From Stutzerimonas nosocomialis (GTDB lineage Bacteria > Pseudomonadota > Gammaproteobacteria > Pseudomonadales > Pseudomonadaceae), in NCBI RefSeq assembly GCF_005876855.1, contig NZ_QLAE01000021.1:1-64000 (forward strand): a DNA stretch of 64,000 nt, read 5' to 3'. The translations under genes were made by a program, and so were the position numbers. Below the pieces are notes generated by a model that did no database searches, was not told the DNA's origin, and saw nothing but the letters and a program-made list of their open reading frames with translations. Positions 1-64,000 of the stretch are shown in pieces; within the stretch, counting starts at the first letter, position 1; every line of letters starts with the position of its first letter.

Positions 1-76
1 ACTTGTCCGCGATCTGTCCGGCGGGATTGTGTCAGGTCGGGGCGGGAAGTCGTGTCAGGGGAGAACGGAGCCCGCC

Positions 77-1175
77 TTATCCGGCCCTGGCGGCAAGGAA
101 GTTCAGCAGGGCGACTTCTTCGCGGCTGAGCCATTTGCGCGGGCGGGGTTTGCGCAGGTTGGTCAGTTCGCCGTTGGTGAACGCCTGCAGGATGGCCGGG
201 TGGATGTAGCACTGGCGGCATACGGTCGGCGTGTTGCCCAGTTGTTCGGCGACCTGCCTGACCGTCTCGACGAGCTGCTTCTTCGCCGCGGACTCCGGCT
301 CCCAGGGCAGGCCGCACAGCTGGTCCAGCGCCAGGGCGCTGCCGGCCCAGGTGCGGTAATCCTTGGCGGTGAAATCGGCGCCGGTCATCTCGTGGAGGTA
401 GCCGTTGACGTCGGTGGAGGTGATGGCGTGGCGTTGGCCATCCTCGTCCAGGTATTGGAAGAGATGCTGGCCGGGCAGCTCCAGGCAGCGGCGGACGATG
501 CGGGCCAGGCGCTGGTTGCGCAGGGTCACCTTGTGCTCGACGCCACTCTTGCCGCGAAAGTGAAAGCGGATCGCACTGCCTTTGACGTCCACGTGCCGGG
601 TGCGCAGCGTGGTCAGGCCGTAGGAGCGATTGTCGCGGGCATAGCGGCTGTTGCCGACACGGATCAGCGTCGACTCCAGCAGGGCGACGACCGCGGCCAC
701 GGCCTTTTTCCCGGGGCAGGCCGCGCAGCGCCAGGTGGGTTTCGATCTGCGCGCGCAAGCGGGGCAGGGCCTGGCCGAACTCCAGCATGCGTTCGTACTT
801 GTCCGCATCGCGGATTTCCCGCCAGCGAGGGTGATAGCGGTACTGCTTGCGACCGCGAGCATCGCGTCCGGTGGCCTGGAGATGACCCTGCGGATCGGTG
901 CAGATCCAGACGTCCCGGTAGGCGGGCGGTATTACCAGCTTGTTGATGCGATCGATTTCGTTCTGATCGCGGATGCGCTCACCCTGGGGGTCGAAATAGG
1001 CGAACTTCCCCCGCACGATCCGCCGGCGAATCCCGGGCTGGGTGTCATCCACATAGTGCAGGTCGGGCGGCAGGGTGGGGCATAGCAGCGTGCCGCGGTC
1101 GTCGCCCTCGTCGAGGGGGACCGGCCGTGTGCCTTCGGCCAGGGGCGGTGCCCCTGCGGTATCGTCGAGCGCCAT
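77..1175 (-). pseudogene. DNA topoisomerase IB, broken by a single frameshift
   Basis: This is a poxvirus/eukaryote-type topoisomerase IB, which relaxes supercoils through a 3'-phosphotyrosine intermediate. The N-terminal part starts at the ATG at 1175 and reads about 155 codons, with the family's VDDTQPGIRRR and YRDVWICTDPQGHLQATGRD segments. It ends at ALRGLPREK. The catalytic part continues in a different frame, from LLESTLIRVGN through SYGLTTLR to the active-site region CRQCYIHPAIL, where Tyr is the expected nucleophile, and stops at 77. The frames are joined at 705-716, a run of five A, three G and four C on the coding strand. Removing one base restores an open frame of 365 residues, normal for bacterial members. 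The homopolymer position fits either a real frameshift or a sequencing/assembly error. Both halves look otherwise conserved, so the lesion is recent or artefactual. Confidence 0.85.
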
Positions 1176-1227
1176 CGAGGGTTCCTGAAGGGGGCCCGGC
1201 CAGGTCGCGGGCCGGGCCAGAGCCGGA

Positions 1228-1419
1228 TTACTGGGCCTGGTCGCTGCGCATGGCTTCGCCTTCGCTTTCCTGCGTGTTGCGCATGAGCAGCTTGATGGCC
1301 GCGACGACCTCGTCGATCGCCTCGCGGAAGAGGCCGGGGTTGTTGTCGGTCTCGGCCTGGTCGGCATGCTTCTGGGCGGTTTCGAGGTGTTCGTAGATGG
1401 AGGAATAGTCACCGATCAT
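1228..1419 (-). CDS. Small conserved-looking hypothetical protein (63 aa)
   Basis: The product is an acidic, probably helical 63-residue protein beginning MIGDYSSIYEHLETAQKHADQ. I do not recognise a named family. The gene is supported by a strong ribosome binding site (AGGAG about 8 bases before the ATG at 1419), by codon use like its neighbours, and by position: it lies 52 bases upstream of the topoisomerase gene in the same orientation and could be cotranscribed with it. There is no signal peptide or membrane segment. The many Glu, Asp and Ala residues and the absence of Cys suggest a soluble cytoplasmic protein. Function unknown. Confidence 0.6.
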   Translation of the reverse strand: MIGDYSSIYEHLETAQKHADQAETDNNPGLFREAIDEVVAAIKLLMRNTQESEGEAMRSDQAQ

Positions 1420-1534
1420 CGTGATCTCCTGGTCTGTGGGGCAAAGGAACGGGCGTTGTGCCCGGGCGCGTACGCCCTGTTCAAGGGACCGCGCCGTGCC
1501 GCTGGCAGTTCGCGCCGTATATCCGCAAGCCGCT

Positions 1535-1828
1535 TCAGTTTCCGGCGACGCCAGGCTGGTAGGGCATCGACCAGGGCACGAGGTGGTGCCCGTCCTTGCT
1601 CAGTTCCAGGCGCGCCTTGTCCAGGATCGCCGCGAGCTGCGCGGCATCGGCGTACTGGCTTCGGGCGATGTGGGCGATCGACAGAACGGGCTCGCCGCAA
1701 GCGTCTTCGACGCGCAGCGAATAACTGGCGTCGTCGAGATCGCTTTGGGTGATGGCGCGAAGCGGCAGGAAGGCCATCTCGCTGATGCGGGTGGCTTCGT
1801 CCAGGCTCAGGTGCAGGGCGTGCTTCAT
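1535..1828 (-). CDS. Small DUF1652-like protein (97 aa)
   Basis: The protein runs MKHALHLSLDEATRISEMAF to the end PWSMPYQPGVAGN. It shares a pattern with the protein at 2287-2562: an aromatic/Pro motif near the start (AFLPL versus AFKPF), a central beta-rich section ending in VxD or VED, a helix with LD/LEQARxELS, and a terminal PW-x-MP. The same layout, more weakly, is seen at 2823-3071, which resembles the Pseudomonas-restricted DUF1652 family. The ATG at 1828 is chosen because it lies 14 bases after the stop of the upstream gene, in the expected operon arrangement; a longer reading into that gene is only a shadow. No function is known for this family. Confidence 0.6.
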   Translation of the reverse strand: MKHALHLSLDEATRISEMAFLPLRAITQSDLDDASYSLRVEDACGEPVLSIAHIARSQYADAAQLAAILDKARLELSKDGHHLVPWSMPYQPGVAGN

Positions 1829-1842
1829 GATCGCGTCCTCGC

Positions 1843-2124
1843 TCAGGCTGCCGGCCCGACCTTGTAGGTGAGCTCGATGGTGTCGCCGCTGCCGTTGCCG
1901 ACGACCGATCCGGCTACCGGCTCGGCGGTGACCTCGCGGCCGGGATAGGCGGCCTTCAGGTGGCGCAGCCCGACGTCGCATATATGGTTGATCAGCCCGG
2001 TGAACTGCGCATCGGCAGGAATGATGAACGTGAGCACGACTTTCTGGCCGTCCGGCGATTGGGGCAGCTTGGCGAGCCCGCAGCTGTCCCACTGATCGTT
2101 TACGTAGGCTTCTGCACCTTTCAT
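1843..2124 (-). CDS. Hypothetical protein (93 aa), first gene of a two-gene operon
   Basis: The protein starts MKGAEAYVNDQWDSCGLAK and ends with TIELTYKVGPAA. A good ribosome binding site (AGGAGA, about 6 bases upstream) supports the ATG at 2124. It has alternating beta and helix segments and a Gly-rich stretch near residues 70-80, and no signal peptide or transmembrane helix. I do not recognise the family. It is followed after 14 bases by the DUF1652-like gene at 1535-1828 and is probably cotranscribed with it. Confidence 0.6.
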   Translation of the reverse strand: MKGAEAYVNDQWDSCGLAKLPQSPDGQKVVLTFIIPADAQFTGLINHICDVGLRHLKAAYPGREVTAEPVAGSVVGNGSGDTIELTYKVGPAA

Positions 2125-2247
2125 TGGTTTCTCCTGTTTGATGCGTTGCTGTTAGGACAGCCAAACAGGCCAATGGATCAGTCGGCCATGCGCCCGGACA
2201 GCCCCGTCTGGCAACAGGAAATGACGGACCCAGGGCGCATCAACGAC

Positions 2248-2272
2248 AACGCCCGGCAATGGCCGGGCGTTT
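2248..2272 (-). terminator. Rho-independent-like hairpin
   Basis: An 8-bp GC stem (CGCCCGGC / GCCGGGCG) with a four-base loop lies just downstream of the stop codon of the minus-strand gene at 2287-2562. The T-rich tail on the minus strand is short and interrupted, so termination strength is uncertain. Confidence 0.55.
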
Positions 2273-2286
2273 GTGGTTTGGGGCGA

Positions 2287-2562
2287 TCAGGCCGTTTCAG
2301 GCATGTGCCAGGGCGCGAAACTGACGCCTTCCTCGCTGAGTTCGCGGCGGGCTTGCTCGAGGGTTTCGCCGAGCTTGACCGGGTCGGTATAAACGGTGCT
2401 GGGTAGTTTGCGACGGCCCAGAAGGCGGGACTGGGTGCGATCGATAACGGTAATGCTGACTTCGCCATTGCCCTCGGGCAGCGTCCAGGCGACGCACTGG
2501 AAAGGTTTGAACGCACGGTCGGCGATCAACAGTGCGTCATTGAAACGGAGTGGCGTGTTCAT
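2287..2562 (-). CDS. Small DUF1652-like protein (91 aa), paralogue of 1535-1828
   Basis: The protein reads MNTPLRFNDALLIADRAFKPF and ends PWHMPETA. It aligns by eye with the protein at 1535-1828: both have A-F-x-P near residue 18-20, an acidic/Gly turn, a V-x-D strand, then L-x-x-x-L-x-x-A-R-x-E-L-S followed by G and a terminal PW-x-MP. The ATG at 2562 gives a length like its paralogue; an upstream start at 2613 adds a stretch with no family resemblance. A purine-rich AGAGAG lies about 14 bases upstream, so the ribosome binding site is only fair. Function unknown. Confidence 0.6.
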   Translation of the reverse strand: MNTPLRFNDALLIADRAFKPFQCVAWTLPEGNGEVSITVIDRTQSRLLGRRKLPSTVYTDPVKLGETLEQARRELSEEGVSFAPWHMPETA

Positions 2563-2822
2563 AGGGAGACTATCTCTCTGCGTGTACCGAAATGGATATG
2601 CCGCAGGCCCCATGGCCTTGGCTTATCTCACTGATGTAAGCAGAGGACTGAAAAGTCACACGACAAGTTCGGAAAGTGCAACTTGATTCGTGAATACCCT
2701 CGCGAATGTGAACTCGATTAACTTCGGCGAGTGCCCGAACGCCCCGCCGGGCGGGCTCCTGCGGCGGATTCGCGGAAACTTCCGGGAGGGTTTCGAGTTG
2801 CCCGCGCGACAATACGCCACGC

Positions 2823-3071
2823 TCAGGTTCGATTGAACACGCCGTTGCGGGTAACAAGTTCGAGGTCGGATTCGACCGCACGGATAATGCGCTCGACATC
2901 TTCTTCGGAGAGCTGTTTGGCACAGGGGATGCCAGTGACCGTCAGCAGGGTTTCGTCGGTTGCCGGATCGAAGACCCGGGCCAGCAGGGTGTGCGGGGTT
3001 TGCATCGTCGCGTCGAAGCCGAGGGGATGAAAGTGCTGCTTCATCACCTCTCGAGCACGAGTGAAGTTCAT
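2823..3071 (-). CDS. DUF1652 family protein (82 aa)
   Basis: The sequence MNFTRAREVMKQHFHPLGF, then LLARVFDPATDETLLTVTGI and a C-terminal helix with SDLELVTRN, fits the Pseudomonas-restricted DUF1652 layout: an N-terminal helix ending F-x-PL, a V-F-D-P strand-turn, a TVTGI strand, then an amphipathic helix. The ATG at 3071 is preferred to a TTG three codons upstream. No strong ribosome binding site is visible. It lies in the same orientation as the two related genes downstream, separated from the nearest by about 260 bases of non-coding sequence. The family has no known function. Confidence 0.6.
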   Translation of the reverse strand: MNFTRAREVMKQHFHPLGFDATMQTPHTLLARVFDPATDETLLTVTGIPCAKQLSEEDVERIIRAVESDLELVTRNGVFNRT

Positions 3072-3258
3072 GTGAGTCAAAGGCGATCCCGAATCTCAAA
3101 TACACCGGAGAACGGACCGCGGCTCCTCAGTCCAGATGGCGCGGCGACCGTTACCGGTGCCGCGGCCGCACTTTATCATCGAAATCGTTGGAGCACAGCC
3201 TGAAAGTCAACTTAATGGCGCTTTGACATGACGGCTTTCATGACGCACACGTGGTCGG

Positions 3259-4893
3259 TCAGATGCGGAACTGCCGCAGCAGGCCGTTCAATTGTTGCGC
3301 GACCTGCCCGAGCTGCTGCCCGCCATCGCTCGAACGCTCGGCGGCGTGCGTGCTTTGCTGCGCCAGCCCGGCGGCCTGGGTCACGTTCTGGTTGATGTCT
3401 TCCACCACGTGGGACTGTTGCAGGGTGGCGCTGGCGATCGAGGCGTTCAGCCCGGACAGATTGCGCAGCGCCTGGGTGATATGGCCCAGGCTCGCACCGG
3501 CCTGGCTGGCCTGCTCCACGGTGAGCTGCGAGGCCCGGTCGCTTTCGTTGATCACGCTGACGGCCTGGCCGGCGTTGCTCTGCAGCCGCTCGATCATGCC
3601 CTGGATCTCGGCGGTCGATTTCTGGGTACGCTGGGCCAGCAGCCGCACCTCGTCGGCGACCACCGCGAAGCCGCGGCCCTGTTCGCCGGCCCTGGCGGCC
3701 TCGATGGCGGCGTTCAGGGCGAGCAGGTTGGTCTGCTCGGCGATCGAGCGGATGACCTCGAGGACCGAGCCGATCTGGGTCGTTTCGCTGGCCAGCGACT
3801 CGATCACCTGCACCGACTTGCCGATGGTGGCGGACAGTTGTTCGATCTGCCGCAGGCTGGCATCGATGCTCTTCTGGCCCTGTTCGGCCTGCCTGCCGGC
3901 TTCCCCGACCTCCAGCGCGGCCTGCTCGGCGTTCTTGGCGACTTCCTGGACCGCGTAGCTCACCTGGTTGACGGCGGTGGCGACCAGCTCCATCTGCTGC
4001 GACTGGTGGACGCTGTGCTCGTGCGCCTCGCTCGACAGCCCGCCCAGGGCGCGCGAAGAGGCGTCCAGCGAGCCGGCGGTGTCGAACAGCTGCCCGACCA
4101 CTCCGCGCAGTTTTTCGGTAAAGCGGTTGAAGTCGCGGCTCAGCGTGCTCAGCTCGTCGTTGCCGACCACGTCCAGCGTGCGGGTGAGGTCGGCCTCGCC
4201 GGAACCGATGTCGGCCATGGCCCGCATGGTCTGACGCAGGGGCAGGGTGATGCTGCGGATCAGCACGGCGACGAGCACGGACATGATGCCGGCCACCAGC
4301 AGGCCGATGATCGAGAAGCGCATCACGTAGCCCTGGAACTCGCGCTCCACGTCATCGACGTAGATACCCGAGCCGATGATCCAGCCCCAGGGCTGGAACA
4401 GCTGGACGTAGGAAATCTTGGGCAGGGGTTCGGTTTCGCCGGGCTTGGTCCACTGGTAGGCGACGATGCCCGCGCCCTTGCGCCTGGCGATGTCGACCAT
4501 TTCGACGAACAGGGCTTTTCCGTCCGGGTCCTTGGTGGTGCTCAGGTCCTGGCCTTCGAGCTTGGTCAGCATCGGGTGCATGACCATGCGGGGCGTCATG
4601 TCGTTGATCCAGAAATAGTCCTGCCCGTGATAGCGCAGCGCACGTATCTGCTCCATCGCCGCGGACTGGGCGTCTGCTGTACCGAGGGTGCCTGCGGTTT
4701 CCAGGCGATGGTAGTGCTCGAGGATGCCGGCCGCCGTCTCGACCACGTTCTGCGTCATCTGCTGCTTGCCCAGGTAAAGGTCGTCGCGCACCTGCAGCAG
4801 GATCAGCAGGCCGAGGGCGAACAACATCAGGGTCGCCACCACTGGGATCAGCCAGAGGCGTTTGCTGATGGGGAAGTTGCGAAGAATGCTCAT
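3259..4893 (-). CDS. Methyl-accepting chemotaxis protein with single Cache domain
   Basis: This is a transmembrane chemoreceptor of 544 residues that senses a periplasmic ligand and controls CheA. In order: a first membrane helix at about residues 10-32; a periplasmic single-Cache (type 2) domain with the hallmark [15 protein letters not shown] and a following G-x-DLS motif; a second membrane helix at about 190-212; a HAMP domain after ITLPLRQTM; and a signalling domain whose hairpin tip contains [16 protein letters not shown]. The ATG at 4891-4893 is chosen because it directly precedes the N-terminal hydrophobic helix; the longer reading to 5076 adds only low-quality sequence. There is no C-terminal CheR/CheB pentapeptide. 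The ligand cannot be read from sequence, although small carboxylates are common for this Cache class. Confidence 0.93.
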
Positions 4894-5115
4894 CGGGGGA
4901 GGGCTCCGGCTTTTGTAATTGTTCTGGATGCGATGGCGCGAGGAATGCGCACGTCTGGATAGCTTTTCGGCTGTGCCTGGCAAAAAATGAGAGCCGCTCG
5001 GCGGCCGGTCAGTGAATTTTCTTTCGCCTCGCCAGTCACAGATGCGCCAAGGCGTCTGGCACAACCCTTTCGCCACTCACTGCTTTGCGATGGATAGCGT
5101 CGCTCTGGGGATTAG

Positions 5116-5946
5116 ATGGAACTGTGGACTGCCTTTCAGGCACTCATACTCGGCGTGGTCGAGGGCCTGACCGAATTTCTTCCCGTCTCGAGTACCGGCC
5201 ACCAGATCATCGTCGCCGACCTGATCGGCTTCGGGGGTGAGCGGGCCGAAGCCTTCAACATCATCATCCAGCTGGGGGCGATCCTGGCCGTGGTCTGGGA
5301 GTACCGGCGCAAGATCGCCGATGTGGTCATCGGACTGCCGCACAAGCGCGAAGCGCAGCGCTTCACCGCCAACCTGCTGATCGCCTTCTTCCCGGCGGTC
5401 GTGCTGGGCGTGGCCTTCGCCGACCTGATCCACGAATACCTGTTCAACCCCATCACCGTCGCGACCGCCCTGGTGGTCGGCGGGGTGGTGATGCTCTGGG
5501 CCGAGCGGCGCCAGCACAGGATCCAGGCCGAAACGGTCGACGACATGCGCTGGACCCACGCCCTGAAGGTAGGCTGCGCCCAGTGCCTGGCGCTGATCCC
5601 GGGTACCTCCCGCTCGGCCTCGACCATCATCGGCGGCCTGTTGTTCGGCCTGTCGCGCAAGGCGGCGACCGAGTTTTCGTTCTTCCTGGCGATGCCGACC
5701 ATGGTCGGTGCCGCGGTGTACTCGGGCTACAAGTACCGCGACCTGTTCCAGCCGGCGGATTTCCCGGTGTTCGCCATCGGTTTCGTCACCTCGTTCATCT
5801 TCGCGATGCTGGCGGTGCGTGCGCTGCTCAAGTTCATCGGCAATCACAGCTATGCGGCGTTCGCCTGGTATCGCATCGTCTTCGGGCTGATTATCCTCGC
5901 GACCTGGCAACTCCAGATCATCGACTGGAGCACCGCAACGCCCTGA
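5116..5946 (+). CDS. uppP: Undecaprenyl-diphosphatase UppP (BacA type)
   Basis: This integral membrane enzyme dephosphorylates undecaprenyl pyrophosphate to recycle the lipid carrier of peptidoglycan synthesis, and overexpression gives bacitracin resistance. The 276-residue length is typical. Family motif 1 is at the N-terminus ([17 protein letters not shown], with the catalytic Glu, Ser and His). Motif 2 ([13 protein letters not shown]) is near residues 160-172. About eight hydrophobic segments follow the usual order. The start ATG opens directly on the first family helix. The next gene begins 33 bases downstream and may be cotranscribed. Confidence 0.96.
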
Positions 5947-5979
5947 TCGGCGGTGCGGACCTTCGCATAGGAGAGAGGT

Positions 5980-6486
5980 ATGACGTTGTCGATTTACCAG
6001 GCTTCCGTTCCGGTGTTCCAGCGAATGCTGGGCAATCTGGCCGACATCCTGGAGAAGGCCGAGCGCTGGACCCAGGAAGGCGCGATGAGCGCCAGCGACC
6101 TGCTCGATGCGCGCCTGGCGCCGGACATGCATCCGCTGGTGCGCCAGGTGCAGATCGCCACCGACTCGGTCAAGGGCTGCGTCGCCCGGCTCGCCGGCGT
6201 GGAGATCCCGAGCTTCCCCGATACCGAGTCGTCCCTGGCCGAGCTGCGCCAACGGCTGGACCGTACCCAGGCGTTCATCGCCAGCTTCGAGCCCTCGCAG
6301 CTCGATGGCAGCGGCGACAAGGCCATCGTGCTGAACTTCCCGGGCGTCGAGCTCAAGTACAGCGGGCGCGACTACCTGCTCAACTTCGTGCTGCCCAACT
6401 TCTATTTCCACGTCACCACGGCCTACGCCATCCTGCGCCACAAGGGACTGCAGATCGGCAAGATGGATTATCTCGGCCGGCCGTGA
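5980..6486 (+). CDS. DUF1993 domain protein
   Basis: The 168-residue soluble protein begins MTLSIYQASVPVFQRMLGNL and ends GLQIGKMDYLGRP. These ends, and the internal NFVLPNFYFHVTTAYAILRHKG segment, are characteristic of DUF1993, a DinB-like four-helix family. The conserved His in the FHVTTAY motif is a candidate metal or substrate ligand. A strong purine-rich ribosome binding site (GGAGAGAGG) precedes the ATG. The gene follows uppP closely and is ended by a strong bidirectional terminator. The biochemical role of the family is not established. Confidence 0.85.
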   Translation: MTLSIYQASVPVFQRMLGNLADILEKAERWTQEGAMSASDLLDARLAPDMHPLVRQVQIATDSVKGCVARLAGVEIPSFPDTESSLAELRQRLDRTQAFIASFEPSQLDGSGDKAIVLNFPGVELKYSGRDYLLNFVLPNFYFHVTTAYAILRHKGLQIGKMDYLGRP

Positions 6487-6492
6487 TTGCGC

Positions 6493-6530
6493 AAAAAAAA
6501 ACGCCCCGCAGATGCGGGGCGTTTTCGTTT
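6493..6530. terminator. Bidirectional rho-independent terminator
   Basis: A GC stem (CGCCCCGCA / TGCGGGGCG) is flanked by nine A on one side and TTTT-C-TTT on the other. It sits between the convergent DUF1993 and ybiT genes, so it can terminate transcription in both directions. Confidence 0.9.
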
Positions 6531-6539
6531 CCGGGCCTG

Positions 6540-8129
6540 TCAGACGGCGACGCCGAGGCTGCGCAGGTAGTCGTCGTAGGTGCCGCTGAAATCGGTCACG
6601 CCCTCGGCCGACAGCTCGATGATGCGCGTGGCCAGCGACGAGACGAACTCGCGGTCGTGGCTGACGAAGATCAGCGTGCCGGGATAGTTTTCCAGCGCCA
6701 GGTTGAGCGCTTCGATCGACTCCATGTCCAGGTGGTTGGTCGGTTCGTCCATCACCAGCACGTTGGGCTTCTTCAGGATCAGCTTGCCGAACAGCATGCG
6801 GCCCTGTTCACCCCCGGAAATGACTTTCACCGACTTCTGGATCTCGTCGTTGGAGAACAGCATGCGCCCGAGGGTACCGCGCACCAGCTGCTCGCCGCCC
6901 TGGGTCCACTGGCCCATCCAGTCGAACAGGGTCACGTCGTCCTCGAAGTCCTCGGCATGGTCCTGGGCGAAGTAACCGACCTCGGCGCTTTCGGTCCACT
7001 TCACCTCACCCGACATCGCCGGCAGTTCGCCGACCAGGGTGCGCAGCAGGGTGGTCTTGCCGATACCGTTCGGGCCGATGATGGCGACGCGCTCGCCAGC
7101 CTCGATCTGCATCGACAGGTTCTTGAACAGCGGCACGCCCTCGAAGCCCTGGCTGACGCGCTCGAGCGTCACCGCCTGGCGGTGCAGCTTCTTGGTCTGC
7201 TCGAAGCGGATGAAGGGGCTCACGCGGCTGGACGGCTTGACCTCCTCGAGCTGGATCTTGTCGATCTGCCGGGCGCGGCTGGTGGCCTGCTTGGCCTTCG
7301 AGGCGTTGGCCGAGAAGCGGCTGACGAAGGTCTGCAGTTCGGCGATCTGGGCCTTCTTCTTGGCGTTGTCCGAGAGCAGGCGTTCGCGCGCCTGGGTCGC
7401 CGCGGTCATGTACTCGTCGTAGTTGCCGGGGAACAGCCGCAGCTCGCCGTAATCCAGGTCCGCCATGTGCGTGCACACGCTGTTGAGGAAGTGGCGGTCG
7501 TGGGAAATGATGATCATCGTGCTGTTGCGCGCGGTGAGCACCGTTTCCAGCCAGCGGATGGTGTTGATATCCAGGTGGTTGGTCGGTTCGTCCAGCAGCA
7601 GCACCTCGGGGTCCGCGAACAGCGCCTGGGCGAGCAGCACGCGCAGCTTCCAGCCCGGGGCCACGGCGCTCATCGGGCCGAAGTGCTGGTCCAGCGGAAT
7701 GCCCAGACCGAGCAGCAGCTCGCCGGCGCGGGACTCGGCGGTGTAGCCGTCGTATTCGGCGAACTGCACTTCGAGCTCGGCCACGGCCATGCCATCGTCT
7801 TCGCTCATTTCCGGCAGTGCGTAGATGCGGTCGCGTTCGGCCTTGACCTTCCAGAGTTCGGCGTGGCCCATGATGACGGTGTCGATCACGCTGAATTCTT
7901 CGTAGGCGAACTGGTCCTGGCGCAGCTTGCCCAGGCGCACGTTGGGCTCGAGCATCACCTGGCCGGCGGACGGTTCCAGGTCACCGCCGAGGATCTTCAT
8001 GAAGGTCGACTTGCCGCAGCCGTTGGCGCCGATCAGGCCGTAGCGGTTGCCGCCGCCGAATTTGACGGAGACGTTTTCGAACAGCGGCTTGGCGCCGAAC
8101 TGCATGGTGATGTTGGCGGTGGAGATCAA
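6540..8129 (-). CDS. ABC-F family ATPase, YbiT type
   Basis: This is a soluble, duplicated ATP-binding cassette protein of 529 residues; ABC-F proteins act on ribosomes rather than in transport. The first cassette has Walker [10 protein letters not shown] (near residue 35) and Walker [12 protein letters not shown]. Its signature is the degenerate [14 protein letters not shown] that also occurs in E. coli YbiT, so it is family-typical rather than decay. An interdomain linker with Lys/Ala-rich helices lies at about 245-310. The second cassette has GPNGIGKTT, the signature ISGGEQGRM and [10 protein letters not shown]. No membrane segments are present. The gene stands alone and ends 10 bases from the shared terminator. 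The precise cellular role of YbiT is unclear; translation-factor activity is inferred from the family. Confidence 0.92.
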
Positions 8130-8672
8130 GAGACTTACCTATCGATGACTTGGCGGTGACGGGCCTTGGCTGGACACCAGGCGGGTAGCGATGCCCGGGC
8201 CGTTCGAGCGCCTGGCGGCCGGGCGTTCGGGCAATCCAGCGGGCAAAGCAAGAACGACAGCCTGCGAACGAGCGTCGGGCTGTCGGCAATACATGCGGGG
8301 GGTTGGCGCCGGATATTCGCGCATTGTCGCACAGGTGCGGCGGCAGTTTATATGGAGCACCGGGTCCGATGGCGCGAGTAGCCGGCGAACGGGGCTGGAA
8401 TCGGCGCCGAATCCTGGCCGCGGGCTTGGTCTGCCGCCCTGTGCAGCGCTTCAGTCGCGACCGGCGGCGGCCATCCATGGTGCATGGGGCTCGTCCACGG
8501 GCGAGCGTTCGTTGGTGACCGAACCTGTATCGCAGTCCGTGCTCTATGGGAGGTATGCAGCGGCTTTCGCCAGCCGGTAAGATGCGCGACCTGCTGTCCC
8601 GACAGCACTCCTTCTCTGCGCCGTCGCGCTGTCGCTTCACTCAAAACCCCGCTCCTTCGAGGACCATTGCTC
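8130..8672. other. Divergent intergenic region between ybiT and the rsb cluster
   Basis: This 543-base stretch separates two divergently transcribed units and must hold both promoters. Readable frames across it give low-complexity, Arg/Pro/Ser-rich translations that look like shadows of GC-rich DNA. I see no convincing small gene, RNA gene, repeat or terminator. GAGGA about 10 bases before 8673 is the ribosome binding site of the first rsb gene. Confidence 0.5.
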
Positions 8673-9515
8673 ATGTCGTCAACCGCCTTAGCTGAACTCC
8701 TGAAGCAACACGAAACGGACCTTCTCGACGCCTGGATTTCGGCTCAGCGCGCTGCGGGTATCCGCACCGACCTGATCGACGAAGCCTCGGTCGTGGCCAA
8801 CTCCCGCGAACTGCTCAAGGCACTGACGCTGGGTGCCGCCGAGGGTGTCGAGGACTTCGGCGATGCTCACTGGAGCCCGCTGAAGAACCTGCTTGACCGC
8901 CTGTCCCGCTCCCAGAGCCGGCAGGGGTTCACCCCGACCGAGACCGCCACCTTCGTCATGTCGCTGAAGGAGCCGCTGTTCGCGCTGATCCAGCGCCTGG
9001 GTGGCGGCGAGCAGGTGAAGCTCATCTGGTCGGCCAGCCAACTGATCGACAAGATCGGCCTGTACAGCATGGACAGCTTCGTCGCCGGTCGCGAGGCAGT
9101 GATCCGCGAGCAGCAGGAAAGCATGCTGGAGCTGTCGACCCCGGTGGTCGAGCTCTGGAAGGGCGTGCTGGCCATTCCGCTGATCGGTTCGCTGGACAGC
9201 AACCGCACCCAGATCGTGATGGAAGCGCTGCTGCAGAAGATCGTCGAGACCGAGTCCGACATCGCCATCATCGACATCACCGGTGTGCCGACGGTGGACA
9301 CCATGGTCGCCCAGCACCTGCTCAAGACCGTCACCGCCGCCAAGCTGATGGGCGCCAAGTGCATCATCAGCGGTATCCGGCCGCAGATCGCCGCGACCAT
9401 CGTCCACCTGGGCGTGGAGCTGGGCGACGTGATGACCAAGTCGTCGCTGGCCGATGCGTTCCGCATGGCCCTCAAGGAGCTGGACGTTCGCCTCGTCGCC
9501 AGCTCGCCACGCTGA
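8673..9515 (+). CDS. RsbR-like stressosome scaffold/sensor with C-terminal STAS domain
   Basis: The product is 280 residues. The first ~150 are helical and resemble the N-terminal sensor region of RsbR-type proteins. A STAS domain follows from about residue 165. It contains the strand-turn DITGVPTVDTMVAQHL and, 30 residues later, GIRPQIAATIVHLG. In Bacillus RsbR these two segments carry the threonines phosphorylated by RsbT, and both motifs keep Thr here (about residues 210 and 242). The ATG at 8673 has GAGGA upstream; longer starts read into the intergenic region. It is the first of six genes with overlaps or gaps of a few bases, so it is almost certainly one operon. Expected role: core of a stressosome-like complex with the next gene. 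The stimulus sensed by the N-terminal domain cannot be predicted. Confidence 0.85.
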   Translation: MSSTALAELLKQHETDLLDAWISAQRAAGIRTDLIDEASVVANSRELLKALTLGAAEGVEDFGDAHWSPLKNLLDRLSRSQSRQGFTPTETATFVMSLKEPLFALIQRLGGGEQVKLIWSASQLIDKIGLYSMDSFVAGREAVIREQQESMLELSTPVVELWKGVLAIPLIGSLDSNRTQIVMEALLQKIVETESDIAIIDITGVPTVDTMVAQHLLKTVTAAKLMGAKCIISGIRPQIAATIVHLGVELGDVMTKSSLADAFRMALKELDVRLVASSPR

Positions 9516-9525
9516 GGGCTGCGAG

Positions 9526-9948
9526 ATGGCCGACCGGATTCCGATTCTCAAAATGGGTCAGTACCTGATGCTGACCATCCAGGTGGACATGCATGACCAG
9601 CTGGCGCTGGACCTGCAGGAAGACCTGACCAACCAGATCGTCAAGCACAAGGCCAAGGGCGTGCTGATCGACATCTCCTCGCTGGAGATCGTCGACTCGT
9701 TCATCGGCCGTATGCTTTCCCACATCGCCAACGTGTCGCGCATTCTCGATGCCAAGGTCATCGTGGTCGGCATGCAGCCGGCCGTCGCCATCACGCTGGT
9801 CGAACTGGGCCTTTCGCTGGAAGGCATTGCCACGGCGCTGAATGTCGAAAAGGGCATGCGCTGGCTGGAAAGGACCGTCGACCAAGACCTGAGCCTGGAG
9901 CACGAGCGTGGGGAAGACACAGACCTTTCCGCTGAAGCAGGAGACTGA
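9526..9948 (+). CDS. RsbS-like STAS protein (stressosome core)
   Basis: This is a 140-residue single STAS domain protein. It carries the RsbS signature DISSLEIVDSFIGRML, in which the Ser at about residue 58 matches the site RsbT phosphorylates in Bacillus RsbS. It is followed by the GMQPAVAITLVELG strand-helix. The ATG at 9526 is preferred because GAGGG, overlapping the previous stop codon, sits 8 bases upstream. The C-terminal ~15 residues are an acidic tail whose coding region overlaps the next gene by 41 bases. Expected to form the stressosome core with the RsbR-like protein and to hold the RsbT-like kinase until phosphorylated. Confidence 0.88.
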   Translation: MADRIPILKMGQYLMLTIQVDMHDQLALDLQEDLTNQIVKHKAKGVLIDISSLEIVDSFIGRMLSHIANVSRILDAKVIVVGMQPAVAITLVELGLSLEGIATALNVEKGMRWLERTVDQDLSLEHERGEDTDLSAEAGD

Positions 9949-10306
9949 CATCGTCGTCATCCGTCAGCAGGTTCGAAAAGCGGCAGAAGAGGCACGCCTG
10001 GGGTTGGTGTCGCAGACCAAGATCGTCACCGCGGCGAGCGAGATCGCCCGTAACGCGCTGATCTATGGCGGCGGCGGGGAGTGCCAGCTCGAGCAGCTGG
10101 TGCGTGACGGCCGCGCGGCGGTGCACCTGGTCATTTCCGACAACGGGCCTGGCATCGACAACCTCGAAAAGGCGATGGTCGACGGCTACACCTCGGGCAA
10201 CGGGCTTGGCCTGGGGCTCAGTGGTGCCAAGCGGCTGGTCGATGATTTCGCCATCCATAGCCGCGCCGGCGAGGGGACTCGGGTGGAATTGTGGAAGTGG
10301 CGATGA
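9908..10306 (+). CDS. RsbT-like serine/threonine kinase (GHKL ATPase)
   Basis: The 132-residue protein is a stand-alone GHKL-type ATPase. It has the N box (SEIARNALIYGGGG), the G1 box (SDNGPGI) and the G2 region (SGNGLGLGLSGAKRLVDDF), the layout of RsbT and RsbW. Its placement after RsbR- and RsbS-like genes favours RsbT, the kinase that phosphorylates the STAS proteins and is then released to activate a partner. The GTG start overlaps the rsbS-like gene and is preceded by GGAG; no ATG start is available before the N box. Its stop overlaps the next ATG (ATGA). In Bacillus the released kinase activates RsbU; no RsbU is seen here, so the downstream partner may be one of the two hybrid kinases. 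Confidence 0.88.
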   Translation: MGKTQTFPLKQETDIVVIRQQVRKAAEEARLGLVSQTKIVTAASEIARNALIYGGGGECQLEQLVRDGRAAVHLVISDNGPGIDNLEKAMVDGYTSGNGLGLGLSGAKRLVDDFAIHSRAGEGTRVELWKWR

Positions 10307-11280
10307 ACGCGGCCTATCAGAGTCTGCAGCTGGCGGTATCCGACCCCGCCCACGTCGATGCGGCCCGCCGCGCCGCGGTGCGCGAGGCCGGTGCCGTCAC
10401 GGCCGACGAAACGCTGCTGGGTCGCCTGACCGTGGTGGTCCAGGAGATGGCGCGCAACCTGGTCAACCATGCCGGCGGCGGCGACCTGCTGGTCAATGCG
10501 AGCCCGGCCGGCATCGCCCTGCTGGCGGTGGACAACGGCCCGGGCATGACCAACGTGGCGCAATGCCTGGCCGACAGCTACTCGACCACCGGGACCATGG
10601 GCGCGGGCCTCGGTGCGATCCGTCGCATGTCCGACACCTTCGACCTGTTCTCCCAGCCGGGCATGGGCACGGTGGTCTACGCGTTCATCGCGCTGGAGCG
10701 CGTCGCGACCAGCGGTTTCGCCAGTGGCGCGGTGTGCACGCCGCATCCGTCCGAGACGGTCTGCGGCGATGCCTGGGCGGTCAAGGGCAACCGGGTGATG
10801 GTCTGCGACGGCCTTGGCCATGGTCACAACGCCCATGCGGCGAGCGCGCTGGCGCGCCGCCTGTTTCTCGAACACGACCCGCAACTGGGCCTGGAACAAC
10901 TGCTCGAGCGCACCCACCGGGCGCTGTCCTCGACGCGCGGCGGCGCGATCGCCTTCGCCGAGATCCAGCCGGACCTGGGCCAGGTGCGCTTCTGCGGCGC
11001 CGGCAACATCGCCGGCGTCCTGCTGGGCGACCGCTCGCGCAGCATGGTCTCGGCCAATGGAACCGCCGGATACCGTATCGGTCGGATTCAGAGCTTCAGC
11101 TATCCCTGGGATCGGGACACGCTGCTGGTGATGAGTTCCGACGGCATCAGCAGCAAGTGGGGCAGCGCCACCTATCCGGGGTTTCAGGGTCGCCATCCGG
11201 CGATCATCGCGGCGCTGATCCACCGTGATTACAAGCGGCTAAACGACGATGCGACGGTGGTGGTGGTGAGAAGTGAGTGA
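10303..11280 (+). CDS. Fused RsbT/W-like ATPase and RsbX/SpoIIE-type PP2C phosphatase
   Basis: This 325-residue protein has two domains. Residues ~1-130 are a GHKL ATPase with an N box (VVQEMARNLVNHAGG), VDNGPGM and a TTGTMGAGLGAI lid. Residues ~140-325 form a PP2C-like phosphatase with the metal-binding motifs VCGDAW and CDGLGHG and a later MSSDGISSKW. RsbX in Bacillus is a free PP2C that dephosphorylates the stressosome proteins and resets the switch; here an ATPase domain is attached. The start ATG overlaps the previous stop as ATGA. The gene is therefore the likely reset phosphatase of the cluster, possibly also binding STAS proteins through its ATPase domain. Confidence 0.85.
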   Translation: MNAAYQSLQLAVSDPAHVDAARRAAVREAGAVTADETLLGRLTVVVQEMARNLVNHAGGGDLLVNASPAGIALLAVDNGPGMTNVAQCLADSYSTTGTMGAGLGAIRRMSDTFDLFSQPGMGTVVYAFIALERVATSGFASGAVCTPHPSETVCGDAWAVKGNRVMVCDGLGHGHNAHAASALARRLFLEHDPQLGLEQLLERTHRALSSTRGGAIAFAEIQPDLGQVRFCGAGNIAGVLLGDRSRSMVSANGTAGYRIGRIQSFSYPWDRDTLLVMSSDGISSKWGSATYPGFQGRHPAIIAALIHRDYKRLNDDATVVVVRSE

Positions 11281-13036
11281 AACACGCCTGTTGACCACGG
11301 TGAGTATCCGCAGCGAAGTGGACGTGGTGTCCTGCCGCCAGTGCGCCAAGCAGATCGCCGACTGGCTGGGGCTGAGCAAGCTCGAGCAGATACGCATCGC
11401 CACGTCGATTTCCGAGCTGGCGCGCAACGTCTACCAGTACGCCCGGCAGGGCGGTTTCGCGTTCTACCTGCAGAGCAACGCGCGGGGCCAGCTCACCGCG
11501 CTGGTCATCGAGTCCCGGGACAAGGGCCCGGGCATTCCCCATCTGGATCGCATCCTCGACGGCAGCTACGAGTCGTCCACGGGAATGGGCGTGGGCCTGG
11601 CCGGCGCTCGCCGGCTGATGGACGACTTCGAGATCGAGACTTCGCCCCAGGGCACCCTGGTGCGCGTGGCAAAGCGCGTGCACCCACCCAGGCCTTACCC
11701 GAGCGAGCAGCAGACCCAGGCACTGCGCGATGCGCTGACCCGTGAGGGCACCGTCGACCCGTACCAGGAAATCCAGGTCCAGGGCGAAGAGCTGCTGCTG
11801 ACCACGGCCGAGCTGCTGACCAAGCAGCAGGAGCTGGAAGCCACCAACCTCGAGCTGGAAACCACCAACAAGGGCGTGGTGGCGCTTTATTCGGAACTGG
11901 AAAAGACGGCGCAGGAACTGCAGCAGGCAGGCGAGTCCAAGAGCCGCTTCTTTTCCAACATGACCCACGAGTTCCGCACGCCGATCAACATCATCGAGAA
12001 CATTTCCAAGCTGTTGCTCAATGGGGTCGACGGGCAGCTCAATCAGGAGCAGCTCAAGCAGGTTCGCTTCATCAGCGACGCCGCCACCGAACTCTCGGAG
12101 CTGGTCAACGAGCTGCTGGACCTGGCCGAGGCGCAGTCCGGGCGCATGGACATCAATCCGCAGCGTTTCAGCCTGGTCGACTTCATGCAGCAGCTGCGCC
12201 AGTTCAGCGGTGCGCTGTCCATGCGCTACCCGCGCATCACCTGGGGGGTGCAGGTGCCCAGCCAGGACGTCTGGCTCAACACCGACCGCAACCGGCTGTT
12301 CCAGATCATGCGCAACCTGATCGGCAACGCCTTCAAGTACACCCCTCAGGGCAGCGTGACCGTACGGGTGTACCAGCCCGATGCGGACAACCTGGAGTTC
12401 CTCGTCGAGGACACCGGCGTGGGCATCGCCGAGAATGACCAGCAGCGCGTATTCGAGGAGTTCTGCCGGATTCGCTCCCAGGGGCTGACCCATATCGAAG
12501 GCACCGGGCTGGGGCTCTCGCTGGCGCAGAAGATCGCCACGCTGCTCAAGGGGCAGATCAGCCTGACCAGCAAGCTGGGCGAGGGCAGCCGTTTCTACGT
12601 GCAGCTGCCCTGCGAGTACGACAAGCGGGAAACCGGCGGCAGCGAGTTCAGCCTGGTCGACACCACCATCCTGCTGATCGACGACAACGAAGCCGACCGC
12701 TACCTGGTGATCAAGACCCTGGCACCCTACGATCCGGTGATCATCGAGGCGGAGACCGCGCGTGCCAGCATCGACCGGTTGCACTCGGTACGTCCGGACA
12801 TCATTCTGCTCGACCTGGATCTGCCCGATATCAGCGGCGAGGACATGCTCGAAAGCATGGACTGGAGCATGCACCAGCGGGTGATCATCAACACTGCCAA
12901 GCCGCTTGACGCCGACGATCGGGAGCGCCTGCTCACTATGTGCCACGCCATCCTCGACAAATCCCAGGTCGATTACCACGAGGCTTTGCTGCGCAGCGTT
13001 CAGCAGCTGTGCTGGAGCCAAGCCCATGAAGGCTAG
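11273..13036 (+). CDS. Hybrid histidine kinase with N-terminal RsbT/W-like ATPase domain and C-terminal receiver
   Basis: The 587-residue soluble protein has, in order: a GHKL ATPase domain (~1-135) with SELARNVYQYARQGG and SRDKGPGI; a long Glu/Leu-rich coiled coil (~160-225); a HisKA domain with the phosphoacceptor in FFSNMTHEFRTP (His at about 232); a HATPase domain with NLIGNAFKYTP, VEDTGVGI and GTGLGLSLA; and a receiver domain (~460-575) with IDDNEAD and the acceptor Asp in ILLDLDLPD (about residue 514). There is no transmembrane segment. The GTG start overlaps the previous gene by 8 bases. The arrangement couples a stressosome-type binding domain directly to a two-component kinase, suggesting that the switch output runs through phosphotransfer. 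Confidence 0.88.
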   Translation: MSETRLLTTVSIRSEVDVVSCRQCAKQIADWLGLSKLEQIRIATSISELARNVYQYARQGGFAFYLQSNARGQLTALVIESRDKGPGIPHLDRILDGSYESSTGMGVGLAGARRLMDDFEIETSPQGTLVRVAKRVHPPRPYPSEQQTQALRDALTREGTVDPYQEIQVQGEELLLTTAELLTKQQELEATNLELETTNKGVVALYSELEKTAQELQQAGESKSRFFSNMTHEFRTPINIIENISKLLLNGVDGQLNQEQLKQVRFISDAATELSELVNELLDLAEAQSGRMDINPQRFSLVDFMQQLRQFSGALSMRYPRITWGVQVPSQDVWLNTDRNRLFQIMRNLIGNAFKYTPQGSVTVRVYQPDADNLEFLVEDTGVGIAENDQQRVFEEFCRIRSQGLTHIEGTGLGLSLAQKIATLLKGQISLTSKLGEGSRFYVQLPCEYDKRETGGSEFSLVDTTILLIDDNEADRYLVIKTLAPYDPVIIEAETARASIDRLHSVRPDIILLDLDLPDISGEDMLESMDWSMHQRVIINTAKPLDADDRERLLTMCHAILDKSQVDYHEALLRSVQQLCWSQAHEG

Positions 13037-14144
13037 CCGGCGGCGCATCCTGATCATCGACGACATGGACGCCAATCGCTACGTATTGAAGAAGATCCTC
13101 ACCAGCGAGCCCTTCTACGAGGTGGTCGAGGCGGGCAGCGGCGCCGAGGGGCTGGAACAGATCAACGATGCCACCGACCTCGTGATCATCGACATCAATC
13201 TGCCGGACATGAGCGGCTTCGAGCTGATCCAGGCGATGAAGCGCAAGCTGGGGTCGGGCAAGATGCCGGCGGTGATCAACATCTCGGCCACCTTCATGAC
13301 CGGCAAGGACAAGGCGATGGGCCTGAACCAGGGCGCCCAGGCCTACCTCACCCATCCGATCAATTCGGACGAGGTGCTGGCGACCATCGCGTCCTTGCTC
13401 AAGTCCAGCAACCGCTTCGAGCGCATCGAAAAGCAGCGCAACGTCGCGGTCGCCCGCAGCGAGAACCTGCGCACCGAGAAGGTCATGCTCGAGCGCTTCA
13501 TGCGCTCGCTCAGCCACGACCTGCGCTCGCCCTTGTCGGCGGCGGTCATGGTCGCCGGGCTGATGCGCAAGAATCCGGCGCGGCGCACCGACGACATGAT
13601 CAAGGTGCTCGAAGAGAACCTGCAGCGCATCGACCAGATGATCAGCAACGTGCTGGACATCTCCCACATGAGTCTCGGCGGAGGCCTGAGGCTCAACGGC
13701 GAGACCATGTCCCTGGCAAGGCTGCTCGACGATGCGGTGGAGAACCTGCGGTTTCAGGTGCGCAACCCGGTGCACCTGGACACACAGGCGGCGGACGATC
13801 TGACGGTGTTCTGGGACAAGCAGGGATTTTTGCGAATCCTCGACAACCTGGTGATCAATGCCGCCAAGCATGGCCAGCCGGACATGCCGATCGAGGTGAA
13901 GCAGCGGGTGGAAGAGGGCGGTGTGCTGCTCAGCGTGAGCAACCATGGCAGCCTGCCCGAGGACGTGCTGTCCAACCTCGCCACGCCGTATTTCATCTCC
14001 ACCCGCAGCGAGACCAAGGGCTGGGGCCTGGGCCTGCCGATCGTCAAGGCGCTCAGCGAAAGCTTCGGTGGCCACACGCGGTTTCGCAACGAAGCCGGCC
14101 GGGTGATCGTCGACGTGCAGTTGCCGTTCAGCCTGCGGGCCTGA
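13026..14144 (+). CDS. Receiver-histidine kinase hybrid (REC-HisKA-HATPase)
   Basis: The 372-residue protein starts with a receiver domain (IDDMDANRY, acceptor Asp at about 56 in LVIIDINLPDMSG). A short linker leads to a HisKA domain (RSLSHDLRSPLSAAV, His at about 164) and a HATPase domain (NLVINAAKHG, then KGWGLGLPIVKAL). It lacks a DNA-binding output domain and membrane segments. The ATG at 13026 overlaps the preceding gene by 11 bases. It is the last gene of the six-gene cluster and probably receives phosphate from the upstream hybrid kinase, passing the signal to a regulator encoded elsewhere. The VsrA/VsrB pair next to the Vibrio stressosome is the closest arrangement I recall. Confidence 0.85.
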   Translation: MKASRRRILIIDDMDANRYVLKKILTSEPFYEVVEAGSGAEGLEQINDATDLVIIDINLPDMSGFELIQAMKRKLGSGKMPAVINISATFMTGKDKAMGLNQGAQAYLTHPINSDEVLATIASLLKSSNRFERIEKQRNVAVARSENLRTEKVMLERFMRSLSHDLRSPLSAAVMVAGLMRKNPARRTDDMIKVLEENLQRIDQMISNVLDISHMSLGGGLRLNGETMSLARLLDDAVENLRFQVRNPVHLDTQAADDLTVFWDKQGFLRILDNLVINAAKHGQPDMPIEVKQRVEEGGVLLSVSNHGSLPEDVLSNLATPYFISTRSETKGWGLGLPIVKALSESFGGHTRFRNEAGRVIVDVQLPFSLRA

Positions 14145-14227
14145 CCGACACCGCTTGCACGGGCGATCCACTTCCGGTCGATGCACCTGCCCCTCATCCC
14201 GAACCCCGTCACTTAACGATACGCAAC

Positions 14228-14254
14228 GAGCGCACGGAGCGCACGGAGCGCGCT
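14228..14254. repeat. 9-bp tandem repeat, about three units
   Basis: GAGCGCACG occurs twice in tandem and is followed by a diverged third unit (GAGCGCGCT) that ends at the first T of the putative -35 element. It lies between the rsb cluster and the TonB receptor. It may be incidental or an upstream promoter feature. Confidence 0.6.
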
Positions 14255-14282
14255 TGACAGCCCGGGTGCGCATCCGAACAAT
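14254..14282 (+). promoter_or_regulatory. Candidate sigma-70 promoter of the TonB receptor
   Basis: A perfect -35 (TTGACA, 14254-14259) is followed after 17 bases by AACAAT (14277-14282) as a plausible -10. The start codon is 35 bases further on. The Zur box begins at the end of this -10, which is where a repressor would block the promoter. Confidence 0.55.
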
Positions 14283-14297
14283 GTTACGATATAACAT
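14281..14297. promoter_or_regulatory. Zur box (zinc uptake repressor operator)
   Basis: The 17-base sequence ATGTTACGATATAACAT is an inverted repeat. It differs from the gammaproteobacterial Zur consensus core (ATGTTATANTATAACAT) at only two positions. It overlaps the likely promoter of the TonB receptor gene. This predicts that the receptor and the DUF4198 gene are repressed by zinc-loaded Zur and expressed under zinc starvation. Confidence 0.75.
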
Positions 14298-14317
14298 CGT
14301 TGGAAACGGAAGCACTC

Positions 14318-16456
14318 ATGCGTATCGGGACCTTTTCACCACAACTGCTGGGCACCAGCGCAGGATTTCTGCTGTCGCTGGTGGCCCAGGCGGTATCCGC
14401 CGAAACCCAGGGACAGGCGCAACCCTCCACGGTTCTGGACTCGGTCACCGTCACCGGCACTCGGGAAACCGCTGACGGACCGGTCACCGGCTATCGTGCG
14501 GCCCGTTCCGCGAGCGCGACCAGAACCGATACGCCCCTGGAGGAAATCCCCCAGTCGGTCTCCGTGGTGCCCGCCAGCGTGCTGCGGGACCTGGACGCTC
14601 CGCGTATCGAGCGCGCGCTGGACTTCGCCGGCGGCGTGGCCCGGCAGAACGATTTCGGCGGATTGACGATGTACGAATACAGCGTCCGCGGGCTGACCAC
14701 CTCCGAGTTCTATCGCGACGGCTTCAGCGCCAACCGGGGCTACATGAACCCGCAGGACGCGTCCAACGTCGAGCGCGTCGAAGTGCTCAAGGGGCCGGCG
14801 TCGAGCCTCTATGGTCGTGGCGACCCGGGCGGCACCGTCAACATCGTCACCAAGAGCCCGCAGCGCGATTCGTTCGCCCAGCTGGATCTGAGCGCCGGGC
14901 GCTGGGACAGGTACCGCAGCAGCCTGGACGTCAACACGCCGCTGGATGACGAAGGGCGGATGCTCTACCGGATGAACCTGGCCGTGGAAGACAACCACAG
15001 CTTCCGCGACCACCGCTCAGGCGAGCGGCAGTTCTTCGCTCCGGCGTTCAGCTGGGAATTGAGCCCGGACACCCGCGTTCTGGTGCAGGCCGAGGTGGTG
15101 CGCAACAAGCAGGTCTTCGACCGCGGCGTCGTGGCGCCGAACGGCAAGCTGGGCCGCGTGTCGCGTTCGGCGTACTTCGGCGAGTCCTCCGACGGCGCCA
15201 TCAGCAACAACAACGAAACCCTGCAGGCCGAACTCGAGCACGACCTGAACGACACCTGGACCCTGCGTCTGGCCAGCCACTACAAGCAGGGCCGGATGAA
15301 CGGCTACGCCACCGAGGCCGGGGCCATGGATACGGATGGGCGCACCCTGTTGCGCAACCTGCGCTACCGCGACTACGAGTGGCAGGACGCGATCACCCAG
15401 CTCGAACTGCGCGGCCTGGTGCACACCGGGGCGATCGAACATCAGCTGCTGATCGGTACCGAATACGAGCGCTACGCCAACAGCGAGCTGATCCTGCGTT
15501 CGAACAACACCAGCGCCATCGACATTCATCGACCGGTCTACGGCCAGCCGCGTCCGGCGTTCGCCGCCAGTCGGACCAACGACCGCAACGAGCTGGTCTA
15601 CAACCGCGCACTGAATCTGCAGGACCAGATGCGCCTGACCGACAAGCTGTTCGGGATTGTCGGCCTGCGGTATGACCACTACGAGCAGCGCATGGACAAC
15701 GAGGCGGCGTCACCGCGCACGCGCGATACGCAGACCCACGAGAAGGTGACCCCGCGCATCGGCGCGCTCTATCAGCTGACGCCCGAAGTCGGTGTGTTCG
15801 CCAACGCGTCGCGCTCGTTCAAGCCCAACGGCGGAGTGGGCGCCAATGAAACAACCTTCGACCCGGAAGAAGGCGTGGGCTACGAGGCAGGCGTGAAGCT
15901 CGATCTACTTGATAGCCGCCTGGGCATGACCATCGCCGCGTTCCACCTCACCAAGGAGAACGTGCTGACTGCCGATCCGGCCGACAGCACCTATCAGATC
16001 GCTGCCGGCGAAGTGCGCAGCAAAGGCATCGACCTGCAGTTGAGCGGTCAGCTGACCGATCAGCTACGGGTAATCGGCGCCTATGCCTACGTTGATGCCG
16101 AGGTCACCCGCGACAACACCCTTGCCAGCGGCAGCCGCCTGCTCAACGTGCCGCGCAACAGCGGCAGCCTGATGACCGTGTACGAGTTCTTCGACCATCG
16201 CCTCCAGGGCCTGGAGGTGGGCGGGGCCGTGAATTACGTGGGAGACCGCCTGGGCGAGGCCGGCACGGATTTCGAGCTGCCGTCCTACACCACGGTCGAC
16301 CTGCTGGCGCGCTACCGCGCCACGCCCAGCGTGACGCTCGGGGTCAACCTCAACAACGCCTTCGATCGCACCTATTACGAGCGCTCGTACAGCCACCTCT
16401 GGGTCATGCCTGGCGAACCGCGCAACCTCAGTTTCAGCGTGTCGCTGAGCCTGTGA
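14318..16456 (+). CDS. TonB-dependent outer-membrane receptor, predicted Zur-regulated
   Basis: The 712-residue product has a signal peptide ending near AVSAETQ and a TonB box-like SVTVTGTRE. A plug domain follows with EEIPQSVSVVPASVLRD, YSVRGL and VLKGPASSLYGRGDPGGTVNIVTKSP, the pattern of the siderophore-receptor subclass. A beta-barrel ends in the usual aromatic-type terminus (PRNLSFSVSLSL). There is no N-terminal FecA-like signalling domain. The ATG at 14318 is chosen over an in-frame TTG at 14300 because it starts the signal peptide. The upstream Zur box suggests the ligand is zinc, a zincophore or a zinc-related complex rather than iron, although the protein's sequence class is that of siderophore receptors. 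The DUF4198 gene downstream is likely in the same operon. Confidence 0.9.
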   Translation: MRIGTFSPQLLGTSAGFLLSLVAQAVSAETQGQAQPSTVLDSVTVTGTRETADGPVTGYRAARSASATRTDTPLEEIPQSVSVVPASVLRDLDAPRIERALDFAGGVARQNDFGGLTMYEYSVRGLTTSEFYRDGFSANRGYMNPQDASNVERVEVLKGPASSLYGRGDPGGTVNIVTKSPQRDSFAQLDLSAGRWDRYRSSLDVNTPLDDEGRMLYRMNLAVEDNHSFRDHRSGERQFFAPAFSWELSPDTRVLVQAEVVRNKQVFDRGVVAPNGKLGRVSRSAYFGESSDGAISNNNETLQAELEHDLNDTWTLRLASHYKQGRMNGYATEAGAMDTDGRTLLRNLRYRDYEWQDAITQLELRGLVHTGAIEHQLLIGTEYERYANSELILRSNNTSAIDIHRPVYGQPRPAFAASRTNDRNELVYNRALNLQDQMRLTDKLFGIVGLRYDHYEQRMDNEAASPRTRDTQTHEKVTPRIGALYQLTPEVGVFANASRSFKPNGGVGANETTFDPEEGVGYEAGVKLDLLDSRLGMTIAAFHLTKENVLTADPADSTYQIAAGEVRSKGIDLQLSGQLTDQLRVIGAYAYVDAEVTRDNTLASGSRLLNVPRNSGSLMTVYEFFDHRLQGLEVGGAVNYVGDRLGEAGTDFELPSYTTVDLLARYRATPSVTLGVNLNNAFDRTYYERSYSHLWVMPGEPRNLSFSVSLSL

Positions 16457-16505
16457 ACTCAACCTCCCGGGCGCTTGCCGCCCGGCATCTGCAGGGAACC
16501 TGAAA

Positions 16506-17234
16506 ATGAAAGGCAACAAGGCAATCGGCTGGACGCTGGCACTGTTCATGGGGCTGGGCGCCGCATCGGCGGGCGCGCACGGCCTGTGGACCGAGGAGCG
16601 CCGTGGCAACATCGAGGTCATCTACGGCCACGGCGCCGAGGACGATGCATTCGATGCGAAGAAGGTTTCGGGCGCCTGGGCCAGCGATGCCCGTGGCGCG
16701 ATGATTCCGGTCACCATCGAACGCCTGGAGGACCATGCGCGGCTCAAGCCGCTGTCCCGCCCGGCGGTGCTCTCGGTCGCCCTCGACAATGGCTACTGGA
16801 CCCAGGCCCCGGACAAGCAGTGGCTGAACGTGGGCGAGCGCCAGGTCCCCGGTGCGCTGGGTTCGGGGCGCTACTACAAGTACAGCCTGGCGATTCTGCA
16901 GGAAGGCGCGAAACTGCCCGCTCTGGACAAGCTGAACCTGGCCATCGTGCCGCAACAGGACCCGCTGTCGGTGGAGGTCGGCCAGGCGCTGGACGTCCAG
17001 GTGCTGGTGGACGGCAAGCCTGCCGCCGGCATCGAGCTGATCGGCGACTACGTCAACGATCCCGACCGCGTGGTGGCCACCACCGATGCCCAGGGCAAGG
17101 CGCAGGTGCCGGTGCGTAACCACGGCCTGAACGTGATCGCCGCCTCGACCACGGTCGACAGCGACGACCCCGACGCCCGCGTGCGCGGGATGTTCGCCTC
17201 GCTGACCTTCGTCAGCGAAAGCCACCAGCACTGA
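16506..17234 (+). CDS. Periplasmic DUF4198 protein, likely metal-related
   Basis: The 242-residue protein has a clear signal peptide (MKGNKAIGWTLALFMGLGAA, cleaved near GAHG). The mature N-terminus is typical of DUF4198 (AHGLWTEERRGNIEVIYGHGAE), followed by an Ig-like C-terminal domain with DGKPAAGIEL and TDAQGKAQVPV. His residues cluster at the mature N-terminus (AHG, YGHG) and at the C-terminus (ESHQH), consistent with metal binding. It starts 49 bases after the TonB receptor with an AACCTGAAA context and no visible terminator between, so it should share the Zur-controlled promoter. Members of this family often accompany cobalt, nickel or zinc transport genes; a periplasmic metal-binding role is inferred. 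Confidence 0.82.
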   Translation: MKGNKAIGWTLALFMGLGAASAGAHGLWTEERRGNIEVIYGHGAEDDAFDAKKVSGAWASDARGAMIPVTIERLEDHARLKPLSRPAVLSVALDNGYWTQAPDKQWLNVGERQVPGALGSGRYYKYSLAILQEGAKLPALDKLNLAIVPQQDPLSVEVGQALDVQVLVDGKPAAGIELIGDYVNDPDRVVATTDAQGKAQVPVRNHGLNVIAASTTVDSDDPDARVRGMFASLTFVSESHQH

Positions 17235-17275
17235 GGGGCGGTGGGCTGCCGACGCGCATCGGCGACCCGCTGGGC

Positions 17276-18256
17276 TCACAGCCAGCCCTTTTCCTTGTAG
17301 AACCGCTCGGCGCCTTCGTGCAGCGGGGCGGTCAGGCCGACGCGGATCATGTCCTCGGCGTTCAGATCGGCGAAGGCCGGATGCAGGCGTTTGAACCGGT
17401 CGAGGTTGTCGAACACGGCCTTGACCAGCTCGTAGACGACCTCCGGGTCGGTCCTGCTGGTGGTCGCCAGCACCGCCTTGCCGCCGATCGACGGGACGGC
17501 CGAGGCAACGCCCGGATAGAGCCCGGCCGGGATCTCGGCCGCGGTGTAGTAATCGGCTCCGGCGAGCAACCGATCGATCTCCGGGCCTGTCACCGGGATG
17601 ATGCTGGCCTTCACGTTGGTCAGGGCTTCCTGGATGGCGCCGCTGGGATGGCCGACCACGTAGGTGATGGCGTCGAGGTTGTTGTCGCCCAGCGCCGAGG
17701 CCATCTCCGCCGGCTTGAGCTCGGCGGCCAGGGCGAAATCGGTGTTGCTCCAGCCCTTGGCCCTCATCACTTCCTCGAAGGTATCGCGGCTCCCCGAGCC
17801 CGGCACGCCGACGTTCACCCGCTTGCCCTTGAGCCCGTCGAGGTCGCTGATGCCGCTGTCGTTGCGGACGACCACGGTGAGGATTTCGCTCTGCAGGGAG
17901 AACACCGCGCGCAACTCCTCGACCGCGCCGCCCTTGTCGAAAGGCGCCAATCCCTGCTGCGCCTTGTGCTGGTGGTCGGACTGGATGAAGCCGAAGTCGT
18001 ACTCGCCGTTCTGCATCGACACGATGTTGGTCACGCTGCCGGCCGTGGACGGCGCATTGCACTTGATCGGCGGTGTGCGCTCGGCGCGGTTGAGAAAACG
18101 GCAGACCGACTGTCCGGCGGTGTAGTAAACGCCGGTCTGGCCGCCGGTGCCGATGGTGACGAAACGTTCCTGCGCCAGGGCGCCGGTGCCTGTCAGGGCG
18201 CCGCTGACGGCGGCCAGGGTGACGCCGAGCAGGCCGATACGGATCTGATGCTTCAT
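17276..18256 (-). CDS. TAXI-family TRAP solute-binding protein without partner permease
   Basis: The 326-residue protein has a signal peptide (MKHQIRIGLLGVTLAAVSGA, cleaved near ALAQE). The TAXI signature follows: FVTIGTGGQTGVYYTAG, STAGSVTNIVSMQNGEYDFGF and VNVGVPGSGSRDT. TAXI proteins bind substrates such as glutamate or other small organic acids and deliver them to a fused TRAP permease. No TRAP permease gene lies next to it; the dctQM genes at 22-24 kb belong to another operon with its own DctP. It is the third gene of a dadA-ridA unit, and the 92-base gap has no terminator, so it is probably cotranscribed. Start chosen at the ATG preceding the signal peptide. Confidence 0.9.
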   Translation of the reverse strand: MKHQIRIGLLGVTLAAVSGALTGTGALAQERFVTIGTGGQTGVYYTAGQSVCRFLNRAERTPPIKCNAPSTAGSVTNIVSMQNGEYDFGFIQSDHQHKAQQGLAPFDKGGAVEELRAVFSLQSEILTVVVRNDSGISDLDGLKGKRVNVGVPGSGSRDTFEEVMRAKGWSNTDFALAAELKPAEMASALGDNNLDAITYVVGHPSGAIQEALTNVKASIIPVTGPEIDRLLAGADYYTAAEIPAGLYPGVASAVPSIGGKAVLATTSRTDPEVVYELVKAVFDNLDRFKRLHPAFADLNAEDMIRVGLTAPLHEGAERFYKEKGWL

Positions 18257-18348
18257 CGTGGTTCCCTCGTGTGATGGGTCGGAGCAGCGTTCGCCACCGT
18301 GTCTCGTCCGTGACGATCCCGGCGGTGTAGGGCGGTGATTGCCCGGGA

Positions 18349-18702
18349 TCAGGCCCGCGCAGCGATCACCATGATTTCCACCAGCACCTGCGGCGATGCC
18401 AGGCGCGCCTGCACGGTCGCCCGGGCCGGCGCGCAGCCCTCGGGCAGCCATGCGCTCCAGGCCTGGTTCATCGCGGCGAAGTCGGCATCGATGTCCTTGA
18501 GCCAGATTTGCGCGCTGAGCAGGCGGCTGCGGTTCGAACCCGCGGCCTCCAGCAGCCGATCGATCTTGGCCAGTACCTCGCGGGTCTGTCCGGCGGCATC
18601 CAGGCTGCGGTCGTCGGGCACCTGGCCGGCGAGCAATACCAGGTCGGCGTAGGTGACCGCGGCTGACAGGCGCGGGTTGCTCTCGATGCGTTGCAGGGTC
18701 AT
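18349..18702 (-). CDS. RidA/YjgF family enamine/imine deaminase
   Basis: The 117-residue protein has the RidA layout: ADLVLLAGQVPDD near the N-terminus, TREVLAKIDRLLEAAGS in the helix, LLSAQIWLKDIDADFAAMN, then GCAPARATVQARLASP with the conserved Arg that binds carboxylate in the active pocket, and VLVEIMVIAARA at the end. RidA proteins hydrolyse reactive imines and enamines released by PLP enzymes and amino-acid oxidases. It begins 18 bases after a DadA-like dehydrogenase gene, whose imino-acid product is a natural RidA substrate. It is therefore likely to be a pathway-specific partner rather than the housekeeping RidA. Confidence 0.9.
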   Translation of the reverse strand: MTLQRIESNPRLSAAVTYADLVLLAGQVPDDRSLDAAGQTREVLAKIDRLLEAAGSNRSRLLSAQIWLKDIDADFAAMNQAWSAWLPEGCAPARATVQARLASPQVLVEIMVIAARA

Positions 18703-18720
18703 GGATGGCCTCGTCGTTTG

Positions 18721-19965
18721 TCAGGAAGCAAGGGTCAGGCCGTCCAGGGAGACGGCCGGCAGGTATCCGCCGATCAGGCTGCTGAGCAGGTCGGCGCTGC
18801 CGCAGGCGAGGGTGAAGCCCAGGCTGCCGTGGCCGACGTTGAGCCAGAGGTTGTCGATGCCGCTGCGTCCGAGCAGCGGCGTGCCTTCGGGCGTGGCCGG
18901 GCGCAGGCCGGCCCATTGCCGGGCGTTGCGATAGTCGCCCGCACCCGGGAAGGTTTCGCTGGCCAGGCGCTGCAAGGTGCCGATTCGTCCCGGGTCGAGG
19001 TCGCCGTCCCAGCCGCCGATGTCCACCATCGCGGCGACCCGCAGCTGATCGCCGAGGCGCGCGTAGACCACCTTGTTGTCGTAGTCGGTCACGTTGGTCT
19101 GCGGCACGTTCGCTTCGCTGGCCAGCGGCAGGGTCAGGCTGTAGCCCTTGAGCGGATAGATCGGCAGGTCGATGCCCAACGGGCGCAGCAGCGCGACGCT
19201 GCCGGTGCCGGCGGCGATCACCAGATGGTCGACGTCGAGCTCGCCCTCGTCGAGCTCGACCGCCCGCACCCGGTTGCGCTCGGTGCGCACGGCCGTCACC
19301 TGGCGCCCGGCATGCAGGCGGAACGCAGGCAGGGCGCAGAGCCGTTGCAGCAGGCGTTGGCAGAACAGGTGACAGTCGGCCACCTCATCGCCCGGGGAAT
19401 AGATGCCGCCCTGCAGCGATGCGGCGAGCGGTGCCAGCGCGGGCTCCACCTCGACGCAGCCGTTCGCATCCAGCAGCCGCTGCCCGGCCGCGCCATCGAG
19501 ACCGGCCGATGCCTTGCGCAGGGAGGTTCGGTCTCGATGGATCACCAGCTTGCCATTGGCACGCCAGTCGAAGCCCTCGAGCCGGTCCTGTTCACGCCAG
19601 GTGCGCAGGATCTGCTGGCTGTGCAACGCCAGGCGCAGCAGGTGCGCCGCGTTGCGGCGGTTGACCGAACGCCGGCAGGCGAGCAGGAAACGCAGGCACC
19701 AGCGCCACTGGTGCAGGCTGGCGCGTAGCCTGAAACGCAGCGGCCCGTCCTCCGCGCGCAGCATCCAGCCGAGGGCCTGGAGCGGCACGCCGGCATCGGC
19801 CAGCGGCGACACGTAGCGGTAGCTGAGTTGGCCGCCATTGGCAAAGCTGGTTTCCAGCGCGACCTCGTCGCGCCGCTCGATCAGCTCGACCTGATGCCCC
19901 TGGCGCACCAGTGAATAGGCCGTGGTCAAGCCGATCACGCCCCCGCCGATGACTGCTACCCGCAT
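18721..19965 (-). CDS. DadA-like FAD-dependent D-amino-acid dehydrogenase
   Basis: The 414-residue flavoprotein begins with the dinucleotide-binding motif VIGGGVIGLTTAYSLVRQGH followed by an acidic residue at the strand end (ELIERR). It has the DadA-type FANGGQLSY segment, LVIAAGTGS, YPLKGYSLT and the C-terminal WAGLRPATPEGTPLLGRS and NLWLNVGHGSLGFTLACGSA. The enzyme oxidises D-amino acids to imino acids, feeding electrons to the respiratory chain. GAGGAG lies 8 bases before the ATG. It is the first gene of the unit with ridA and the TAXI binding protein and is divergent from a LysR regulator. The operon as a whole suggests uptake and oxidation of a D-amino acid or related amine, which is an inference. 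Confidence 0.92.
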   Translation of the reverse strand: MRVAVIGGGVIGLTTAYSLVRQGHQVELIERRDEVALETSFANGGQLSYRYVSPLADAGVPLQALGWMLRAEDGPLRFRLRASLHQWRWCLRFLLACRRSVNRRNAAHLLRLALHSQQILRTWREQDRLEGFDWRANGKLVIHRDRTSLRKASAGLDGAAGQRLLDANGCVEVEPALAPLAASLQGGIYSPGDEVADCHLFCQRLLQRLCALPAFRLHAGRQVTAVRTERNRVRAVELDEGELDVDHLVIAAGTGSVALLRPLGIDLPIYPLKGYSLTLPLASEANVPQTNVTDYDNKVVYARLGDQLRVAAMVDIGGWDGDLDPGRIGTLQRLASETFPGAGDYRNARQWAGLRPATPEGTPLLGRSGIDNLWLNVGHGSLGFTLACGSADLLSSLIGGYLPAVSLDGLTLAS

Positions 19966-20043
19966 GCGCCGCTCCTCGTGTCCGTTCCGATGAGCCTAGG
20001 CCGTCGGCCAGCGAAGCGGCCAATGAAAGGATGGAGGCCGCCC

Positions 20044-20058
20044 ATAACCCAGGGTTAT
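20044..20058. promoter_or_regulatory. LysR-type operator (T-N11-A palindrome)
   Basis: ATAACCC-A-GGGTTAT is a perfect 7-1-7 inverted repeat containing the T-N11-A core of LysR-type binding sites. It lies in the 121-base gap between the divergent dadA-like and lysR genes. It is the obvious site for autoregulation and activation of the dadA operon by that regulator. Confidence 0.75.
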
Positions 20059-20086
20059 GCTCGGCCGACCGAAGGAGGGCAGTGGC

Positions 20087-21019
20087 ATGCGTCTGCGTCA
20101 TATCGAGCTGTTCCAGGCGATTCTGCAAACCGGCAGCCTTACGGCGGCGGCCGAGCTGCTGCACATCTCCCAGCCGGCGGCGAGCAAGATCCTCAAGCAC
20201 GCCGAGCAGCAGCTGGGCTTCGCGCTGTTCGACCGGGTGCGCGGCAAGCTCCAGCCCACCGCCGAGGCGCGTGTCCTGCAGCAGCAGACCGAACGCCTGG
20301 CGATCGACCTGCAGAACCTGCGGCGGCTGGCGGACAACCTCGGTCGCGGCGAAGAGTGCACCCTGCGCCTGATCTGCACCCCGGCGCTGGCCCAGGCGCT
20401 GCTGCCCCGGGCAATGCGCGCCTGGCGCGAGCGTTATCCTCACACGCCGTGCCAGCTCGCCACCCAGCACACCGCGGAAATCGTCGAGGCGCTGCTTCTG
20501 CGCGAGGCCGACCTGGGGTTGACGCTGCAGGCGGTGGAGCATCCCGGGCTGAGCACCCGGCTGCTGACCGAGGGCCGGATGCGGGTGATCGCGCCGCCCG
20601 GCTGGTGGCCGGAGCGCGAGTTGTCGACGCCGCTCAGGCTGCAGGCCCTGGCGGGCGTGCCACTGATCGGCCTGGATACCCGGGACGCGCTGGGCGGCCT
20701 GCTGCGCGGGCATCTGGAGGAGCTAGACCCGCCGCCGCGCATCCATACCTGGGTGCAGACCTACCAGCTGGCTCGCCAGTTGGTGGCGTCGGGGCAGGGG
20801 GTGGCGCTGGTCGACCCGCTCACCGCGTTGTCGGGCGATGGCGGTGGCGTCCAGGCGCGCCTGCTCGAGCCGGCCATCGCCGTACCGGTCTATGCGCTGA
20901 CCCGCGCCCACGAACAGCCGGTGCCGGCGCAGAAGGCGCTGCTCGAGCAGATCGTCGCCCAGGCGCAGTCCCTGCTGGCCGTCGAGCGGCCCGCTGACAT
21001 CGCGCTGTTGCGCCCGTAG
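20087..21019 (+). CDS. LysR-family transcriptional regulator of the dadA-like operon
   Basis: The 310-residue protein has an N-terminal winged helix-turn-helix (MRLRHIELFQAILQTGSLTA then HISQPAASKILKHAE) and a periplasmic-binding-fold effector domain (LRLICTPALAQALLPRAM onward). The ATG at 20087 is preferred to an upstream ATG at 20057 because GGAGGG lies 8 bases before it, and the longer form would begin inside the operator palindrome. It is divergent from the dadA-ridA-TAXI operon, and the palindrome between them is the expected binding site. The inducer is probably the substrate of that operon. Confidence 0.9.
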   Translation: MRLRHIELFQAILQTGSLTAAAELLHISQPAASKILKHAEQQLGFALFDRVRGKLQPTAEARVLQQQTERLAIDLQNLRRLADNLGRGEECTLRLICTPALAQALLPRAMRAWRERYPHTPCQLATQHTAEIVEALLLREADLGLTLQAVEHPGLSTRLLTEGRMRVIAPPGWWPERELSTPLRLQALAGVPLIGLDTRDALGGLLRGHLEELDPPPRIHTWVQTYQLARQLVASGQGVALVDPLTALSGDGGGVQARLLEPAIAVPVYALTRAHEQPVPAQKALLEQIVAQAQSLLAVERPADIALLRP

Positions 21020-21022
21020 ACG

Positions 21023-21320
21023 ATGATCCACGACTCGCCGCTCGGGCGTTACCGGCAGGCCCTCGACGAGGGCGACTTCGGATGCGGTCGTGCAGGTGGC
21101 GACCGGCGACCGGGAGTTGCCGCGGCTCGCCCCGCGGGATGACGGCGTCCGGCGCTTCATCGCCCTGGTCGACGAGTGCTACGACCGCCGTGTGCCGCTC
21201 TACCTCGAGGCCGAGGTGCCGCTCGAGGCGCTTTATGCGGACGGCTATCTGTCGTTCGCCTTTCGCCGCACCGCGAGCCGCCTGCGCGAGATGCAGCTGC
21301 AGCGCTTCGGCGTTCGCTGA
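21023..21320 (+). pseudogene. Remnant of zapE (AFG1-like ATPase), internally deleted and frameshifted
   Basis: The ATG at 21023 starts a reading (SPLGRYRQALDEGDF) that matches the N-terminus of ZapE. After about 20 codons the frame changes near 21080. The other frame then gives DAVVQVATGD and soon the family's C-terminal block RRFIALVDECYDRRVPLYLEAE-like sequence, then VPLEALYADGYLSFAFRR and SRLREMQ, ending at 21320. ZapE is about 370 residues. The whole nucleotide-binding core, including Walker A and B, is missing. The remaining pieces add to roughly 100 codons, so the gene cannot be functional. The N-terminal and C-terminal blocks are recognised by similarity to E. coli ZapE as I recall it. 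A functional zapE is expected elsewhere in the genome. Confidence 0.75.
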
Positions 21321-21326
21321 AGGCCG

Positions 21327-21605
21327 TCACTCGCGGTAGAAGACCTGCACCAGGTGATAGCCGAACTGGCTCTTCACCGGCCCGTGAATCTCGCGCAGCG
21401 GCTTCTTGAAGATCACCTGGTCGATGCTGCGCACCATCTGGCCGGGGCGGACCTCGCCGAGGTCGCCGCCTTTCTTTCCGGACGGGCAGGTGGAGTGTTT
21501 GCGCGCCAGGACGTCGAAGGCCTCGCCGTTGGCCAGGCGCTTCTTCAGCTGCGCGGCTTCGGCTTCGGTCTTGACCAGAATGTGGCGGGCCATGGCTTTG
21601 GGCAT
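21327..21605 (-). CDS. ppiC: PpiC-type parvulin peptidyl-prolyl isomerase
   Basis: The 92-residue single-domain parvulin matches E. coli PpiC in length and motifs: ARHILVKTEAEA, LAKRHS-like LARKHSTCPSGKKGGDLGE, RPGQMV and the closing VKSQFGYHLVQVFYRE. It has no signal peptide, so it is cytoplasmic. The ATG at 21605 is chosen because GAGGAG is 8 bases upstream; an internal ATG four codons later lacks a well-placed site. It is convergent with the zapE remnant. Confidence 0.94.
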   Translation of the reverse strand: MPKAMARHILVKTEAEAAQLKKRLANGEAFDVLARKHSTCPSGKKGGDLGEVRPGQMVRSIDQVIFKKPLREIHGPVKSQFGYHLVQVFYRE

Positions 21606-21707
21606 TGCGGTACTCCTCGAACGCGGACCCGATTGTAGACGGGGCCAGGTGGGTTTCGCAGCTCCGGCGCCGGCGAGGGGATGAAAAGGTGGTTTGTCAT
21701 TTGCGTT

Positions 21708-21721
21708 TGGTAGCGCTACCA
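21708..21721. promoter_or_regulatory. GntR (LacI-family) operator O1
   Basis: TGGTAGCGCTACCA is a perfect 14-base palindrome with the central CG typical of LacI-family operators. It lies 53 bases before the start of the gluconokinase-DctQ gene. A GntR-type LacI regulator is encoded at the far end of the same cluster, and a near-identical site lies inside the first gene. Confidence 0.8.
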
Positions 21722-21773
21722 TCGAGACAAACAAACACAAAATGCAACACTCGATGTTGCCGGAGAGTCGTCA

Positions 21774-22919
21774 GTGGATTCCTCCTTTCAACCCTCGCGT
21801 TCCGCGTTCTGCAGAACACTGGTGGTAATGGGCGTCAGCGGATCGGGCAAGACCGAGACCAGCCACGCCATCGCCCAGGCCCTGGGTTATCGTCACATCG
21901 AAGCCGATCATTTCCATCCCGAAGACAACGTCCAGCGCATGCGCGCCGGCACGCCGCTGTCCGACGCCGACCGCATCGAGTGGCTGCAGCGGCTGACGGT
22001 CGAGATGCGACGCGCGGTCGATGACGGCGTCGGCTTCGTGCTCGCCTGCTCGGCCCTCAAGCGTCGCTACCGCGACCTGCTCCGTGACGCGGTGCCATCG
22101 CTGTGCTTCGCCCATCTGGAGGTCGACTACGACACGGCGGTCGAGCGGGTTGGCGGGCGGGCCGGTCATTTCATGCCCATTTCCCTGGTCGACAGCCAGT
22201 TCGCCACCCTCGAATCGCCCGCCGGAGAACAGGGCGTGCTGGTGGTGGATGCCTGCCAGCCACGCGAGCGGGTGGTGGCCGAGGTGCTCGCCTGGGTCGG
22301 GCAGACACCGGGGGCGGGCATCGAGGAGCGGGTGGATCTTTCCGCGCGCCCGGTTGGTAGCGCTAACACCTCGCCCCGCCATGCGCCTCCCTTGACCCGC
22401 GAGCCGATCTACACCGGGATGCTGGCCCAGGGTTTCGATCGCCTTACCGATTGGCTGATGGCGGCGCTGATGGCCTTCATGGTCATCGTGGTGTTCAGCA
22501 GCGTGGTGCTCCGCTATGCCTTCGGCACGGGCTGGACCGGCGCCGAGGAGCTGTCCCGGCTGGCGTTCGTCTGGCTGGTGTTCGTCGGCGTCGCGTCGAG
22601 CATGCGCCGAGGCGAGCTGATGAGCTTCGGCATGCTGCGCGATCGCTTCCCGCATGCCCTGCAACGTGTGGTCGACAGCCTCAGCTGGGTGCTGGTCGCC
22701 GCCGCCAGCCTGCTGGCGGCCATGGGTGGATGGAACCAGATGCAGTTCGGCTGGACCATCAACAGCCCGGTGGTGGGGTACCCGCTGGCCCTGGCCACGC
22801 TGCCGATTCTGGCGAGCATGGTGGCGCTGGCGATCCTGGCGCTGGTGCAGCTGGTCAACGTCTGGCGGCGTGCCGCCGCACCGCCGCCACCGGCCGCCGC
22901 CAACGTCACCGCCGACTGA
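21774..22919 (+). CDS. Gluconokinase fused to TRAP small permease (GntK-DctQ)
   Basis: A single uninterrupted frame of 381 residues joins two proteins. Residues ~14-190 are a GntK-type gluconokinase: Walker A MGVSGSGKT (Lys at 26), EADHFHPEDNVQRMRAGTPL, DDGVGFVLACSALKRRYRD and HFMPISLVDSQFATLE. This half phosphorylates gluconate to 6-phosphogluconate. Residues ~216-381 are a four-helix DctQ-type small TRAP permease, including VVLRYAFGTGWTGAEELSRLAF and RRGELMSFGML. The linker (~190-215) is Pro/Arg-rich and its DNA contains a second GntR operator. Start is the GTG with GGAGAG upstream. An in-frame ATG at 22419 could allow separate translation of the DctQ half. The next gene is the large permease, so gluconate is the likely substrate. 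Confidence 0.9.
   Translation: MDSSFQPSRSAFCRTLVVMGVSGSGKTETSHAIAQALGYRHIEADHFHPEDNVQRMRAGTPLSDADRIEWLQRLTVEMRRAVDDGVGFVLACSALKRRYRDLLRDAVPSLCFAHLEVDYDTAVERVGGRAGHFMPISLVDSQFATLESPAGEQGVLVVDACQPRERVVAEVLAWVGQTPGAGIEERVDLSARPVGSANTSPRHAPPLTREPIYTGMLAQGFDRLTDWLMAALMAFMVIVVFSSVVLRYAFGTGWTGAEELSRLAFVWLVFVGVASSMRRGELMSFGMLRDRFPHALQRVVDSLSWVLVAAASLLAAMGGWNQMQFGWTINSPVVGYPLALATLPILASMVALAILALVQLVNVWRRAAAPPPPAAANVTAD
22355..22368. promoter_or_regulatory. Second GntR operator (O2) inside the fusion linker
   Basis: TGGTAGCGCTAACA differs from O1 at two of 14 positions and lies within the coding sequence between the kinase and DctQ domains, about 50 bases before an in-frame ATG at 22419. It looks like a promoter-operator region captured into the reading frame, or an auxiliary site allowing looping repression. 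Confidence 0.7.
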
Positions 22920-22953
22920 TAACAAGACGGGCACTGCCCACCGAGGTTCGAAC

Positions 22954-24231
22954 ATGACCGTCGTGGTTTTTCTCTCTTCGCTGCTCGGCTTCATGGCCTT
23001 CGGCATGCCGATCGCCTTCGCGCTGATCCTCACCGGCGCGGTGCTGATGTGGTACCTCGATTTCTGGGACGTGCAACTGCTCGCCCAGAACCTGCAGGCC
23101 GGCGCCGACAGCTTCCCGCTGCTGGCCGTGCCTTTCTTCATCCTGGCCGGCGAGCTGATGAACGCCGGCGGGATTTCACGCCGCATCATCGCCATGGCGC
23201 AGGCCTATTTCGGCCACAAGCGCGGTGGCCTGGGCTACGTCGCCATCGCCGCCTCGGTGCTCCTGGCGAGCATGTCCGGCTCGGCCCTGGCCGACACCGC
23301 CGCGCTGGCGACGTTGCTGCTGCCGATGATGCGCGAGCGAGGCTACCCGCTGAGCTCGTCTTCGGGGCTGGTGTCGGCGGGCGGCATCATCGCGCCGATC
23401 ATTCCGCCGTCGATGCCCTTCGTCATCTATGGCGTGGTGACCAATACCTCGATCAGCCAGCTGTTCCTCGCCGGGATGGTGCCGGGGCTGATCATGGGCA
23501 TGGGGCTGGTGGTGGCCTGGACCATCATCGCCCGCAAGATCGACGAGCCGAAGCAGGAAAAGGCCAGCGCGGCGGTGCGCCGCAAGGTGCTGGTGGACGG
23601 CGCGGCGGCGCTGATGCTTCCGGTGATCATCGTCGGCGGGCTGCGCGGCGGGCTGTTCACCCCGACCGAAGCGGCGGTGGTGGCGGCGGTCTATGCGCTG
23701 GCCGTGTCCACGCTGCTGTATCGCGAGCTTAACTGGGCGGGGCTGGTGGAGGTGCTGACCCGCGCCAGCCGGACCACCGCCTCGGTGATGTTCCTCTGCG
23801 CCGCGGCTACCGTGTCGGCCTACATGATCACCCTGGCGCAGCTGCCCGACGAGATTGCCGTGATGCTCGGCCCGCTGGCCGAGAATCCCAAGCTGCTGAT
23901 GGTCGCCATCATGCTGCTGATGATCGCCGTCGGCATGGTGCTCGACCTGACCCCGACCATCCTGATCCTGGGCCCGGTGCTCGCGCCGATCGCCATCAAG
24001 GCGGGCATCGACCCGGTCTATTTCGGCGTGATGTTCGTGCTGATCGGCTCGATCGGCCTGATCACGCCGCCGGTGGGCACGGTGCTCAACGTGGTGGGCG
24101 GCATTGGCCGGCTGCGCATGGAGACGCTGGTGCGCGGGGTGGTCCCGTTCTTCCTGATCTACATGGTCATCGTCGTGCTGCTGATCGCCGCGCCGTCGAT
24201 CATCACCGCGCCGCTGGCCTGGCTTCGCTGA
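22954..24231 (+). CDS. TRAP transporter large permease (DctM type)
   Basis: The 425-residue, strongly hydrophobic protein has about twelve membrane segments. DctM motifs include FGMPIAFALILTG, SFPLLAVPFFILAGELMNAGG, LASMSGSALADTAALATLLLPMM, SAGGIIAPIIPPSMPFVIYG and GLITPPVGTVLNVV. It forms the Na+-driven transport channel with the DctQ domain of the upstream fusion. The start lies 34 bases after that gene. Substrate is inferred as gluconate or a related sugar acid from the kinase and repressor in the same cluster. Confidence 0.95.
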   Translation: MTVVVFLSSLLGFMAFGMPIAFALILTGAVLMWYLDFWDVQLLAQNLQAGADSFPLLAVPFFILAGELMNAGGISRRIIAMAQAYFGHKRGGLGYVAIAASVLLASMSGSALADTAALATLLLPMMRERGYPLSSSSGLVSAGGIIAPIIPPSMPFVIYGVVTNTSISQLFLAGMVPGLIMGMGLVVAWTIIARKIDEPKQEKASAAVRRKVLVDGAAALMLPVIIVGGLRGGLFTPTEAAVVAAVYALAVSTLLYRELNWAGLVEVLTRASRTTASVMFLCAAATVSAYMITLAQLPDEIAVMLGPLAENPKLLMVAIMLLMIAVGMVLDLTPTILILGPVLAPIAIKAGIDPVYFGVMFVLIGSIGLITPPVGTVLNVVGGIGRLRMETLVRGVVPFFLIYMVIVVLLIAAPSIITAPLAWLR

Positions 24232-24319
24232 GCACCACCTGCCTGGCCCGCGATTCGACGGGCCAGGCCCTCGCCACGGCGAGGAATGATTCTTCCCACA
24301 ACAACAAAAGGTACGTGTC

Positions 24320-25336
24320 ATGAAAAGCTTGCTCATCGCCGCCCTGGCGGCCGCCACCTTCGGTGGCTCCCTCGTTGCCGTCAGCGCCCAGGCGGCTGAC
24401 GACATCCGCCCACGGATGATCCGCTTCGGCTACGGCCTCAATGAAGACAGCAACCAGGGACGCGCGGCCAAGCTGCTCGCCGAGGAGGTCGCCAAGGCCT
24501 CGGGCGGCAAGCTGAAGATGCGCACCTTCGCCTCGGCCAGCCTCGGTTCGGACGACCAGATGCAGAACGCGCTGATCGGCGGCGCCCAGGAAATGATGGT
24601 GGGTTCGACCGCGACGCTGGTGGGCATCGCCAAGGAAATGGCCGTGTGGGACACGCCGTTCCTGTTCATCAACGAGAAGCAGGCCGACCATGTGCTCGAC
24701 GGCCCGGTAGGGCGGCAGGTGATGGACGCGCTGGAAGCCAAGGGCATGGTCGGGCTGGTGTATTGGGAGAACGGCTTTCGCAACCTGACCAACAACGTCC
24801 GCCCGATCGAGAAGATGGAAGATTTCAACGGCGTGAAGCTGCGGGTGATGCCCAACCCGGTGTTCATCGACACCTTCCGCCAGATGGGCGCCAACGCCGT
24901 GCCGCTGCCGTTCTCCGAGCTGTTCACCGCGCTGGAGACCAAGGCGGTCGATGGCCAGGAAAATCCCTACAACACCATCCTGTCGTCCAAGTTCTACGAG
25001 GTGCAGAAGTACCTGAGCGTGACCAACCACGTCTACAGCCCCTGGATCGTGACCGCGTCCAAGCGCTGGTGGGACGGCCTGTCCAAGACCGAGCAGGAGA
25101 TCATCATGCAGGCGGCCGTGAAGGCCCGCGATGCCGAGCGTGAGGACACCCGCGCCGAAGCCCGCGAGGCGCTGGCAGCGATCAGGGAGCACGGCATGCA
25201 GATCAACGAGGTCACCCCCGAAGAGGTGGCGCGGATGCGCGAGAAAGCCAAGCCGGCGATCCAGACGGTGATCGACACGGTGGGGCAGCCATTGTTCGAT
25301 CAGGTCCAGGCCGAAATCGCAAAGGCACCGCAGTAA
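24320..25336 (+). CDS. TRAP transporter substrate-binding protein (DctP type)
   Basis: The 338-residue periplasmic protein has a signal peptide (MKSLLIAALAAATFGGSLVA, cleaved near AQAAD). The DctP core contains SLGSDDQMQNALIGGAQEMM, NGVKLRVMPNPVFIDTFRQM with the conserved substrate-carboxylate Arg, and PFSELFTALETKAVDGQENPYNTI. It follows the large permease by 88 bases, giving the order kinase-DctQ, DctM, DctP. Its ligand is probably gluconate or a similar aldonate. A UUCG-loop hairpin follows the stop codon. Confidence 0.94.
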   Translation: MKSLLIAALAAATFGGSLVAVSAQAADDIRPRMIRFGYGLNEDSNQGRAAKLLAEEVAKASGGKLKMRTFASASLGSDDQMQNALIGGAQEMMVGSTATLVGIAKEMAVWDTPFLFINEKQADHVLDGPVGRQVMDALEAKGMVGLVYWENGFRNLTNNVRPIEKMEDFNGVKLRVMPNPVFIDTFRQMGANAVPLPFSELFTALETKAVDGQENPYNTILSSKFYEVQKYLSVTNHVYSPWIVTASKRWWDGLSKTEQEIIMQAAVKARDAEREDTRAEAREALAAIREHGMQINEVTPEEVARMREKAKPAIQTVIDTVGQPLFDQVQAEIAKAPQ

Positions 25337-25344
25337 GGCTGTCG

Positions 25345-25364
25345 GGCGCCTCTTCGGAGGCGCC
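25345..25364 (+). terminator. Hairpin with TTCG tetraloop after dctP
   Basis: An 8-bp GC-rich stem (GGCGCCTC / GAGGCGCC) closes a TTCG loop nine bases after the dctP stop. There is no T-tract, so it may be an mRNA 3'-end stabiliser or a partial terminator that reduces read-through into the repressor gene. Confidence 0.6.
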
Positions 25365-25407
25365 TGCCAAACGGTAGAATCGCGCCTCCCCAGTTTCCGG
25401 ATCCGTC

Positions 25408-26427
25408 ATGAGTTCTCGTCGCCGCCGCTCGCCGGAGCGAGCCACCCTGTCCGATGTCGCCAAGAGCGCCGGCTGTTCGCTGATGTCCGCATCGCGGGCG
25501 CTGTCGCAACCCGAACGGGTATCCGATGCCCTGCGCGAGCGGGTCATGGAGGCGGTGCGGGCGCTGGGCTACGTGCCGCACCCCGCGGCCCGCAGCCTGG
25601 CCAGCGCCCGTTCCAACCTGGTCGCGGTGATCATCCCGTCGCTGTCCAACGCGGTCTTCGTCGACACCGTGGAGGCGATCCAGCGGGTGCTGATGCCTGC
25701 CGGCTACGAGCTGATGATCGGGGTGAGCCATTACCGTCCCGAAGAAGACGAGCGGCTGCTGCGGGCCTATCTGGCGCATCAGCCGGCCGGGCTGCTGGTG
25801 ACCGGTTTCGAGCGCAGCGACGCGGCGCGCGAGGTGCTCGGCAGCTACGACAGTCCCATCGTGACCCTGATGGAGCTCAGCGACGCCGAGGAAGACTATT
25901 GCGTCGGGTTCTCGCAGTTCGACGCCGGCGCGCAGATGACGCGCCACCTGCTGCAGCGCGGTTACCGGCACATCGCCTTCGCCGCCGCCCAGCTGGACCC
26001 GCGAACCCTGCAGCGCGCCGAAGGTTATCGCCAGGCGATGCGCGAGGCCGGGCGCCACGAACCGGCGCTGGAGCTGCTGACCCCCGCGGTGTCGTCCATT
26101 GGCCTGGGCGCCGAGCTGCTCGACCAGTTGCTGGCCCGCCATCCCGAAATCGATGCGGTGTTCTTCAACAACGACGACCTGGCGCTCGGCGCGCTGTTTC
26201 GCGCGCGTCAGCTGGCGCTCGAAGTGCCGCAGCGCCTGGCCATCGCCGGTTTCAACGATCTGCCGGCGGCGGCCTGGATGCATCCGGCGCTGACCACCGT
26301 ACGCACCACGCGCGGGCGGATAGGGGAGCTGGCCGGGCAGATGCTGCTCAGCCTGATGCGCGGCGAGCAGCCGCCGCAGCGGCGCATCGACGTGGGTTTC
26401 GAGGTGGTGATGCGTGACAGCGCCTGA
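25408..26427 (+). CDS. gntR: GntR-type LacI-family repressor of gluconate genes
   Basis: The 339-residue protein has a LacI helix-turn-helix (ATLSDVAKSAGCSLMSASRALSQPERVSD), the hinge helix (PHPAARSLASARS) and a periplasmic-binding-fold effector domain (LVAVIIPSLSNAVF, YSPE-like HYRPEEDERLL, FFNNDDLALGALF, IAGFNDLP). This composition is that of GntR of gluconate catabolism. Its predicted operator, TGGTAGCGCTACCA-like, occurs twice in the adjacent operon. The gene lies 71 bases after dctP in the same direction and may be partly cotranscribed. Confidence 0.9.
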   Translation: MSSRRRRSPERATLSDVAKSAGCSLMSASRALSQPERVSDALRERVMEAVRALGYVPHPAARSLASARSNLVAVIIPSLSNAVFVDTVEAIQRVLMPAGYELMIGVSHYRPEEDERLLRAYLAHQPAGLLVTGFERSDAAREVLGSYDSPIVTLMELSDAEEDYCVGFSQFDAGAQMTRHLLQRGYRHIAFAAAQLDPRTLQRAEGYRQAMREAGRHEPALELLTPAVSSIGLGAELLDQLLARHPEIDAVFFNNDDLALGALFRARQLALEVPQRLAIAGFNDLPAAAWMHPALTTVRTTRGRIGELAGQMLLSLMRGEQPPQRRIDVGFEVVMRDSA

Positions 26428-26441
26428 GGCGCTGCGCCCGC

Positions 26442-27359
26442 TCACTCGGCCCGGCTTGCCTGGGCGGTGACCTGCTGGGCGATCTCGATCATCTGTTCGC
26501 GCATCCAGCGGTTGGCCGGGTCCTGGTCCGTGCTCTCGTGCCAGTAGATGTGGGTTTCCAGCGTCGGGATGTCCACCGGCAGCGGCGCCTGATGCAGGTC
26601 GTGGCGGCGGGCGAAGCGCTCCGGCACGGTCACCGCCATGTCGGTCTGCTGGATGACCTGGGTCGCCATCATGTAGTGCTGCGAGCGCAGGGCGATCTTG
26701 CGCTGCTGGCCCATCTTGCCCAGCGCCAGGTCGACCATGCCCAGGCCGCTGCGGCGGCTGGAGATGTGGATGTGCGACAGCGACAGATACTCCTCCAGGC
26801 TCAGGCGTTCCTTGGCCAGCGGATGCCCGCGGCGCATGGCGCAGACGTAGCGGTCCTCCAGCAGCTTGACGTGGCGGACCTGCGGATCGGTATTGAGGGG
26901 CGCGTCCATGGCGAAATCCAGCCGCCCGGCGGCCAGTTCCTTGGTGGTCTCGCGGCGCTTGGCCAGCATGCTTTCGATCTTCACGTTCGGCGCAAGCCGG
27001 CGCAGCCGCTGGAACAGGGGCGGCAGGACCACCGCCTCGGTGAGGTCGGTCATGCTGATGCGGAAGGTCTTGTTGGCCTGCAGCGGGTTGAAGGTGCGGC
27101 TTTCCTGGACCGACACCCGCAGCAGCTGCAGTGCGTTGCGCACCGGGCCGATGATGTTCTGGGCCATGGGTGTGGGCACCATGCCTTGCGCGGTGCGCAC
27201 GAACAGCGGGTCGTTGAAGGTCTCGCGCAGGCGGGCCAGGGCGTTGGAAACCGCGGGCTGGGTGATGCCGACGATCTGCCCGGCACGGGTCAGATTCGCC
27301 TCGGTATAGATGGCATCGAACACGATGAACAGATTGAGATCGACCTTGTTCAGATTCAT
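26442..27359 (-). CDS. LysR-family regulator divergent from an acyl-CoA dehydrogenase
   Basis: The 305-residue protein has the LysR N-terminal domain MNLNKVDLNLFIVFDAIYTEAN then GITQPAVSNALARLRETFNDPLFVR, of the NodD/LinR-like subgroup that starts with L-N-L-F, and an effector domain from about residue 90. The ATG at 27359 is preferred; the extension to 27458 reads through the divergent promoter region. The 141-base AT-rich gap to the acyl-CoA dehydrogenase gene contains an ATCA-N8-TGAT repeat that could be its site. Regulation of that dehydrogenase is inferred from gene orientation only. Confidence 0.88.
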   Translation of the reverse strand: MNLNKVDLNLFIVFDAIYTEANLTRAGQIVGITQPAVSNALARLRETFNDPLFVRTAQGMVPTPMAQNIIGPVRNALQLLRVSVQESRTFNPLQANKTFRISMTDLTEAVVLPPLFQRLRRLAPNVKIESMLAKRRETTKELAAGRLDFAMDAPLNTDPQVRHVKLLEDRYVCAMRRGHPLAKERLSLEEYLSLSHIHISSRRSGLGMVDLALGKMGQQRKIALRSQHYMMATQVIQQTDMAVTVPERFARRHDLHQAPLPVDIPTLETHIYWHESTDQDPANRWMREQMIEIAQQVTAQASRAE

Positions 27360-27500
27360 TTCCGTATGTGCTCCGCTTCTATTTGTTTTCGCGATCATAT
27401 ATCGGTGATGAATGTTAATACACACCGAAAATAGCTTAGATAAATCAAAGTCCCTCAACTAGCATTCCTGCCACAACACCCACCCGCAGAAGGTATCCCC

Positions 27501-28727
27501 ATGGATTTCGCCTACTCCCCCAAGGTTCAAGAGCTGCGAGAGCGCGTCCAGGCGTTCATGGATGCGCATGTCTATCCGGCCGAAAAGATCTTCTACCAGC
27601 AGGTCGCCGAAGGCGATCGCTGGCAGCCCACCGCGATAGTCGAAGAACTCAAGGCGAAGGCGAAGGCCGAGGGACTGTGGAACCTCTTCCTGCCCGATTC
27701 CGAACTCGGATTCGGGCTCACCAACCTCGAATACGCGCCGCTGGCCGAAATCATGGGCAGCTCGGGGCTGGGCTCCGAAGCCTTCAACTGCTCGGCGCCG
27801 GACACCGGCAACATGGAAGTCCTGGTGCGCTACGGCAGCGAGGCGCAGAAGAAACAGTGGCTCGAGCCCCTGCTGCGCGGCGAGATCCGTTCGGCCTTCG
27901 GCATGACCGAGCCGGCGGTGGCGTCCTCCGACGCGACCAACATGCAGGCCCGTGCCGTGCGCGAGGGCGACGAGTGGGTGATCAACGGCCGCAAGTGGTG
28001 GACCTCCGGTGCCTGCGACCCGCGCTGCAAGGTGATGATCTTCATGGGCCTGACCAATCCGGATGCGCCGCGCCACCAGCAGCACTCGATGATCCTGGTG
28101 CCGATGGATGCGCCCGGCCTGAAGGTACTCCGCCCGCTACCGGTGTTCGGTTACGACGATGCGCCCCATGGCCACGCCGAAGTGCTGCTGGAGAACGTGC
28201 GGGTGCCGTACGAGAACGTGCTGCTGGGCGAGGGCCGCGGGTTCGAGATCGCCCAGGGTCGCCTGGGACCGGGCCGTATCCACCACTGCATGCGTTCGGT
28301 GGGGGTCGCCGAGCGCGCCCTGAAGCTGATGTGCGAGCGCTCGGTCAGCCGCACCGCTTTCGGCAAGCCGCTGGCGCGCCTGGGCGCCAACCTCGACCAC
28401 ATCGCCGAGTCGCGGATCGAGATCAACATGGCGCGCATGCTGACGCTCAATGCGGCCTACATGATGGATACGGTGGGCAACAAGATCGCGGCCAGCGAGA
28501 TCGCCCAGATCAAGGTCGTGGCGCCGAACGTCGCGCTGAAGGTGATCGACCGCGCCATCCAGATCCACGGCGGTGCCGGTGTGTCCGAGGACTTCCCGCT
28601 GGCCCACTGGTATGCGGCGCAGCGCACCCTGCGTCTGGCCGACGGCCCGGACGAAGTGCACCGCGCCTCGATCGCCAAGCTGGAGCTCGGCAAGTACGTG
28701 CCACGCGAGCTGTTGCGCAGTCACTGA
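27501..28727 (+). CDS. Acyl-CoA dehydrogenase
   Basis: The 408-residue flavoenzyme catalyses alpha,beta-dehydrogenation of acyl-CoA thioesters. Recognised segments are [29 protein letters not shown], a flavin-binding middle domain, [48 protein letters not shown], and the C-terminal [35 protein letters not shown]. The [10 protein letters not shown] and GGAGVSED motifs are like the ACAD10/11-type branch, so branched or hydroxylated acyl chains are possible. It is a single gene with its own terminator, divergent from a LysR regulator. Confidence 0.93.
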
Positions 28728-28743
28728 TCGAGCGACAGCACAT

Positions 28744-28770
28744 AAAAAGGCCCGCGTAAGAGGGCCTTTT
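28744..28770. terminator. Bidirectional rho-independent terminator
   Basis: AAAAAGGCCC and GGGCCTTTT form a stem with an eight-base loop and A/T tracts on both sides. It lies between the convergent acyl-CoA dehydrogenase and xylulokinase genes. Confidence 0.88.
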
Positions 28771-28801
28771 GCATCACGCCAGGCCGGGCGGCGGCGAGGC
28801 C

Positions 28802-30289
28802 TCAGCCGTGCAACGCTTCGATATGGCGCCGATAGCGACGATAGGCCTCGTCGTAGAGCGGCACGTTGTCCTGGATCGGCTGCACCGCGCTGCTCGCGTC
28901 CAGCCGCACGCAGCGCTCGCAGATGTCGGCGAGGCTGGCCGTCGGGTCGTCCTGACGGGCCAGGCACCAGGCCGCCTGTATCGCGCCTCCCAGGGCGGCC
29001 GCTTCGCTGTGCTCGGTGCAGATCACCGGCATCGCCATGCTGTCGGCCACCAGCTGGCGCCAGAGCGGGCTTTTCGCGCCGCCGCCGATCAGGCGGATGC
29101 TGTCGCTGTCGATCCCGTTGTCGTGCAGCAGGTCCAGGCCGAAGCGCAGGCCGAAGGTGGTGCCTTCGAGCACGGCGCGGCAGAGGTTGGCGCGGGTCAG
29201 GTTGTCGGCGGTCAGGCCGAGCAGGGTGCCGGTGGCGTTCGGCAGCGGCGGTACCCGCTCGCCGTTGAGAAAGGGCAGCATGCTGATGCCTTCGGCACCG
29301 ATCGGCGCCTGGGCGGCCAGCGTGCCGAAGCCCTCCAGATCCAGTTGCAGCAGCTCGCGCACCACGGCGTTGGCGTTGGTCAGGTTCATGGTGCAGATCA
29401 GCGACAGCCAGCCGCCCGAGGACGAGCAGAACGCGGCCACTTCCGGGTGGCGGCTCACCGCTGGCCGGTCGGTGTAGGCGTAGAGCGTGCCCGAGGTGCC
29501 GAGGCTCATGGTGATCATGCCCGGCGCGATGTTGCCGGTGCCGATCGCCCCCATCATGTTGTCGCCACCACCGCTGGAGACCAGCGCCCGCGGGTTCAGC
29601 CCCAGCCGTTCGGCGATCCCGGGGCGCAGCGTGCCGACCGGTGCGTGCGGTTCTATCAGCTCGGGCAAGGCCCGCTCGAGGCGTCCGCTGGGGTCGATCT
29701 GGCGCAGCAGCGGCAGGTCCCATTGGCGGGTGCGCACGTCGAAGTAGCCGCTGCCGGAGGCGTCACCGTATTCGGTGCAGCAGCGCCCGGTGAGCCAGTA
29801 GTTGAGGTAGTCGTGGGGCAGCAGGATGTGAGCGATGCGCTCGAACAGCGCGGCGTGATGGCGCTGCGTCCAGAGCAGCTTGGACAGCGTGTAGCCCGGC
29901 GCGATGGCGACCCCGAGCCGCTGCAGGGCGCCTTGCTGCCCGCCCAGCAATGCCAGCAGCTCATCGTTCTCGGGCGTCGATTCGGTATCGCACCAGAGCT
30001 TGGCCGGACGCAGCACCTCGCCGGCGGCATCCAGCGCGACGAGCCCGTGCTGCTGACCGGAAATGCCGATGCCGAGCACATCCCGACCCGGGCGACCGGC
30101 CTGGGCGAGCGCCATGCGGGTGGCTCGCTCGAAGGCATCGGTCCATTGCGTGACCTCCTGCTCGCGGCGCCCGTTGGGCCCGCTGATCAACTGGTGCGCA
30201 GCCGAGCCTTCGCCCAGCACCTGCCCGGTTTCGGCATCGAGCAGGATCGCCTTGGTGCCCTGGGTGCCGCAGTCGATGCCGAGGTACAT
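28802..30289 (-). CDS. mtlY: Xylulokinase of the mannitol/arabitol locus (MtlY)
   Basis: The 495-residue FGGY-family kinase begins MYLGIDCGTQGTKAILLDAE, with GISGQQHGLV, WCDTES, YGDASGSGYFDV, GGGDNMMGAIGTGN and the ATP-site GGGAKSPLWRQLVADSM. It phosphorylates D-xylulose, the product of D-arabitol oxidation by the mannitol dehydrogenase of the same operon. It is the last gene of the unit; the start lies 14 bases after the mtlD stop, preceded by GGAGGTCGCTC. The position matches mtlY of the Pseudomonas fluorescens operon. Confidence 0.92.
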   Translation of the reverse strand: MYLGIDCGTQGTKAILLDAETGQVLGEGSAAHQLISGPNGRREQEVTQWTDAFERATRMALAQAGRPGRDVLGIGISGQQHGLVALDAAGEVLRPAKLWCDTESTPENDELLALLGGQQGALQRLGVAIAPGYTLSKLLWTQRHHAALFERIAHILLPHDYLNYWLTGRCCTEYGDASGSGYFDVRTRQWDLPLLRQIDPSGRLERALPELIEPHAPVGTLRPGIAERLGLNPRALVSSGGGDNMMGAIGTGNIAPGMITMSLGTSGTLYAYTDRPAVSRHPEVAAFCSSSGGWLSLICTMNLTNANAVVRELLQLDLEGFGTLAAQAPIGAEGISMLPFLNGERVPPLPNATGTLLGLTADNLTRANLCRAVLEGTTFGLRFGLDLLHDNGIDSDSIRLIGGGAKSPLWRQLVADSMAMPVICTEHSEAAALGGAIQAAWCLARQDDPTASLADICERCVRLDASSAVQPIQDNVPLYDEAYRRYRRHIEALHG

Positions 30290-30303
30290 GAGCGACCTCC
30301 TGT

Positions 30304-31779
30304 TCAGTAGGTGAGCAACAGCTCGAGGGTGCCCTTGACGCCCAGGCTGCGCAAGCGTTGCAGGCCGCGCTCGAAGGCTTCGACGAAGGCGGCGGAGCGG
30401 ATCAGGTGCGGGCCGAAGATCTCTTCGCGGCCGAGCAGGCGCTGGGCGAGGCCTTCGTCCTGGTCGACCAGTGCCTGGCAGAAATCCGCACGCGGGTCGG
30501 GAATCCGGTAGCGGTTGCCCAGCTCGTCCACGCCCCGCAGATAGAGCGCCCAGGCGGCCACGACCAGGGCCGCGCGATCGAGCTGGGCGTGGTCGGCGAT
30601 CAGGCGGTTGATGGTCGGGATGGTGAACTTGGGAAACTTCGACGAACCGTCCGAGCAGACGCGCTCGAGCTGGTCGGCAATCGCCTGGTTGGAGAAGCGC
30701 TTGATGAGGGTGTTCTTGTACGCGGTCAGGTCGATGCCCGGAACCGCGGCCAGTTGCGGCGTCACGTCCAGGTCCATGTAGGCGCGGATGTAGCCGACGA
30801 ACAGCGGATCGGCCATGGTCTCGTGGACGAAACGGTAGCCGCGCAGCCAGCCGAGGTAGGTCAGGGCCAGGTGGCTGCCGTTGAGCAGCTTGATCTTCAT
30901 CTCCTCATAAGGCGTGACGTCGTCGGTGAACTGCACGCCGACCTTTTCCCAGGCCGGGCGGCCGTTGACGAACTTGTCTTCCAGAACCCATTGCAGGAAG
31001 GGTTCGCAGACCACCGGCCAGGCGTCGTCGATGCCGTGTTCGTCATGCAGGTCGAGGCGATGCTGGGTGCTGGTCATCGGTGTGATGCGGTCGACCATGG
31101 CGTTGGGGAAGCTCACGTGCTCGGCGATCCAGTCGGCCAGCTGCGGATCGAGCAGGGTGGCGAAGGCGATCAGCGCCTTGCGCGTGACCTCGCCGTTGTG
31201 CGGCAGGTTATCGCAGGACATCAGGGTGAAGGGCGCGACGCCGGCGCGCCGGCGCGCGGCGAGGGCGGCGCAGATCAGGCCGAACACGCTGATCGGCTCG
31301 TCGCGGTTCATCAGGTCGTGCTGGATCAGGGGCAGCCCGGCGTTGAACTCGCCGGTGCTGTCGTCCATGCAGTAGCCGCCTTCGGTGATGGTCAGGGAGA
31401 CGATGCGAATGGCCGGGTCGGCCAGCCGGGCGATCACGGCGGCGGAACCGTCCTCGACCAGCAGCATGTCGCGGATCGCCCCCATCACCTGCACCTTGGT
31501 GTCCGGATGGTCGTCGAGTTCGACCAGGGTGTAGAGGTAGTCCTGGCCGGCCAGCGCGTCGCGCATGGCGCGCTCTTCAGGGCGCGTGCCGATGCCGCAG
31601 ATGCCCCAGTCCAGGCCCTCGCCCTCGTTCATCAGCGCTTCGGTGTAGACCGCCTGGTGGGCCCGGTGGAAGCCGCCCACGCCGATGTGGGCGATGCCGG
31701 CGGTCACGCTGTCCAGGCGATAGGTCGGCTGGCGCACGTGGGCGCCCAGGTTCGGCAGGTTGTTCTGGTTCAACTTCAT
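30304..31779 (-). CDS. mtlD: Mannitol 2-dehydrogenase (MtlD)
   Basis: The 491-residue polyol-specific long-chain dehydrogenase oxidises D-mannitol to D-fructose (and D-arabitol to D-xylulose) with NAD+. It matches the P. fluorescens enzyme as I recall it over its whole length: GIAHIGVGGFHRAHQAVYTEALM at the nucleotide-binding end, LTITEGGYCMDDSTGEF, FTLMSCDNLPHNGEVTRKAL, FPNAMVDRITPMTS and LLNGSHLALTYLG with the catalytic Lys just before (EEMKIK). The ATG at 31779 reproduces the known N-terminus MKLNQNNL; a start six codons upstream has no ribosome binding site. Confidence 0.95.
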   Translation of the reverse strand: MKLNQNNLPNLGAHVRQPTYRLDSVTAGIAHIGVGGFHRAHQAVYTEALMNEGEGLDWGICGIGTRPEERAMRDALAGQDYLYTLVELDDHPDTKVQVMGAIRDMLLVEDGSAAVIARLADPAIRIVSLTITEGGYCMDDSTGEFNAGLPLIQHDLMNRDEPISVFGLICAALAARRRAGVAPFTLMSCDNLPHNGEVTRKALIAFATLLDPQLADWIAEHVSFPNAMVDRITPMTSTQHRLDLHDEHGIDDAWPVVCEPFLQWVLEDKFVNGRPAWEKVGVQFTDDVTPYEEMKIKLLNGSHLALTYLGWLRGYRFVHETMADPLFVGYIRAYMDLDVTPQLAAVPGIDLTAYKNTLIKRFSNQAIADQLERVCSDGSSKFPKFTIPTINRLIADHAQLDRAALVVAAWALYLRGVDELGNRYRIPDPRADFCQALVDQDEGLAQRLLGREEIFGPHLIRSAAFVEAFERGLQRLRSLGVKGTLELLLTY

Positions 31780-31877
31780 GATCGGTCTCGCTGGCATGAG
31801 GGGGCGTTGCAGCGCCGCTGCCCAGGCGCGGCCGGGCAACGGGTCCACGAAATGGCGGCCGCCGCGGCGGCCCGGAC

Positions 31878-32981
<1,104 letters not shown>

Positions 32982-33052
32982 GGGAGTTCCTCTTCAGAGA
33001 GCGTCGTGACGCGCGGCGCCTGCCGCGAGCGATGGAGTGATCGGGCGGCCGC

Positions 33053-33886
33053 TCATTTCACGGCACCGAAGGAAAGGCCGCGCACCAGCTGCTTCTGGCT
33101 GATCCAGCCGAAGACGAGAATGGGGGCGCAGGCGAGGGTGGAAACGGCCGAGAGCTTGGCCCAGAACAATCCCTCGGGGCTGGAGTAGGAGGCGATCAGC
33201 GCCGTCAGCGGCGCCGCGTTGGCCGAGGTCAGGTTGAGCGACCAGAAGGCCTCGTTCCAGCACAGGATCAGCGACAGCAGGACGGTCGAGGCCAGGCCGC
33301 CCTTGCTGATCGGCAGCAGCACGCGGGTCATTTCCTGGAAGATGCTGGCGCCGTCCATCCGCGCCGCTTCGAGGATGTCGCGGGGGATGTCCTTGAAGTA
33401 GGTGTAGATCATCCAGACCATGATCGGCAGGTTGATCAGCGTGTAGATCACGATCAGCACGCTGCGGCTGTCGAGCAGGCCGAACTGCTTGGCCAGCAGG
33501 TAGATCGGCACCAGTACGCCCACCGGCGGCAGCATCTTGGTCGAGAGCATCCAGAGCAGGGTGCCCTTGGTGCGCTTGGTCTCGAAGAAGGCCATGGAGT
33601 AGGCCGCGGGAATGGCGATCAGCATGCCCAGCGCGGTGGCGCCGAAGGAGATGGTCACCGAGTTCCAGGCGTACTTGAAGTAACCGCTGCGGTCCTGGAT
33701 GTGCAGGTAGTTTTCCAGCGTCGGGGTGAAGATGAACTGCGGCGGCGTGGCGAAGGCGTCGATCTCGGTCTTCAGGCTCGTCAGCAGCATCCAGAAGATC
33801 GGGAAGAACAGCAGCAGCGCCACCGTCCAGGCCGCGATGCCGACCAGCGTGGTGTTCAGTCGGCGGCTTTGTTTGAGCGTCAGCAT
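33053..33886 (-). CDS. mtlG: Polyol ABC transporter permease (MtlG)
   Basis: The 277-residue MalG-type permease has six membrane helices and the EAA-loop for ATPase contact (DILEAARMDGASIFQEMTRVLLPISKGG). The N-terminus has SLKTEIDAFATPPQFIF, and the C-terminus LVRGLSFGAVK is typical. It pairs with MtlF, whose gene ends 10 bases before its start. Confidence 0.95.
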   Translation of the reverse strand: MLTLKQSRRLNTTLVGIAAWTVALLLFFPIFWMLLTSLKTEIDAFATPPQFIFTPTLENYLHIQDRSGYFKYAWNSVTISFGATALGMLIAIPAAYSMAFFETKRTKGTLLWMLSTKMLPPVGVLVPIYLLAKQFGLLDSRSVLIVIYTLINLPIMVWMIYTYFKDIPRDILEAARMDGASIFQEMTRVLLPISKGGLASTVLLSLILCWNEAFWSLNLTSANAAPLTALIASYSSPEGLFWAKLSAVSTLACAPILVFGWISQKQLVRGLSFGAVK

Positions 33887-33896
33887 GAGTCCGGCC

Positions 33897-34832
33897 TCAG
33901 TATTTTTCGGTGAGGTTCTTGCCGAGCATCCGCACCAGGATGATCGCCGCGATGTTGGCGATGACCACCGCGATCAGGCCGCCGGCCGATGCCATGCCGA
34001 CGTCGAACTGCAGCAGCGCCTGGTTGTAGATCAGGTAGGCGAGGTTGGTGGAGGCGTAGCCCGGCCCCCCGCTGGTGGTGGTGAAGATCTCGGCGAACAC
34101 CGAGAGCAGGAAGATCGTCTCGATCATCACCACCACCGCGATCGGCCGCGCCAGGTGGGGCAGCGTCAGGTGCCAGAAGATGGCGATGGGCCCGGCGCCG
34201 TCGAGGCGGGCGGCTTCCTTCTGCTCCTGGTCGAGCGACTGCATGGCGGTCATCAGGATCAGGATGGCGAAGGGCAGCCACTGCCAGGAGACGATGATCA
34301 CGATCGACAGCAGCGGGTGCTGGGCCAGCCAGTCCACCGGCTGCGCGCCGAAGAAGCGCCAGACCGCGGCGAGGATGCCCGAGACCGGGTGGTAGATCAG
34401 GTTCTTCCAGACCAGCGCGCTCACCGTCGGCATGATGAAGAACGGCGAGATCAGCAGCACCCGGGTGATGCCCCGCCCGGGGAAATCGGCCGCTTCGAGC
34501 AGGGCCGAGATCAGCACGCCGAGCACGACGCTGATCAGCAGCACGCTGCCGACCAGGATCAGGGTGTTGAGCATGCCGGGCATGAAGCCGGCGTCGGTCA
34601 GGAAGTACTCGAAGTTCTCCAGGCCGACGAAATCGTTGTCGCCGGGATAGAGCAGGTTGTAGCGGATGACGGAGAAGTACACCGTCATCCCCAGGGGCAC
34701 GATCATCCACAGCAGCAGCAACGCCACCGACGGGCTGACCAGAAACCAGCCGGGCTTGAGGCGACGCCGGGACGAGGGCCGGTCCTGGTGGGCGTCGGCC
34801 CGCTCGGTATCGAGAGTCGTGGTGCTAGTCAT
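33897..34832 (-). CDS. mtlF: Polyol ABC transporter permease (MtlF)
   Basis: The 311-residue MalF/UgpA-type permease has an N-terminal cytoplasmic tail (ERADAHQDRPSSRRRLK), six membrane helices and the EAA-loop KEAARLDGAGPIAIFWHLTLPHLARP. It is the first permease gene after the binding-protein gene mtlE, from which it is separated by 86 bases. Confidence 0.95.
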   Translation of the reverse strand: MTSTTTLDTERADAHQDRPSSRRRLKPGWFLVSPSVALLLLWMIVPLGMTVYFSVIRYNLLYPGDNDFVGLENFEYFLTDAGFMPGMLNTLILVGSVLLISVVLGVLISALLEAADFPGRGITRVLLISPFFIMPTVSALVWKNLIYHPVSGILAAVWRFFGAQPVDWLAQHPLLSIVIIVSWQWLPFAILILMTAMQSLDQEQKEAARLDGAGPIAIFWHLTLPHLARPIAVVVMIETIFLLSVFAEIFTTTSGGPGYASTNLAYLIYNQALLQFDVGMASAGGLIAVVIANIAAIILVRMLGKNLTEKY

Positions 34833-34918
34833 CAGGCTGTGCTCCGGGGACAGCGGCGCGCAGCGGACCGGATCGAGGCGATCCGGCCATGCGCATGTCC
34901 ATCAGCGAGTGGGGTGGC

Positions 34919-36223
34919 TTATTTCGGGTAGCCGGCGCGTTTCATTTCCCGCGTCGTCGACTGCTGCACGGCGTTGAGCATCTGCTCGACGGGCATCTGC
35001 CCGGTCAGCGCCGCGGCGAACATCTTGCCGACCTGCGTACCGATGGCCTGGAACTCGGGAATGGTGACCAGCTGGATGCCGACGTAGGGCACCGGCTTGG
35101 CCGACGGGTCGGCCGGATCGGCCTGCTTGAGCGATTCCAGCGTCACGCGGGCGAAGGGCGCGGCCGTCATGTACTCGTCGTTGTAGGTCGATTCACGGGT
35201 GCCTGGCGGCACGTTGGCCACGCCATCGGTCTCGGCGACCAGTTCGGCGTATTCCCTGGAAGTCGCCCAGGCGGTGAAGGTCTTGGCCGAGTCCTTGCTC
35301 TTGGAGCTGGTGGGGATCGCCAGCGCCCAGGAATACAGCCACGCCGAGCCCTTCTCGGTGGTCTCGTGGGGCGCGAAGGTGAAGCCGACCTGGTCGGCGA
35401 CGCGGCTCTGGGAGGCATCGGTGACGAACGAGCCGGCCACGGTGGCGTCGACCCACATGGCGCACTTGCCGCTGTTGAACAGCGCGAGATTCTCGTTGAA
35501 GCCGTTGCTCGACGCGCCGGGCGGGCCGTAGTTGCGCAGGGTGTCGACGTAGAAGTTCGCCGCCCGGGTCCATTCCTCGCCGGTGAATTCGGGCTGCCAT
35601 TTCTCGTCGAACCAGCGCGCGCCGAAGGCATTCGCGACCGTGGTCACCAGCGCCATGTTCTCGCCCCAGCCGGCCTTGCCGCGCAGGCAGATGCCGTACT
35701 GGTCCTTGCCGGGCTGGTGGAGCTTCTGGGCGAACTCGGCCATCTGCGTCCAGGTCGGGCGCTCGGGCATCTGCAGGCCCGCGGCCTCGAACAGGTCGGT
35801 TCGGTAGTAGGTCATCGAGCTTTCGGCATAGAACGGCAGCGCGTACAGGGTGCCGTCCACCGACAGACCCTCGCGCACGGAGGGGAAGACGTCGTCGAGA
35901 TCGTAGCCCTCGGGCAGGTCCGTCATGGCTTCGAGCCAACCCTTGGCGCCCCACAGCGAGGCTTCGTACATGCCGATGGTCAGCACGTCGAACTGGCCGC
36001 CCTGGGTGGCGATATCGGTGGTCAGGCGCTGGCGCAGCACGTTTTCCTCGAGCACCACCCAGTTGAGGTTGATGTCGGGATGATGCTGTTCGAAGGTCTT
36101 GGAGAGGCGCTGCATGCGGATCATGTCAGCGTTGTTGACGGTGGCGATGGTCAGGGTTTCTGCCGACGCTGCGCTGGCCAGGACCAGGCAGGCGGTGCCA
36201 ACAAGAGTTTTGCCGATATGCAT
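34919..36223 (-). CDS. mtlE: Polyol ABC transporter binding protein (MtlE)
   Basis: The 434-residue extracellular solute-binding protein (family 1) has a signal peptide MHIGKTLVGTACLVLASAAS cleaved near SAETL. The mature sequence contains NNADMIRMQRLSKTFEQHHP, GQFDVLTIGMYEASLWG and LPFYAESSMTYYRTDLFEAAG. It captures mannitol, arabitol or glucitol for MtlFGK. The ATG at 36223 has GAGGAG 8 bases upstream; the longer frame to 36388 runs through the promoter region. It is the first structural gene of the operon, downstream of mtlR. Confidence 0.95.
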   Translation of the reverse strand: MHIGKTLVGTACLVLASAASAETLTIATVNNADMIRMQRLSKTFEQHHPDINLNWVVLEENVLRQRLTTDIATQGGQFDVLTIGMYEASLWGAKGWLEAMTDLPEGYDLDDVFPSVREGLSVDGTLYALPFYAESSMTYYRTDLFEAAGLQMPERPTWTQMAEFAQKLHQPGKDQYGICLRGKAGWGENMALVTTVANAFGARWFDEKWQPEFTGEEWTRAANFYVDTLRNYGPPGASSNGFNENLALFNSGKCAMWVDATVAGSFVTDASQSRVADQVGFTFAPHETTEKGSAWLYSWALAIPTSSKSKDSAKTFTAWATSREYAELVAETDGVANVPPGTRESTYNDEYMTAAPFARVTLESLKQADPADPSAKPVPYVGIQLVTIPEFQAIGTQVGKMFAAALTGQMPVEQMLNAVQQSTTREMKRAGYPK

Positions 36224-36313
36224 GTCGGACTCCTCTTCCACGCCGACGTGGGCGTCGGAAGTTTTTATTGTTGTTGTGGATGCCGCGCGATGAACGCGGC
36301 CCTCTCGCAGGCC

Positions 36314-36342
36314 ATTACAACGCTGCCGACGCACGGCAACAA
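36314..36342 (-). promoter_or_regulatory. Candidate mtlE promoter
   Basis: On the minus strand TTGTTG (36337-36342) and TGTAAT (36314-36319) are separated by 17 bases, within a locally AT-rich 240-base gap between mtlR and mtlE. The weak -35 fits an activator-dependent promoter; the AraC-type MtlR would bind just upstream. No confident MtlR site could be defined by eye. Confidence 0.4.
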
Positions 36343-36463
36343 AGCCGTGAATACACATCAATTGGTACTTTTTTGCACTCGTCAGCAAATTGGCTCTCCC
36401 GCCTGAGCCCGGCCTGTGTCGGTGGGCGAAGCGGGCGTACGGTTTTTTGGCGGGATTTGCGTA

Positions 36464-37369
36464 TCAGACGGCGAGGTTCTGCTCGGTCATGCGCACCATC
36501 GCCAGGCGCCGGTAGCGTGAGGGCGTCATCCCCTTGAGCTGCTGGAAGCGGCGATTGAAGTTCGAGAGGTTGTTGAAGCCCGACTCGAAGCAGACGTCGG
36601 TGACCGGCTTGTCGCTTTCCACCAGCAACTCGCAGGACTTGCTGATGCGCAGGCTGTTGACGAACTCGACGAAGCAGCGCCCGGTCGCGCGCTTGAAAAA
36701 GCGCGAGAAGTAGGTGGGCTTCATGCCCAGGTGGGCGGCGACCTCTTCGAGCGGCAGGTCGCGCATGTAGTGCTCGAAGATGTAGTTCACCGCGAGGTTG
36801 GTGCGGTCGGCATGGTGTTCGTCGCCCAGCTGCGCCGAGGTGGCGCCGGAGAGCAACTGGTAGTCGTCACAGCGGGCCAGCAGCTCGAGCATGATCAGGA
36901 AATAGCCCAGGCGGGTGACGCCCTCGCTGTCGGCGACCTGCTGCATCAGCTCGCGTGCCTGGCGGATGGTGCGCGGGCAGCGGAACTCGATGCCGTAGCG
37001 CGCGCGCTCGAACATCGGGGCGAGCTGCCGCAGTTCCGAGAAGACGCCGTTGCCGGCCTCGAACAGCTCGTCGGTGAAGTTCACCAGCATGTCGCGCGTG
37101 TGCACGACCTCGCCATCCTCGACCTGGCTGATCCAGTTGTGGGGCAGGTGCGGGCCGGTGAGGAACAGGCTGTCGGGCCCGAAGTTGCCGACGTAGTCGC
37201 CGATGAACACCTTGCCGGAGCTGGCCACGATCAGGTGCAGCTCGTATTCCTTGTGGTTGTGCCAGCGCACCAGCGGGCAGGGGAAGCCATGCTCCCGGTA
37301 GATCAGGGAGTTGCCGTTGTGGTCGTCCATCAGCTCGTAGGACGGATCGGTCGTTCTTGTGCTTTTCAT
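36464..37369 (-). CDS. mtlR: AraC-family activator of polyol catabolism (MtlR)
   Basis: The 301-residue protein has an N-terminal cupin-like sensing domain (HGFPCPLVRWHNHKEYELHLI, GDYVGNFGPDSLFLTGPHLPHNW). Two C-terminal AraC helix-turn-helices follow (LPLEEVAAHLGMKPTYFSRFFKR and ITDVCFESGF-like VTDVCFESGFNNLSNFNRRFQ, ending KGMTPSRYR). Length and position directly upstream of mtlE match MtlR of P. fluorescens, which activates the mtl operon with mannitol, sorbitol or arabitol. The ATG at 37369 follows the mtlZ stop by 43 bases, so the two genes are probably cotranscribed. Confidence 0.93.
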   Translation of the reverse strand: MKSTRTTDPSYELMDDHNGNSLIYREHGFPCPLVRWHNHKEYELHLIVASSGKVFIGDYVGNFGPDSLFLTGPHLPHNWISQVEDGEVVHTRDMLVNFTDELFEAGNGVFSELRQLAPMFERARYGIEFRCPRTIRQARELMQQVADSEGVTRLGYFLIMLELLARCDDYQLLSGATSAQLGDEHHADRTNLAVNYIFEHYMRDLPLEEVAAHLGMKPTYFSRFFKRATGRCFVEFVNSLRISKSCELLVESDKPVTDVCFESGFNNLSNFNRRFQQLKGMTPSRYRRLAMVRMTEQNLAV

Positions 37370-37412
37370 GGCGCCGCTGTCATGAGCCCAATCCGCAGAG
37401 GGTATAGCGCTT

Positions 37413-38381
37413 TTACCCCTGATTTCCAGGCGGCTGCTCCAGGACGGCAAGTTCGCGGCGGTAGGGCAGGTCGGGACCGGTGCGCGAGCAGGTGATCGCC
37501 GCGGCTTCCATGGCGAAGGCGAGCATCTGCACGAGCGTTTCGCGATCGAGCCCGGCGAGCGCGTCGGGACGGTCGAGCCGGCGTTCGTGCAGGAAGGCCA
37601 GCATGGCCGCCTGGAAGGTGTCGCCGGCGCCCACGGTGTCGCGTAACTGCACCGGACGCGCCGGGCCGTGCAGCATGCCGACGCCACGGCTGAAGGCCTG
37701 GGCGCCATCGGCGCCGCGGGTGAGTACGACCAGCTGGCAATGGTCGGTGAGCCAGCTGCGGGCGACGTCCTCCGGGTTGCGGTCGGGGTAGAGCACCTCG
37801 AGATCCTCGAGGCTGACCTTGATCAGATGGGCCTGCCTGGCCAGGTGCTCGATGCGCTCCCGCCAGATCGCCAGGCTCGGTTCCACGTTCAGTCGCACGT
37901 TGGGGTCCAGGGAAATCAGCCGCTGGCCACATTCGCGCGCCACCAGTGACGAAATCGTATCGGCGACCGGTTGCACGACCAGCGAAAAGGAACCGATATG
38001 AATACCCCGGATTCGTTCGTCCAGCGCCGGCAGGTGCTCTTCGCGCAGCAGGCGGTCGGCGCAGCCTTCGCCGCGGAAGCTGTATTGCGGCGAACCGTCG
38101 GACCCGACCGCGACCATCGCCAGCGTGGTGGGCGCGTCGAACTCGATCAGGTAGCGCGCGTCGACCTGCTCCTGCGTCAGGACCTGGCGCAGCTGTCGAC
38201 CCAGCGGATCGTTGGAAAGGCCGGCGAGGAAGGCGACGGGAACGCCAAGGCGGCTCAGGCCGATCGCGACGTTGAACGGCGAACCGCCGGCGACGGCTTC
38301 GAGAGTCAGACGATTGCAGCGCTCCGGCGCGGCTGCGCCGGCAAAGACGTCGAACAGGGCTTCGCCACAGACCAGGTACAT
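37413..38381 (-). CDS. mtlZ: PfkB-family fructokinase (MtlZ)
   Basis: The 322-residue sugar kinase has the PfkB signatures: an N-terminal VCGEALFDVF, GGSPFNVAIGLSRLG, and the C-terminal anion-hole motif DTVGAGDTFQAAMLAFL with the catalytic Asp. It phosphorylates the fructose formed by MtlD to fructose 6-phosphate. In P. fluorescens mtlZ is the last gene after mtlY; here it lies at the opposite end, upstream of mtlR, with its own AT-rich promoter region. Confidence 0.92.
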   Translation of the reverse strand: MYLVCGEALFDVFAGAAAPERCNRLTLEAVAGGSPFNVAIGLSRLGVPVAFLAGLSNDPLGRQLRQVLTQEQVDARYLIEFDAPTTLAMVAVGSDGSPQYSFRGEGCADRLLREEHLPALDERIRGIHIGSFSLVVQPVADTISSLVARECGQRLISLDPNVRLNVEPSLAIWRERIEHLARQAHLIKVSLEDLEVLYPDRNPEDVARSWLTDHCQLVVLTRGADGAQAFSRGVGMLHGPARPVQLRDTVGAGDTFQAAMLAFLHERRLDRPDALAGLDRETLVQMLAFAMEAAAITCSRTGPDLPYRRELAVLEQPPGNQG

Positions 38382-38418
38382 GCAGGTGCTTCCATCCGCG
38401 ATAGGTGCGGGGAGCTTA

Positions 38419-38437
38419 GTCCGGGCATCGCCCGGAC
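38419..38437 (-). promoter_or_regulatory. Inverted repeat in the mtlZ leader
   Basis: GTCCGGGC and GCCCGGAC form a perfect 8-bp inverted repeat around ATC, 38 bases before the mtlZ start. It could be a protein-binding site or an mRNA hairpin in the leader. No T-tract follows. Confidence 0.5.
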
Positions 38438-38489
38438 AACAGTACGAAACGGCTGTGGCAGTGATACGTTCTTGTCATGAGCACAGGGC

Positions 38490-38646
38490 TAAAGACTTCG
38501 AATTGAAGTCAGGAATCGCCTCTAACTCATTGAAAATAAAGGAAAGCACGCTTTATCTAGAGTTTTTCTAGAAATTCCATTATATCATTGAAAAACAAGG
38601 AATATTCCTGATTTTGCGGGGCGTTATGAAATGCCCCGCAGACGCC
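38490..38646. repeat. AT-rich island with direct repeat and palindromes
   Basis: This short stretch is far more AT-rich than its surroundings. It contains a direct repeat, CATTGAAAATAAAGGAA (38528-38544) and CATTGAAAAACAAGGAA (38586-38602), with 15 of 17 bases identical. Between the copies lie two TCTAGA palindromes (38556-38561 and 38567-38572). A GACTTC-N5-GAAGTC repeat (38494-38510) and GGAATATTCC (38599-38608) flank them. A TATAAT on the minus strand (38579-38584) is a possible mtlZ -10. A TGCGGGGC/GCCCCGCA stem (38615-38640) follows the stop of the PstS-OmpA gene and probably ends it. Confidence 0.6.
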
Positions 38647-40020
38647 TCAGTACACCCAGATCTCGACACGGCGGTTGCGAATCCGGCCATTCGCGTCATC
38701 ATTCGAAGCTACTGGAAGTTCGTCTCCCAAACCACTGATTTCTTTGAATATTACGCCGCCTTTTACCAGCTCACGGCGAACCGCCATGGCCCGCAGTCGA
38801 GAGATCAGCGCGGCGCGTGACGGGTCCAGGTTGCTGTCGCCGAAGCCCACCAGGACCGCGCGCTGGCGGAGCAGGTCGTTCTCACGCAGGTACGCGATGA
38901 CCCGATCGATGTCGCGCTGGGCCTTGTTGTCGAGGCGAGCGCTGCCATCGTCGAAGCGGAAGTTGACCGTCAGCCGCTTGGCTTCGCGGGCCAGCTGCCG
39001 ATAGGCCGCCGGCATGCTCTGGGAGGGTGTCTGGGTCACGGCCTGGATGTTCTGGGCGATATAGCCGGCCTTCACCACGACCGCCTGGCCGGCATCGCTG
39101 TGGGCGAAGTCGATGAAGCGGCGCACCCAGTCAGAATGGCTGGAGGGATTTGCATAGAAGAACAGGCGGCGCGACAGCGGATAGTCTTCGGTGGCGACCG
39201 TCGTCGTTTCCGGGAACATCGGCAGCGAATTGCCATCGGTGATCGCCAGCGCCTTGGCCCGACCGACCGACGCCAGCCCGACGAAGCCAACGGCCCCGGG
39301 GTCGCCCACCACGGCGGCGGAGAGTTCGTCGTTGGATTCGTAACGCAGCGCGCTGCTGTGCAGCGACGTCGAGTGGCTGGCCAGGACCAGCTCCTTGAAG
39401 GTGTCGTAGGTACCCGACATGTCATCGCGTGCGTGCAGCCTCACGGAGAGGTCGGCCCCGCCGATCTCCGCCCAGTTCTTCACCTGGCCGGCGAACAGTC
39501 GCGCCAGCTGCTCCGAGGAGATGCTCTGCATCGGGTTGGACGGGTGCACGATGATCGCCAGGCCGTCGATGGCGACGACCTGCTCGGCCTGCATGCTCTT
39601 GAGATCACCGAGGGAGGCCAGCGAAGCCAGTTCGCTGTCCTTGATCGGCCGCGAGGAGGCCGCCAGATCGGTGGTGCCATTCTTCAATCCGACGAAACCG
39701 GTGCCCGAACCGTGTGCCGCGACGGTGGCGATTACCGGCTGGCCCTGCGCGTCCCTGGCGCTGACCTGCTGCTCGTTCTCGACCCCGGTGGGGCGGATGG
39801 CGACGTCGGTGAAGCCTTCGGCCTTGAACAGCTCCGCCACGAGCATCGGGGCCAGCTTGGCACCGACGGTGTTGGAGCCCTGGATGCGCAGTACCGGCTG
39901 CGCAGCGGTCTGCTGTGCAAGCGCCTGACCCGCCAGCGGCAACAGCCCCAGCAGCCCCAGCGACAGGCTGCGCAATGCCTTGCCCCAACCCTGACGACCC
40001 TTATCCCTGCTGATGTCCAT
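38647..40020 (-). CDS. PstS-like phosphate-binding domain fused to OmpA C-terminal domain
   Basis: The 457-residue exported protein has a signal peptide (hydrophobic LGLLGLLPLAGQALA). A PstS-type domain (~30-320) carries RIQGSNTVGAKLAP, AHGSGTGFVGLKNGTTDLAASSRPI, DDMSGTYDTFKELVL and GDPGAVGFVGL, whose Ser/Asp/Gly loops resemble phosphate ligands. A C-terminal OmpA-like peptidoglycan-binding domain follows (TVNFRFDDGSARLDNKAQRDIDRVIAYL, VGFGDSNLD, NRRVEIWVY). It may hold phosphate or act as a sensor near the cell wall. The ATG at 40020 has GGGAG upstream; the frame from 40038 adds six codons lacking a site. A Pho box lies immediately upstream, predicting induction by phosphate starvation. Confidence 0.9.
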   Translation of the reverse strand: MDISRDKGRQGWGKALRSLSLGLLGLLPLAGQALAQQTAAQPVLRIQGSNTVGAKLAPMLVAELFKAEGFTDVAIRPTGVENEQQVSARDAQGQPVIATVAAHGSGTGFVGLKNGTTDLAASSRPIKDSELASLASLGDLKSMQAEQVVAIDGLAIIVHPSNPMQSISSEQLARLFAGQVKNWAEIGGADLSVRLHARDDMSGTYDTFKELVLASHSTSLHSSALRYESNDELSAAVVGDPGAVGFVGLASVGRAKALAITDGNSLPMFPETTTVATEDYPLSRRLFFYANPSSHSDWVRRFIDFAHSDAGQAVVVKAGYIAQNIQAVTQTPSQSMPAAYRQLAREAKRLTVNFRFDDGSARLDNKAQRDIDRVIAYLRENDLLRQRAVLVGFGDSNLDPSRAALISRLRAMAVRRELVKGGVIFKEISGLGDELPVASNDDANGRIRNRRVEIWVY

Positions 40021-40053
40021 GCTGAGCTCCCTACCCAAGAAGGCGGGGAGAAT

Positions 40054-40082
40054 AAGTCAGAATGATGACCGATTGATGACGG
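40054..40082 (-). promoter_or_regulatory. Pho box with third partial repeat and -10 element
   Basis: On the minus strand CCGTCAT, CGGTCAT and CTGACTT recur with exact 11-base periodicity. The first two match the PhoB consensus CTGTCAT at six of seven positions and the third at five. Ten bases after the second repeat lies TATTCT (40049-40054), a fair -10 at the spacing usual for PhoB-activated promoters. It directly precedes the PstS-OmpA gene. Confidence 0.75.
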
Positions 40083-40115
40083 GGTGCGGCCTGCCGGAAG
40101 GGCGTCACATTTCAG

Positions 40116-40928
40116 TCAGGCCAGCTCGACCCAGACCGGACAATGGTCGGAGGGTTTGTCCATGGCGCGGATCTCGTAATCGACGCCGGTGTGCTTCAGG
40201 CGCGGGCGCAGACCGCTGGAGGTCATGATCAGGTCGATCCGCAGGCCGCGACGGGGCGAATCCTCGAAACCGCGGCTGCGGTAGTCGAACCAGCTGAAGC
40301 GGTCGTTCACCTCGGCATTGAGCGTGCGGAAGCTGTCCTCCAGCCCCCAGGCCTTGAGCTTGCACAGCCATTCGCGCTCTTCGGGCAGGAAGCTGCACTT
40401 GCCCGTGCGCAGCCAGCGTTTGGCGTTCGCCTCGCCGATGCCGATGTCGCAATCCTCCGGCGAGATGTTGAAGTCGCCCATCACGGCGATGGCCTGGTCG
40501 GGGGTGAAGCGCTCTTCGATGAAGGCCTGCAGGTCGGCGTAGAACTTGGTCTTGGCCGGGAACTTGACGGGGTGGCTGCGGCTTTCGCCCTGGGGGAAAT
40601 AGCCGTTCATCACGGTGACCGGCATGCCGTTGGCATCGGCGAAGCGGCCCCAGATGAAGCGTTTCTGCGATTCCTCGCCGTCGTTGGGCAGGCCCTTGTG
40701 GATTTCCAGCGGCGCCTGGCGCGAGAGCAGGGCGACGCCGTAGTGACCCTTCTGGCCGTGGTAATGGACGTGGTAGCCCAGCGCCTCGACCTCCGCCTGG
40801 GGGAACTGCTCGTCGGAGACCTTGGTTTCCTGAAGGCCGATGACGTCGGGCTGGTGCTTGTCGATCAAGGCGGCGAGCTGATGGGGGCGAGCGCGCAGGC
40901 CGTTGATGTTGAACGAAACGAGTTTCAT
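40116..40928 (-). CDS. xthA: Exodeoxyribonuclease III
   Basis: The 270-residue AP endonuclease/3'-exonuclease of base excision repair has all catalytic motifs: FNINGLRAR (Asn), [13 protein letters not shown] (Glu metal ligand), [13 protein letters not shown] (Asp/Asn), RIDLIM (Asp) and [13 protein letters not shown] (Asp-His pair). The length is standard and the ATG opens directly on [11 protein letters not shown]. It stands alone, in the same orientation as the PstS-OmpA gene 95 bases downstream. Confidence 0.96.
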
Positions 40929-41085
40929 GGGCTGTCCGGTTCGCAAAAGCGCAGATTCTAGAGGCTCGGGAAGCTGCCGGCGAGCCCGGCGGGCCGCCCC
41001 GGGCTTCGGCTGACGTCGGTCCGGACGCGTGGCGAGCCCTTTGCGGCGGTGCTACCGTCCCTGTAACCCTCATGCGAGAACTGCC

Positions 41086-41724
41086 ATGCCGACCACTGCC
41101 GAAATTCGCATGCTCGATAGCGGTTATGCCCGGGAAACCTGCTCGCTGCTGTATCACGCCTATCGGCACGAGCCGACCTTTTCCTACCTGTTCGAGGCCG
41201 ACCGTCCGGGCTACGACCACCGGGTACGGGCCACGGCGCGCGAGCTGGTGCGTCAGCATTTCTTCCAAGAGCAGCCGGCCCTGGGGCTGCTGGTGGAGGA
41301 TCGCCTGGTGGCCGCCGCGCTGATCGCGCCGCCGCAGCGCAGGCTCGATGTCACCGAAAGCTGGGCCTGGCGCATGCGCATGCTGCTGTCGGCCGGGTTT
41401 CGTTGCACCCGCCGCTACCTGGATTACCACGCCGCGGTGCTGTCCTGCCTGCCGCCGGGCGCTTTCCACGTGCTGCCACTGATGGGCGTGCACCCCAATT
41501 ACCAGGGGCACGGCTATGGCGAGCAGTTGCTCGAGGCGCTGCATGACTGGTGCGCCGAGGACCCGAATTCAGAAGGCCTGGTGATCGACACCGGCAACAG
41601 CCGATACCGAGGCTTCTACGAACGCCAGGGGTACCAGGAGATCGGCGAGGTGGCCATCGGGCCGGTGGTCGAGCAGCTGTTCTTCCATCCTTCGCCCGGA
41701 CACCAGCAGGCGGCGAGCGGCTGA
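41086..41724 (+). CDS. GNAT-family N-acetyltransferase
   Basis: The 212-residue protein has the GNAT fold, with the acetyl-CoA pyrophosphate loop LMGVHPNYQGHGYGEQLLEAL (Q-x-x-G-x-G) and the following helix and strand VIDTGNSRYRGFYERQGYQEIGE. The N-terminal region (CSLLYHAYRHEPTFSYLF) resembles GNAT proteins that act on small molecules. The start at 41086 gives a complete domain. Its substrate is not predictable. It is followed by tamA with a 140-base gap. Confidence 0.88.
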   Translation: MPTTAEIRMLDSGYARETCSLLYHAYRHEPTFSYLFEADRPGYDHRVRATARELVRQHFFQEQPALGLLVEDRLVAAALIAPPQRRLDVTESWAWRMRMLLSAGFRCTRRYLDYHAAVLSCLPPGAFHVLPLMGVHPNYQGHGYGEQLLEALHDWCAEDPNSEGLVIDTGNSRYRGFYERQGYQEIGEVAIGPVVEQLFFHPSPGHQQAASG

Positions 41725-41864
41725 GCGCGCCGAGAATTTTCGCCCAGCGCGGCAGTCTCAAGCTGCCGGATACTTTCAAGATGTACATCATGTCCTCTAC
41801 ACGGCAGCCGCTTTTGAGCCTTCCTCGCGCCTCGGCGGCAAGCGCCGTGCTAGCATCCGCGGCC

Positions 41865-43592
41865 ATGTGGTCATCGAACAAAAACCGTCTGGCAGCCCTC
41901 GGCGCGTTGTCTCTTTTTGCCGGCAACCTCATCGCCGCCGAACTCGAGGTCCGGGTGCAGCCAGGCAGCCGCGCGGTACGCGAGAACATCGAGAATTACA
42001 TCGGCGGCCTGGGCGAGCGCGACGAACGCGAGCTGCTGCGCTACAGCCGCATCGCCCAGCAGCAGGCCGAGAAGGCGCTTCAGGCGCTGGGTTACTACCG
42101 CAGCGAAATCACCAGCGAAGTGGTGGGTGGCGAGAATCCCCGGCTGATCCTGACGGTCAAGCGTGGCGAGCCGGTGCGCCTTCGCCACGTGACGCTCCGG
42201 CTCGAAGGTCCTGCTTCGGAATTCCGCTCGTTCACCGTGCCGCGCCGCGTGCTGGTCGCCGGGGAAGTGCTCAACCACGGGCGCTACGAGGAGGTGAAGC
42301 AGCAGTTCCTCAACCAGGCTTCCCGCTACGGTTACTTCGACGGACGCTTCTCCGCGCAACGGCTTGCCGTCGATCCGGCCGAGAATGTCGCGGACGTGGA
42401 GCTGGTGTTCGTCAGCGGGCCGCGTTACCGGCTCGGCGACGTGCGTTTCGAAGGCGATGCGCCGTTCGATGACGACCTGCTCGCGCGCATGGTGACCTTC
42501 GAGCCCGACACCCCCTACGATTCCGAGCTGATCGCGGAACTGAGCCGCGCGCTGCAGTCGAGCGGCTATTTCGAAGGCGTGCGGGTCGATGCCAACCCGG
42601 CCAACAGCGAGGCGCAGCGCATTCCGGTCGCGGTCCAGCTGACCACGCGCCGGCCGCGAACCCTCGGTGTCGGGCTTGGCTATTCCACCGACGTCGGACC
42701 GCGCGTGCGGCTGAACTGGACGCGCCACTGGGTCAACCCGCAAGGCCACAGCTACGGGGCTGAGACCGAACTCTCCGCGCCCCGGCAGAATGTCGGCCTC
42801 TGGTACGACATTCCGGGCGACCCGCCGCTGACCGACAAGCTGCGCCTGGCCGGCGGCTATCAATATGAAGAGATTTCCGGCACCGACACCCTGAGCCGCC
42901 TGCTGACGGTCGGCCCGGAGTGGCACAGCCAGCGGCCCAGCGGCTGGCAGCGGGTGCTCTCGGTCAAGTGGCAGCGCGAGGAATACCGCCTGGGCGACGA
43001 CTCCGGGCTGAGCACCCTGTTGATGCCGGGCGTCTCCTATAGCTACCTGCGCAGCGACAGCCGGGTCGACCCGAGCCGGGGCTACCGGCTGCAGTTCGAG
43101 CTGGCCGGGGCCAAGGAAGGGCTGCTGTCGGACGCCGACCTGATCCACGGCAACGCGATGTTGCGCGGCCTGACCACCCTCGGCGGGCGGCACCGCTTCC
43201 TCGGCCGCGTGCAGTTCGGCGGCAACCTCACCGACGAATACAAGGCCGTCCCGCCCTCGCTGCGCTACTTCGCCGGCGGCGACCAGAGCGTGCGCGGTTA
43301 CGACTACCAGACCCTGTCGCCGACCAACAGCGACGGCGATCGCATCGGCGGGCGCTACATGTTCGCCGTCAGCGCCGAATACCAGTATTCGGTGGCCGAA
43401 CGCTGGCGTATCGCGACCTTCGTCGACCAGGGCAACGCATTCAATTCGCTCGATTTCCCCACCCTGAAAAGCGCCGTGGGCGTCGGCGTGCGCTGGGTTT
43501 CGCCGGTCGGGCCGATCCGCGTCGATCTCGCGCATCCGCTCGATAGCGAGGGTGGCGTGAGGCTGCATTTCTCCATGGGCCCCGAACTGTGA
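41865..43592 (+). CDS. tamA: Translocation and assembly module TamA (Omp85 family)
   Basis: The 575-residue protein has a signal peptide (RLAALGALSLFAGNLIAAEL), three POTRA domains (~25-265) and a C-terminal Omp85 beta-barrel. The barrel contains the lid-lock motif VRGYDYQ, the RWRIATFVDQGNAF strand and the ending GGVRLHFSMGPEL. TamA works with TamB in envelope biogenesis, autotransporter insertion and phospholipid transport. The ATG at 41865 gives a length close to the E. coli protein (577); the ribosome binding site is weak. It overlaps tamB by four bases (GTGA). Confidence 0.93.
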   Translation: MWSSNKNRLAALGALSLFAGNLIAAELEVRVQPGSRAVRENIENYIGGLGERDERELLRYSRIAQQQAEKALQALGYYRSEITSEVVGGENPRLILTVKRGEPVRLRHVTLRLEGPASEFRSFTVPRRVLVAGEVLNHGRYEEVKQQFLNQASRYGYFDGRFSAQRLAVDPAENVADVELVFVSGPRYRLGDVRFEGDAPFDDDLLARMVTFEPDTPYDSELIAELSRALQSSGYFEGVRVDANPANSEAQRIPVAVQLTTRRPRTLGVGLGYSTDVGPRVRLNWTRHWVNPQGHSYGAETELSAPRQNVGLWYDIPGDPPLTDKLRLAGGYQYEEISGTDTLSRLLTVGPEWHSQRPSGWQRVLSVKWQREEYRLGDDSGLSTLLMPGVSYSYLRSDSRVDPSRGYRLQFELAGAKEGLLSDADLIHGNAMLRGLTTLGGRHRFLGRVQFGGNLTDEYKAVPPSLRYFAGGDQSVRGYDYQTLSPTNSDGDRIGGRYMFAVSAEYQYSVAERWRIATFVDQGNAFNSLDFPTLKSAVGVGVRWVSPVGPIRVDLAHPLDSEGGVRLHFSMGPEL

Positions 43593-46500
43593 GGCGCATC
43601 GTCAAAGGCCTTGGCTGGACGCTGCTGGCACTCGTTCTGCTGCTGGTGCTCGCCGTGGGGACGATCCTCGGAACCGCCGCCGGCAGCCGCTGGGCGCTGT
43701 CGCAGGTCCCGGGCCTGGCGCTGGAAGGCTTCGACGGGCGGCTGGGGGGCAGCTGGCAGGCGCAGCGGCTGGTCTGGACCCAGGACGGCAACCGCGTCGA
43801 GATCAGCCAGCCGGCGCTGGCCTGGCGCCCCGGATGCCTGTTGAAACGCACGCTCTGCGTGGATGAGCTGCGGGCGGCGGCGGTCGACCTGCAGTTTCCG
43901 CCCGGCGACGAGCCGCCGACGGACGAGCCCCTGACGCTGCCCGATATCGATCTGCCGCTGGCCCTGCACATCGAGCGCATCGACGTCGGGCCGCTGCGCC
44001 TGAACGGCGTCGAGCAGCTGCAGTCGTTGCAGCTGCGGGCGGACTGGAATGGCGGCGGGCTCGACATCCATGCGCTGCAGGTGCGTCGCGAGGACCTTTC
44101 GCTGGAGGCCACCGGGCGCCTCGAACCCACGGGACAGTGGCCGCTGCGGTTGCAGGGCGATGCTGCCGTGAGATCGCCCGACGAGCAACCCTGGGCGCTG
44201 AAGCTGGCGGTCGACGGCGAAGTGCGCGAGCGGGTGCGCCTCGACGTGGAAAGCCAGGGTTATCTCGATGGCCGCCTGCAGGGCGAGGTCCAGCCCCTGG
44301 ACGATCGCCTGCCGGCCACCGTGCGCCTCACCGCCACCGGCTTCAAGGCGAGCCCCGAGTTGCCCGAAACCTTGCGCGTCGACGACCTGGAGCTGACTGC
44401 CGACGGCAATCTCCAGGACGGCTACCGCCTGCTGGCCACCAGCCGCCTGCCGGGCGAGGGCGGCGACGTGCGCGTCGCGCTGGAGGGGCTGGTGAACCTC
44501 GCCGGTGCGCGGCTCGACAGCCTCGAGCTGGACGCCGGGGGCAACCGCTGGGTCCGCCTCAACGGCAACCTGGACTGGGAAGAGGCGATCACCGCCGATG
44601 CCCGTCTGGCCTGGCGAGAGTTTCCCTGGCGCCGGCTGTATCCGGACATCGACGAGCCGCCGGTGGCCCTGCGCGAGCTGACTGCCGAGGCGCATTACGA
44701 CGACGGCAACTACTTGGGCAATTTCGCCGCGGCGCTGACGGGCCCTGCGGGCGATTTCAGCCTGGCCAGCCCGTTCAGCGGCGACCTGGGCGCCATCCAC
44801 CTGCCGCAGCTGGAACTGAAGGCGGGACAGGGCCGGGCGGCGGGCAGCGTGAGCGTCGGTTTCGCCGAACACATCGAGTGGAAGGCCGACCTGGCCCTCG
44901 AACAGATCGACCCCGCCTATTGGGTCGCCGAGCTGCCGGGCCGCCTGGGCGGTTCGCTGGCCAGCCGGGGGTCGCTGCGCGACGACGCGCTGCAGGCCGA
45001 TGCCGCGCTCGACGTCAACGGACGCCTGCGCGGCCAGCCGACGCGCCTGCAGCTCAAGGCCAGCGGGGAAGGGGAGACCTGGACGCTGGCGGGCCTGGAT
45101 CTGCGCATGGGCGACAACCGCATCCAGGGCGACGGGCGACTCGCCGGCGAGGCCCTGAGCGGCAAGCTGGCGCTGGACCTGCCACGCCTGGCGCAACTCT
45201 GGCCGGGACTGGAAGGGCGCATCACGGGCCGCGCGAGCGCCGGCGGAACCTTGCAGCAACCCCAGGGGCAGGTGAGCCTGGACGGGCAGGGCGTCCAGTT
45301 CGAAGGCAACAGCCTGAGCCAGTTGCGCCTGACGGCGAACCTCGCCGAGGGCGAACGCGGCAGCCTGGAACTCGTCGCCAGCGGCATCGAGGCGGGCGAG
45401 ACCGATCTCGGGGACTTGAGGGTGGCCGCCAACGGCACCCGCCCGCAGCACCAGGGCAACCTCGAGCTGACCGGGCCGACCGCCAACCTGTCGATGGCGC
45501 TGGATGGCGGTCTGCGCGGTGACGACTGGCGAGGGCGCCTGCTGCGTGCGCGGCTGGACGCCTCCGGCCAGGACTGGCGATTGCAGGAGTCGGCGACGCT
45601 GGAGCGCCTGGCCAACGGCCGGATCAACCTGGGAAGCCATTGCTGGGCGTCCGGCCCGGCGACGCTGTGCGCCGAGGACCAGCGGCTGATGCCCGATCCG
45701 CGAATCCGTTACCGCTTGCGCAACTTCCAGATCGCCAGCCTCGCCGAGTACTTCCCGGCGGAGCTTGCCTGGGAGGGCGTGGTGAGCGCCGACATCGCGC
45801 TCGACCTGCCCAGCGCCGGGCCGAGCGGCAACATCCGCGTGGATGCCGGGCCGGGCACCTTTCGCATGCGCGAAGAGGATCGCTGGCACGACTTCCCCTA
45901 CAGCACCCTCACGCTCAACAGCGACCTGAGCCCCCAGCGCGTCGACGGCCGCCTGAGCTTCGACGGGGGCGAGCTGGGGGAGCTGGAGGTGAGGCTCGGC
46001 CTGGACCCGCGCACCGACGCCAAGCCGCTGGACGGTGAGTTCCGCCTGCGCGGGCTCAACCTTGCGGTGGGACGCCCGTTCATCGCCCAGGTCGAACGCA
46101 TGGAAGGCCAGCTCAACGGCAGTGGCGTGATCGGCGGGACCCTGCTCGATCCTCGGATTAACGGCCAGCTGCTGCTCAGCGGCGGGGAAATCTCGGGCAG
46201 CGAGCTGCCCATGAGCTTCGAAGGCCTGCAGGTGCGCCTGCAGATCGAGGGCCAGCAGGCGACCCTCGATGGCGACTGGCGCAGCGGCCAGCAGGGCAGC
46301 GGTCGACTGGGTGGTTCGGTGTCCTGGATGGACGAACTGGACGTGGACCTGAGGATCGCCGGCACGCGCCTGCCGGTGGTCGTCGAGCCGTTCGCCGAAC
46401 TCGAAGTGGAGCCCGACCTGCGGATTCGGATGGACGAGCGTCGGCTCGCCATCAGCGGCCAGGTCAACGTGCCGCGTGGCGACATCACCGTGCGCGAGCT

Positions 46501-47272
46501 GCCGCCGACGACGGTCAGGGTATCGGAGGACGCGGTGATCGTCGGCGAAGAAGCCGAGGCGGCCGACATGCCGATGGAGCTGGCCATGGACATCAACGTC
46601 GAGGTCGGCCAGGACCAGCTGCGTTTCAGCGGTTTCGGCCTGACCGCCGAGCTGGTCGGCTACCTGCACATCGGCGACAACATGGACGCGCGCGGCGAAC
46701 TCAACCTGCGCAACGGGCGCTACAGCGCCTACGGCCAGCGCCTGATCATCCGCCGCGCGCAGCTGCTGTTCACCGGGCCGGTGTCCCAGCCGTTCCTCAA
46801 CATCGAGGCGATTCGCCGGATCGATGCCGACAACGTCATCGCCGGGCTGCGCATCACCGGCAGCGCCGAGCAGCCGCGTACCGAGGTCTTCTCCGAGCCG
46901 GCGATGAGTCAGGAACAGGCCTTGTCTTACCTTGTCCTGGGGCGCGCCCTCGGCGCCGACACCGGGGACAGCAACCTGCTTGCCCAGGCGGCCCTGGGCC
47001 TGGGCCTCGCGGGCAGTTCGTCGCTCACCGGCGGCGTGGCCCAGCGCCTCGGCATCCAGGACTTCCAGCTCGATACCGAGGGCAGCGGTGCGGCTACCAG
47101 TGTGGTCGCCAGCGGTCGGTTGACCGAGCGCCTGTCGCTGCGCTACGGGGTGGGCGTGTTCGAGCCGGCCAACACCTTCGCGCTGCGCTACGAGCTGACG
47201 CGCCGGCTGTTTCTCGAGGCGGCCAGCGGGCTGGCCAGTTCGCTGGATATCTTCTACCGGCGCGATTTCTGA
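43589..47272 (+). CDS. tamB: Translocation and assembly module TamB
   Basis: The 1227-residue AsmA-like protein has an N-terminal signal anchor (LGWTLLALVLLLVLAVGTIL). A very long repetitive beta-strand region follows that would form the hydrophobic-groove tube spanning the periplasm. The conserved C-terminal DUF490/TamB domain (~880-1227) contains NVPRGDITVRELPP, GYLHIGDNMDARGELNLRNGRYSAYGQRL, EQALSYLVLGRALG and ASGLASSLDIFYRRDF. The GTG start overlaps the tamA stop. It is thought to move phospholipids between the inner and outer membranes with TamA. Confidence 0.94.
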   Translation: MRRIVKGLGWTLLALVLLLVLAVGTILGTAAGSRWALSQVPGLALEGFDGRLGGSWQAQRLVWTQDGNRVEISQPALAWRPGCLLKRTLCVDELRAAAVDLQFPPGDEPPTDEPLTLPDIDLPLALHIERIDVGPLRLNGVEQLQSLQLRADWNGGGLDIHALQVRREDLSLEATGRLEPTGQWPLRLQGDAAVRSPDEQPWALKLAVDGEVRERVRLDVESQGYLDGRLQGEVQPLDDRLPATVRLTATGFKASPELPETLRVDDLELTADGNLQDGYRLLATSRLPGEGGDVRVALEGLVNLAGARLDSLELDAGGNRWVRLNGNLDWEEAITADARLAWREFPWRRLYPDIDEPPVALRELTAEAHYDDGNYLGNFAAALTGPAGDFSLASPFSGDLGAIHLPQLELKAGQGRAAGSVSVGFAEHIEWKADLALEQIDPAYWVAELPGRLGGSLASRGSLRDDALQADAALDVNGRLRGQPTRLQLKASGEGETWTLAGLDLRMGDNRIQGDGRLAGEALSGKLALDLPRLAQLWPGLEGRITGRASAGGTLQQPQGQVSLDGQGVQFEGNSLSQLRLTANLAEGERGSLELVASGIEAGETDLGDLRVAANGTRPQHQGNLELTGPTANLSMALDGGLRGDDWRGRLLRARLDASGQDWRLQESATLERLANGRINLGSHCWASGPATLCAEDQRLMPDPRIRYRLRNFQIASLAEYFPAELAWEGVVSADIALDLPSAGPSGNIRVDAGPGTFRMREEDRWHDFPYSTLTLNSDLSPQRVDGRLSFDGGELGELEVRLGLDPRTDAKPLDGEFRLRGLNLAVGRPFIAQVERMEGQLNGSGVIGGTLLDPRINGQLLLSGGEISGSELPMSFEGLQVRLQIEGQQATLDGDWRSGQQGSGRLGGSVSWMDELDVDLRIAGTRLPVVVEPFAELEVEPDLRIRMDERRLAISGQVNVPRGDITVRELPPTTVRVSEDAVIVGEEAEAADMPMELAMDINVEVGQDQLRFSGFGLTAELVGYLHIGDNMDARGELNLRNGRYSAYGQRLIIRRAQLLFTGPVSQPFLNIEAIRRIDADNVIAGLRITGSAEQPRTEVFSEPAMSQEQALSYLVLGRALGADTGDSNLLAQAALGLGLAGSSSLTGGVAQRLGIQDFQLDTEGSGAATSVVASGRLTERLSLRYGVGVFEPANTFALRYELTRRLFLEAASGLASSLDIFYRRDF

Positions 47273-47464
47273 AACTGCCGGACGTATCGCCCGCCCGGGC
47301 CGGGAAAAGTGGTGGTAGCATCGCGCGGCAATCTTCCGTAGAGGCGTTACAGCACCTCTAGCGCGGCACTGCTGCGCAGGCGACGGCAGGATCCCCGGCC
47401 GTTCGCAACGGCATATCCACTGGGCGCGCACAACGTGCTTTCAAAAATAAGAAGGAGCCTTGAA

Positions 47465-48808
47465 ATGGAATCCCTGGAAAACCTGGTCAACAGCGTCAAC
47501 GGACTCGTCTGGGGGCCACCGATGCTGGTCCTGATCCTGGGCACCGGTCTGGTGCTGATGGTGATGCTCAAGTTCATGCCGCTGACCCGCATCGGCACCG
47601 GTTTCGCACTCATGTGGCGCGGGCGCGCCAAGGGCGACGCCACCACCGGTGAAATCAGCCCGTTCCAGGCGCTGATGACCTGCCTGGCAGCCACCGTGGG
47701 TACTGGCAACATCGCCGGCGTGGCCACTGCGATCTTCCTCGGCGGCCCCGGCGCGCTGTTCTGGATGTGGTGCACCGCGCTGGTCGGCATGGCCACCAAG
47801 TACTGCGAAGTGGTGCTGGCGGTTCACTACCGGGAGAAGGACGACCGCGGCGAGCACGTCGGCGGCCCGATGTACGCGATCAAGAACGGGCTCGGCAAGA
47901 AGTGGCTGTGGCTCGGTAGCGCCTTCGCCATCTTCGGCGGTTTCGCAGGCTTCGGCATCGGTAACATGGTGCAGGTCAACAGCATGGCCCATGCCCTGGA
48001 AACCACCTTCTCGGTGCCGCTCTGGGCGACCGGCCTGGTGACCATGATCGTGGTCGGCCTGGTGATCCTCGGCGGTATCCGGCGCATCGGCAAGGTGGCC
48101 GCCTCCCTGGTGCCGTTCATGTGCGTGGCCTATCTGATCGCGGCGGCGGTGGTGCTGGTGGTCAACGCCTCGGCCATTCCGGATGCCTTCGCGCTGATCT
48201 TCACCCACGCCTTCAGCCCGGCTGCGGCGACCGGCGGCTTTGCCGGTGCGGCGGTGATCGCGGCGATCCGTTTCGGTGTCGCCCGCGGCATCTTCTCCAA
48301 CGAAGCGGGTCTGGGCACGGCCGGTATCGCGCAGGCCGCCGGCACCACCAGCAGCCCTGTGCGTTCGGGCATGATCGGCATGCTCGGGACGTTCATCGAC
48401 ACCCTGATCGTCTGCACCATGACCGGTCTCGCGATCATCTGCTCGGGCGTCTGGACCAGCGGGCAGAGCGGGGCGGCGCTGTCGGCCGCGGCGTTCGAGT
48501 CGGCGATGCCCGGCATGGGCGGGGCGATTCTGACCATCGCACTGGTGGTGTTCGCTTTCACCACCATCCTCGGCTGGAGCTATTTCGGCGAGAAGTGCTG
48601 GGAATACCTGGTCGGCACCAAGTCGATCCTGCCGTTCCGCATCATCTGGGTGCTGGCGGTGCCCTTCGGCGCCGTGGCGCAGCTGGACTTCGCCTGGCTG
48701 CTGGCCGATACGCTCAACGGCCTGATGGCCATCCCCAACCTGTTGTCGCTGCTGTTGCTGAGCCCGGTGGTGGTGAAGCTGACTCGGGACTATTTCGCCC
48801 GCACCTGA
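47465..48808 (+). CDS. Alanine:cation symporter (AGCS family)
   Basis: The 447-residue membrane protein has about eleven helices. AGCS motifs include FQALMTCLAATVGTGNIAGVATAIFLGGPGALFWMW, KYCEVVLAVHYRE, GGPMYAIKNGLG and FSNEAGLGTAGIAQAAG. It imports alanine or glycine with Na+ or H+. AAGGAG lies 8 bases before the ATG. A hairpin terminator follows. Confidence 0.95.
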   Translation: MESLENLVNSVNGLVWGPPMLVLILGTGLVLMVMLKFMPLTRIGTGFALMWRGRAKGDATTGEISPFQALMTCLAATVGTGNIAGVATAIFLGGPGALFWMWCTALVGMATKYCEVVLAVHYREKDDRGEHVGGPMYAIKNGLGKKWLWLGSAFAIFGGFAGFGIGNMVQVNSMAHALETTFSVPLWATGLVTMIVVGLVILGGIRRIGKVAASLVPFMCVAYLIAAAVVLVVNASAIPDAFALIFTHAFSPAAATGGFAGAAVIAAIRFGVARGIFSNEAGLGTAGIAQAAGTTSSPVRSGMIGMLGTFIDTLIVCTMTGLAIICSGVWTSGQSGAALSAAAFESAMPGMGGAILTIALVVFAFTTILGWSYFGEKCWEYLVGTKSILPFRIIWVLAVPFGAVAQLDFAWLLADTLNGLMAIPNLLSLLLLSPVVVKLTRDYFART

Positions 48809-48829
48809 GGCGGCGCCGTTGCATTCAAT

Positions 48830-48857
48830 GGTCGCGCGGCTCGCCGCGCGACCCTTT
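48830..48857 (+). terminator. Terminator after the alanine symporter gene
   Basis: A 10-bp GC stem (GGTCGCGCGG / CCGCGCGACC) with a four-base loop is followed by CTTT. It lies between the symporter and tpx and separates the two transcription units at least partly. Confidence 0.65.
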
Positions 48858-48883
48858 CAAAGGTACTCAATGAGGAGTCGGAC

Positions 48884-49384
48884 ATGACTGAAATTACCCA
48901 CCGTGGCAACCCGATCCAGGTCGTCGGCGATTTCCCCCAGCCGGGCCAGAAGGCCAAGGCGTTCCGCCTGGTCGGCGCCGGCCTGGCCGACGTCGAGCTG
49001 TCGTCCTTCGCCGGCAAGCGCAAGGTGCTGAACATCTTCCCGAGCATCGATACGCCGACCTGCGCCACCTCGGTGCGCAAGTTCAACGCCCAGGCGAGCT
49101 CGCTGGACAACACCGTCGTGCTCTGCATCTCGGCCGACCTGCCGTTCGCCCAGGCGCGCTTCTGTGGCGCCGAAGGCCTGGAGAACGTGGTGAACCTGTC
49201 GACCATGCGCGGTCGCGAGTTCATGACCGACTACGGGGTGGCCATCGCCAGCGGTCCGCTGGTCGGCGCGGCGGCACGTGCCGTGGTCGTGCTCGACGAG
49301 CAGGACAACGTGCTGCATAGCGAGCTGGTACCCGAGATCGGCAGCGAGCCGAACTACGACGCGGCGATCGCCGCGCTCAAGTAA
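48884..49384 (+). CDS. tpx: Thiol peroxidase Tpx
   Basis: The 166-residue atypical 2-Cys peroxiredoxin reduces alkyl hydroperoxides with thioredoxin. The peroxidatic Cys is in [15 protein letters not shown] (about residue 60) and the resolving Cys in [15 protein letters not shown] (about 94). GAGGAG precedes the ATG. It is expected in the cytoplasm or periplasm as in other Tpx; no signal peptide is present. Confidence 0.96.
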
Positions 49385-49392
49385 GCCGCAGG

Positions 49393-49412
49393 CGGCGCGT
49401 CGCGACGCGCCG
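49393..49412. terminator. Perfect GC palindrome after tpx
   Basis: A 20-base perfect palindrome of alternating CG-rich sequence lies nine bases after the tpx stop. The arms would fold as a hairpin, but no T-tract follows, so it is only a possible rho-assisted terminator or mRNA stabiliser. Confidence 0.4.
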
Positions 49413-49648
49413 CTCGTTCGGCACATTCCCTCCCGATATCCATTTGTCGCGCCGTTGGTCGGTGCAACGCGATGCCCCTCCGTTCAGAACTACGCTCAAC
49501 AAGGCAGCTGGAAGCCGTAATTGAGCGCTGCCTGTCACATCTGAGTGACATTTAATGGCGAAGGGCCAGAAATTTCGAAGAAACCGCAAAATCTTTTTCG
49601 AAGTCGGTGGTCCTATTTTTTGATGCCCATTTGAACGGATTCGCTTCT

Positions 49649-50866
49649 ATGTCTACTTCCTCGCAAGTCAAAAGGGTCGGCGTATCTGGTACGGGGATGA
49701 TCGCTCACTGCTTCGTCCGCCTGGTCAAACAGCACTACAAAGACCTTCAAATCACCCGAGTCCTCACGCGCCGTCAACTCACAACCCTTTCCGACTTTCC
49801 GCTCGATGGCGTACTCACCAATTCAATCGATGAACTGATCGACAATTCCGACATCATCGTCGAGTGCAGCGGAGACGTCTTCCACGGTACCGATGTCATC
49901 GAGCGCGCCTTCCAGGCGGGGCTGCCGGTGGTCACGGTCAATGCCGAATTGCAGGTGACCACCGGCTCCTACCTGGCCGGCAAGGGGTTGCTCACCGAGG
50001 CCGAGGGCGATCAGCCCGGCTCGCTCGCGGCGTTGCACGAAGACGCGGTACAGATGGGCTTCAAACCGCTCGTCTACGGCAACATGAAGGGGTACCTGAA
50101 CCTCGACCCGACGCCCGAGGACATGGCGTACTGGTCGCGTCGGCAGGGCATCAGCATCGATCAGACCACGTCCTTCACCGACGGCACCAAGGTGCAGATC
50201 GAGCAGGTCGTCGTCGGTAACGGCTTCGGCGCGACGATCACCCGCCAGGGTCTCGAAGGGCTGGCCTCGACCAACCTCAACGACAGCGCCAGCGTGCTGG
50301 GCATGATGGCCGAGCGGTTGGATCAGCCGATCGTCGATTACGTGATTCCCAGCGGCTATCCCGCCGGCGGCGTGTTCCTGGTGTGCCGTCACGACGAGGA
50401 CCAAGCCCCGGCTATCGAGTACTTCAAGCTCGGCCAGGGCCCGTACTACGTACTGGTCCGCCCGTATCACCTGTGCTCGCTGGAGGTGGGCAAGACCGTT
50501 CGCCGCGTGCTGGCCGGCGGTGGCGTGCTGCTGAACAACTCCACCGCACCGACCTTGAGTGTCGGCGCCGTCGCCAAGCGTGCGATGAAGCCCGGCGAAC
50601 TGATCGAGCGCGGCATCGGTGGTTTCCAGTTCCGCGGTGAGGCGGTGAAGATCGCCAACAACCCGAACCACGTGCCGATCGGCCTGTTGCGCAAGACGGC
50701 GCTGATCCGCCCGGTCGAGCCGGGACAGATGATCACCTTCGACGACGTGGACATCCTGCCGAGCCGTGCGCTGGACATCGTCCTGCAAGAGCGTCAGCAA
50801 CTGCTCAACCCGACCGAAGTGCAGACCTGGCCGAACGTCGGCAACCTGAAGCTCGCGCTGGGCTGA
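49649..50866 (+). CDS. Homoserine-dehydrogenase-like oxidoreductase with C-terminal SAF domain
   Basis: The 405-residue protein opens with a Rossmann motif (VGVSGTGMIAHCFVRLV), then IVECSGDVFHGTDVIERAFQAG and VTVNAELQVTTGSYLAGKG as in homoserine-dehydrogenase-like NAD(P) enzymes. A catalytic-type central domain follows. A C-terminal SAF domain (~320-400) contains KPGELIERGIGGFQFRG and ALIRPVEPGQMITFDDVDI, as in sialic-acid synthases and AfgA-like proteins. Such proteins occur near polysaccharide genes; a MurJ-like flippase is encoded convergently next door. The substrate is unknown. The ATG at 49649 is preferred to one 14 codons upstream because it starts just before the Rossmann strand. The first ~230 bases are less GC-rich than the rest. 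Confidence 0.8.
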   Translation: MSTSSQVKRVGVSGTGMIAHCFVRLVKQHYKDLQITRVLTRRQLTTLSDFPLDGVLTNSIDELIDNSDIIVECSGDVFHGTDVIERAFQAGLPVVTVNAELQVTTGSYLAGKGLLTEAEGDQPGSLAALHEDAVQMGFKPLVYGNMKGYLNLDPTPEDMAYWSRRQGISIDQTTSFTDGTKVQIEQVVVGNGFGATITRQGLEGLASTNLNDSASVLGMMAERLDQPIVDYVIPSGYPAGGVFLVCRHDEDQAPAIEYFKLGQGPYYVLVRPYHLCSLEVGKTVRRVLAGGGVLLNNSTAPTLSVGAVAKRAMKPGELIERGIGGFQFRGEAVKIANNPNHVPIGLLRKTALIRPVEPGQMITFDDVDILPSRALDIVLQERQQLLNPTEVQTWPNVGNLKLALG

Positions 50867-50880
50867 CATCAGCCAGACCC

Positions 50881-50910
50881 AAAAACCGCTGCGGCCGCAG
50901 CGGTTTTTTT
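50881..50910. terminator. Rho-independent terminator after the SAF-domain gene
   Basis: ACCGCTGCGG and CCGCAGCGGT form a near-perfect stem flanked by AAAAA and TTTTTTT, 15 bases after the stop codon. Confidence 0.92.
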
Positions 50911-51276
50911 ATGCCCGCGATTCTGGGGCGGTCGTGGCGCGGTGGCCACCCGGCGCGGCTGAACGTCCCGACAGGTCTGTGCGGCAAGCACGTTCCGTTC
51001 GGGCATAACCGCAAAAATAGAAGCCGCCGGTAAAGGCAGTTTTCGGTGGGTATGACCGCGCGGGTTTCACCCGTCCTACAACCCGGGGCGGGCGCAGCTG
51101 AACGACCTCGACGGTGTAGACGACGGAGCGTTTAAGGGCAGCGTTTTGCAGGCGGGACGCGCAGCGTCGGGTGATCTTCGAAGAAGGGTGAAGCGTCTGC
51201 CGGGCGGGCAGCGCACGCGAGTCGAAGGGGCGGGAAAGCTGGCGGTGGAGACCCGCCAGCAGAGATTGACCTGGGA
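50911..51276. other. Intergenic region between convergent genes, with REP-like sequence
   Basis: These 366 bases hold no credible gene. Around 51049-51085 the sequence CGCGCGGGTTTCACCCGTCCTAC has the form of short REP-like elements frequent in P. stutzeri genomes (GGGT...ACCC arms). Only one copy is present in this window, so it cannot be confirmed as repetitive here. Confidence 0.4.
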
Positions 51277-52743
51277 TCAGGCGCGCTTCGGCGACCAGTA
51301 GCTGAGCCTGAACAGATCGCGTTCGCCCAGTACGACGACACCCACCACGAAGCTCACCAGGACCAGGCAGATATAGCCGACCAGCTCGTAGAAACCGACC
51401 GGCTGGGGCAGGTAGCGCAGGGCCGTGACGATCGCCACGGCGGTGGCGATCCAGCGTGCCAGTACCGAAAGGCCAAGTCCGGCCGGCGATGAGCGGTAGA
51501 CGAAGAAACCCATCAGCACCGCCTGCAGTACTGCGCCGATCGAGAAGGCCATGGCCAGGCCGTCCGGGCCGAGTGGGCGATAGAGCAGGGCATCGAGGCC
51601 GATGGTGGTGCCGGAGCTGATCAGCGTCAGCCCGAGGAACAGCCGTGAGCGGTGCTGGGCGAGCAGGGCGCGTCCCCAGAGCAGCGCCAATCCCATGGCC
51701 GGCAGGCCGAAGCCGTAGGCCACCACCAGCGAAGCGGTGGCCTCGGTCTGCGCGACGCCGAATTCGCCTCGCTCGAGCAGCACCTGCACGACGGTTTCCG
51801 GGAAGGAGCAGAGCACCACCGAGGCCGGAACCAGGAACAGAAGGGTCGCCAGCAGCCCCTTGCGGATCGCCGCGGCATAGGCGTCATGGTCCTCGTTGTT
51901 CCAGCTTTCGGCGAACTGCGGGAACAGCACCGCCAGCACCGACAGCGCATAGAGCGTCAGCGGGATGGTGACGATGCGAAACGCGAAGGACAGCATCGAG
52001 ATGCTGCCTTCGTCGAGGAAGGAGGCGAACATCCGCTCGGCGAGGATGCAGGCCTGCTGCGCACCGGCGGCCAGCAGGATGGGCGCGAACGCCAGGCCGA
52101 AATCCGTGCTGCGCCCCTTGCCCTCGATCTTCGCCGGCCCGTTGAGGTAACCGATTCGCCGATGCTGGACCAGGATCAGCGCCAGCTGTGGCAGCAGCAT
52201 GCCGATGAAGATCACCATGCCGGTGGGTTCGAACAGCAGGATGCCGATGATCGCGCCGGCATTGAGCAGCACCGGCCGGACCACCGGCAGCACGAAGATG
52301 CGGTCGAGGTTGAGCAGGGCGCCCTGGCAATAGAGCGCGGCCTGGACCGCGATCAGCAGGGTGCCGACGCAGAACACCAGGCGTCCGGCTTCGATCTGCT
52401 CGGGTGTCCAGCCGGGCGCGAGAAACTTCATCAGCCAGTAGCTGCCGAGGATCGCGATCACGCTGGTCAGTACGCCCATGATCAGCACGCGCCAGTAGAG
52501 CCAGCGGCTGACGTTGATGAACAGTTCCTCGGACTGGCTGCGCAGCTTCTGCAGGTACGGAATCATGGTGTCGCGCAGGGCGAGACCGAGGAAGTTCTCG
52601 AAGAACACCGGAAGGATCAGGGCGACGAAAATGAGGTCGGCCTCCCAGCTCAACCCGAACGTCTTGGCGATGAACAGATCACGCAGAAAAGCCAGCAGAA
52701 AACTGGCGACGGTCAGCGCCAGTATGATGATCGATGCGTTCAT
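51277..52743 (-). CDS. MurJ/MviN-like lipid flippase
   Basis: The 488-residue MOP-superfamily membrane protein has about fourteen helices. MurJ-type segments include RDLFIAKTFGLSWEADLIFVALILPVF, LGLALRDTMIPYL, the ALYCQGALLNLDRIF region and QHRSRLFLGLTLISSGTTI. It is probably not the essential MurJ (usually next to ribF/rpsT) but a second copy of the kind found in exopolysaccharide clusters. Only the SAF-domain oxidoreductase is nearby. It may move a polyprenyl-linked glycan across the inner membrane. Confidence 0.85.
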   Translation of the reverse strand: MNASIIILALTVASFLLAFLRDLFIAKTFGLSWEADLIFVALILPVFFENFLGLALRDTMIPYLQKLRSQSEELFINVSRWLYWRVLIMGVLTSVIAILGSYWLMKFLAPGWTPEQIEAGRLVFCVGTLLIAVQAALYCQGALLNLDRIFVLPVVRPVLLNAGAIIGILLFEPTGMVIFIGMLLPQLALILVQHRRIGYLNGPAKIEGKGRSTDFGLAFAPILLAAGAQQACILAERMFASFLDEGSISMLSFAFRIVTIPLTLYALSVLAVLFPQFAESWNNEDHDAYAAAIRKGLLATLLFLVPASVVLCSFPETVVQVLLERGEFGVAQTEATASLVVAYGFGLPAMGLALLWGRALLAQHRSRLFLGLTLISSGTTIGLDALLYRPLGPDGLAMAFSIGAVLQAVLMGFFVYRSSPAGLGLSVLARWIATAVAIVTALRYLPQPVGFYELVGYICLVLVSFVVGVVVLGERDLFRLSYWSPKRA

Positions 52744-53006
52744 TCCTTGATCCCTTTTGACGGCACGATAGCGCGAGTGCAGGCGCCTATGCCAAGCTGC
52801 TCCTGCTGGGCGGCGGGTGCGCAGAAGCCTGGCCCTCGTCGCCGAACGCTAGATAGACTTTGCCGCTTCTGCTTGGTTCCAGCCTTTTACCGCTAAGCCA
52901 AAGGCCGCCGACGATGCGCGCCGTTACGTAAAAATGCCGTAAAGCCCCTTTGCTCCGGGGCTGTCACTGCTTATGGTTCACGCTCCTTTCAAAGCGATCC
53001 GAGTTC

Positions 53007-54248
53007 ATGTCCGAGGCACATCCTTCTTCTTCGCGGTCAGGCCGTCGCTGGCTGGTCGTTCTGCTCGTCGTTGCAGCCGTCGCGCTGCTGGTCTGGTGGT
53101 TCTGGCCCAAGGCTCCCGAAACCACGCCCCAACGGGCGGCAGGTGCCCGTCCGGCCTTCGGTGCCGCCGGGCCGACGCCGGTGCGCGTGGCGCGGGTCGA
53201 ATCAGGCGAATTCCAGGTGTTCTACAAGGCATTGGGCTCTGTCACGCCGCTCAATACCGTGAACGTGCGCAGCCGCGTCGCCGGGGAACTGAAGGAGGTT
53301 CGCTTCGAGGAAGGCCAGCGGGTCAAGGCCGGCGACGTGCTCGCCATCATCGATCCGCGCAGCTATGAAGTCGCCCTGCAGCAGGCCGAAGGCACCCTGC
53401 GGCAGAACCGGGCGCTGCTCCAGAATGCCCGGGTCGACCTGGACCGCTATCGCGGCCTCTACGCCGAGGACAGCATCGCCAAGCAGACCCTCGATACCCA
53501 GCAGGCGCTCTACAACCAGTACGAAGGCACCCTGGCGGCCAACCAGGCGGCCGTCAACGAAGCGAAGCTGAACCTGGAATTCACGCGGATTCGCGCGCCG
53601 ATCGACGGCCGCCTCGGGCTGCGTCAGCTGGACCAGGGCAACCTGGTCGCCGCCAACGACGCCACCCCCCTGGTGGTCATCACCCAGACCCAGCCGACGG
53701 CCATCACCTTCACCCTGCCCGAAGGCAACCTCACGCCCGTGCTGTCTCGTTTTCGCGACGGCAACCCGCTGGCCGTCGAGGCCTGGGACCGTGGCGAGAC
53801 GACCCAGCTCGGCAGCGGCGTGCTGCACAGCGTCGACAACCAGATCGACGCGACCACCGGCACCCTGCGGCTGAAGGCGCAGTTCGACAACGAGCAGGAG
53901 CTGCTCATCCCCAACCAGTTCGTCAACGTGCGCCTGCACGTGCAAACCCTCGAGAACGTCGTGCTGGCGCCTTCGGCTGCGTTGCAGTTCGGCAATCGCG
54001 GCACCTTCGTCTATGTCGTCGGCGAGGAAGACAAGGTGGAGCTGCGCCTGATCAAGACCGGCCCCAGCGACGGCGAGACCACGGTGATCACCGAGGGCCT
54101 GCAGCCCGGCGAGCGCATCGTCATGGAAGGCACCGACCGCCTGCGCGACGGCAACCGCGTCGAGGTGGTCGGCAGTCGGCGGATGGCCGAGGGCGCCGCC
54201 GAACGCCCGGTACTGGGCGGTGAGGAAGCGGAGCGCCGCGAGCAATGA
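53007..54248 (+). CDS. muxA: RND efflux periplasmic adaptor (MuxA/MdtA type)
   Basis: The 413-residue membrane-fusion protein has an N-terminal anchor ([19 protein letters not shown]), a biotinyl-lipoyl-like domain ([36 protein letters not shown]), a coiled-coil hairpin (~125-190) and a beta-barrel ([20 protein letters not shown]). It links the MuxB/MuxC pumps to OpmB. The ATG at 53007 precedes the anchor. A small AGCCCC/GGGGCT hairpin lies at 52943-52962 in the leader. The stop overlaps the muxB start by four bases. Confidence 0.93.
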
Positions 54249-57200
54249 ACATCTCGCGGTTGTTCATCCTGCGGCCGGTCGCGACCACTCTCAGCATGAT
54301 CGCGATCCTGCTGGCCGGCCTGATCGCCTACCGGCTGCTGCCGGTCGCGGCCCTGCCGCAGGTGGACTACCCGACCATCCGGGTGATGACGCTCTATCCG
54401 GGCGCCAGTCCCGAGGTGATGACCAGTGCGGTGACGGCGCCGCTGGAACGTCAGTTCGGGCAGATGCCCGGGCTGCAGCAGATGTCCTCGACCAGCTCCG
54501 GTGGCGCCTCGGTCATCACCCTGCGCTTTTCCCTGGACGTTCCGCTCGACGTCGCCGAGCAGGAAGTCCAGGCCGCGATCAACGCCGGCTCCAACCTGCT
54601 GCCCAACGACCTTCCGGCCCCGCCGGTGTACAACAAGGTCAACCCGGCCGACACGCCGGTGCTGACCCTCGCGATCACCTCCGAGAGCCTGTCGCTGCCG
54701 GCCCTTCACGATCTGGTCGATACGCGCATGGCCCAGCGCCTGGCGCAGATCAACGGCGTCGGCATGGTCACCCTGGCCGGTGGTCAGCGCCCGGCGGTGC
54801 GCATCCGCGCCAACCCCGAGGCGCTTGCCGCGTACGGCCTGTCGATGGCCGACGTGCGATCGCTGATCACCAGTGCCAACGTCAACCAGCCCAAGGGCAA
54901 CTTCGACGGCCCGACCCGGGTGTCGATGCTCGACGCCAACGATCAGCTGCGCTCGCCCGAGGAGTACGGCGAACTCATCCTGGCCTATCAGGACGGTGCC
55001 ACGCTGCGCCTGAAGGACGTCGCCACCATCGTCGATGGCGCCGAGAACGAGCGTCTCGCGGCCTGGGCCAACGAAAGCCGTGCGGTGCTGGTGAACATCC
55101 AGCGCCAGCCCGGCGCCAACGTCATCGACGTGGTCGAGCGAATCCAGGCGCTGCTGCCCGAAGTGGCCAAGAGCATGCCGGCCGGCCTCGACGTCGTCGT
55201 GCTCACCGACCGCACCCAGACCATCCGCGCCTCGGTGCGCGACGTGCAGCACGAGCTGCTGCTGGCCACCGCGCTGGTGGTGATGGTGACGTTCGTGTTC
55301 CTCAAGCGCCTGTCGGCGACCATCATTCCGTCCATCGCGGTGCCCCTGTCGCTGGTCGGCACGTTCGCGGTGATGTACCTGTGCGGGTTCTCGCTGAACA
55401 ACCTCACCCTGATGGCTCTGACCATCGCCACGGGTTTCGTGGTGGACGACGCCATCGTCATGCTGGAGAACATCGCCCGGCACCTGGAGGAGGGCGAGAC
55501 ACCGCTGCAGGCGGCGCTCAAGGGCGCGCGGCAGATCAGCTTCACGCTGATCTCGCTGACCTTCTCGCTGATCGCCGTGCTGATTCCGCTGCTGTTCATG
55601 CAGGACGTGGTCGGGCGGCTGTTCCGCGAGTTCGCCATCACCCTGGCGGTGGCGATCCTGATTTCGCTGGTGGTGTCGCTCACGCTGACGCCGATGATGT
55701 GCGCCAAGCTGCTCAAGCGCGAAAGCGACGAGCACAGCAAGCCCGACTGGGTCGAACGGCTGATCGGTGGCTATTCGCGATGGCTCACCTGGGTGCTGCG
55801 GCATCAGACCCTGACCCTGCTGGTCGCCGTCGCGACCCTGGGCCTCACGGTGCTCCTCTATCTGATCGTGCCCAAGGGCTTCTTCCCGGTGCAGGACACC
55901 GGTGTGATCCAGGGCATCAGCGAGGCACCGCAGTCGATTTCATTCCGCGCCATGAGCGAGCGTCAGCAGGAGCTGGCCAGGATCATCCTCGCCGACCCGG
56001 CGGTGACCAGCCTGTCTTCTTATATAGGTGTCGACGGCGACAACGTGACGCTCAACAGCGGCCGGATGCTGATCAACCTGCTGCCCCACGGCGAGCGCAC
56101 CGAGACGGCCAGCCAGGTGATCGAACGCCTGCGCCCGCAATTGGCCGAGCTGCCGGGTATCCAGCTCTATCTGCAGCCGGTCCAGGACCTCTCCATCGAG
56201 GATCGCATCAGCCGCACGCAGTTCCAGTTCAGCCTCGAGTCGCCCGATTCGGCGCTGCTCGAGGAGTGGACGCCGCGCCTGGTCGAGGCGCTGCGCGAGC
56301 GTCCGGAGCTGACCGACGTGGCCAGCGACCTGCAGAGCAGCGGCTTGCAGGTCTACCTGGACATCGACCGCGACGCGGCGGCGCGACTGGGCATCAGCAT
56401 CTCGGCGATCACCGATGCGCTCTATGACGCCTATGGCCAGCGGCAGATCTCGACCATCTTCACCCAGGCCAGCCAGTACCGCGTGGTGCTGGAGGCCGAG
56501 GCGGGCGGCCAGCTCGGCGCGCGGGCGCTGGAGCAGCTGTTCGTCGACAGCGAGGGCGGCACGCCGGTACGCCTGTCGAGCCTGGCGCGGATCGAGCAGC
56601 GCTCCGCGCCCTTGCTGATCAATCACATCGGCCAGTTTCCGGCGGTCACGCTGTCGTTCAACCTGGCGCCGAGGGTTTCGCTGGGGCATGCGGTCGAGAT
56701 CATCGAACAGGTCGAGCAGGAAATCGGCATGCCCGGCGGTATCCAGACGCGCTTCCAGGGCGCGGCAGAGGCCTTCCGTGCGTCGCTGTCGAGCACGCTG
56801 CTGCTGATCCTGGCGGCGGTGGTGACGATGTACATCGTGCTGGGGGTGCTCTACGAGAGCTACATCCATCCGATCACCATCCTCTCGACGCTGCCCTCGG
56901 CCGCGGTCGGCGCATTGCTGGCGCTGCTGATCAGCGGCAACGACCTGGGCCTGATCGCGATCATCGGGATCATCCTGCTGATCGGCATCGTCAAGAAGAA
57001 CGCGATCATGATGATCGACTTCGCCCTCGAGGCCGAACGTCACCAGGGCATGACGCCCGAGCAGGCGATCTACCGTGCCGCGCTGTTGCGCTTCAGGCCG
57101 ATCCTGATGACGACGCTGGCGGCGCTGTTCGGCGCGATCCCGCTGATGCTCGCCTCCGGCTCGGGCGCCGAGTTGCGTCAGCCGCTGGGTCTGGTGCTGG

Positions 57201-57325
57201 TGGGCGGGCTGCTGGTGAGCCAGGTGCTGACGCTGTTCACCACGCCGGTGATCTACCTGTTCTTCGATCGCCTCGGGCAGCGCTTGCGGCGCAACGAGGA
57301 CGGCAACCTGGAGGTGCAGGCATGA
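54245..57325 (+). CDS. muxB: RND multidrug efflux pump subunit (MuxB/MdtB type)
   Basis: The 1026-residue inner-membrane proton antiporter of the HAE1 class has twelve helices and two large periplasmic loops. The proton-relay Asp pair lies in [23 protein letters not shown], and the relay Lys in [19 protein letters not shown]. It begins [18 protein letters not shown]. It functions as a heterotrimer with the following pump in MdtABC/MuxABC systems, which export novobiocin, macrolides and related compounds in P. aeruginosa. The ATG overlaps the muxA stop. Confidence 0.95.
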
Positions 57326-57356
57326 CGTGCGGATGCCAGGCGGCAAGCGGCAAGCC

Positions 57357-60300
57357 ATGAACCTTTCCGCTCCTTTCATCGCACGCCCGGTGGCGACCAT
57401 GCTGCTGAGCCTGGCGATCCTGTTGCTGGGCGGCGTCAGCTTCGGCCTGCTGCCGGTCTCGCCACTGCCGAACATGGATTTCCCGGTGATCACGGTGCAG
57501 GCCAGCCTGCCCGGCGCCAGCCCGGAAATCATGGCGTCCAGCGTGGCAACGCCTCTCGAACGCGCCCTGGGCACGATCGCGGGCGTCGACCAAATGAGCA
57601 GCCGCAGCAGCCAGGGCTCGACGCGCATCACCATCCAGTTCGACCTGGGGCGCGACATCAACGGCGCGGCGCGGGACGTGCAGGCGGCCATCAATGCGTC
57701 GCGCAACCTGTTGCCCAGCGGCATGCGCAGCATGCCCACCTACCGCAAGATCAACCCGTCCCAGGCGCCGATCATGGTGCTGTCGCTGACCTCCGAGGTG
57801 CTCGACAAGGGGCAGCTCTACGACATCGCCTCGACCATCATGGCGCAGAAGCTTTCCCAGGTGGTCGGGGTCGGCGAGGTTCAGGTCGGTGGCAGTTCGT
57901 TGCCGGCGGTGCGCGTCGAATTGCAGCCGCAGCAGCTGGAGCAGTACGGCGTGTCCCTGGACGAGGTGCGCCGCACCATCGCCGAGGCGAACGTGCGGCG
58001 GCCCAAGGGCATGGTCGAGGACGACACGCAGCACTGGCAGATCCGTGCCAGCGACCAGCTGCGCAAGGCCGCCGACTACGTGCCGCTGATCATCCGCTAT
58101 CAGGATGGCGCGAGCCTGCGGCTGGGCGACGTGGCCAAGGTGCAGGACGCGGTCGAGGACCGTTACAACGCCGGCTTCTTCAATAACGAACAGGCCGTGC
58201 TGCTGGTGATCAACCGCCAGGCCGGCGCCAACATCATCGAGACCATCGAGGGGATTCGCGCCGAACTCCCGGCCCTGCAGGCGATCCTGCCCGGCAGCGT
58301 CAACCTGGACGTCGCGATGGACCGCACACCGGTGATCCGCGCCACCCTGCACGAGGCCGAGCGCACCCTGCTGATCGCCATCGCGCTGGTCATCCTGCTG
58401 GTGTTCCTGTTCCTCGGGCGCCTGCGCAGCGCACTGATTCCCGCGCTGGCCGTGCCGGTCTCGCTGGTCGGCACCTTCGCCGTGATGTACCTGTTCGGCT
58501 TTTCCCTCAACGTGCTCTCGCTGATGGCGCTGATCCTGGCGGCCGGGCTGGTGGTGGACGATGCCATCGTGGTGCTGGAGAACATCGCCCGGCACATCGA
58601 CGAGGGCATGCCACCCTTGAAGGCGGCCTATGTCGGCACCCGCGAGGTCGGGTTCACGTTGCTGTCGATGAACCTGTCGCTGGTCGTGGTGTTCGTCTCG
58701 ATCCTGTTCATGGGCGGCATCGTCGAGCGGCTGTTCCGCGAATTTTCCATCACGCTCGCCGCGGCCATCCTGGTTTCGCTGCTGGTCTCGCTGACCCTGA
58801 CGCCGATGCTCTGCGCGCGCTGGCTCAAACCGCACCGGCAGGAAGAAGAGGGGCGCCTGCACCGCTGGAGCCATCAGGCGCACCAGTGGCTGCTGGGCTA
58901 CTACGACCGCTCGCTGAGCTGGGCGCTGCGTCACCGCCTGATCACCCTGATCAGCCTGCTTGCGACCATCGTGCTGAACGTCGTGCTCTACGTCATGGTG
59001 CCCAAGACCTTCCTGCCGCAGCAGGACACCGGCCAGATCACCGGCTTCATTCGCGGTGACGACGGCATGTCGTTCCAGGTGATGCAGCCCAAGATGGAGA
59101 TCTTCCGCAAGGCGGTGCTGGCCGATCCCGCTGTCGAAAGCGTGGCCGGCTTCGTCGGGGGGCAGGGCGGCATCAACAACGCCTTCATGATCGTGCGCCT
59201 CAAGCCCCTGTCCGAGCGCGGCATTTCGGCGCAGAAGGTGATCGAGCGCATCCGCGCGCAACAGCCGACGGTGCCGGGGGCGCGGATGTTCCTGATGGCC
59301 GACCAGGACCTGCAGTTCGGTGGCGGTGGGCGTCAGCGCAGCTCCGAGTATTCCTACACGCTGCTCAGCGGCGACCTGGAGCAGCTGCGCACCTGGCTGC
59401 CGCAGGTCAACCAGGCGCTGCGCGAGCTGCCGGAGCTGACCAGCATCGACGCCAACGAAGGGCGGGGCGCCCAGCAGATCAGCCTGAAGGTCGATCGGGA
59501 TGCCGCGCGGCGCCTGGGCGTGGACATGGCGACCGTCACCACGCTGCTCAACAACGCCTTCAGCCAGCGGCAGATCTCCACCATCTACGAGAGCCTCAAC
59601 CAGTACCGGGTGGTGATGGAGATCGACCCCAGATACGCCCAGTACCCCGAGGTACTCGAACAGGTCCATGTCATCACCAGCGACGGCCGACGGGTGCCGC
59701 TGTCGGCCTTCGCCCGCTACGAGCGCAGCCTGGAGAACGACCGGGTCAGCCACGACGGGCAGTTCGCCGCGGAGAACATCGACTTCGACCTGGCGCCCGG
59801 TGTCAGCCTGGATCAGGCCACCGTCGCGATCGAGCGCGCCGTCGCGGCCATCGGCCTTCCGTCGGAGGTGCAGGGCCGCCTCGGCGGCACGGGCAGCGCG
59901 TTCCAGTCGACCCAGGACAGCCAGCCGCTGATGATCCTCGGCGCGCTGCTGCTGGTGTACATCGTGCTCGGCATTCTCTACGAGAGCTACATCCATCCGT
60001 TGACGATCCTGTCCACCCTGCCTTCGGCCGGCGTCGGCGCGCTGCTGGCGATCCTCCTGACCGGCCAGCAGTTCAGCCTGATCTCGCTGCTCGGCCTGTT
60101 CCTGCTGATCGGCGTGGTGAAGAAGAACGCCATCCTGATGGTGGACCTGGCCCTGCAGTTCGAGCGCTACGACAAGCTGGCGCCGGAGGAATCCATTCGC
60201 CGGGCTTGCCTGTTGCGTTTCCGGCCCATCCTGATGACCACCCTGGCGGCGATTCTCGGTGCGCTGCCGTTGCTGCTCGGCGGCGCCGAGGGCTCGGAGA

Positions 60301-60464
60301 TGCGCCAGCCCCTGGGCCTGTCGATCATCGGCGGGCTGTTGCTGAGCCAGGTGCTGACGCTTTACACCACGCCGGTGGTCTATCTGTATTTCGACCGCCT
60401 GCGTCATCGGTTCAATCGCTGGCGTGGTATCCGTACCGACGCCGCTCTGGATAACCCGTTATGA
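57357..60464 (+). CDS. muxC: RND multidrug efflux pump subunit (MuxC/MdtC type)
   Basis: The 1035-residue second pump subunit begins MNLSAPFIARPVATMLLSLA and has the Asp pair in GLVVDDAIVVLENIARHIDEGMP and the Lys in GVVKKNAILMVDLALQFERYD. The ATG at 57357 is preferred over an upstream reading from 57327 because it opens on the family N-terminus. Two non-identical HAE1 pumps in tandem are diagnostic of the MdtBC/MuxBC heteromeric type. Its stop overlaps the opmB start. Confidence 0.95.
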   Translation: MNLSAPFIARPVATMLLSLAILLLGGVSFGLLPVSPLPNMDFPVITVQASLPGASPEIMASSVATPLERALGTIAGVDQMSSRSSQGSTRITIQFDLGRDINGAARDVQAAINASRNLLPSGMRSMPTYRKINPSQAPIMVLSLTSEVLDKGQLYDIASTIMAQKLSQVVGVGEVQVGGSSLPAVRVELQPQQLEQYGVSLDEVRRTIAEANVRRPKGMVEDDTQHWQIRASDQLRKAADYVPLIIRYQDGASLRLGDVAKVQDAVEDRYNAGFFNNEQAVLLVINRQAGANIIETIEGIRAELPALQAILPGSVNLDVAMDRTPVIRATLHEAERTLLIAIALVILLVFLFLGRLRSALIPALAVPVSLVGTFAVMYLFGFSLNVLSLMALILAAGLVVDDAIVVLENIARHIDEGMPPLKAAYVGTREVGFTLLSMNLSLVVVFVSILFMGGIVERLFREFSITLAAAILVSLLVSLTLTPMLCARWLKPHRQEEEGRLHRWSHQAHQWLLGYYDRSLSWALRHRLITLISLLATIVLNVVLYVMVPKTFLPQQDTGQITGFIRGDDGMSFQVMQPKMEIFRKAVLADPAVESVAGFVGGQGGINNAFMIVRLKPLSERGISAQKVIERIRAQQPTVPGARMFLMADQDLQFGGGGRQRSSEYSYTLLSGDLEQLRTWLPQVNQALRELPELTSIDANEGRGAQQISLKVDRDAARRLGVDMATVTTLLNNAFSQRQISTIYESLNQYRVVMEIDPRYAQYPEVLEQVHVITSDGRRVPLSAFARYERSLENDRVSHDGQFAAENIDFDLAPGVSLDQATVAIERAVAAIGLPSEVQGRLGGTGSAFQSTQDSQPLMILGALLLVYIVLGILYESYIHPLTILSTLPSAGVGALLAILLTGQQFSLISLLGLFLLIGVVKKNAILMVDLALQFERYDKLAPEESIRRACLLRFRPILMTTLAAILGALPLLLGGAEGSEMRQPLGLSIIGGLLLSQVLTLYTTPVVYLYFDRLRHRFNRWRGIRTDAALDNPL

Positions 60465-61942
60465 GCATGACCCGTTCCAACCCGGATCGTCCTATCCCGG
60501 CGATGCGTCCCCTTGCCGTCGCCGTGCTGGCGCTGTCCCTTGGTGGCTGCACCCTGGGCCCCGACTACCAGCGCCCGACGTTGCCCGCGCCGGCTGAATT
60601 CAAGCAAGCCTCGGGCTGGAAGGCCGCAGCGCCCGCCGACGCCTTGCAGCGCGGCGCCTGGTGGCAGCTGTATGGCGATCCCGAGCTCGACGCGCTGGTC
60701 GAGCGCCTGAACGTCTCCAACCAGAGTCTGGCCGCGGCCGAAGCGCAGTACCGCCAGGCCCGCGCACTGGTGCGCGGTGCCCGTTCGCAGCTGTTCCCGC
60801 TGGTCGGCGCGAGTGGCGGTGTCACCCGCTCCAGCCAGGGAAGCGGGAGCAGCAGCTCGCAGTTCGACCAGGGCAGCAGCCGTCGCGACAACTACGAGGC
60901 GGGAGTGAGCGCCTCCTGGGAACTGGATATCTGGGGCCGCCTGCGGCGCAACCTGGAGGCCAACCGGGCCAATGCCGAGGCCAGCGCCGCCGACCTTGCG
61001 GCGGTCAAGCTGAGCCTGCAGGCCGAGCTGGTGCAGACCTACCTGCAGCTGCGGGTGCTCGATGAACAGCAGCGCCTGCTCGACCAGACCGTGGCGTCCT
61101 TCGAACGCTCGCTGCGCCTGACCCAGAACCAGTACAACGCCGGCATCGTTCCGCGTTCGGACGTCGCCCAGGCGATGACTCAACTCAAGAGCACCCAGGC
61201 CCAGGCGATCGACCTGAAGTGGCAGCGTGCGCAGCTCGAGCACGCGATCGCCGTGCTGGTCGGCGTTGCGCCGTCCGAACTCGGCATCGCCGTGAGCGAC
61301 CGCATCCCGTCGTTGCCGCACGTCCCGCTTGCCTTGCCGAGCGAGCTGCTCGAACGGCGGCCGGACATCGCTTCGGCGGAGCGCCAGGTGATCGCCGCCA
61401 ACGCGCAGATCGGTGTTACCCAGGCAGCCTGGTATCCGGACCTGACCCTGTCGGCCAGCGGCGGCTATCGCAACAGCAGCTTCAGCGATCTGTTCAGCGT
61501 GCCCAACCGTTTCTGGTCGCTGGGCCCGCAACTGGCGGTCACCTTGCTCGACTTCGGCAGTCGCCGCGCCGAGCTGGAACGCGCCGAGGCGGCGTACGAC
61601 CAGACGGTCGCCAACTACCGGGAAACGGTGCTGCAGGGCTTCCGCGAGGTCGAGGACTACCTCGTCCAGCTGCGCGTGCTGGAGGAAGAGGCGGTGGTAC
61701 AGCGTGAGGCACTGGAGGCGGCCCAGGAGTCGCTGCGGCTGATCGAAAACCAGTACCGTGCCGGTACGGTGGACTTCATCAGCGTCGCCACGGTGCAATC
61801 CAACGCGTTGAGCAACGAGCGCACCAACCTCAGCCTGCTGGGCAGCCGCCTCACTGCCAGCGTGCAACTGATCGCCGCGCTCGGCGGCGGCTGGCAGAGC
61901 AGCGCACTGCAATCCGACGCGCCGGGCGCGAGCACCGAATAG
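60461..61942 (+). CDS. opmB: Outer-membrane efflux channel (OpmB/NodT family lipoprotein)
   Basis: The 493-residue TolC-like protein has a lipobox (LALSLGGCTLGPDYQRP, with the acylated Cys) and two duplicated OEP repeats with long helices (LAAAEAQYRQARALVRGARSQLFP, then LRLTQNQYNAGIVPRSDVAQAMTQLKSTQAQAIDL, and again LRLIENQYRAGTVDFISVATVQSNALSNERTNL). It forms the outer-membrane exit of the MuxABC pump. It is the last gene of the operon, followed by a strong terminator. Confidence 0.94.
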   Translation: MSMTRSNPDRPIPAMRPLAVAVLALSLGGCTLGPDYQRPTLPAPAEFKQASGWKAAAPADALQRGAWWQLYGDPELDALVERLNVSNQSLAAAEAQYRQARALVRGARSQLFPLVGASGGVTRSSQGSGSSSSQFDQGSSRRDNYEAGVSASWELDIWGRLRRNLEANRANAEASAADLAAVKLSLQAELVQTYLQLRVLDEQQRLLDQTVASFERSLRLTQNQYNAGIVPRSDVAQAMTQLKSTQAQAIDLKWQRAQLEHAIAVLVGVAPSELGIAVSDRIPSLPHVPLALPSELLERRPDIASAERQVIAANAQIGVTQAAWYPDLTLSASGGYRNSSFSDLFSVPNRFWSLGPQLAVTLLDFGSRRAELERAEAAYDQTVANYRETVLQGFREVEDYLVQLRVLEEEAVVQREALEAAQESLRLIENQYRAGTVDFISVATVQSNALSNERTNLSLLGSRLTASVQLIAALGGGWQSSALQSDAPGASTE

Positions 61943-61958
61943 CCATCCACCAGGCATG

Positions 61959-61987
61959 AAAAAACCAGGCCGGAGCCTGGTTTTTTT
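61959..61987. terminator. Bidirectional rho-independent terminator
   Basis: A stem of CCAGGC/GCCTGG with a CGGA loop is flanked by six A and seven T. It lies between the convergent opmB and dctP-type genes. Confidence 0.93.
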
Positions 61988-62006
61988 ATGCCTTGCTGCG
62001 CGGCGC

Positions 62007-63678
<1,672 letters not shown>

Positions 63679-64000
63679 ATGCAGCCACGTCCTCATCTCG
63701 CCATCGGTGCCGAGCACGCGTGGCCGCGTGGCTTCACCCTGTTGTTAACCCTGATGCTGTATGCCTTCCCTTCGCAGGCCTGGGAGTACGACGCCGAGCG
63801 ACAGCGCATCGAGCGGTTCTTCCCCGATGCCGAGAGCATTTCCGAGCCCGAAGGCGCGTACCAGGTTCGTTCGCTGCGCAAGGGCAACGACATCCTCGGC
63901 TACGCCTTCCAGAGCATTCACGTCACCGACATCCCGGCGTACTCCGGCAAGTCGATCAACCTGCAGGTGCTACTCGACCCTCGGGGCGTGATCCGCGACG
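63679..64000 (+). CDS. nosR: NosR, N-terminal part (nitrous oxide reductase regulatory/electron-transfer flavoprotein)
   Basis: The first 107 codons are present and the gene runs off the window. A signal/anchor segment (FTLLLTLMLYAFPSQAW) is followed by YDAERQRIERFFPDAESISEPEGAYQVRSL and ILGYAFQSIHVTDIPAYSGKSINLQVLLDPRGVI, the start of the periplasmic FMN-binding domain of NosR. NosR is a membrane flavoprotein with C-terminal iron-sulfur clusters that supports nosZ expression and supplies electrons to N2O reductase. It is normally first in nosRZDFYL, so the rest of the denitrification cluster should follow beyond 64 kb. Confidence 0.9.
   Translation, partial: MQPRPHLAIGAEHAWPRGFTLLLTLMLYAFPSQAWEYDAERQRIERFFPDAESISEPEGAYQVRSLRKGNDILGYAFQSIHVTDIPAYSGKSINLQVLLDPRGVIRD

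Follow-up and report, generated by a model that had tools for sequence, protein, structure and literature searches.

The 64,000-nucleotide stretch of Stutzerimonas nosocomialis DNA analysed here (the window) carries on its + strand, at 21774-22919, a single open frame for a protein of 381 aa (41.4 kDa) in which a gluconokinase is fused to DctQ, the small permease of a TRAP transporter. The gene starts with GTG, ends with TGA and is preceded by CCGGAGAGTCGTCA, within which GGAGAG constitutes a plausible ribosome site. The GntK-type kinase domain (residues 15-176; 21816-22301) is joined by a flexible linker (residues 177-213; 22302-22412) to the DctQ domain (residues 214-368; 22413-22877), all on the + strand. 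The kinase half scores 176.6 bits with TIGR01313 (GntK/IdnK-type gluconokinase; cut-off 113.75, E 3e-52), residues 16-175 aligning with model positions 1-162 of 164. The DctQ half scores 85.7 bits with PF04290 (cut-off 28.3, E 3e-24), and here residues 236-366 cover the entire model (1-132 of 132). Foldseek placed the kinase closest to the gluconate/sugar kinases 3t61, 4eun and 1ko5. The scores remained below those required for narrower assignments: the kinase reached 124 bits against cut-offs of 265 and 304 for the E. coli-type gluconokinase equivalogs PRK11545 and PRK09825, and the DctQ half 58.3 bits against a cut-off of 260 for the YiaM-type small permease equivalog PRK09877.

An AlphaFold2 model was computed from the aligned sequences of the window protein and 59 relatives (60 of the 73 distinct fusions described below). 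It was confident for the kinase (block means 86-97, with two exceptions at 76 and 82), left residues 181-211, that is, most of the linker, disordered (pLDDT <50) and resolved the DctQ half into four long helices (216-250, 255-279, 294-328 and 335-365), three of which were also flagged by a simple hydropathy scan. With a pTM of 0.51, the model gives no placement of the kinase relative to the DctQ half. Profiles and model thus agree with the original prediction that one frame encodes a complete GntK-type kinase and a complete four-helix DctQ. The predicted linker is likewise present, but instead of about 25 residues it measures nearer 36 in the window gene (between residues 176 and 213); among the 73 fusions, 13 different lengths of 26-61 residues occur, all of them in frame. 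Both domains were matched in all 60 of the proteins scanned from this set, TIGR01313 at E 1e-10. Of four kinase motifs of this family, Walker A is present in 73/73 fusions, D-x-x-H in 72/73, CSALKxxYR in 70/73 and GHFMP in 68/73; the window protein carries all four.

The fused gene is followed, on the same strand, by genes for the large TRAP permease DctM (22954-24231; 425 aa; TIGR00786, 437 bits), the solute-binding protein DctP (24320-25336; TIGR00787) and, as the last gene of the operon, the LacI-family gluconate repressor GntR (25408-26427), which scores 487 bits against the cut-off of 400 for the Pseudomonas GntR equivalog NF052440. The DctQ half is therefore encoded beside DctM and DctP, and the order fusion-DctM-DctP-GntR is kept in all 32 of the 73 fused loci with enough downstream sequence. 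The closest solved relative of DctP is the TRAP receptor 7bbr (phmmer E 5e-101), which we take to be CxaP of Advenella. The available text of one report describes 7bbr with bound 2-keto-3-deoxy-gluconate (PMC11668362), and that of another has CxaP accept several sugar acids, D-gluconate included (PMC12076931). Since the closest solved receptor binds 2-keto-3-deoxy-gluconate, the substrate of the operon may be broader than gluconate; the families of the kinase and of the repressor nevertheless make gluconate a plausible assignment. GntR of P. aeruginosa is stated to respond to gluconate and 6-phosphogluconate (PMC5902321, in the part available). In the tail of the window GntR, a tetramerising helix like that of LacI was not visible by eye. 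Elsewhere in the window, at 17276-19965 (- strand), an NMT1-like binding protein, presumably a TRAP receptor of the TAXI type, and a RidA-family gene (PF01042) have a DAO-family oxidase and a LysR gene as neighbours.

The fusion was found without a stop in 45 of the 56 genomes searched in the genus, 42 as single matches and three (G022, G031 and G053) as two in-frame matches each that became single alignments when realigned. A family sample of 398 genomes, own genus included, yielded 27 further full-length, stop-free fusions in three other genera (2, 3 and 22). Fusion-bearing genera show 59-90% identity to the window. Removal of duplicates, many of which represent the same strain in two collections, reduced 106 fused loci to 73 distinct DNA sequences. 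The check proposed with the original prediction, whether the architecture is conserved across strains, thus has a positive outcome within the genus and beyond it. The finding that would have spoken for two genes, close relatives all carrying a stop near codon 190, was not obtained, the closest relative (89%) being fused as well. Because the frame is conserved stop-free across the genomes of genus and family, chance and assembly or sequencing error are ruled out as the source of the fusion.

The remaining genus genomes comprise one with a frameshift, three with the kinase half alone (G007, G015 and G044) and seven without the gene, five of which (G011, G021, G034, G037 and G051) have another GntK-type kinase. 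The frameshift, in G047 (L090), falls in the linker and splits a gene that is otherwise of the fused type; this sole split gene of the genus may reflect mutation or sequencing error. The kinase-only genes (L091, L093 and L092, respectively) end 173-175 codons past Walker A. A deletion reaching from the linker through gntR has occurred in these genomes, and the DNA behind the stop was recognized by eye as the end of the LysR gene found on the far side of gntR in the window; no operator is left at these loci within three mismatches of the consensus described below. In a tree that took in 22 of the 73 fusions, fused kinases and the three kinase-only genes formed one clade (100/99; the bootstrap had not settled). 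The kinase-only genes nest inside the fused clade, subject to the same unsettled bootstrap, and therefore look like later losses of DctQ; since the kinase was kept, the tether is not needed by it in these three genomes. A second GntK-type gene was listed in 15 of the 45 fused genus genomes and none in the other 30 (E ~3e-6 or better; this covers the GntK type, to which the gluconokinases of the FGGY family are unrelated). The window's genome belongs to the former, its second gene (G000:C35:12585-13064; L002, L126) being 37% identical.

Outside the family, gntK and dctQ are separate genes in all ten homologous operons opened (Comamonas, four Azospirillum, Rhizobium, G504, G937, G1110 and G1119). 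They overlap by ATGA at the sequence level in two Azospirillum records, G504, G1110 and G1119, and by four bases according to annotation in the two further Azospirillum records. In Comamonas and G937 the gap is <20 bases and includes a ribosome site, and in Rhizobium two ORFs in different frames lie ~30 bases apart if DctQ starts at the first ATG behind the kinase. As in the fused operons, gntK, dctQ and dctM adjoin one another in Comamonas, Azospirillum, Rhizobium and other proteobacteria, together with dctP where the sequence reached that far. The six plasmid records among them also have a LacI-family regulator beside the operon, but upstream and on the opposite strand rather than as the last gene. 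An AGCGCT core between the separate gntK and dctQ was absent from all seven outside loci tested at the sequence level. Among the matches listed of 369 class-wide and 398 phylum-wide genomes, samples that include some genomes of the family itself, no stop-free match over both halves was found outside the family; as the E limits were 1e-40 and 1e-35 and no more than 4-5 candidates were scored in each genome, distant fusions may have escaped notice. Two apparent candidates were rejected: in G937 the two halves are separated by a stop and a new start, and Comamonas, although aligned in one piece, has two genes. In the plasmid collection 460 records matched, and the six opened were all unfused; phage records gave 14 matches, all of which covered less than 80% of the query.

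Estimates of dN/dS of about 0.18 and 0.21 for the two halves as compared with 0.59 for the linker (1039 pairs, DctQ dS 0.1-0.8) indicate that both halves are under purifying selection and that the protein sequence of the linker is weakly constrained. The DNA of the linker appears to be constrained in a different manner. The operon is preceded by a sigma-70-like promoter (TTGTCA-17-TACCAT; 21694-21722, + strand), the only promoter-like match in 21300-26700, where 0.5 is expected in shuffles. A GntR-type operator with a TAGCGCT core (O1, TGGTAGCGCTACCA, 21708-21721) overlaps its spacer and -10; GntR operator cores have been published (PMC5902321, PMC12195362; both sources available in part). A second, inner operator of the same type (O2, TGGTAGCGCTAACA, 22355-22368) lies inside the linker codons. 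The exact motif TGNTAGCGCTANCA occurs twice in the 4.76 Mb genome, at the operon promoter and in the linker, and within the window O1 and O2 give four two-strand matches at <=2 mismatches as compared with 0.67 expected. Allowing one mismatch genome-wide adds two further sites, against 22 for a reversed control pattern, so that only the exact motif is specific and looser forms are uninformative. Fused genus genomes contain two exact copies in 40 of 45 cases and one in the other 5, and the kinase-only genomes none anywhere; the reversed exact pattern gave 23 matches over 56 genomes. The places of the copies were taken from a genome-wide listing through G046 and from other comparisons for later genomes. 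One genome without the fusion, G009, has two exact operators 201 bases apart (G009:C66:97461-97675; L147); this operator-like pair adjoins another LacI-family regulator and was discounted.

The inner operator is present within three mismatches in 68 of the 73 fusions, being missing from L059, L086, L098, L100 and L101, and its codons are nearly fixed: GAT in 69/71 sequences, AGC in 67/67, GCT in 67/68 and AAC in 46/46 where the residue is Asn (46/73). AGC is favoured at other Ser columns too, which leaves GCT as the telling codon. This rare codon accounts for 67 of the 68 Ala codons at the operator column as compared with 418 of 3463 (12%) overall, those 67 included, and its next highest use among 39 Ala columns is 37%. 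Although the sequences are related and do not count as independent, near fixation at mean synonymous distances of 0.6-0.9 in the pairs used points to selection on the DNA. Alternatively, the inner operator may be a relic without a present role, held by the protein sequence Asp-Ser-Ala alone. These residues are indeed kept in at least 90% of the 60 aligned proteins, and five fusions manage without the DNA motif. This explanation would fail to account for the fixed codons amid linker residues that vary, and the three genomes deleted from DctQ to GntR have lost the exact motif altogether, though the linker DNA itself was removed there; we consider a relic quite unlikely. Least probable of the readings considered here, and very doubtful, is that the site marks a second GntR-controlled promoter from which dctQ-dctM-dctP are transcribed separately. 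Separate transcription of gntP from a GntR-controlled promoter has been reported in P. aeruginosa, where the GntR sites overlap the polymerase site at gntP (PMC5902321, available in part), and an operator core stands shortly behind the kinase gene in four of five loci in which GntP adjoins gntK. In the fusions, by contrast, the last T of the -10 is present at one of 68 inner sites as compared with 73 of 73 upstream sites, the mean -10 match is 2.6 as compared with 4.0 of 6 and the mean -35 match 2.6 as compared with 3.3 of 6, no promoter-like match lies there, and a transcript from this point would lack a conserved DctQ start codon. A separate promoter as the likely case was rejected on these grounds; the inner sites, without the -10 T and with a poorer -35, look like an operator without a promoter. 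The linker DNA may accordingly constitute a second repressor site, with the inner operator as a candidate for GntR binding. The distance between O1 and O2 ranges from 629 to 664, and a fixed spacing, which was looked for across the fusions, was not found. In view of this variation and of a GntR without a LacI-like tetramerising helix, looping is not assured. The inner site may act as a roadblock, through a loop or by aiding local binding; of the first two, the roadblock is slightly preferred, given the lack of a visible tetramerising tail. A stretch upstream of the inner operator, at 22335-22343 (residues 188-190; GATCTTTCC), is possibly part of a wider DNA element: Leu occurs there in 43 sequences and is encoded by CTT in 39 of them.

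Comparison with known systems places these features in context. Pseudomonas gntK-gntP loci resemble the fusions in having a GntR-type core just behind the kinase gene. The core is located at +507 to +516 from Walker A in four of the five loci with GntP adjoining gntK, and at 531 in many fusions (start of the 14-mer at 527); the exception is L094, where GntP adjoins gntK and no operator core was found behind gntK. Accordingly, a second operator appears at the kinase-transporter boundary in both kinds of locus. They differ from the fusions in that GntP belongs to another transporter family and the operator stands in the intergenic gap rather than in codons. In P. plecoglossicida, GntR footprints have been reported at gntP, the gntK-gntP gap is 100 bp at most and the authors offer, as one speculation, the absence of a promoter at gntP (PMC12195362, in the part available). 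GntP-linked kinases form a clade separate from the fused kinases in our tree with 22 of the 73 fusions. Nine of its rows are labelled gntP; adjacency of GntP was confirmed for five, and L128 adjoins another gene. Long branches meet where the fused kinases join the GntP-linked and TRAP-linked kinases, either of which may have given rise to the fused kinase. As for the fusion itself, it resembles SiaQM-type and rare Q-P TRAP fusions in that the DctQ half is joined to a protein of the same system; in the portions available of two reports, the TRAP fusions described combine Q with M or with P rather than with a cytoplasmic enzyme (PMC8276074, PMC5812351). The claim that no transporter-kinase fusion of this kind has been characterised is not contradicted for metabolic kinases, as neither a gluconokinase-TRAP fusion nor a TRAP transporter fused to its own metabolic kinase was found in the open-access literature. 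It is too broad for kinases in general, since CbrA of Pseudomonas combines a transporter and a kinase domain in one protein; unlike in the window fusion, this is a signalling histidine kinase and does not act on the imported substrate (PMC13022988, available in part).

Taken together, we think it probable that the fusion is genuine, old and selected, a kinase tethered to its transporter whose linker DNA doubles as a GntR operator. Gluconate or 6-phosphogluconate would release GntR from its operators, and polymerase would transcribe a single operon yielding the gluconokinase-DctQ fusion, DctM, the periplasmic sugar-acid receptor and GntR. The fusion would be translated as one polypeptide of ~41 kDa, and its DctQ half would dock on DctM to give the importer. 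The Q subunit of SiaQM has an N-in/C-in topology, both ends being cytoplasmic (PMC9971032, available in part), so that a kinase attached to the N-terminus by a tether of 36 residues would be located on the exit side. The kinase would thus hang from the cytoplasmic N-terminus of DctQ near the exit of the transporter, converting incoming gluconate to 6-phosphogluconate for the Entner-Doudoroff pathway. The linker DNA, as a second GntR operator, would tighten repression of the operon without being a promoter, either as an obstacle to elongating polymerase or in co-operation with the promoter operator. Tethering of the enzyme to the importer would follow from the architecture; faster trapping, or some other gain, may result from it. 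Translation as a single product, gluconate as the substrate and control of the operon by GntR, with binding to the inner site, are likewise inferred.

Several other explanations have to be weighed against this one. The strongest rival, which we regard as a serious possibility though short of an even chance, is that the fusion is real and yields one protein but provides no channelling: the stop of gntK would have been lost in overlapping or nearly overlapping genes, and the fusion kept because DctQ is now without a start of its own. The unfused gntK and dctQ genes indeed overlap by ATGA or lie within ~30 bases of each other, the fusions form one clade, no conserved internal start remains, the linker is loosely constrained and three genomes keep the kinase alone. 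Persistence over genera at 59-90% identity, together with repeated changes in linker length without separation of the halves, exceeds what would be expected of a neutral accident, although neither proves a benefit. A different cause for the fusion may lie in the dual-coded linker itself: a GntR operator would have become essential at the boundary between kinase and transporter, and the frame would have been kept open through it. We consider this unlikely. If it were true, DctQ would have stayed coupled to the kinase via a frame open through the operator. A polymerase stopped by GntR would leave a transcript without a stop codon, so that no free kinase would accumulate without the transporter, and an all-or-none switch of kinase and importer would be built into one polypeptide. 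Finally, free DctQ, and perhaps free kinase, might arise by internal initiation at ATG 22419 or GTG 22332. The former was part of the original prediction, as an alternative, and did not hold up: this ATG (Met216) is found in two of the 73 fusions, the window and its nearest relative (L006), and is ruled out as a conserved mechanism. All 73 share a single in-frame ATG, which is located within helix 1 and has a ribosome-site-like motif in none of them. More favourable is the GTG at residue 187 of the window gene (22332), which follows GAGGAG (22323-22334), so that a free DctQ could be started in the window strain; in general, this start is not conserved. Between the kinase and helix 1, 19 of the 73 fusions have an in-frame start with such a motif and 54 have none, and the frame is kept through all 13 linker lengths. 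We therefore regard internal initiation as very unlikely, and a single polypeptide would, judging from these sequences, be the rule.

It has long been asked whether an enzyme that traps an imported substrate benefits from attachment to the importer. The gene described here offers a kinase-importer fusion kept in several genera of one family, for which the unfused and the kinase-only relatives represent natural controls. What appears to be new is the putative GntR-type operator carried by the linker of the kinase-DctQ fusion. An operator embedded in linker codons would provide a clean, testable case of one stretch of DNA serving both as a protein tether and in the control of genes.
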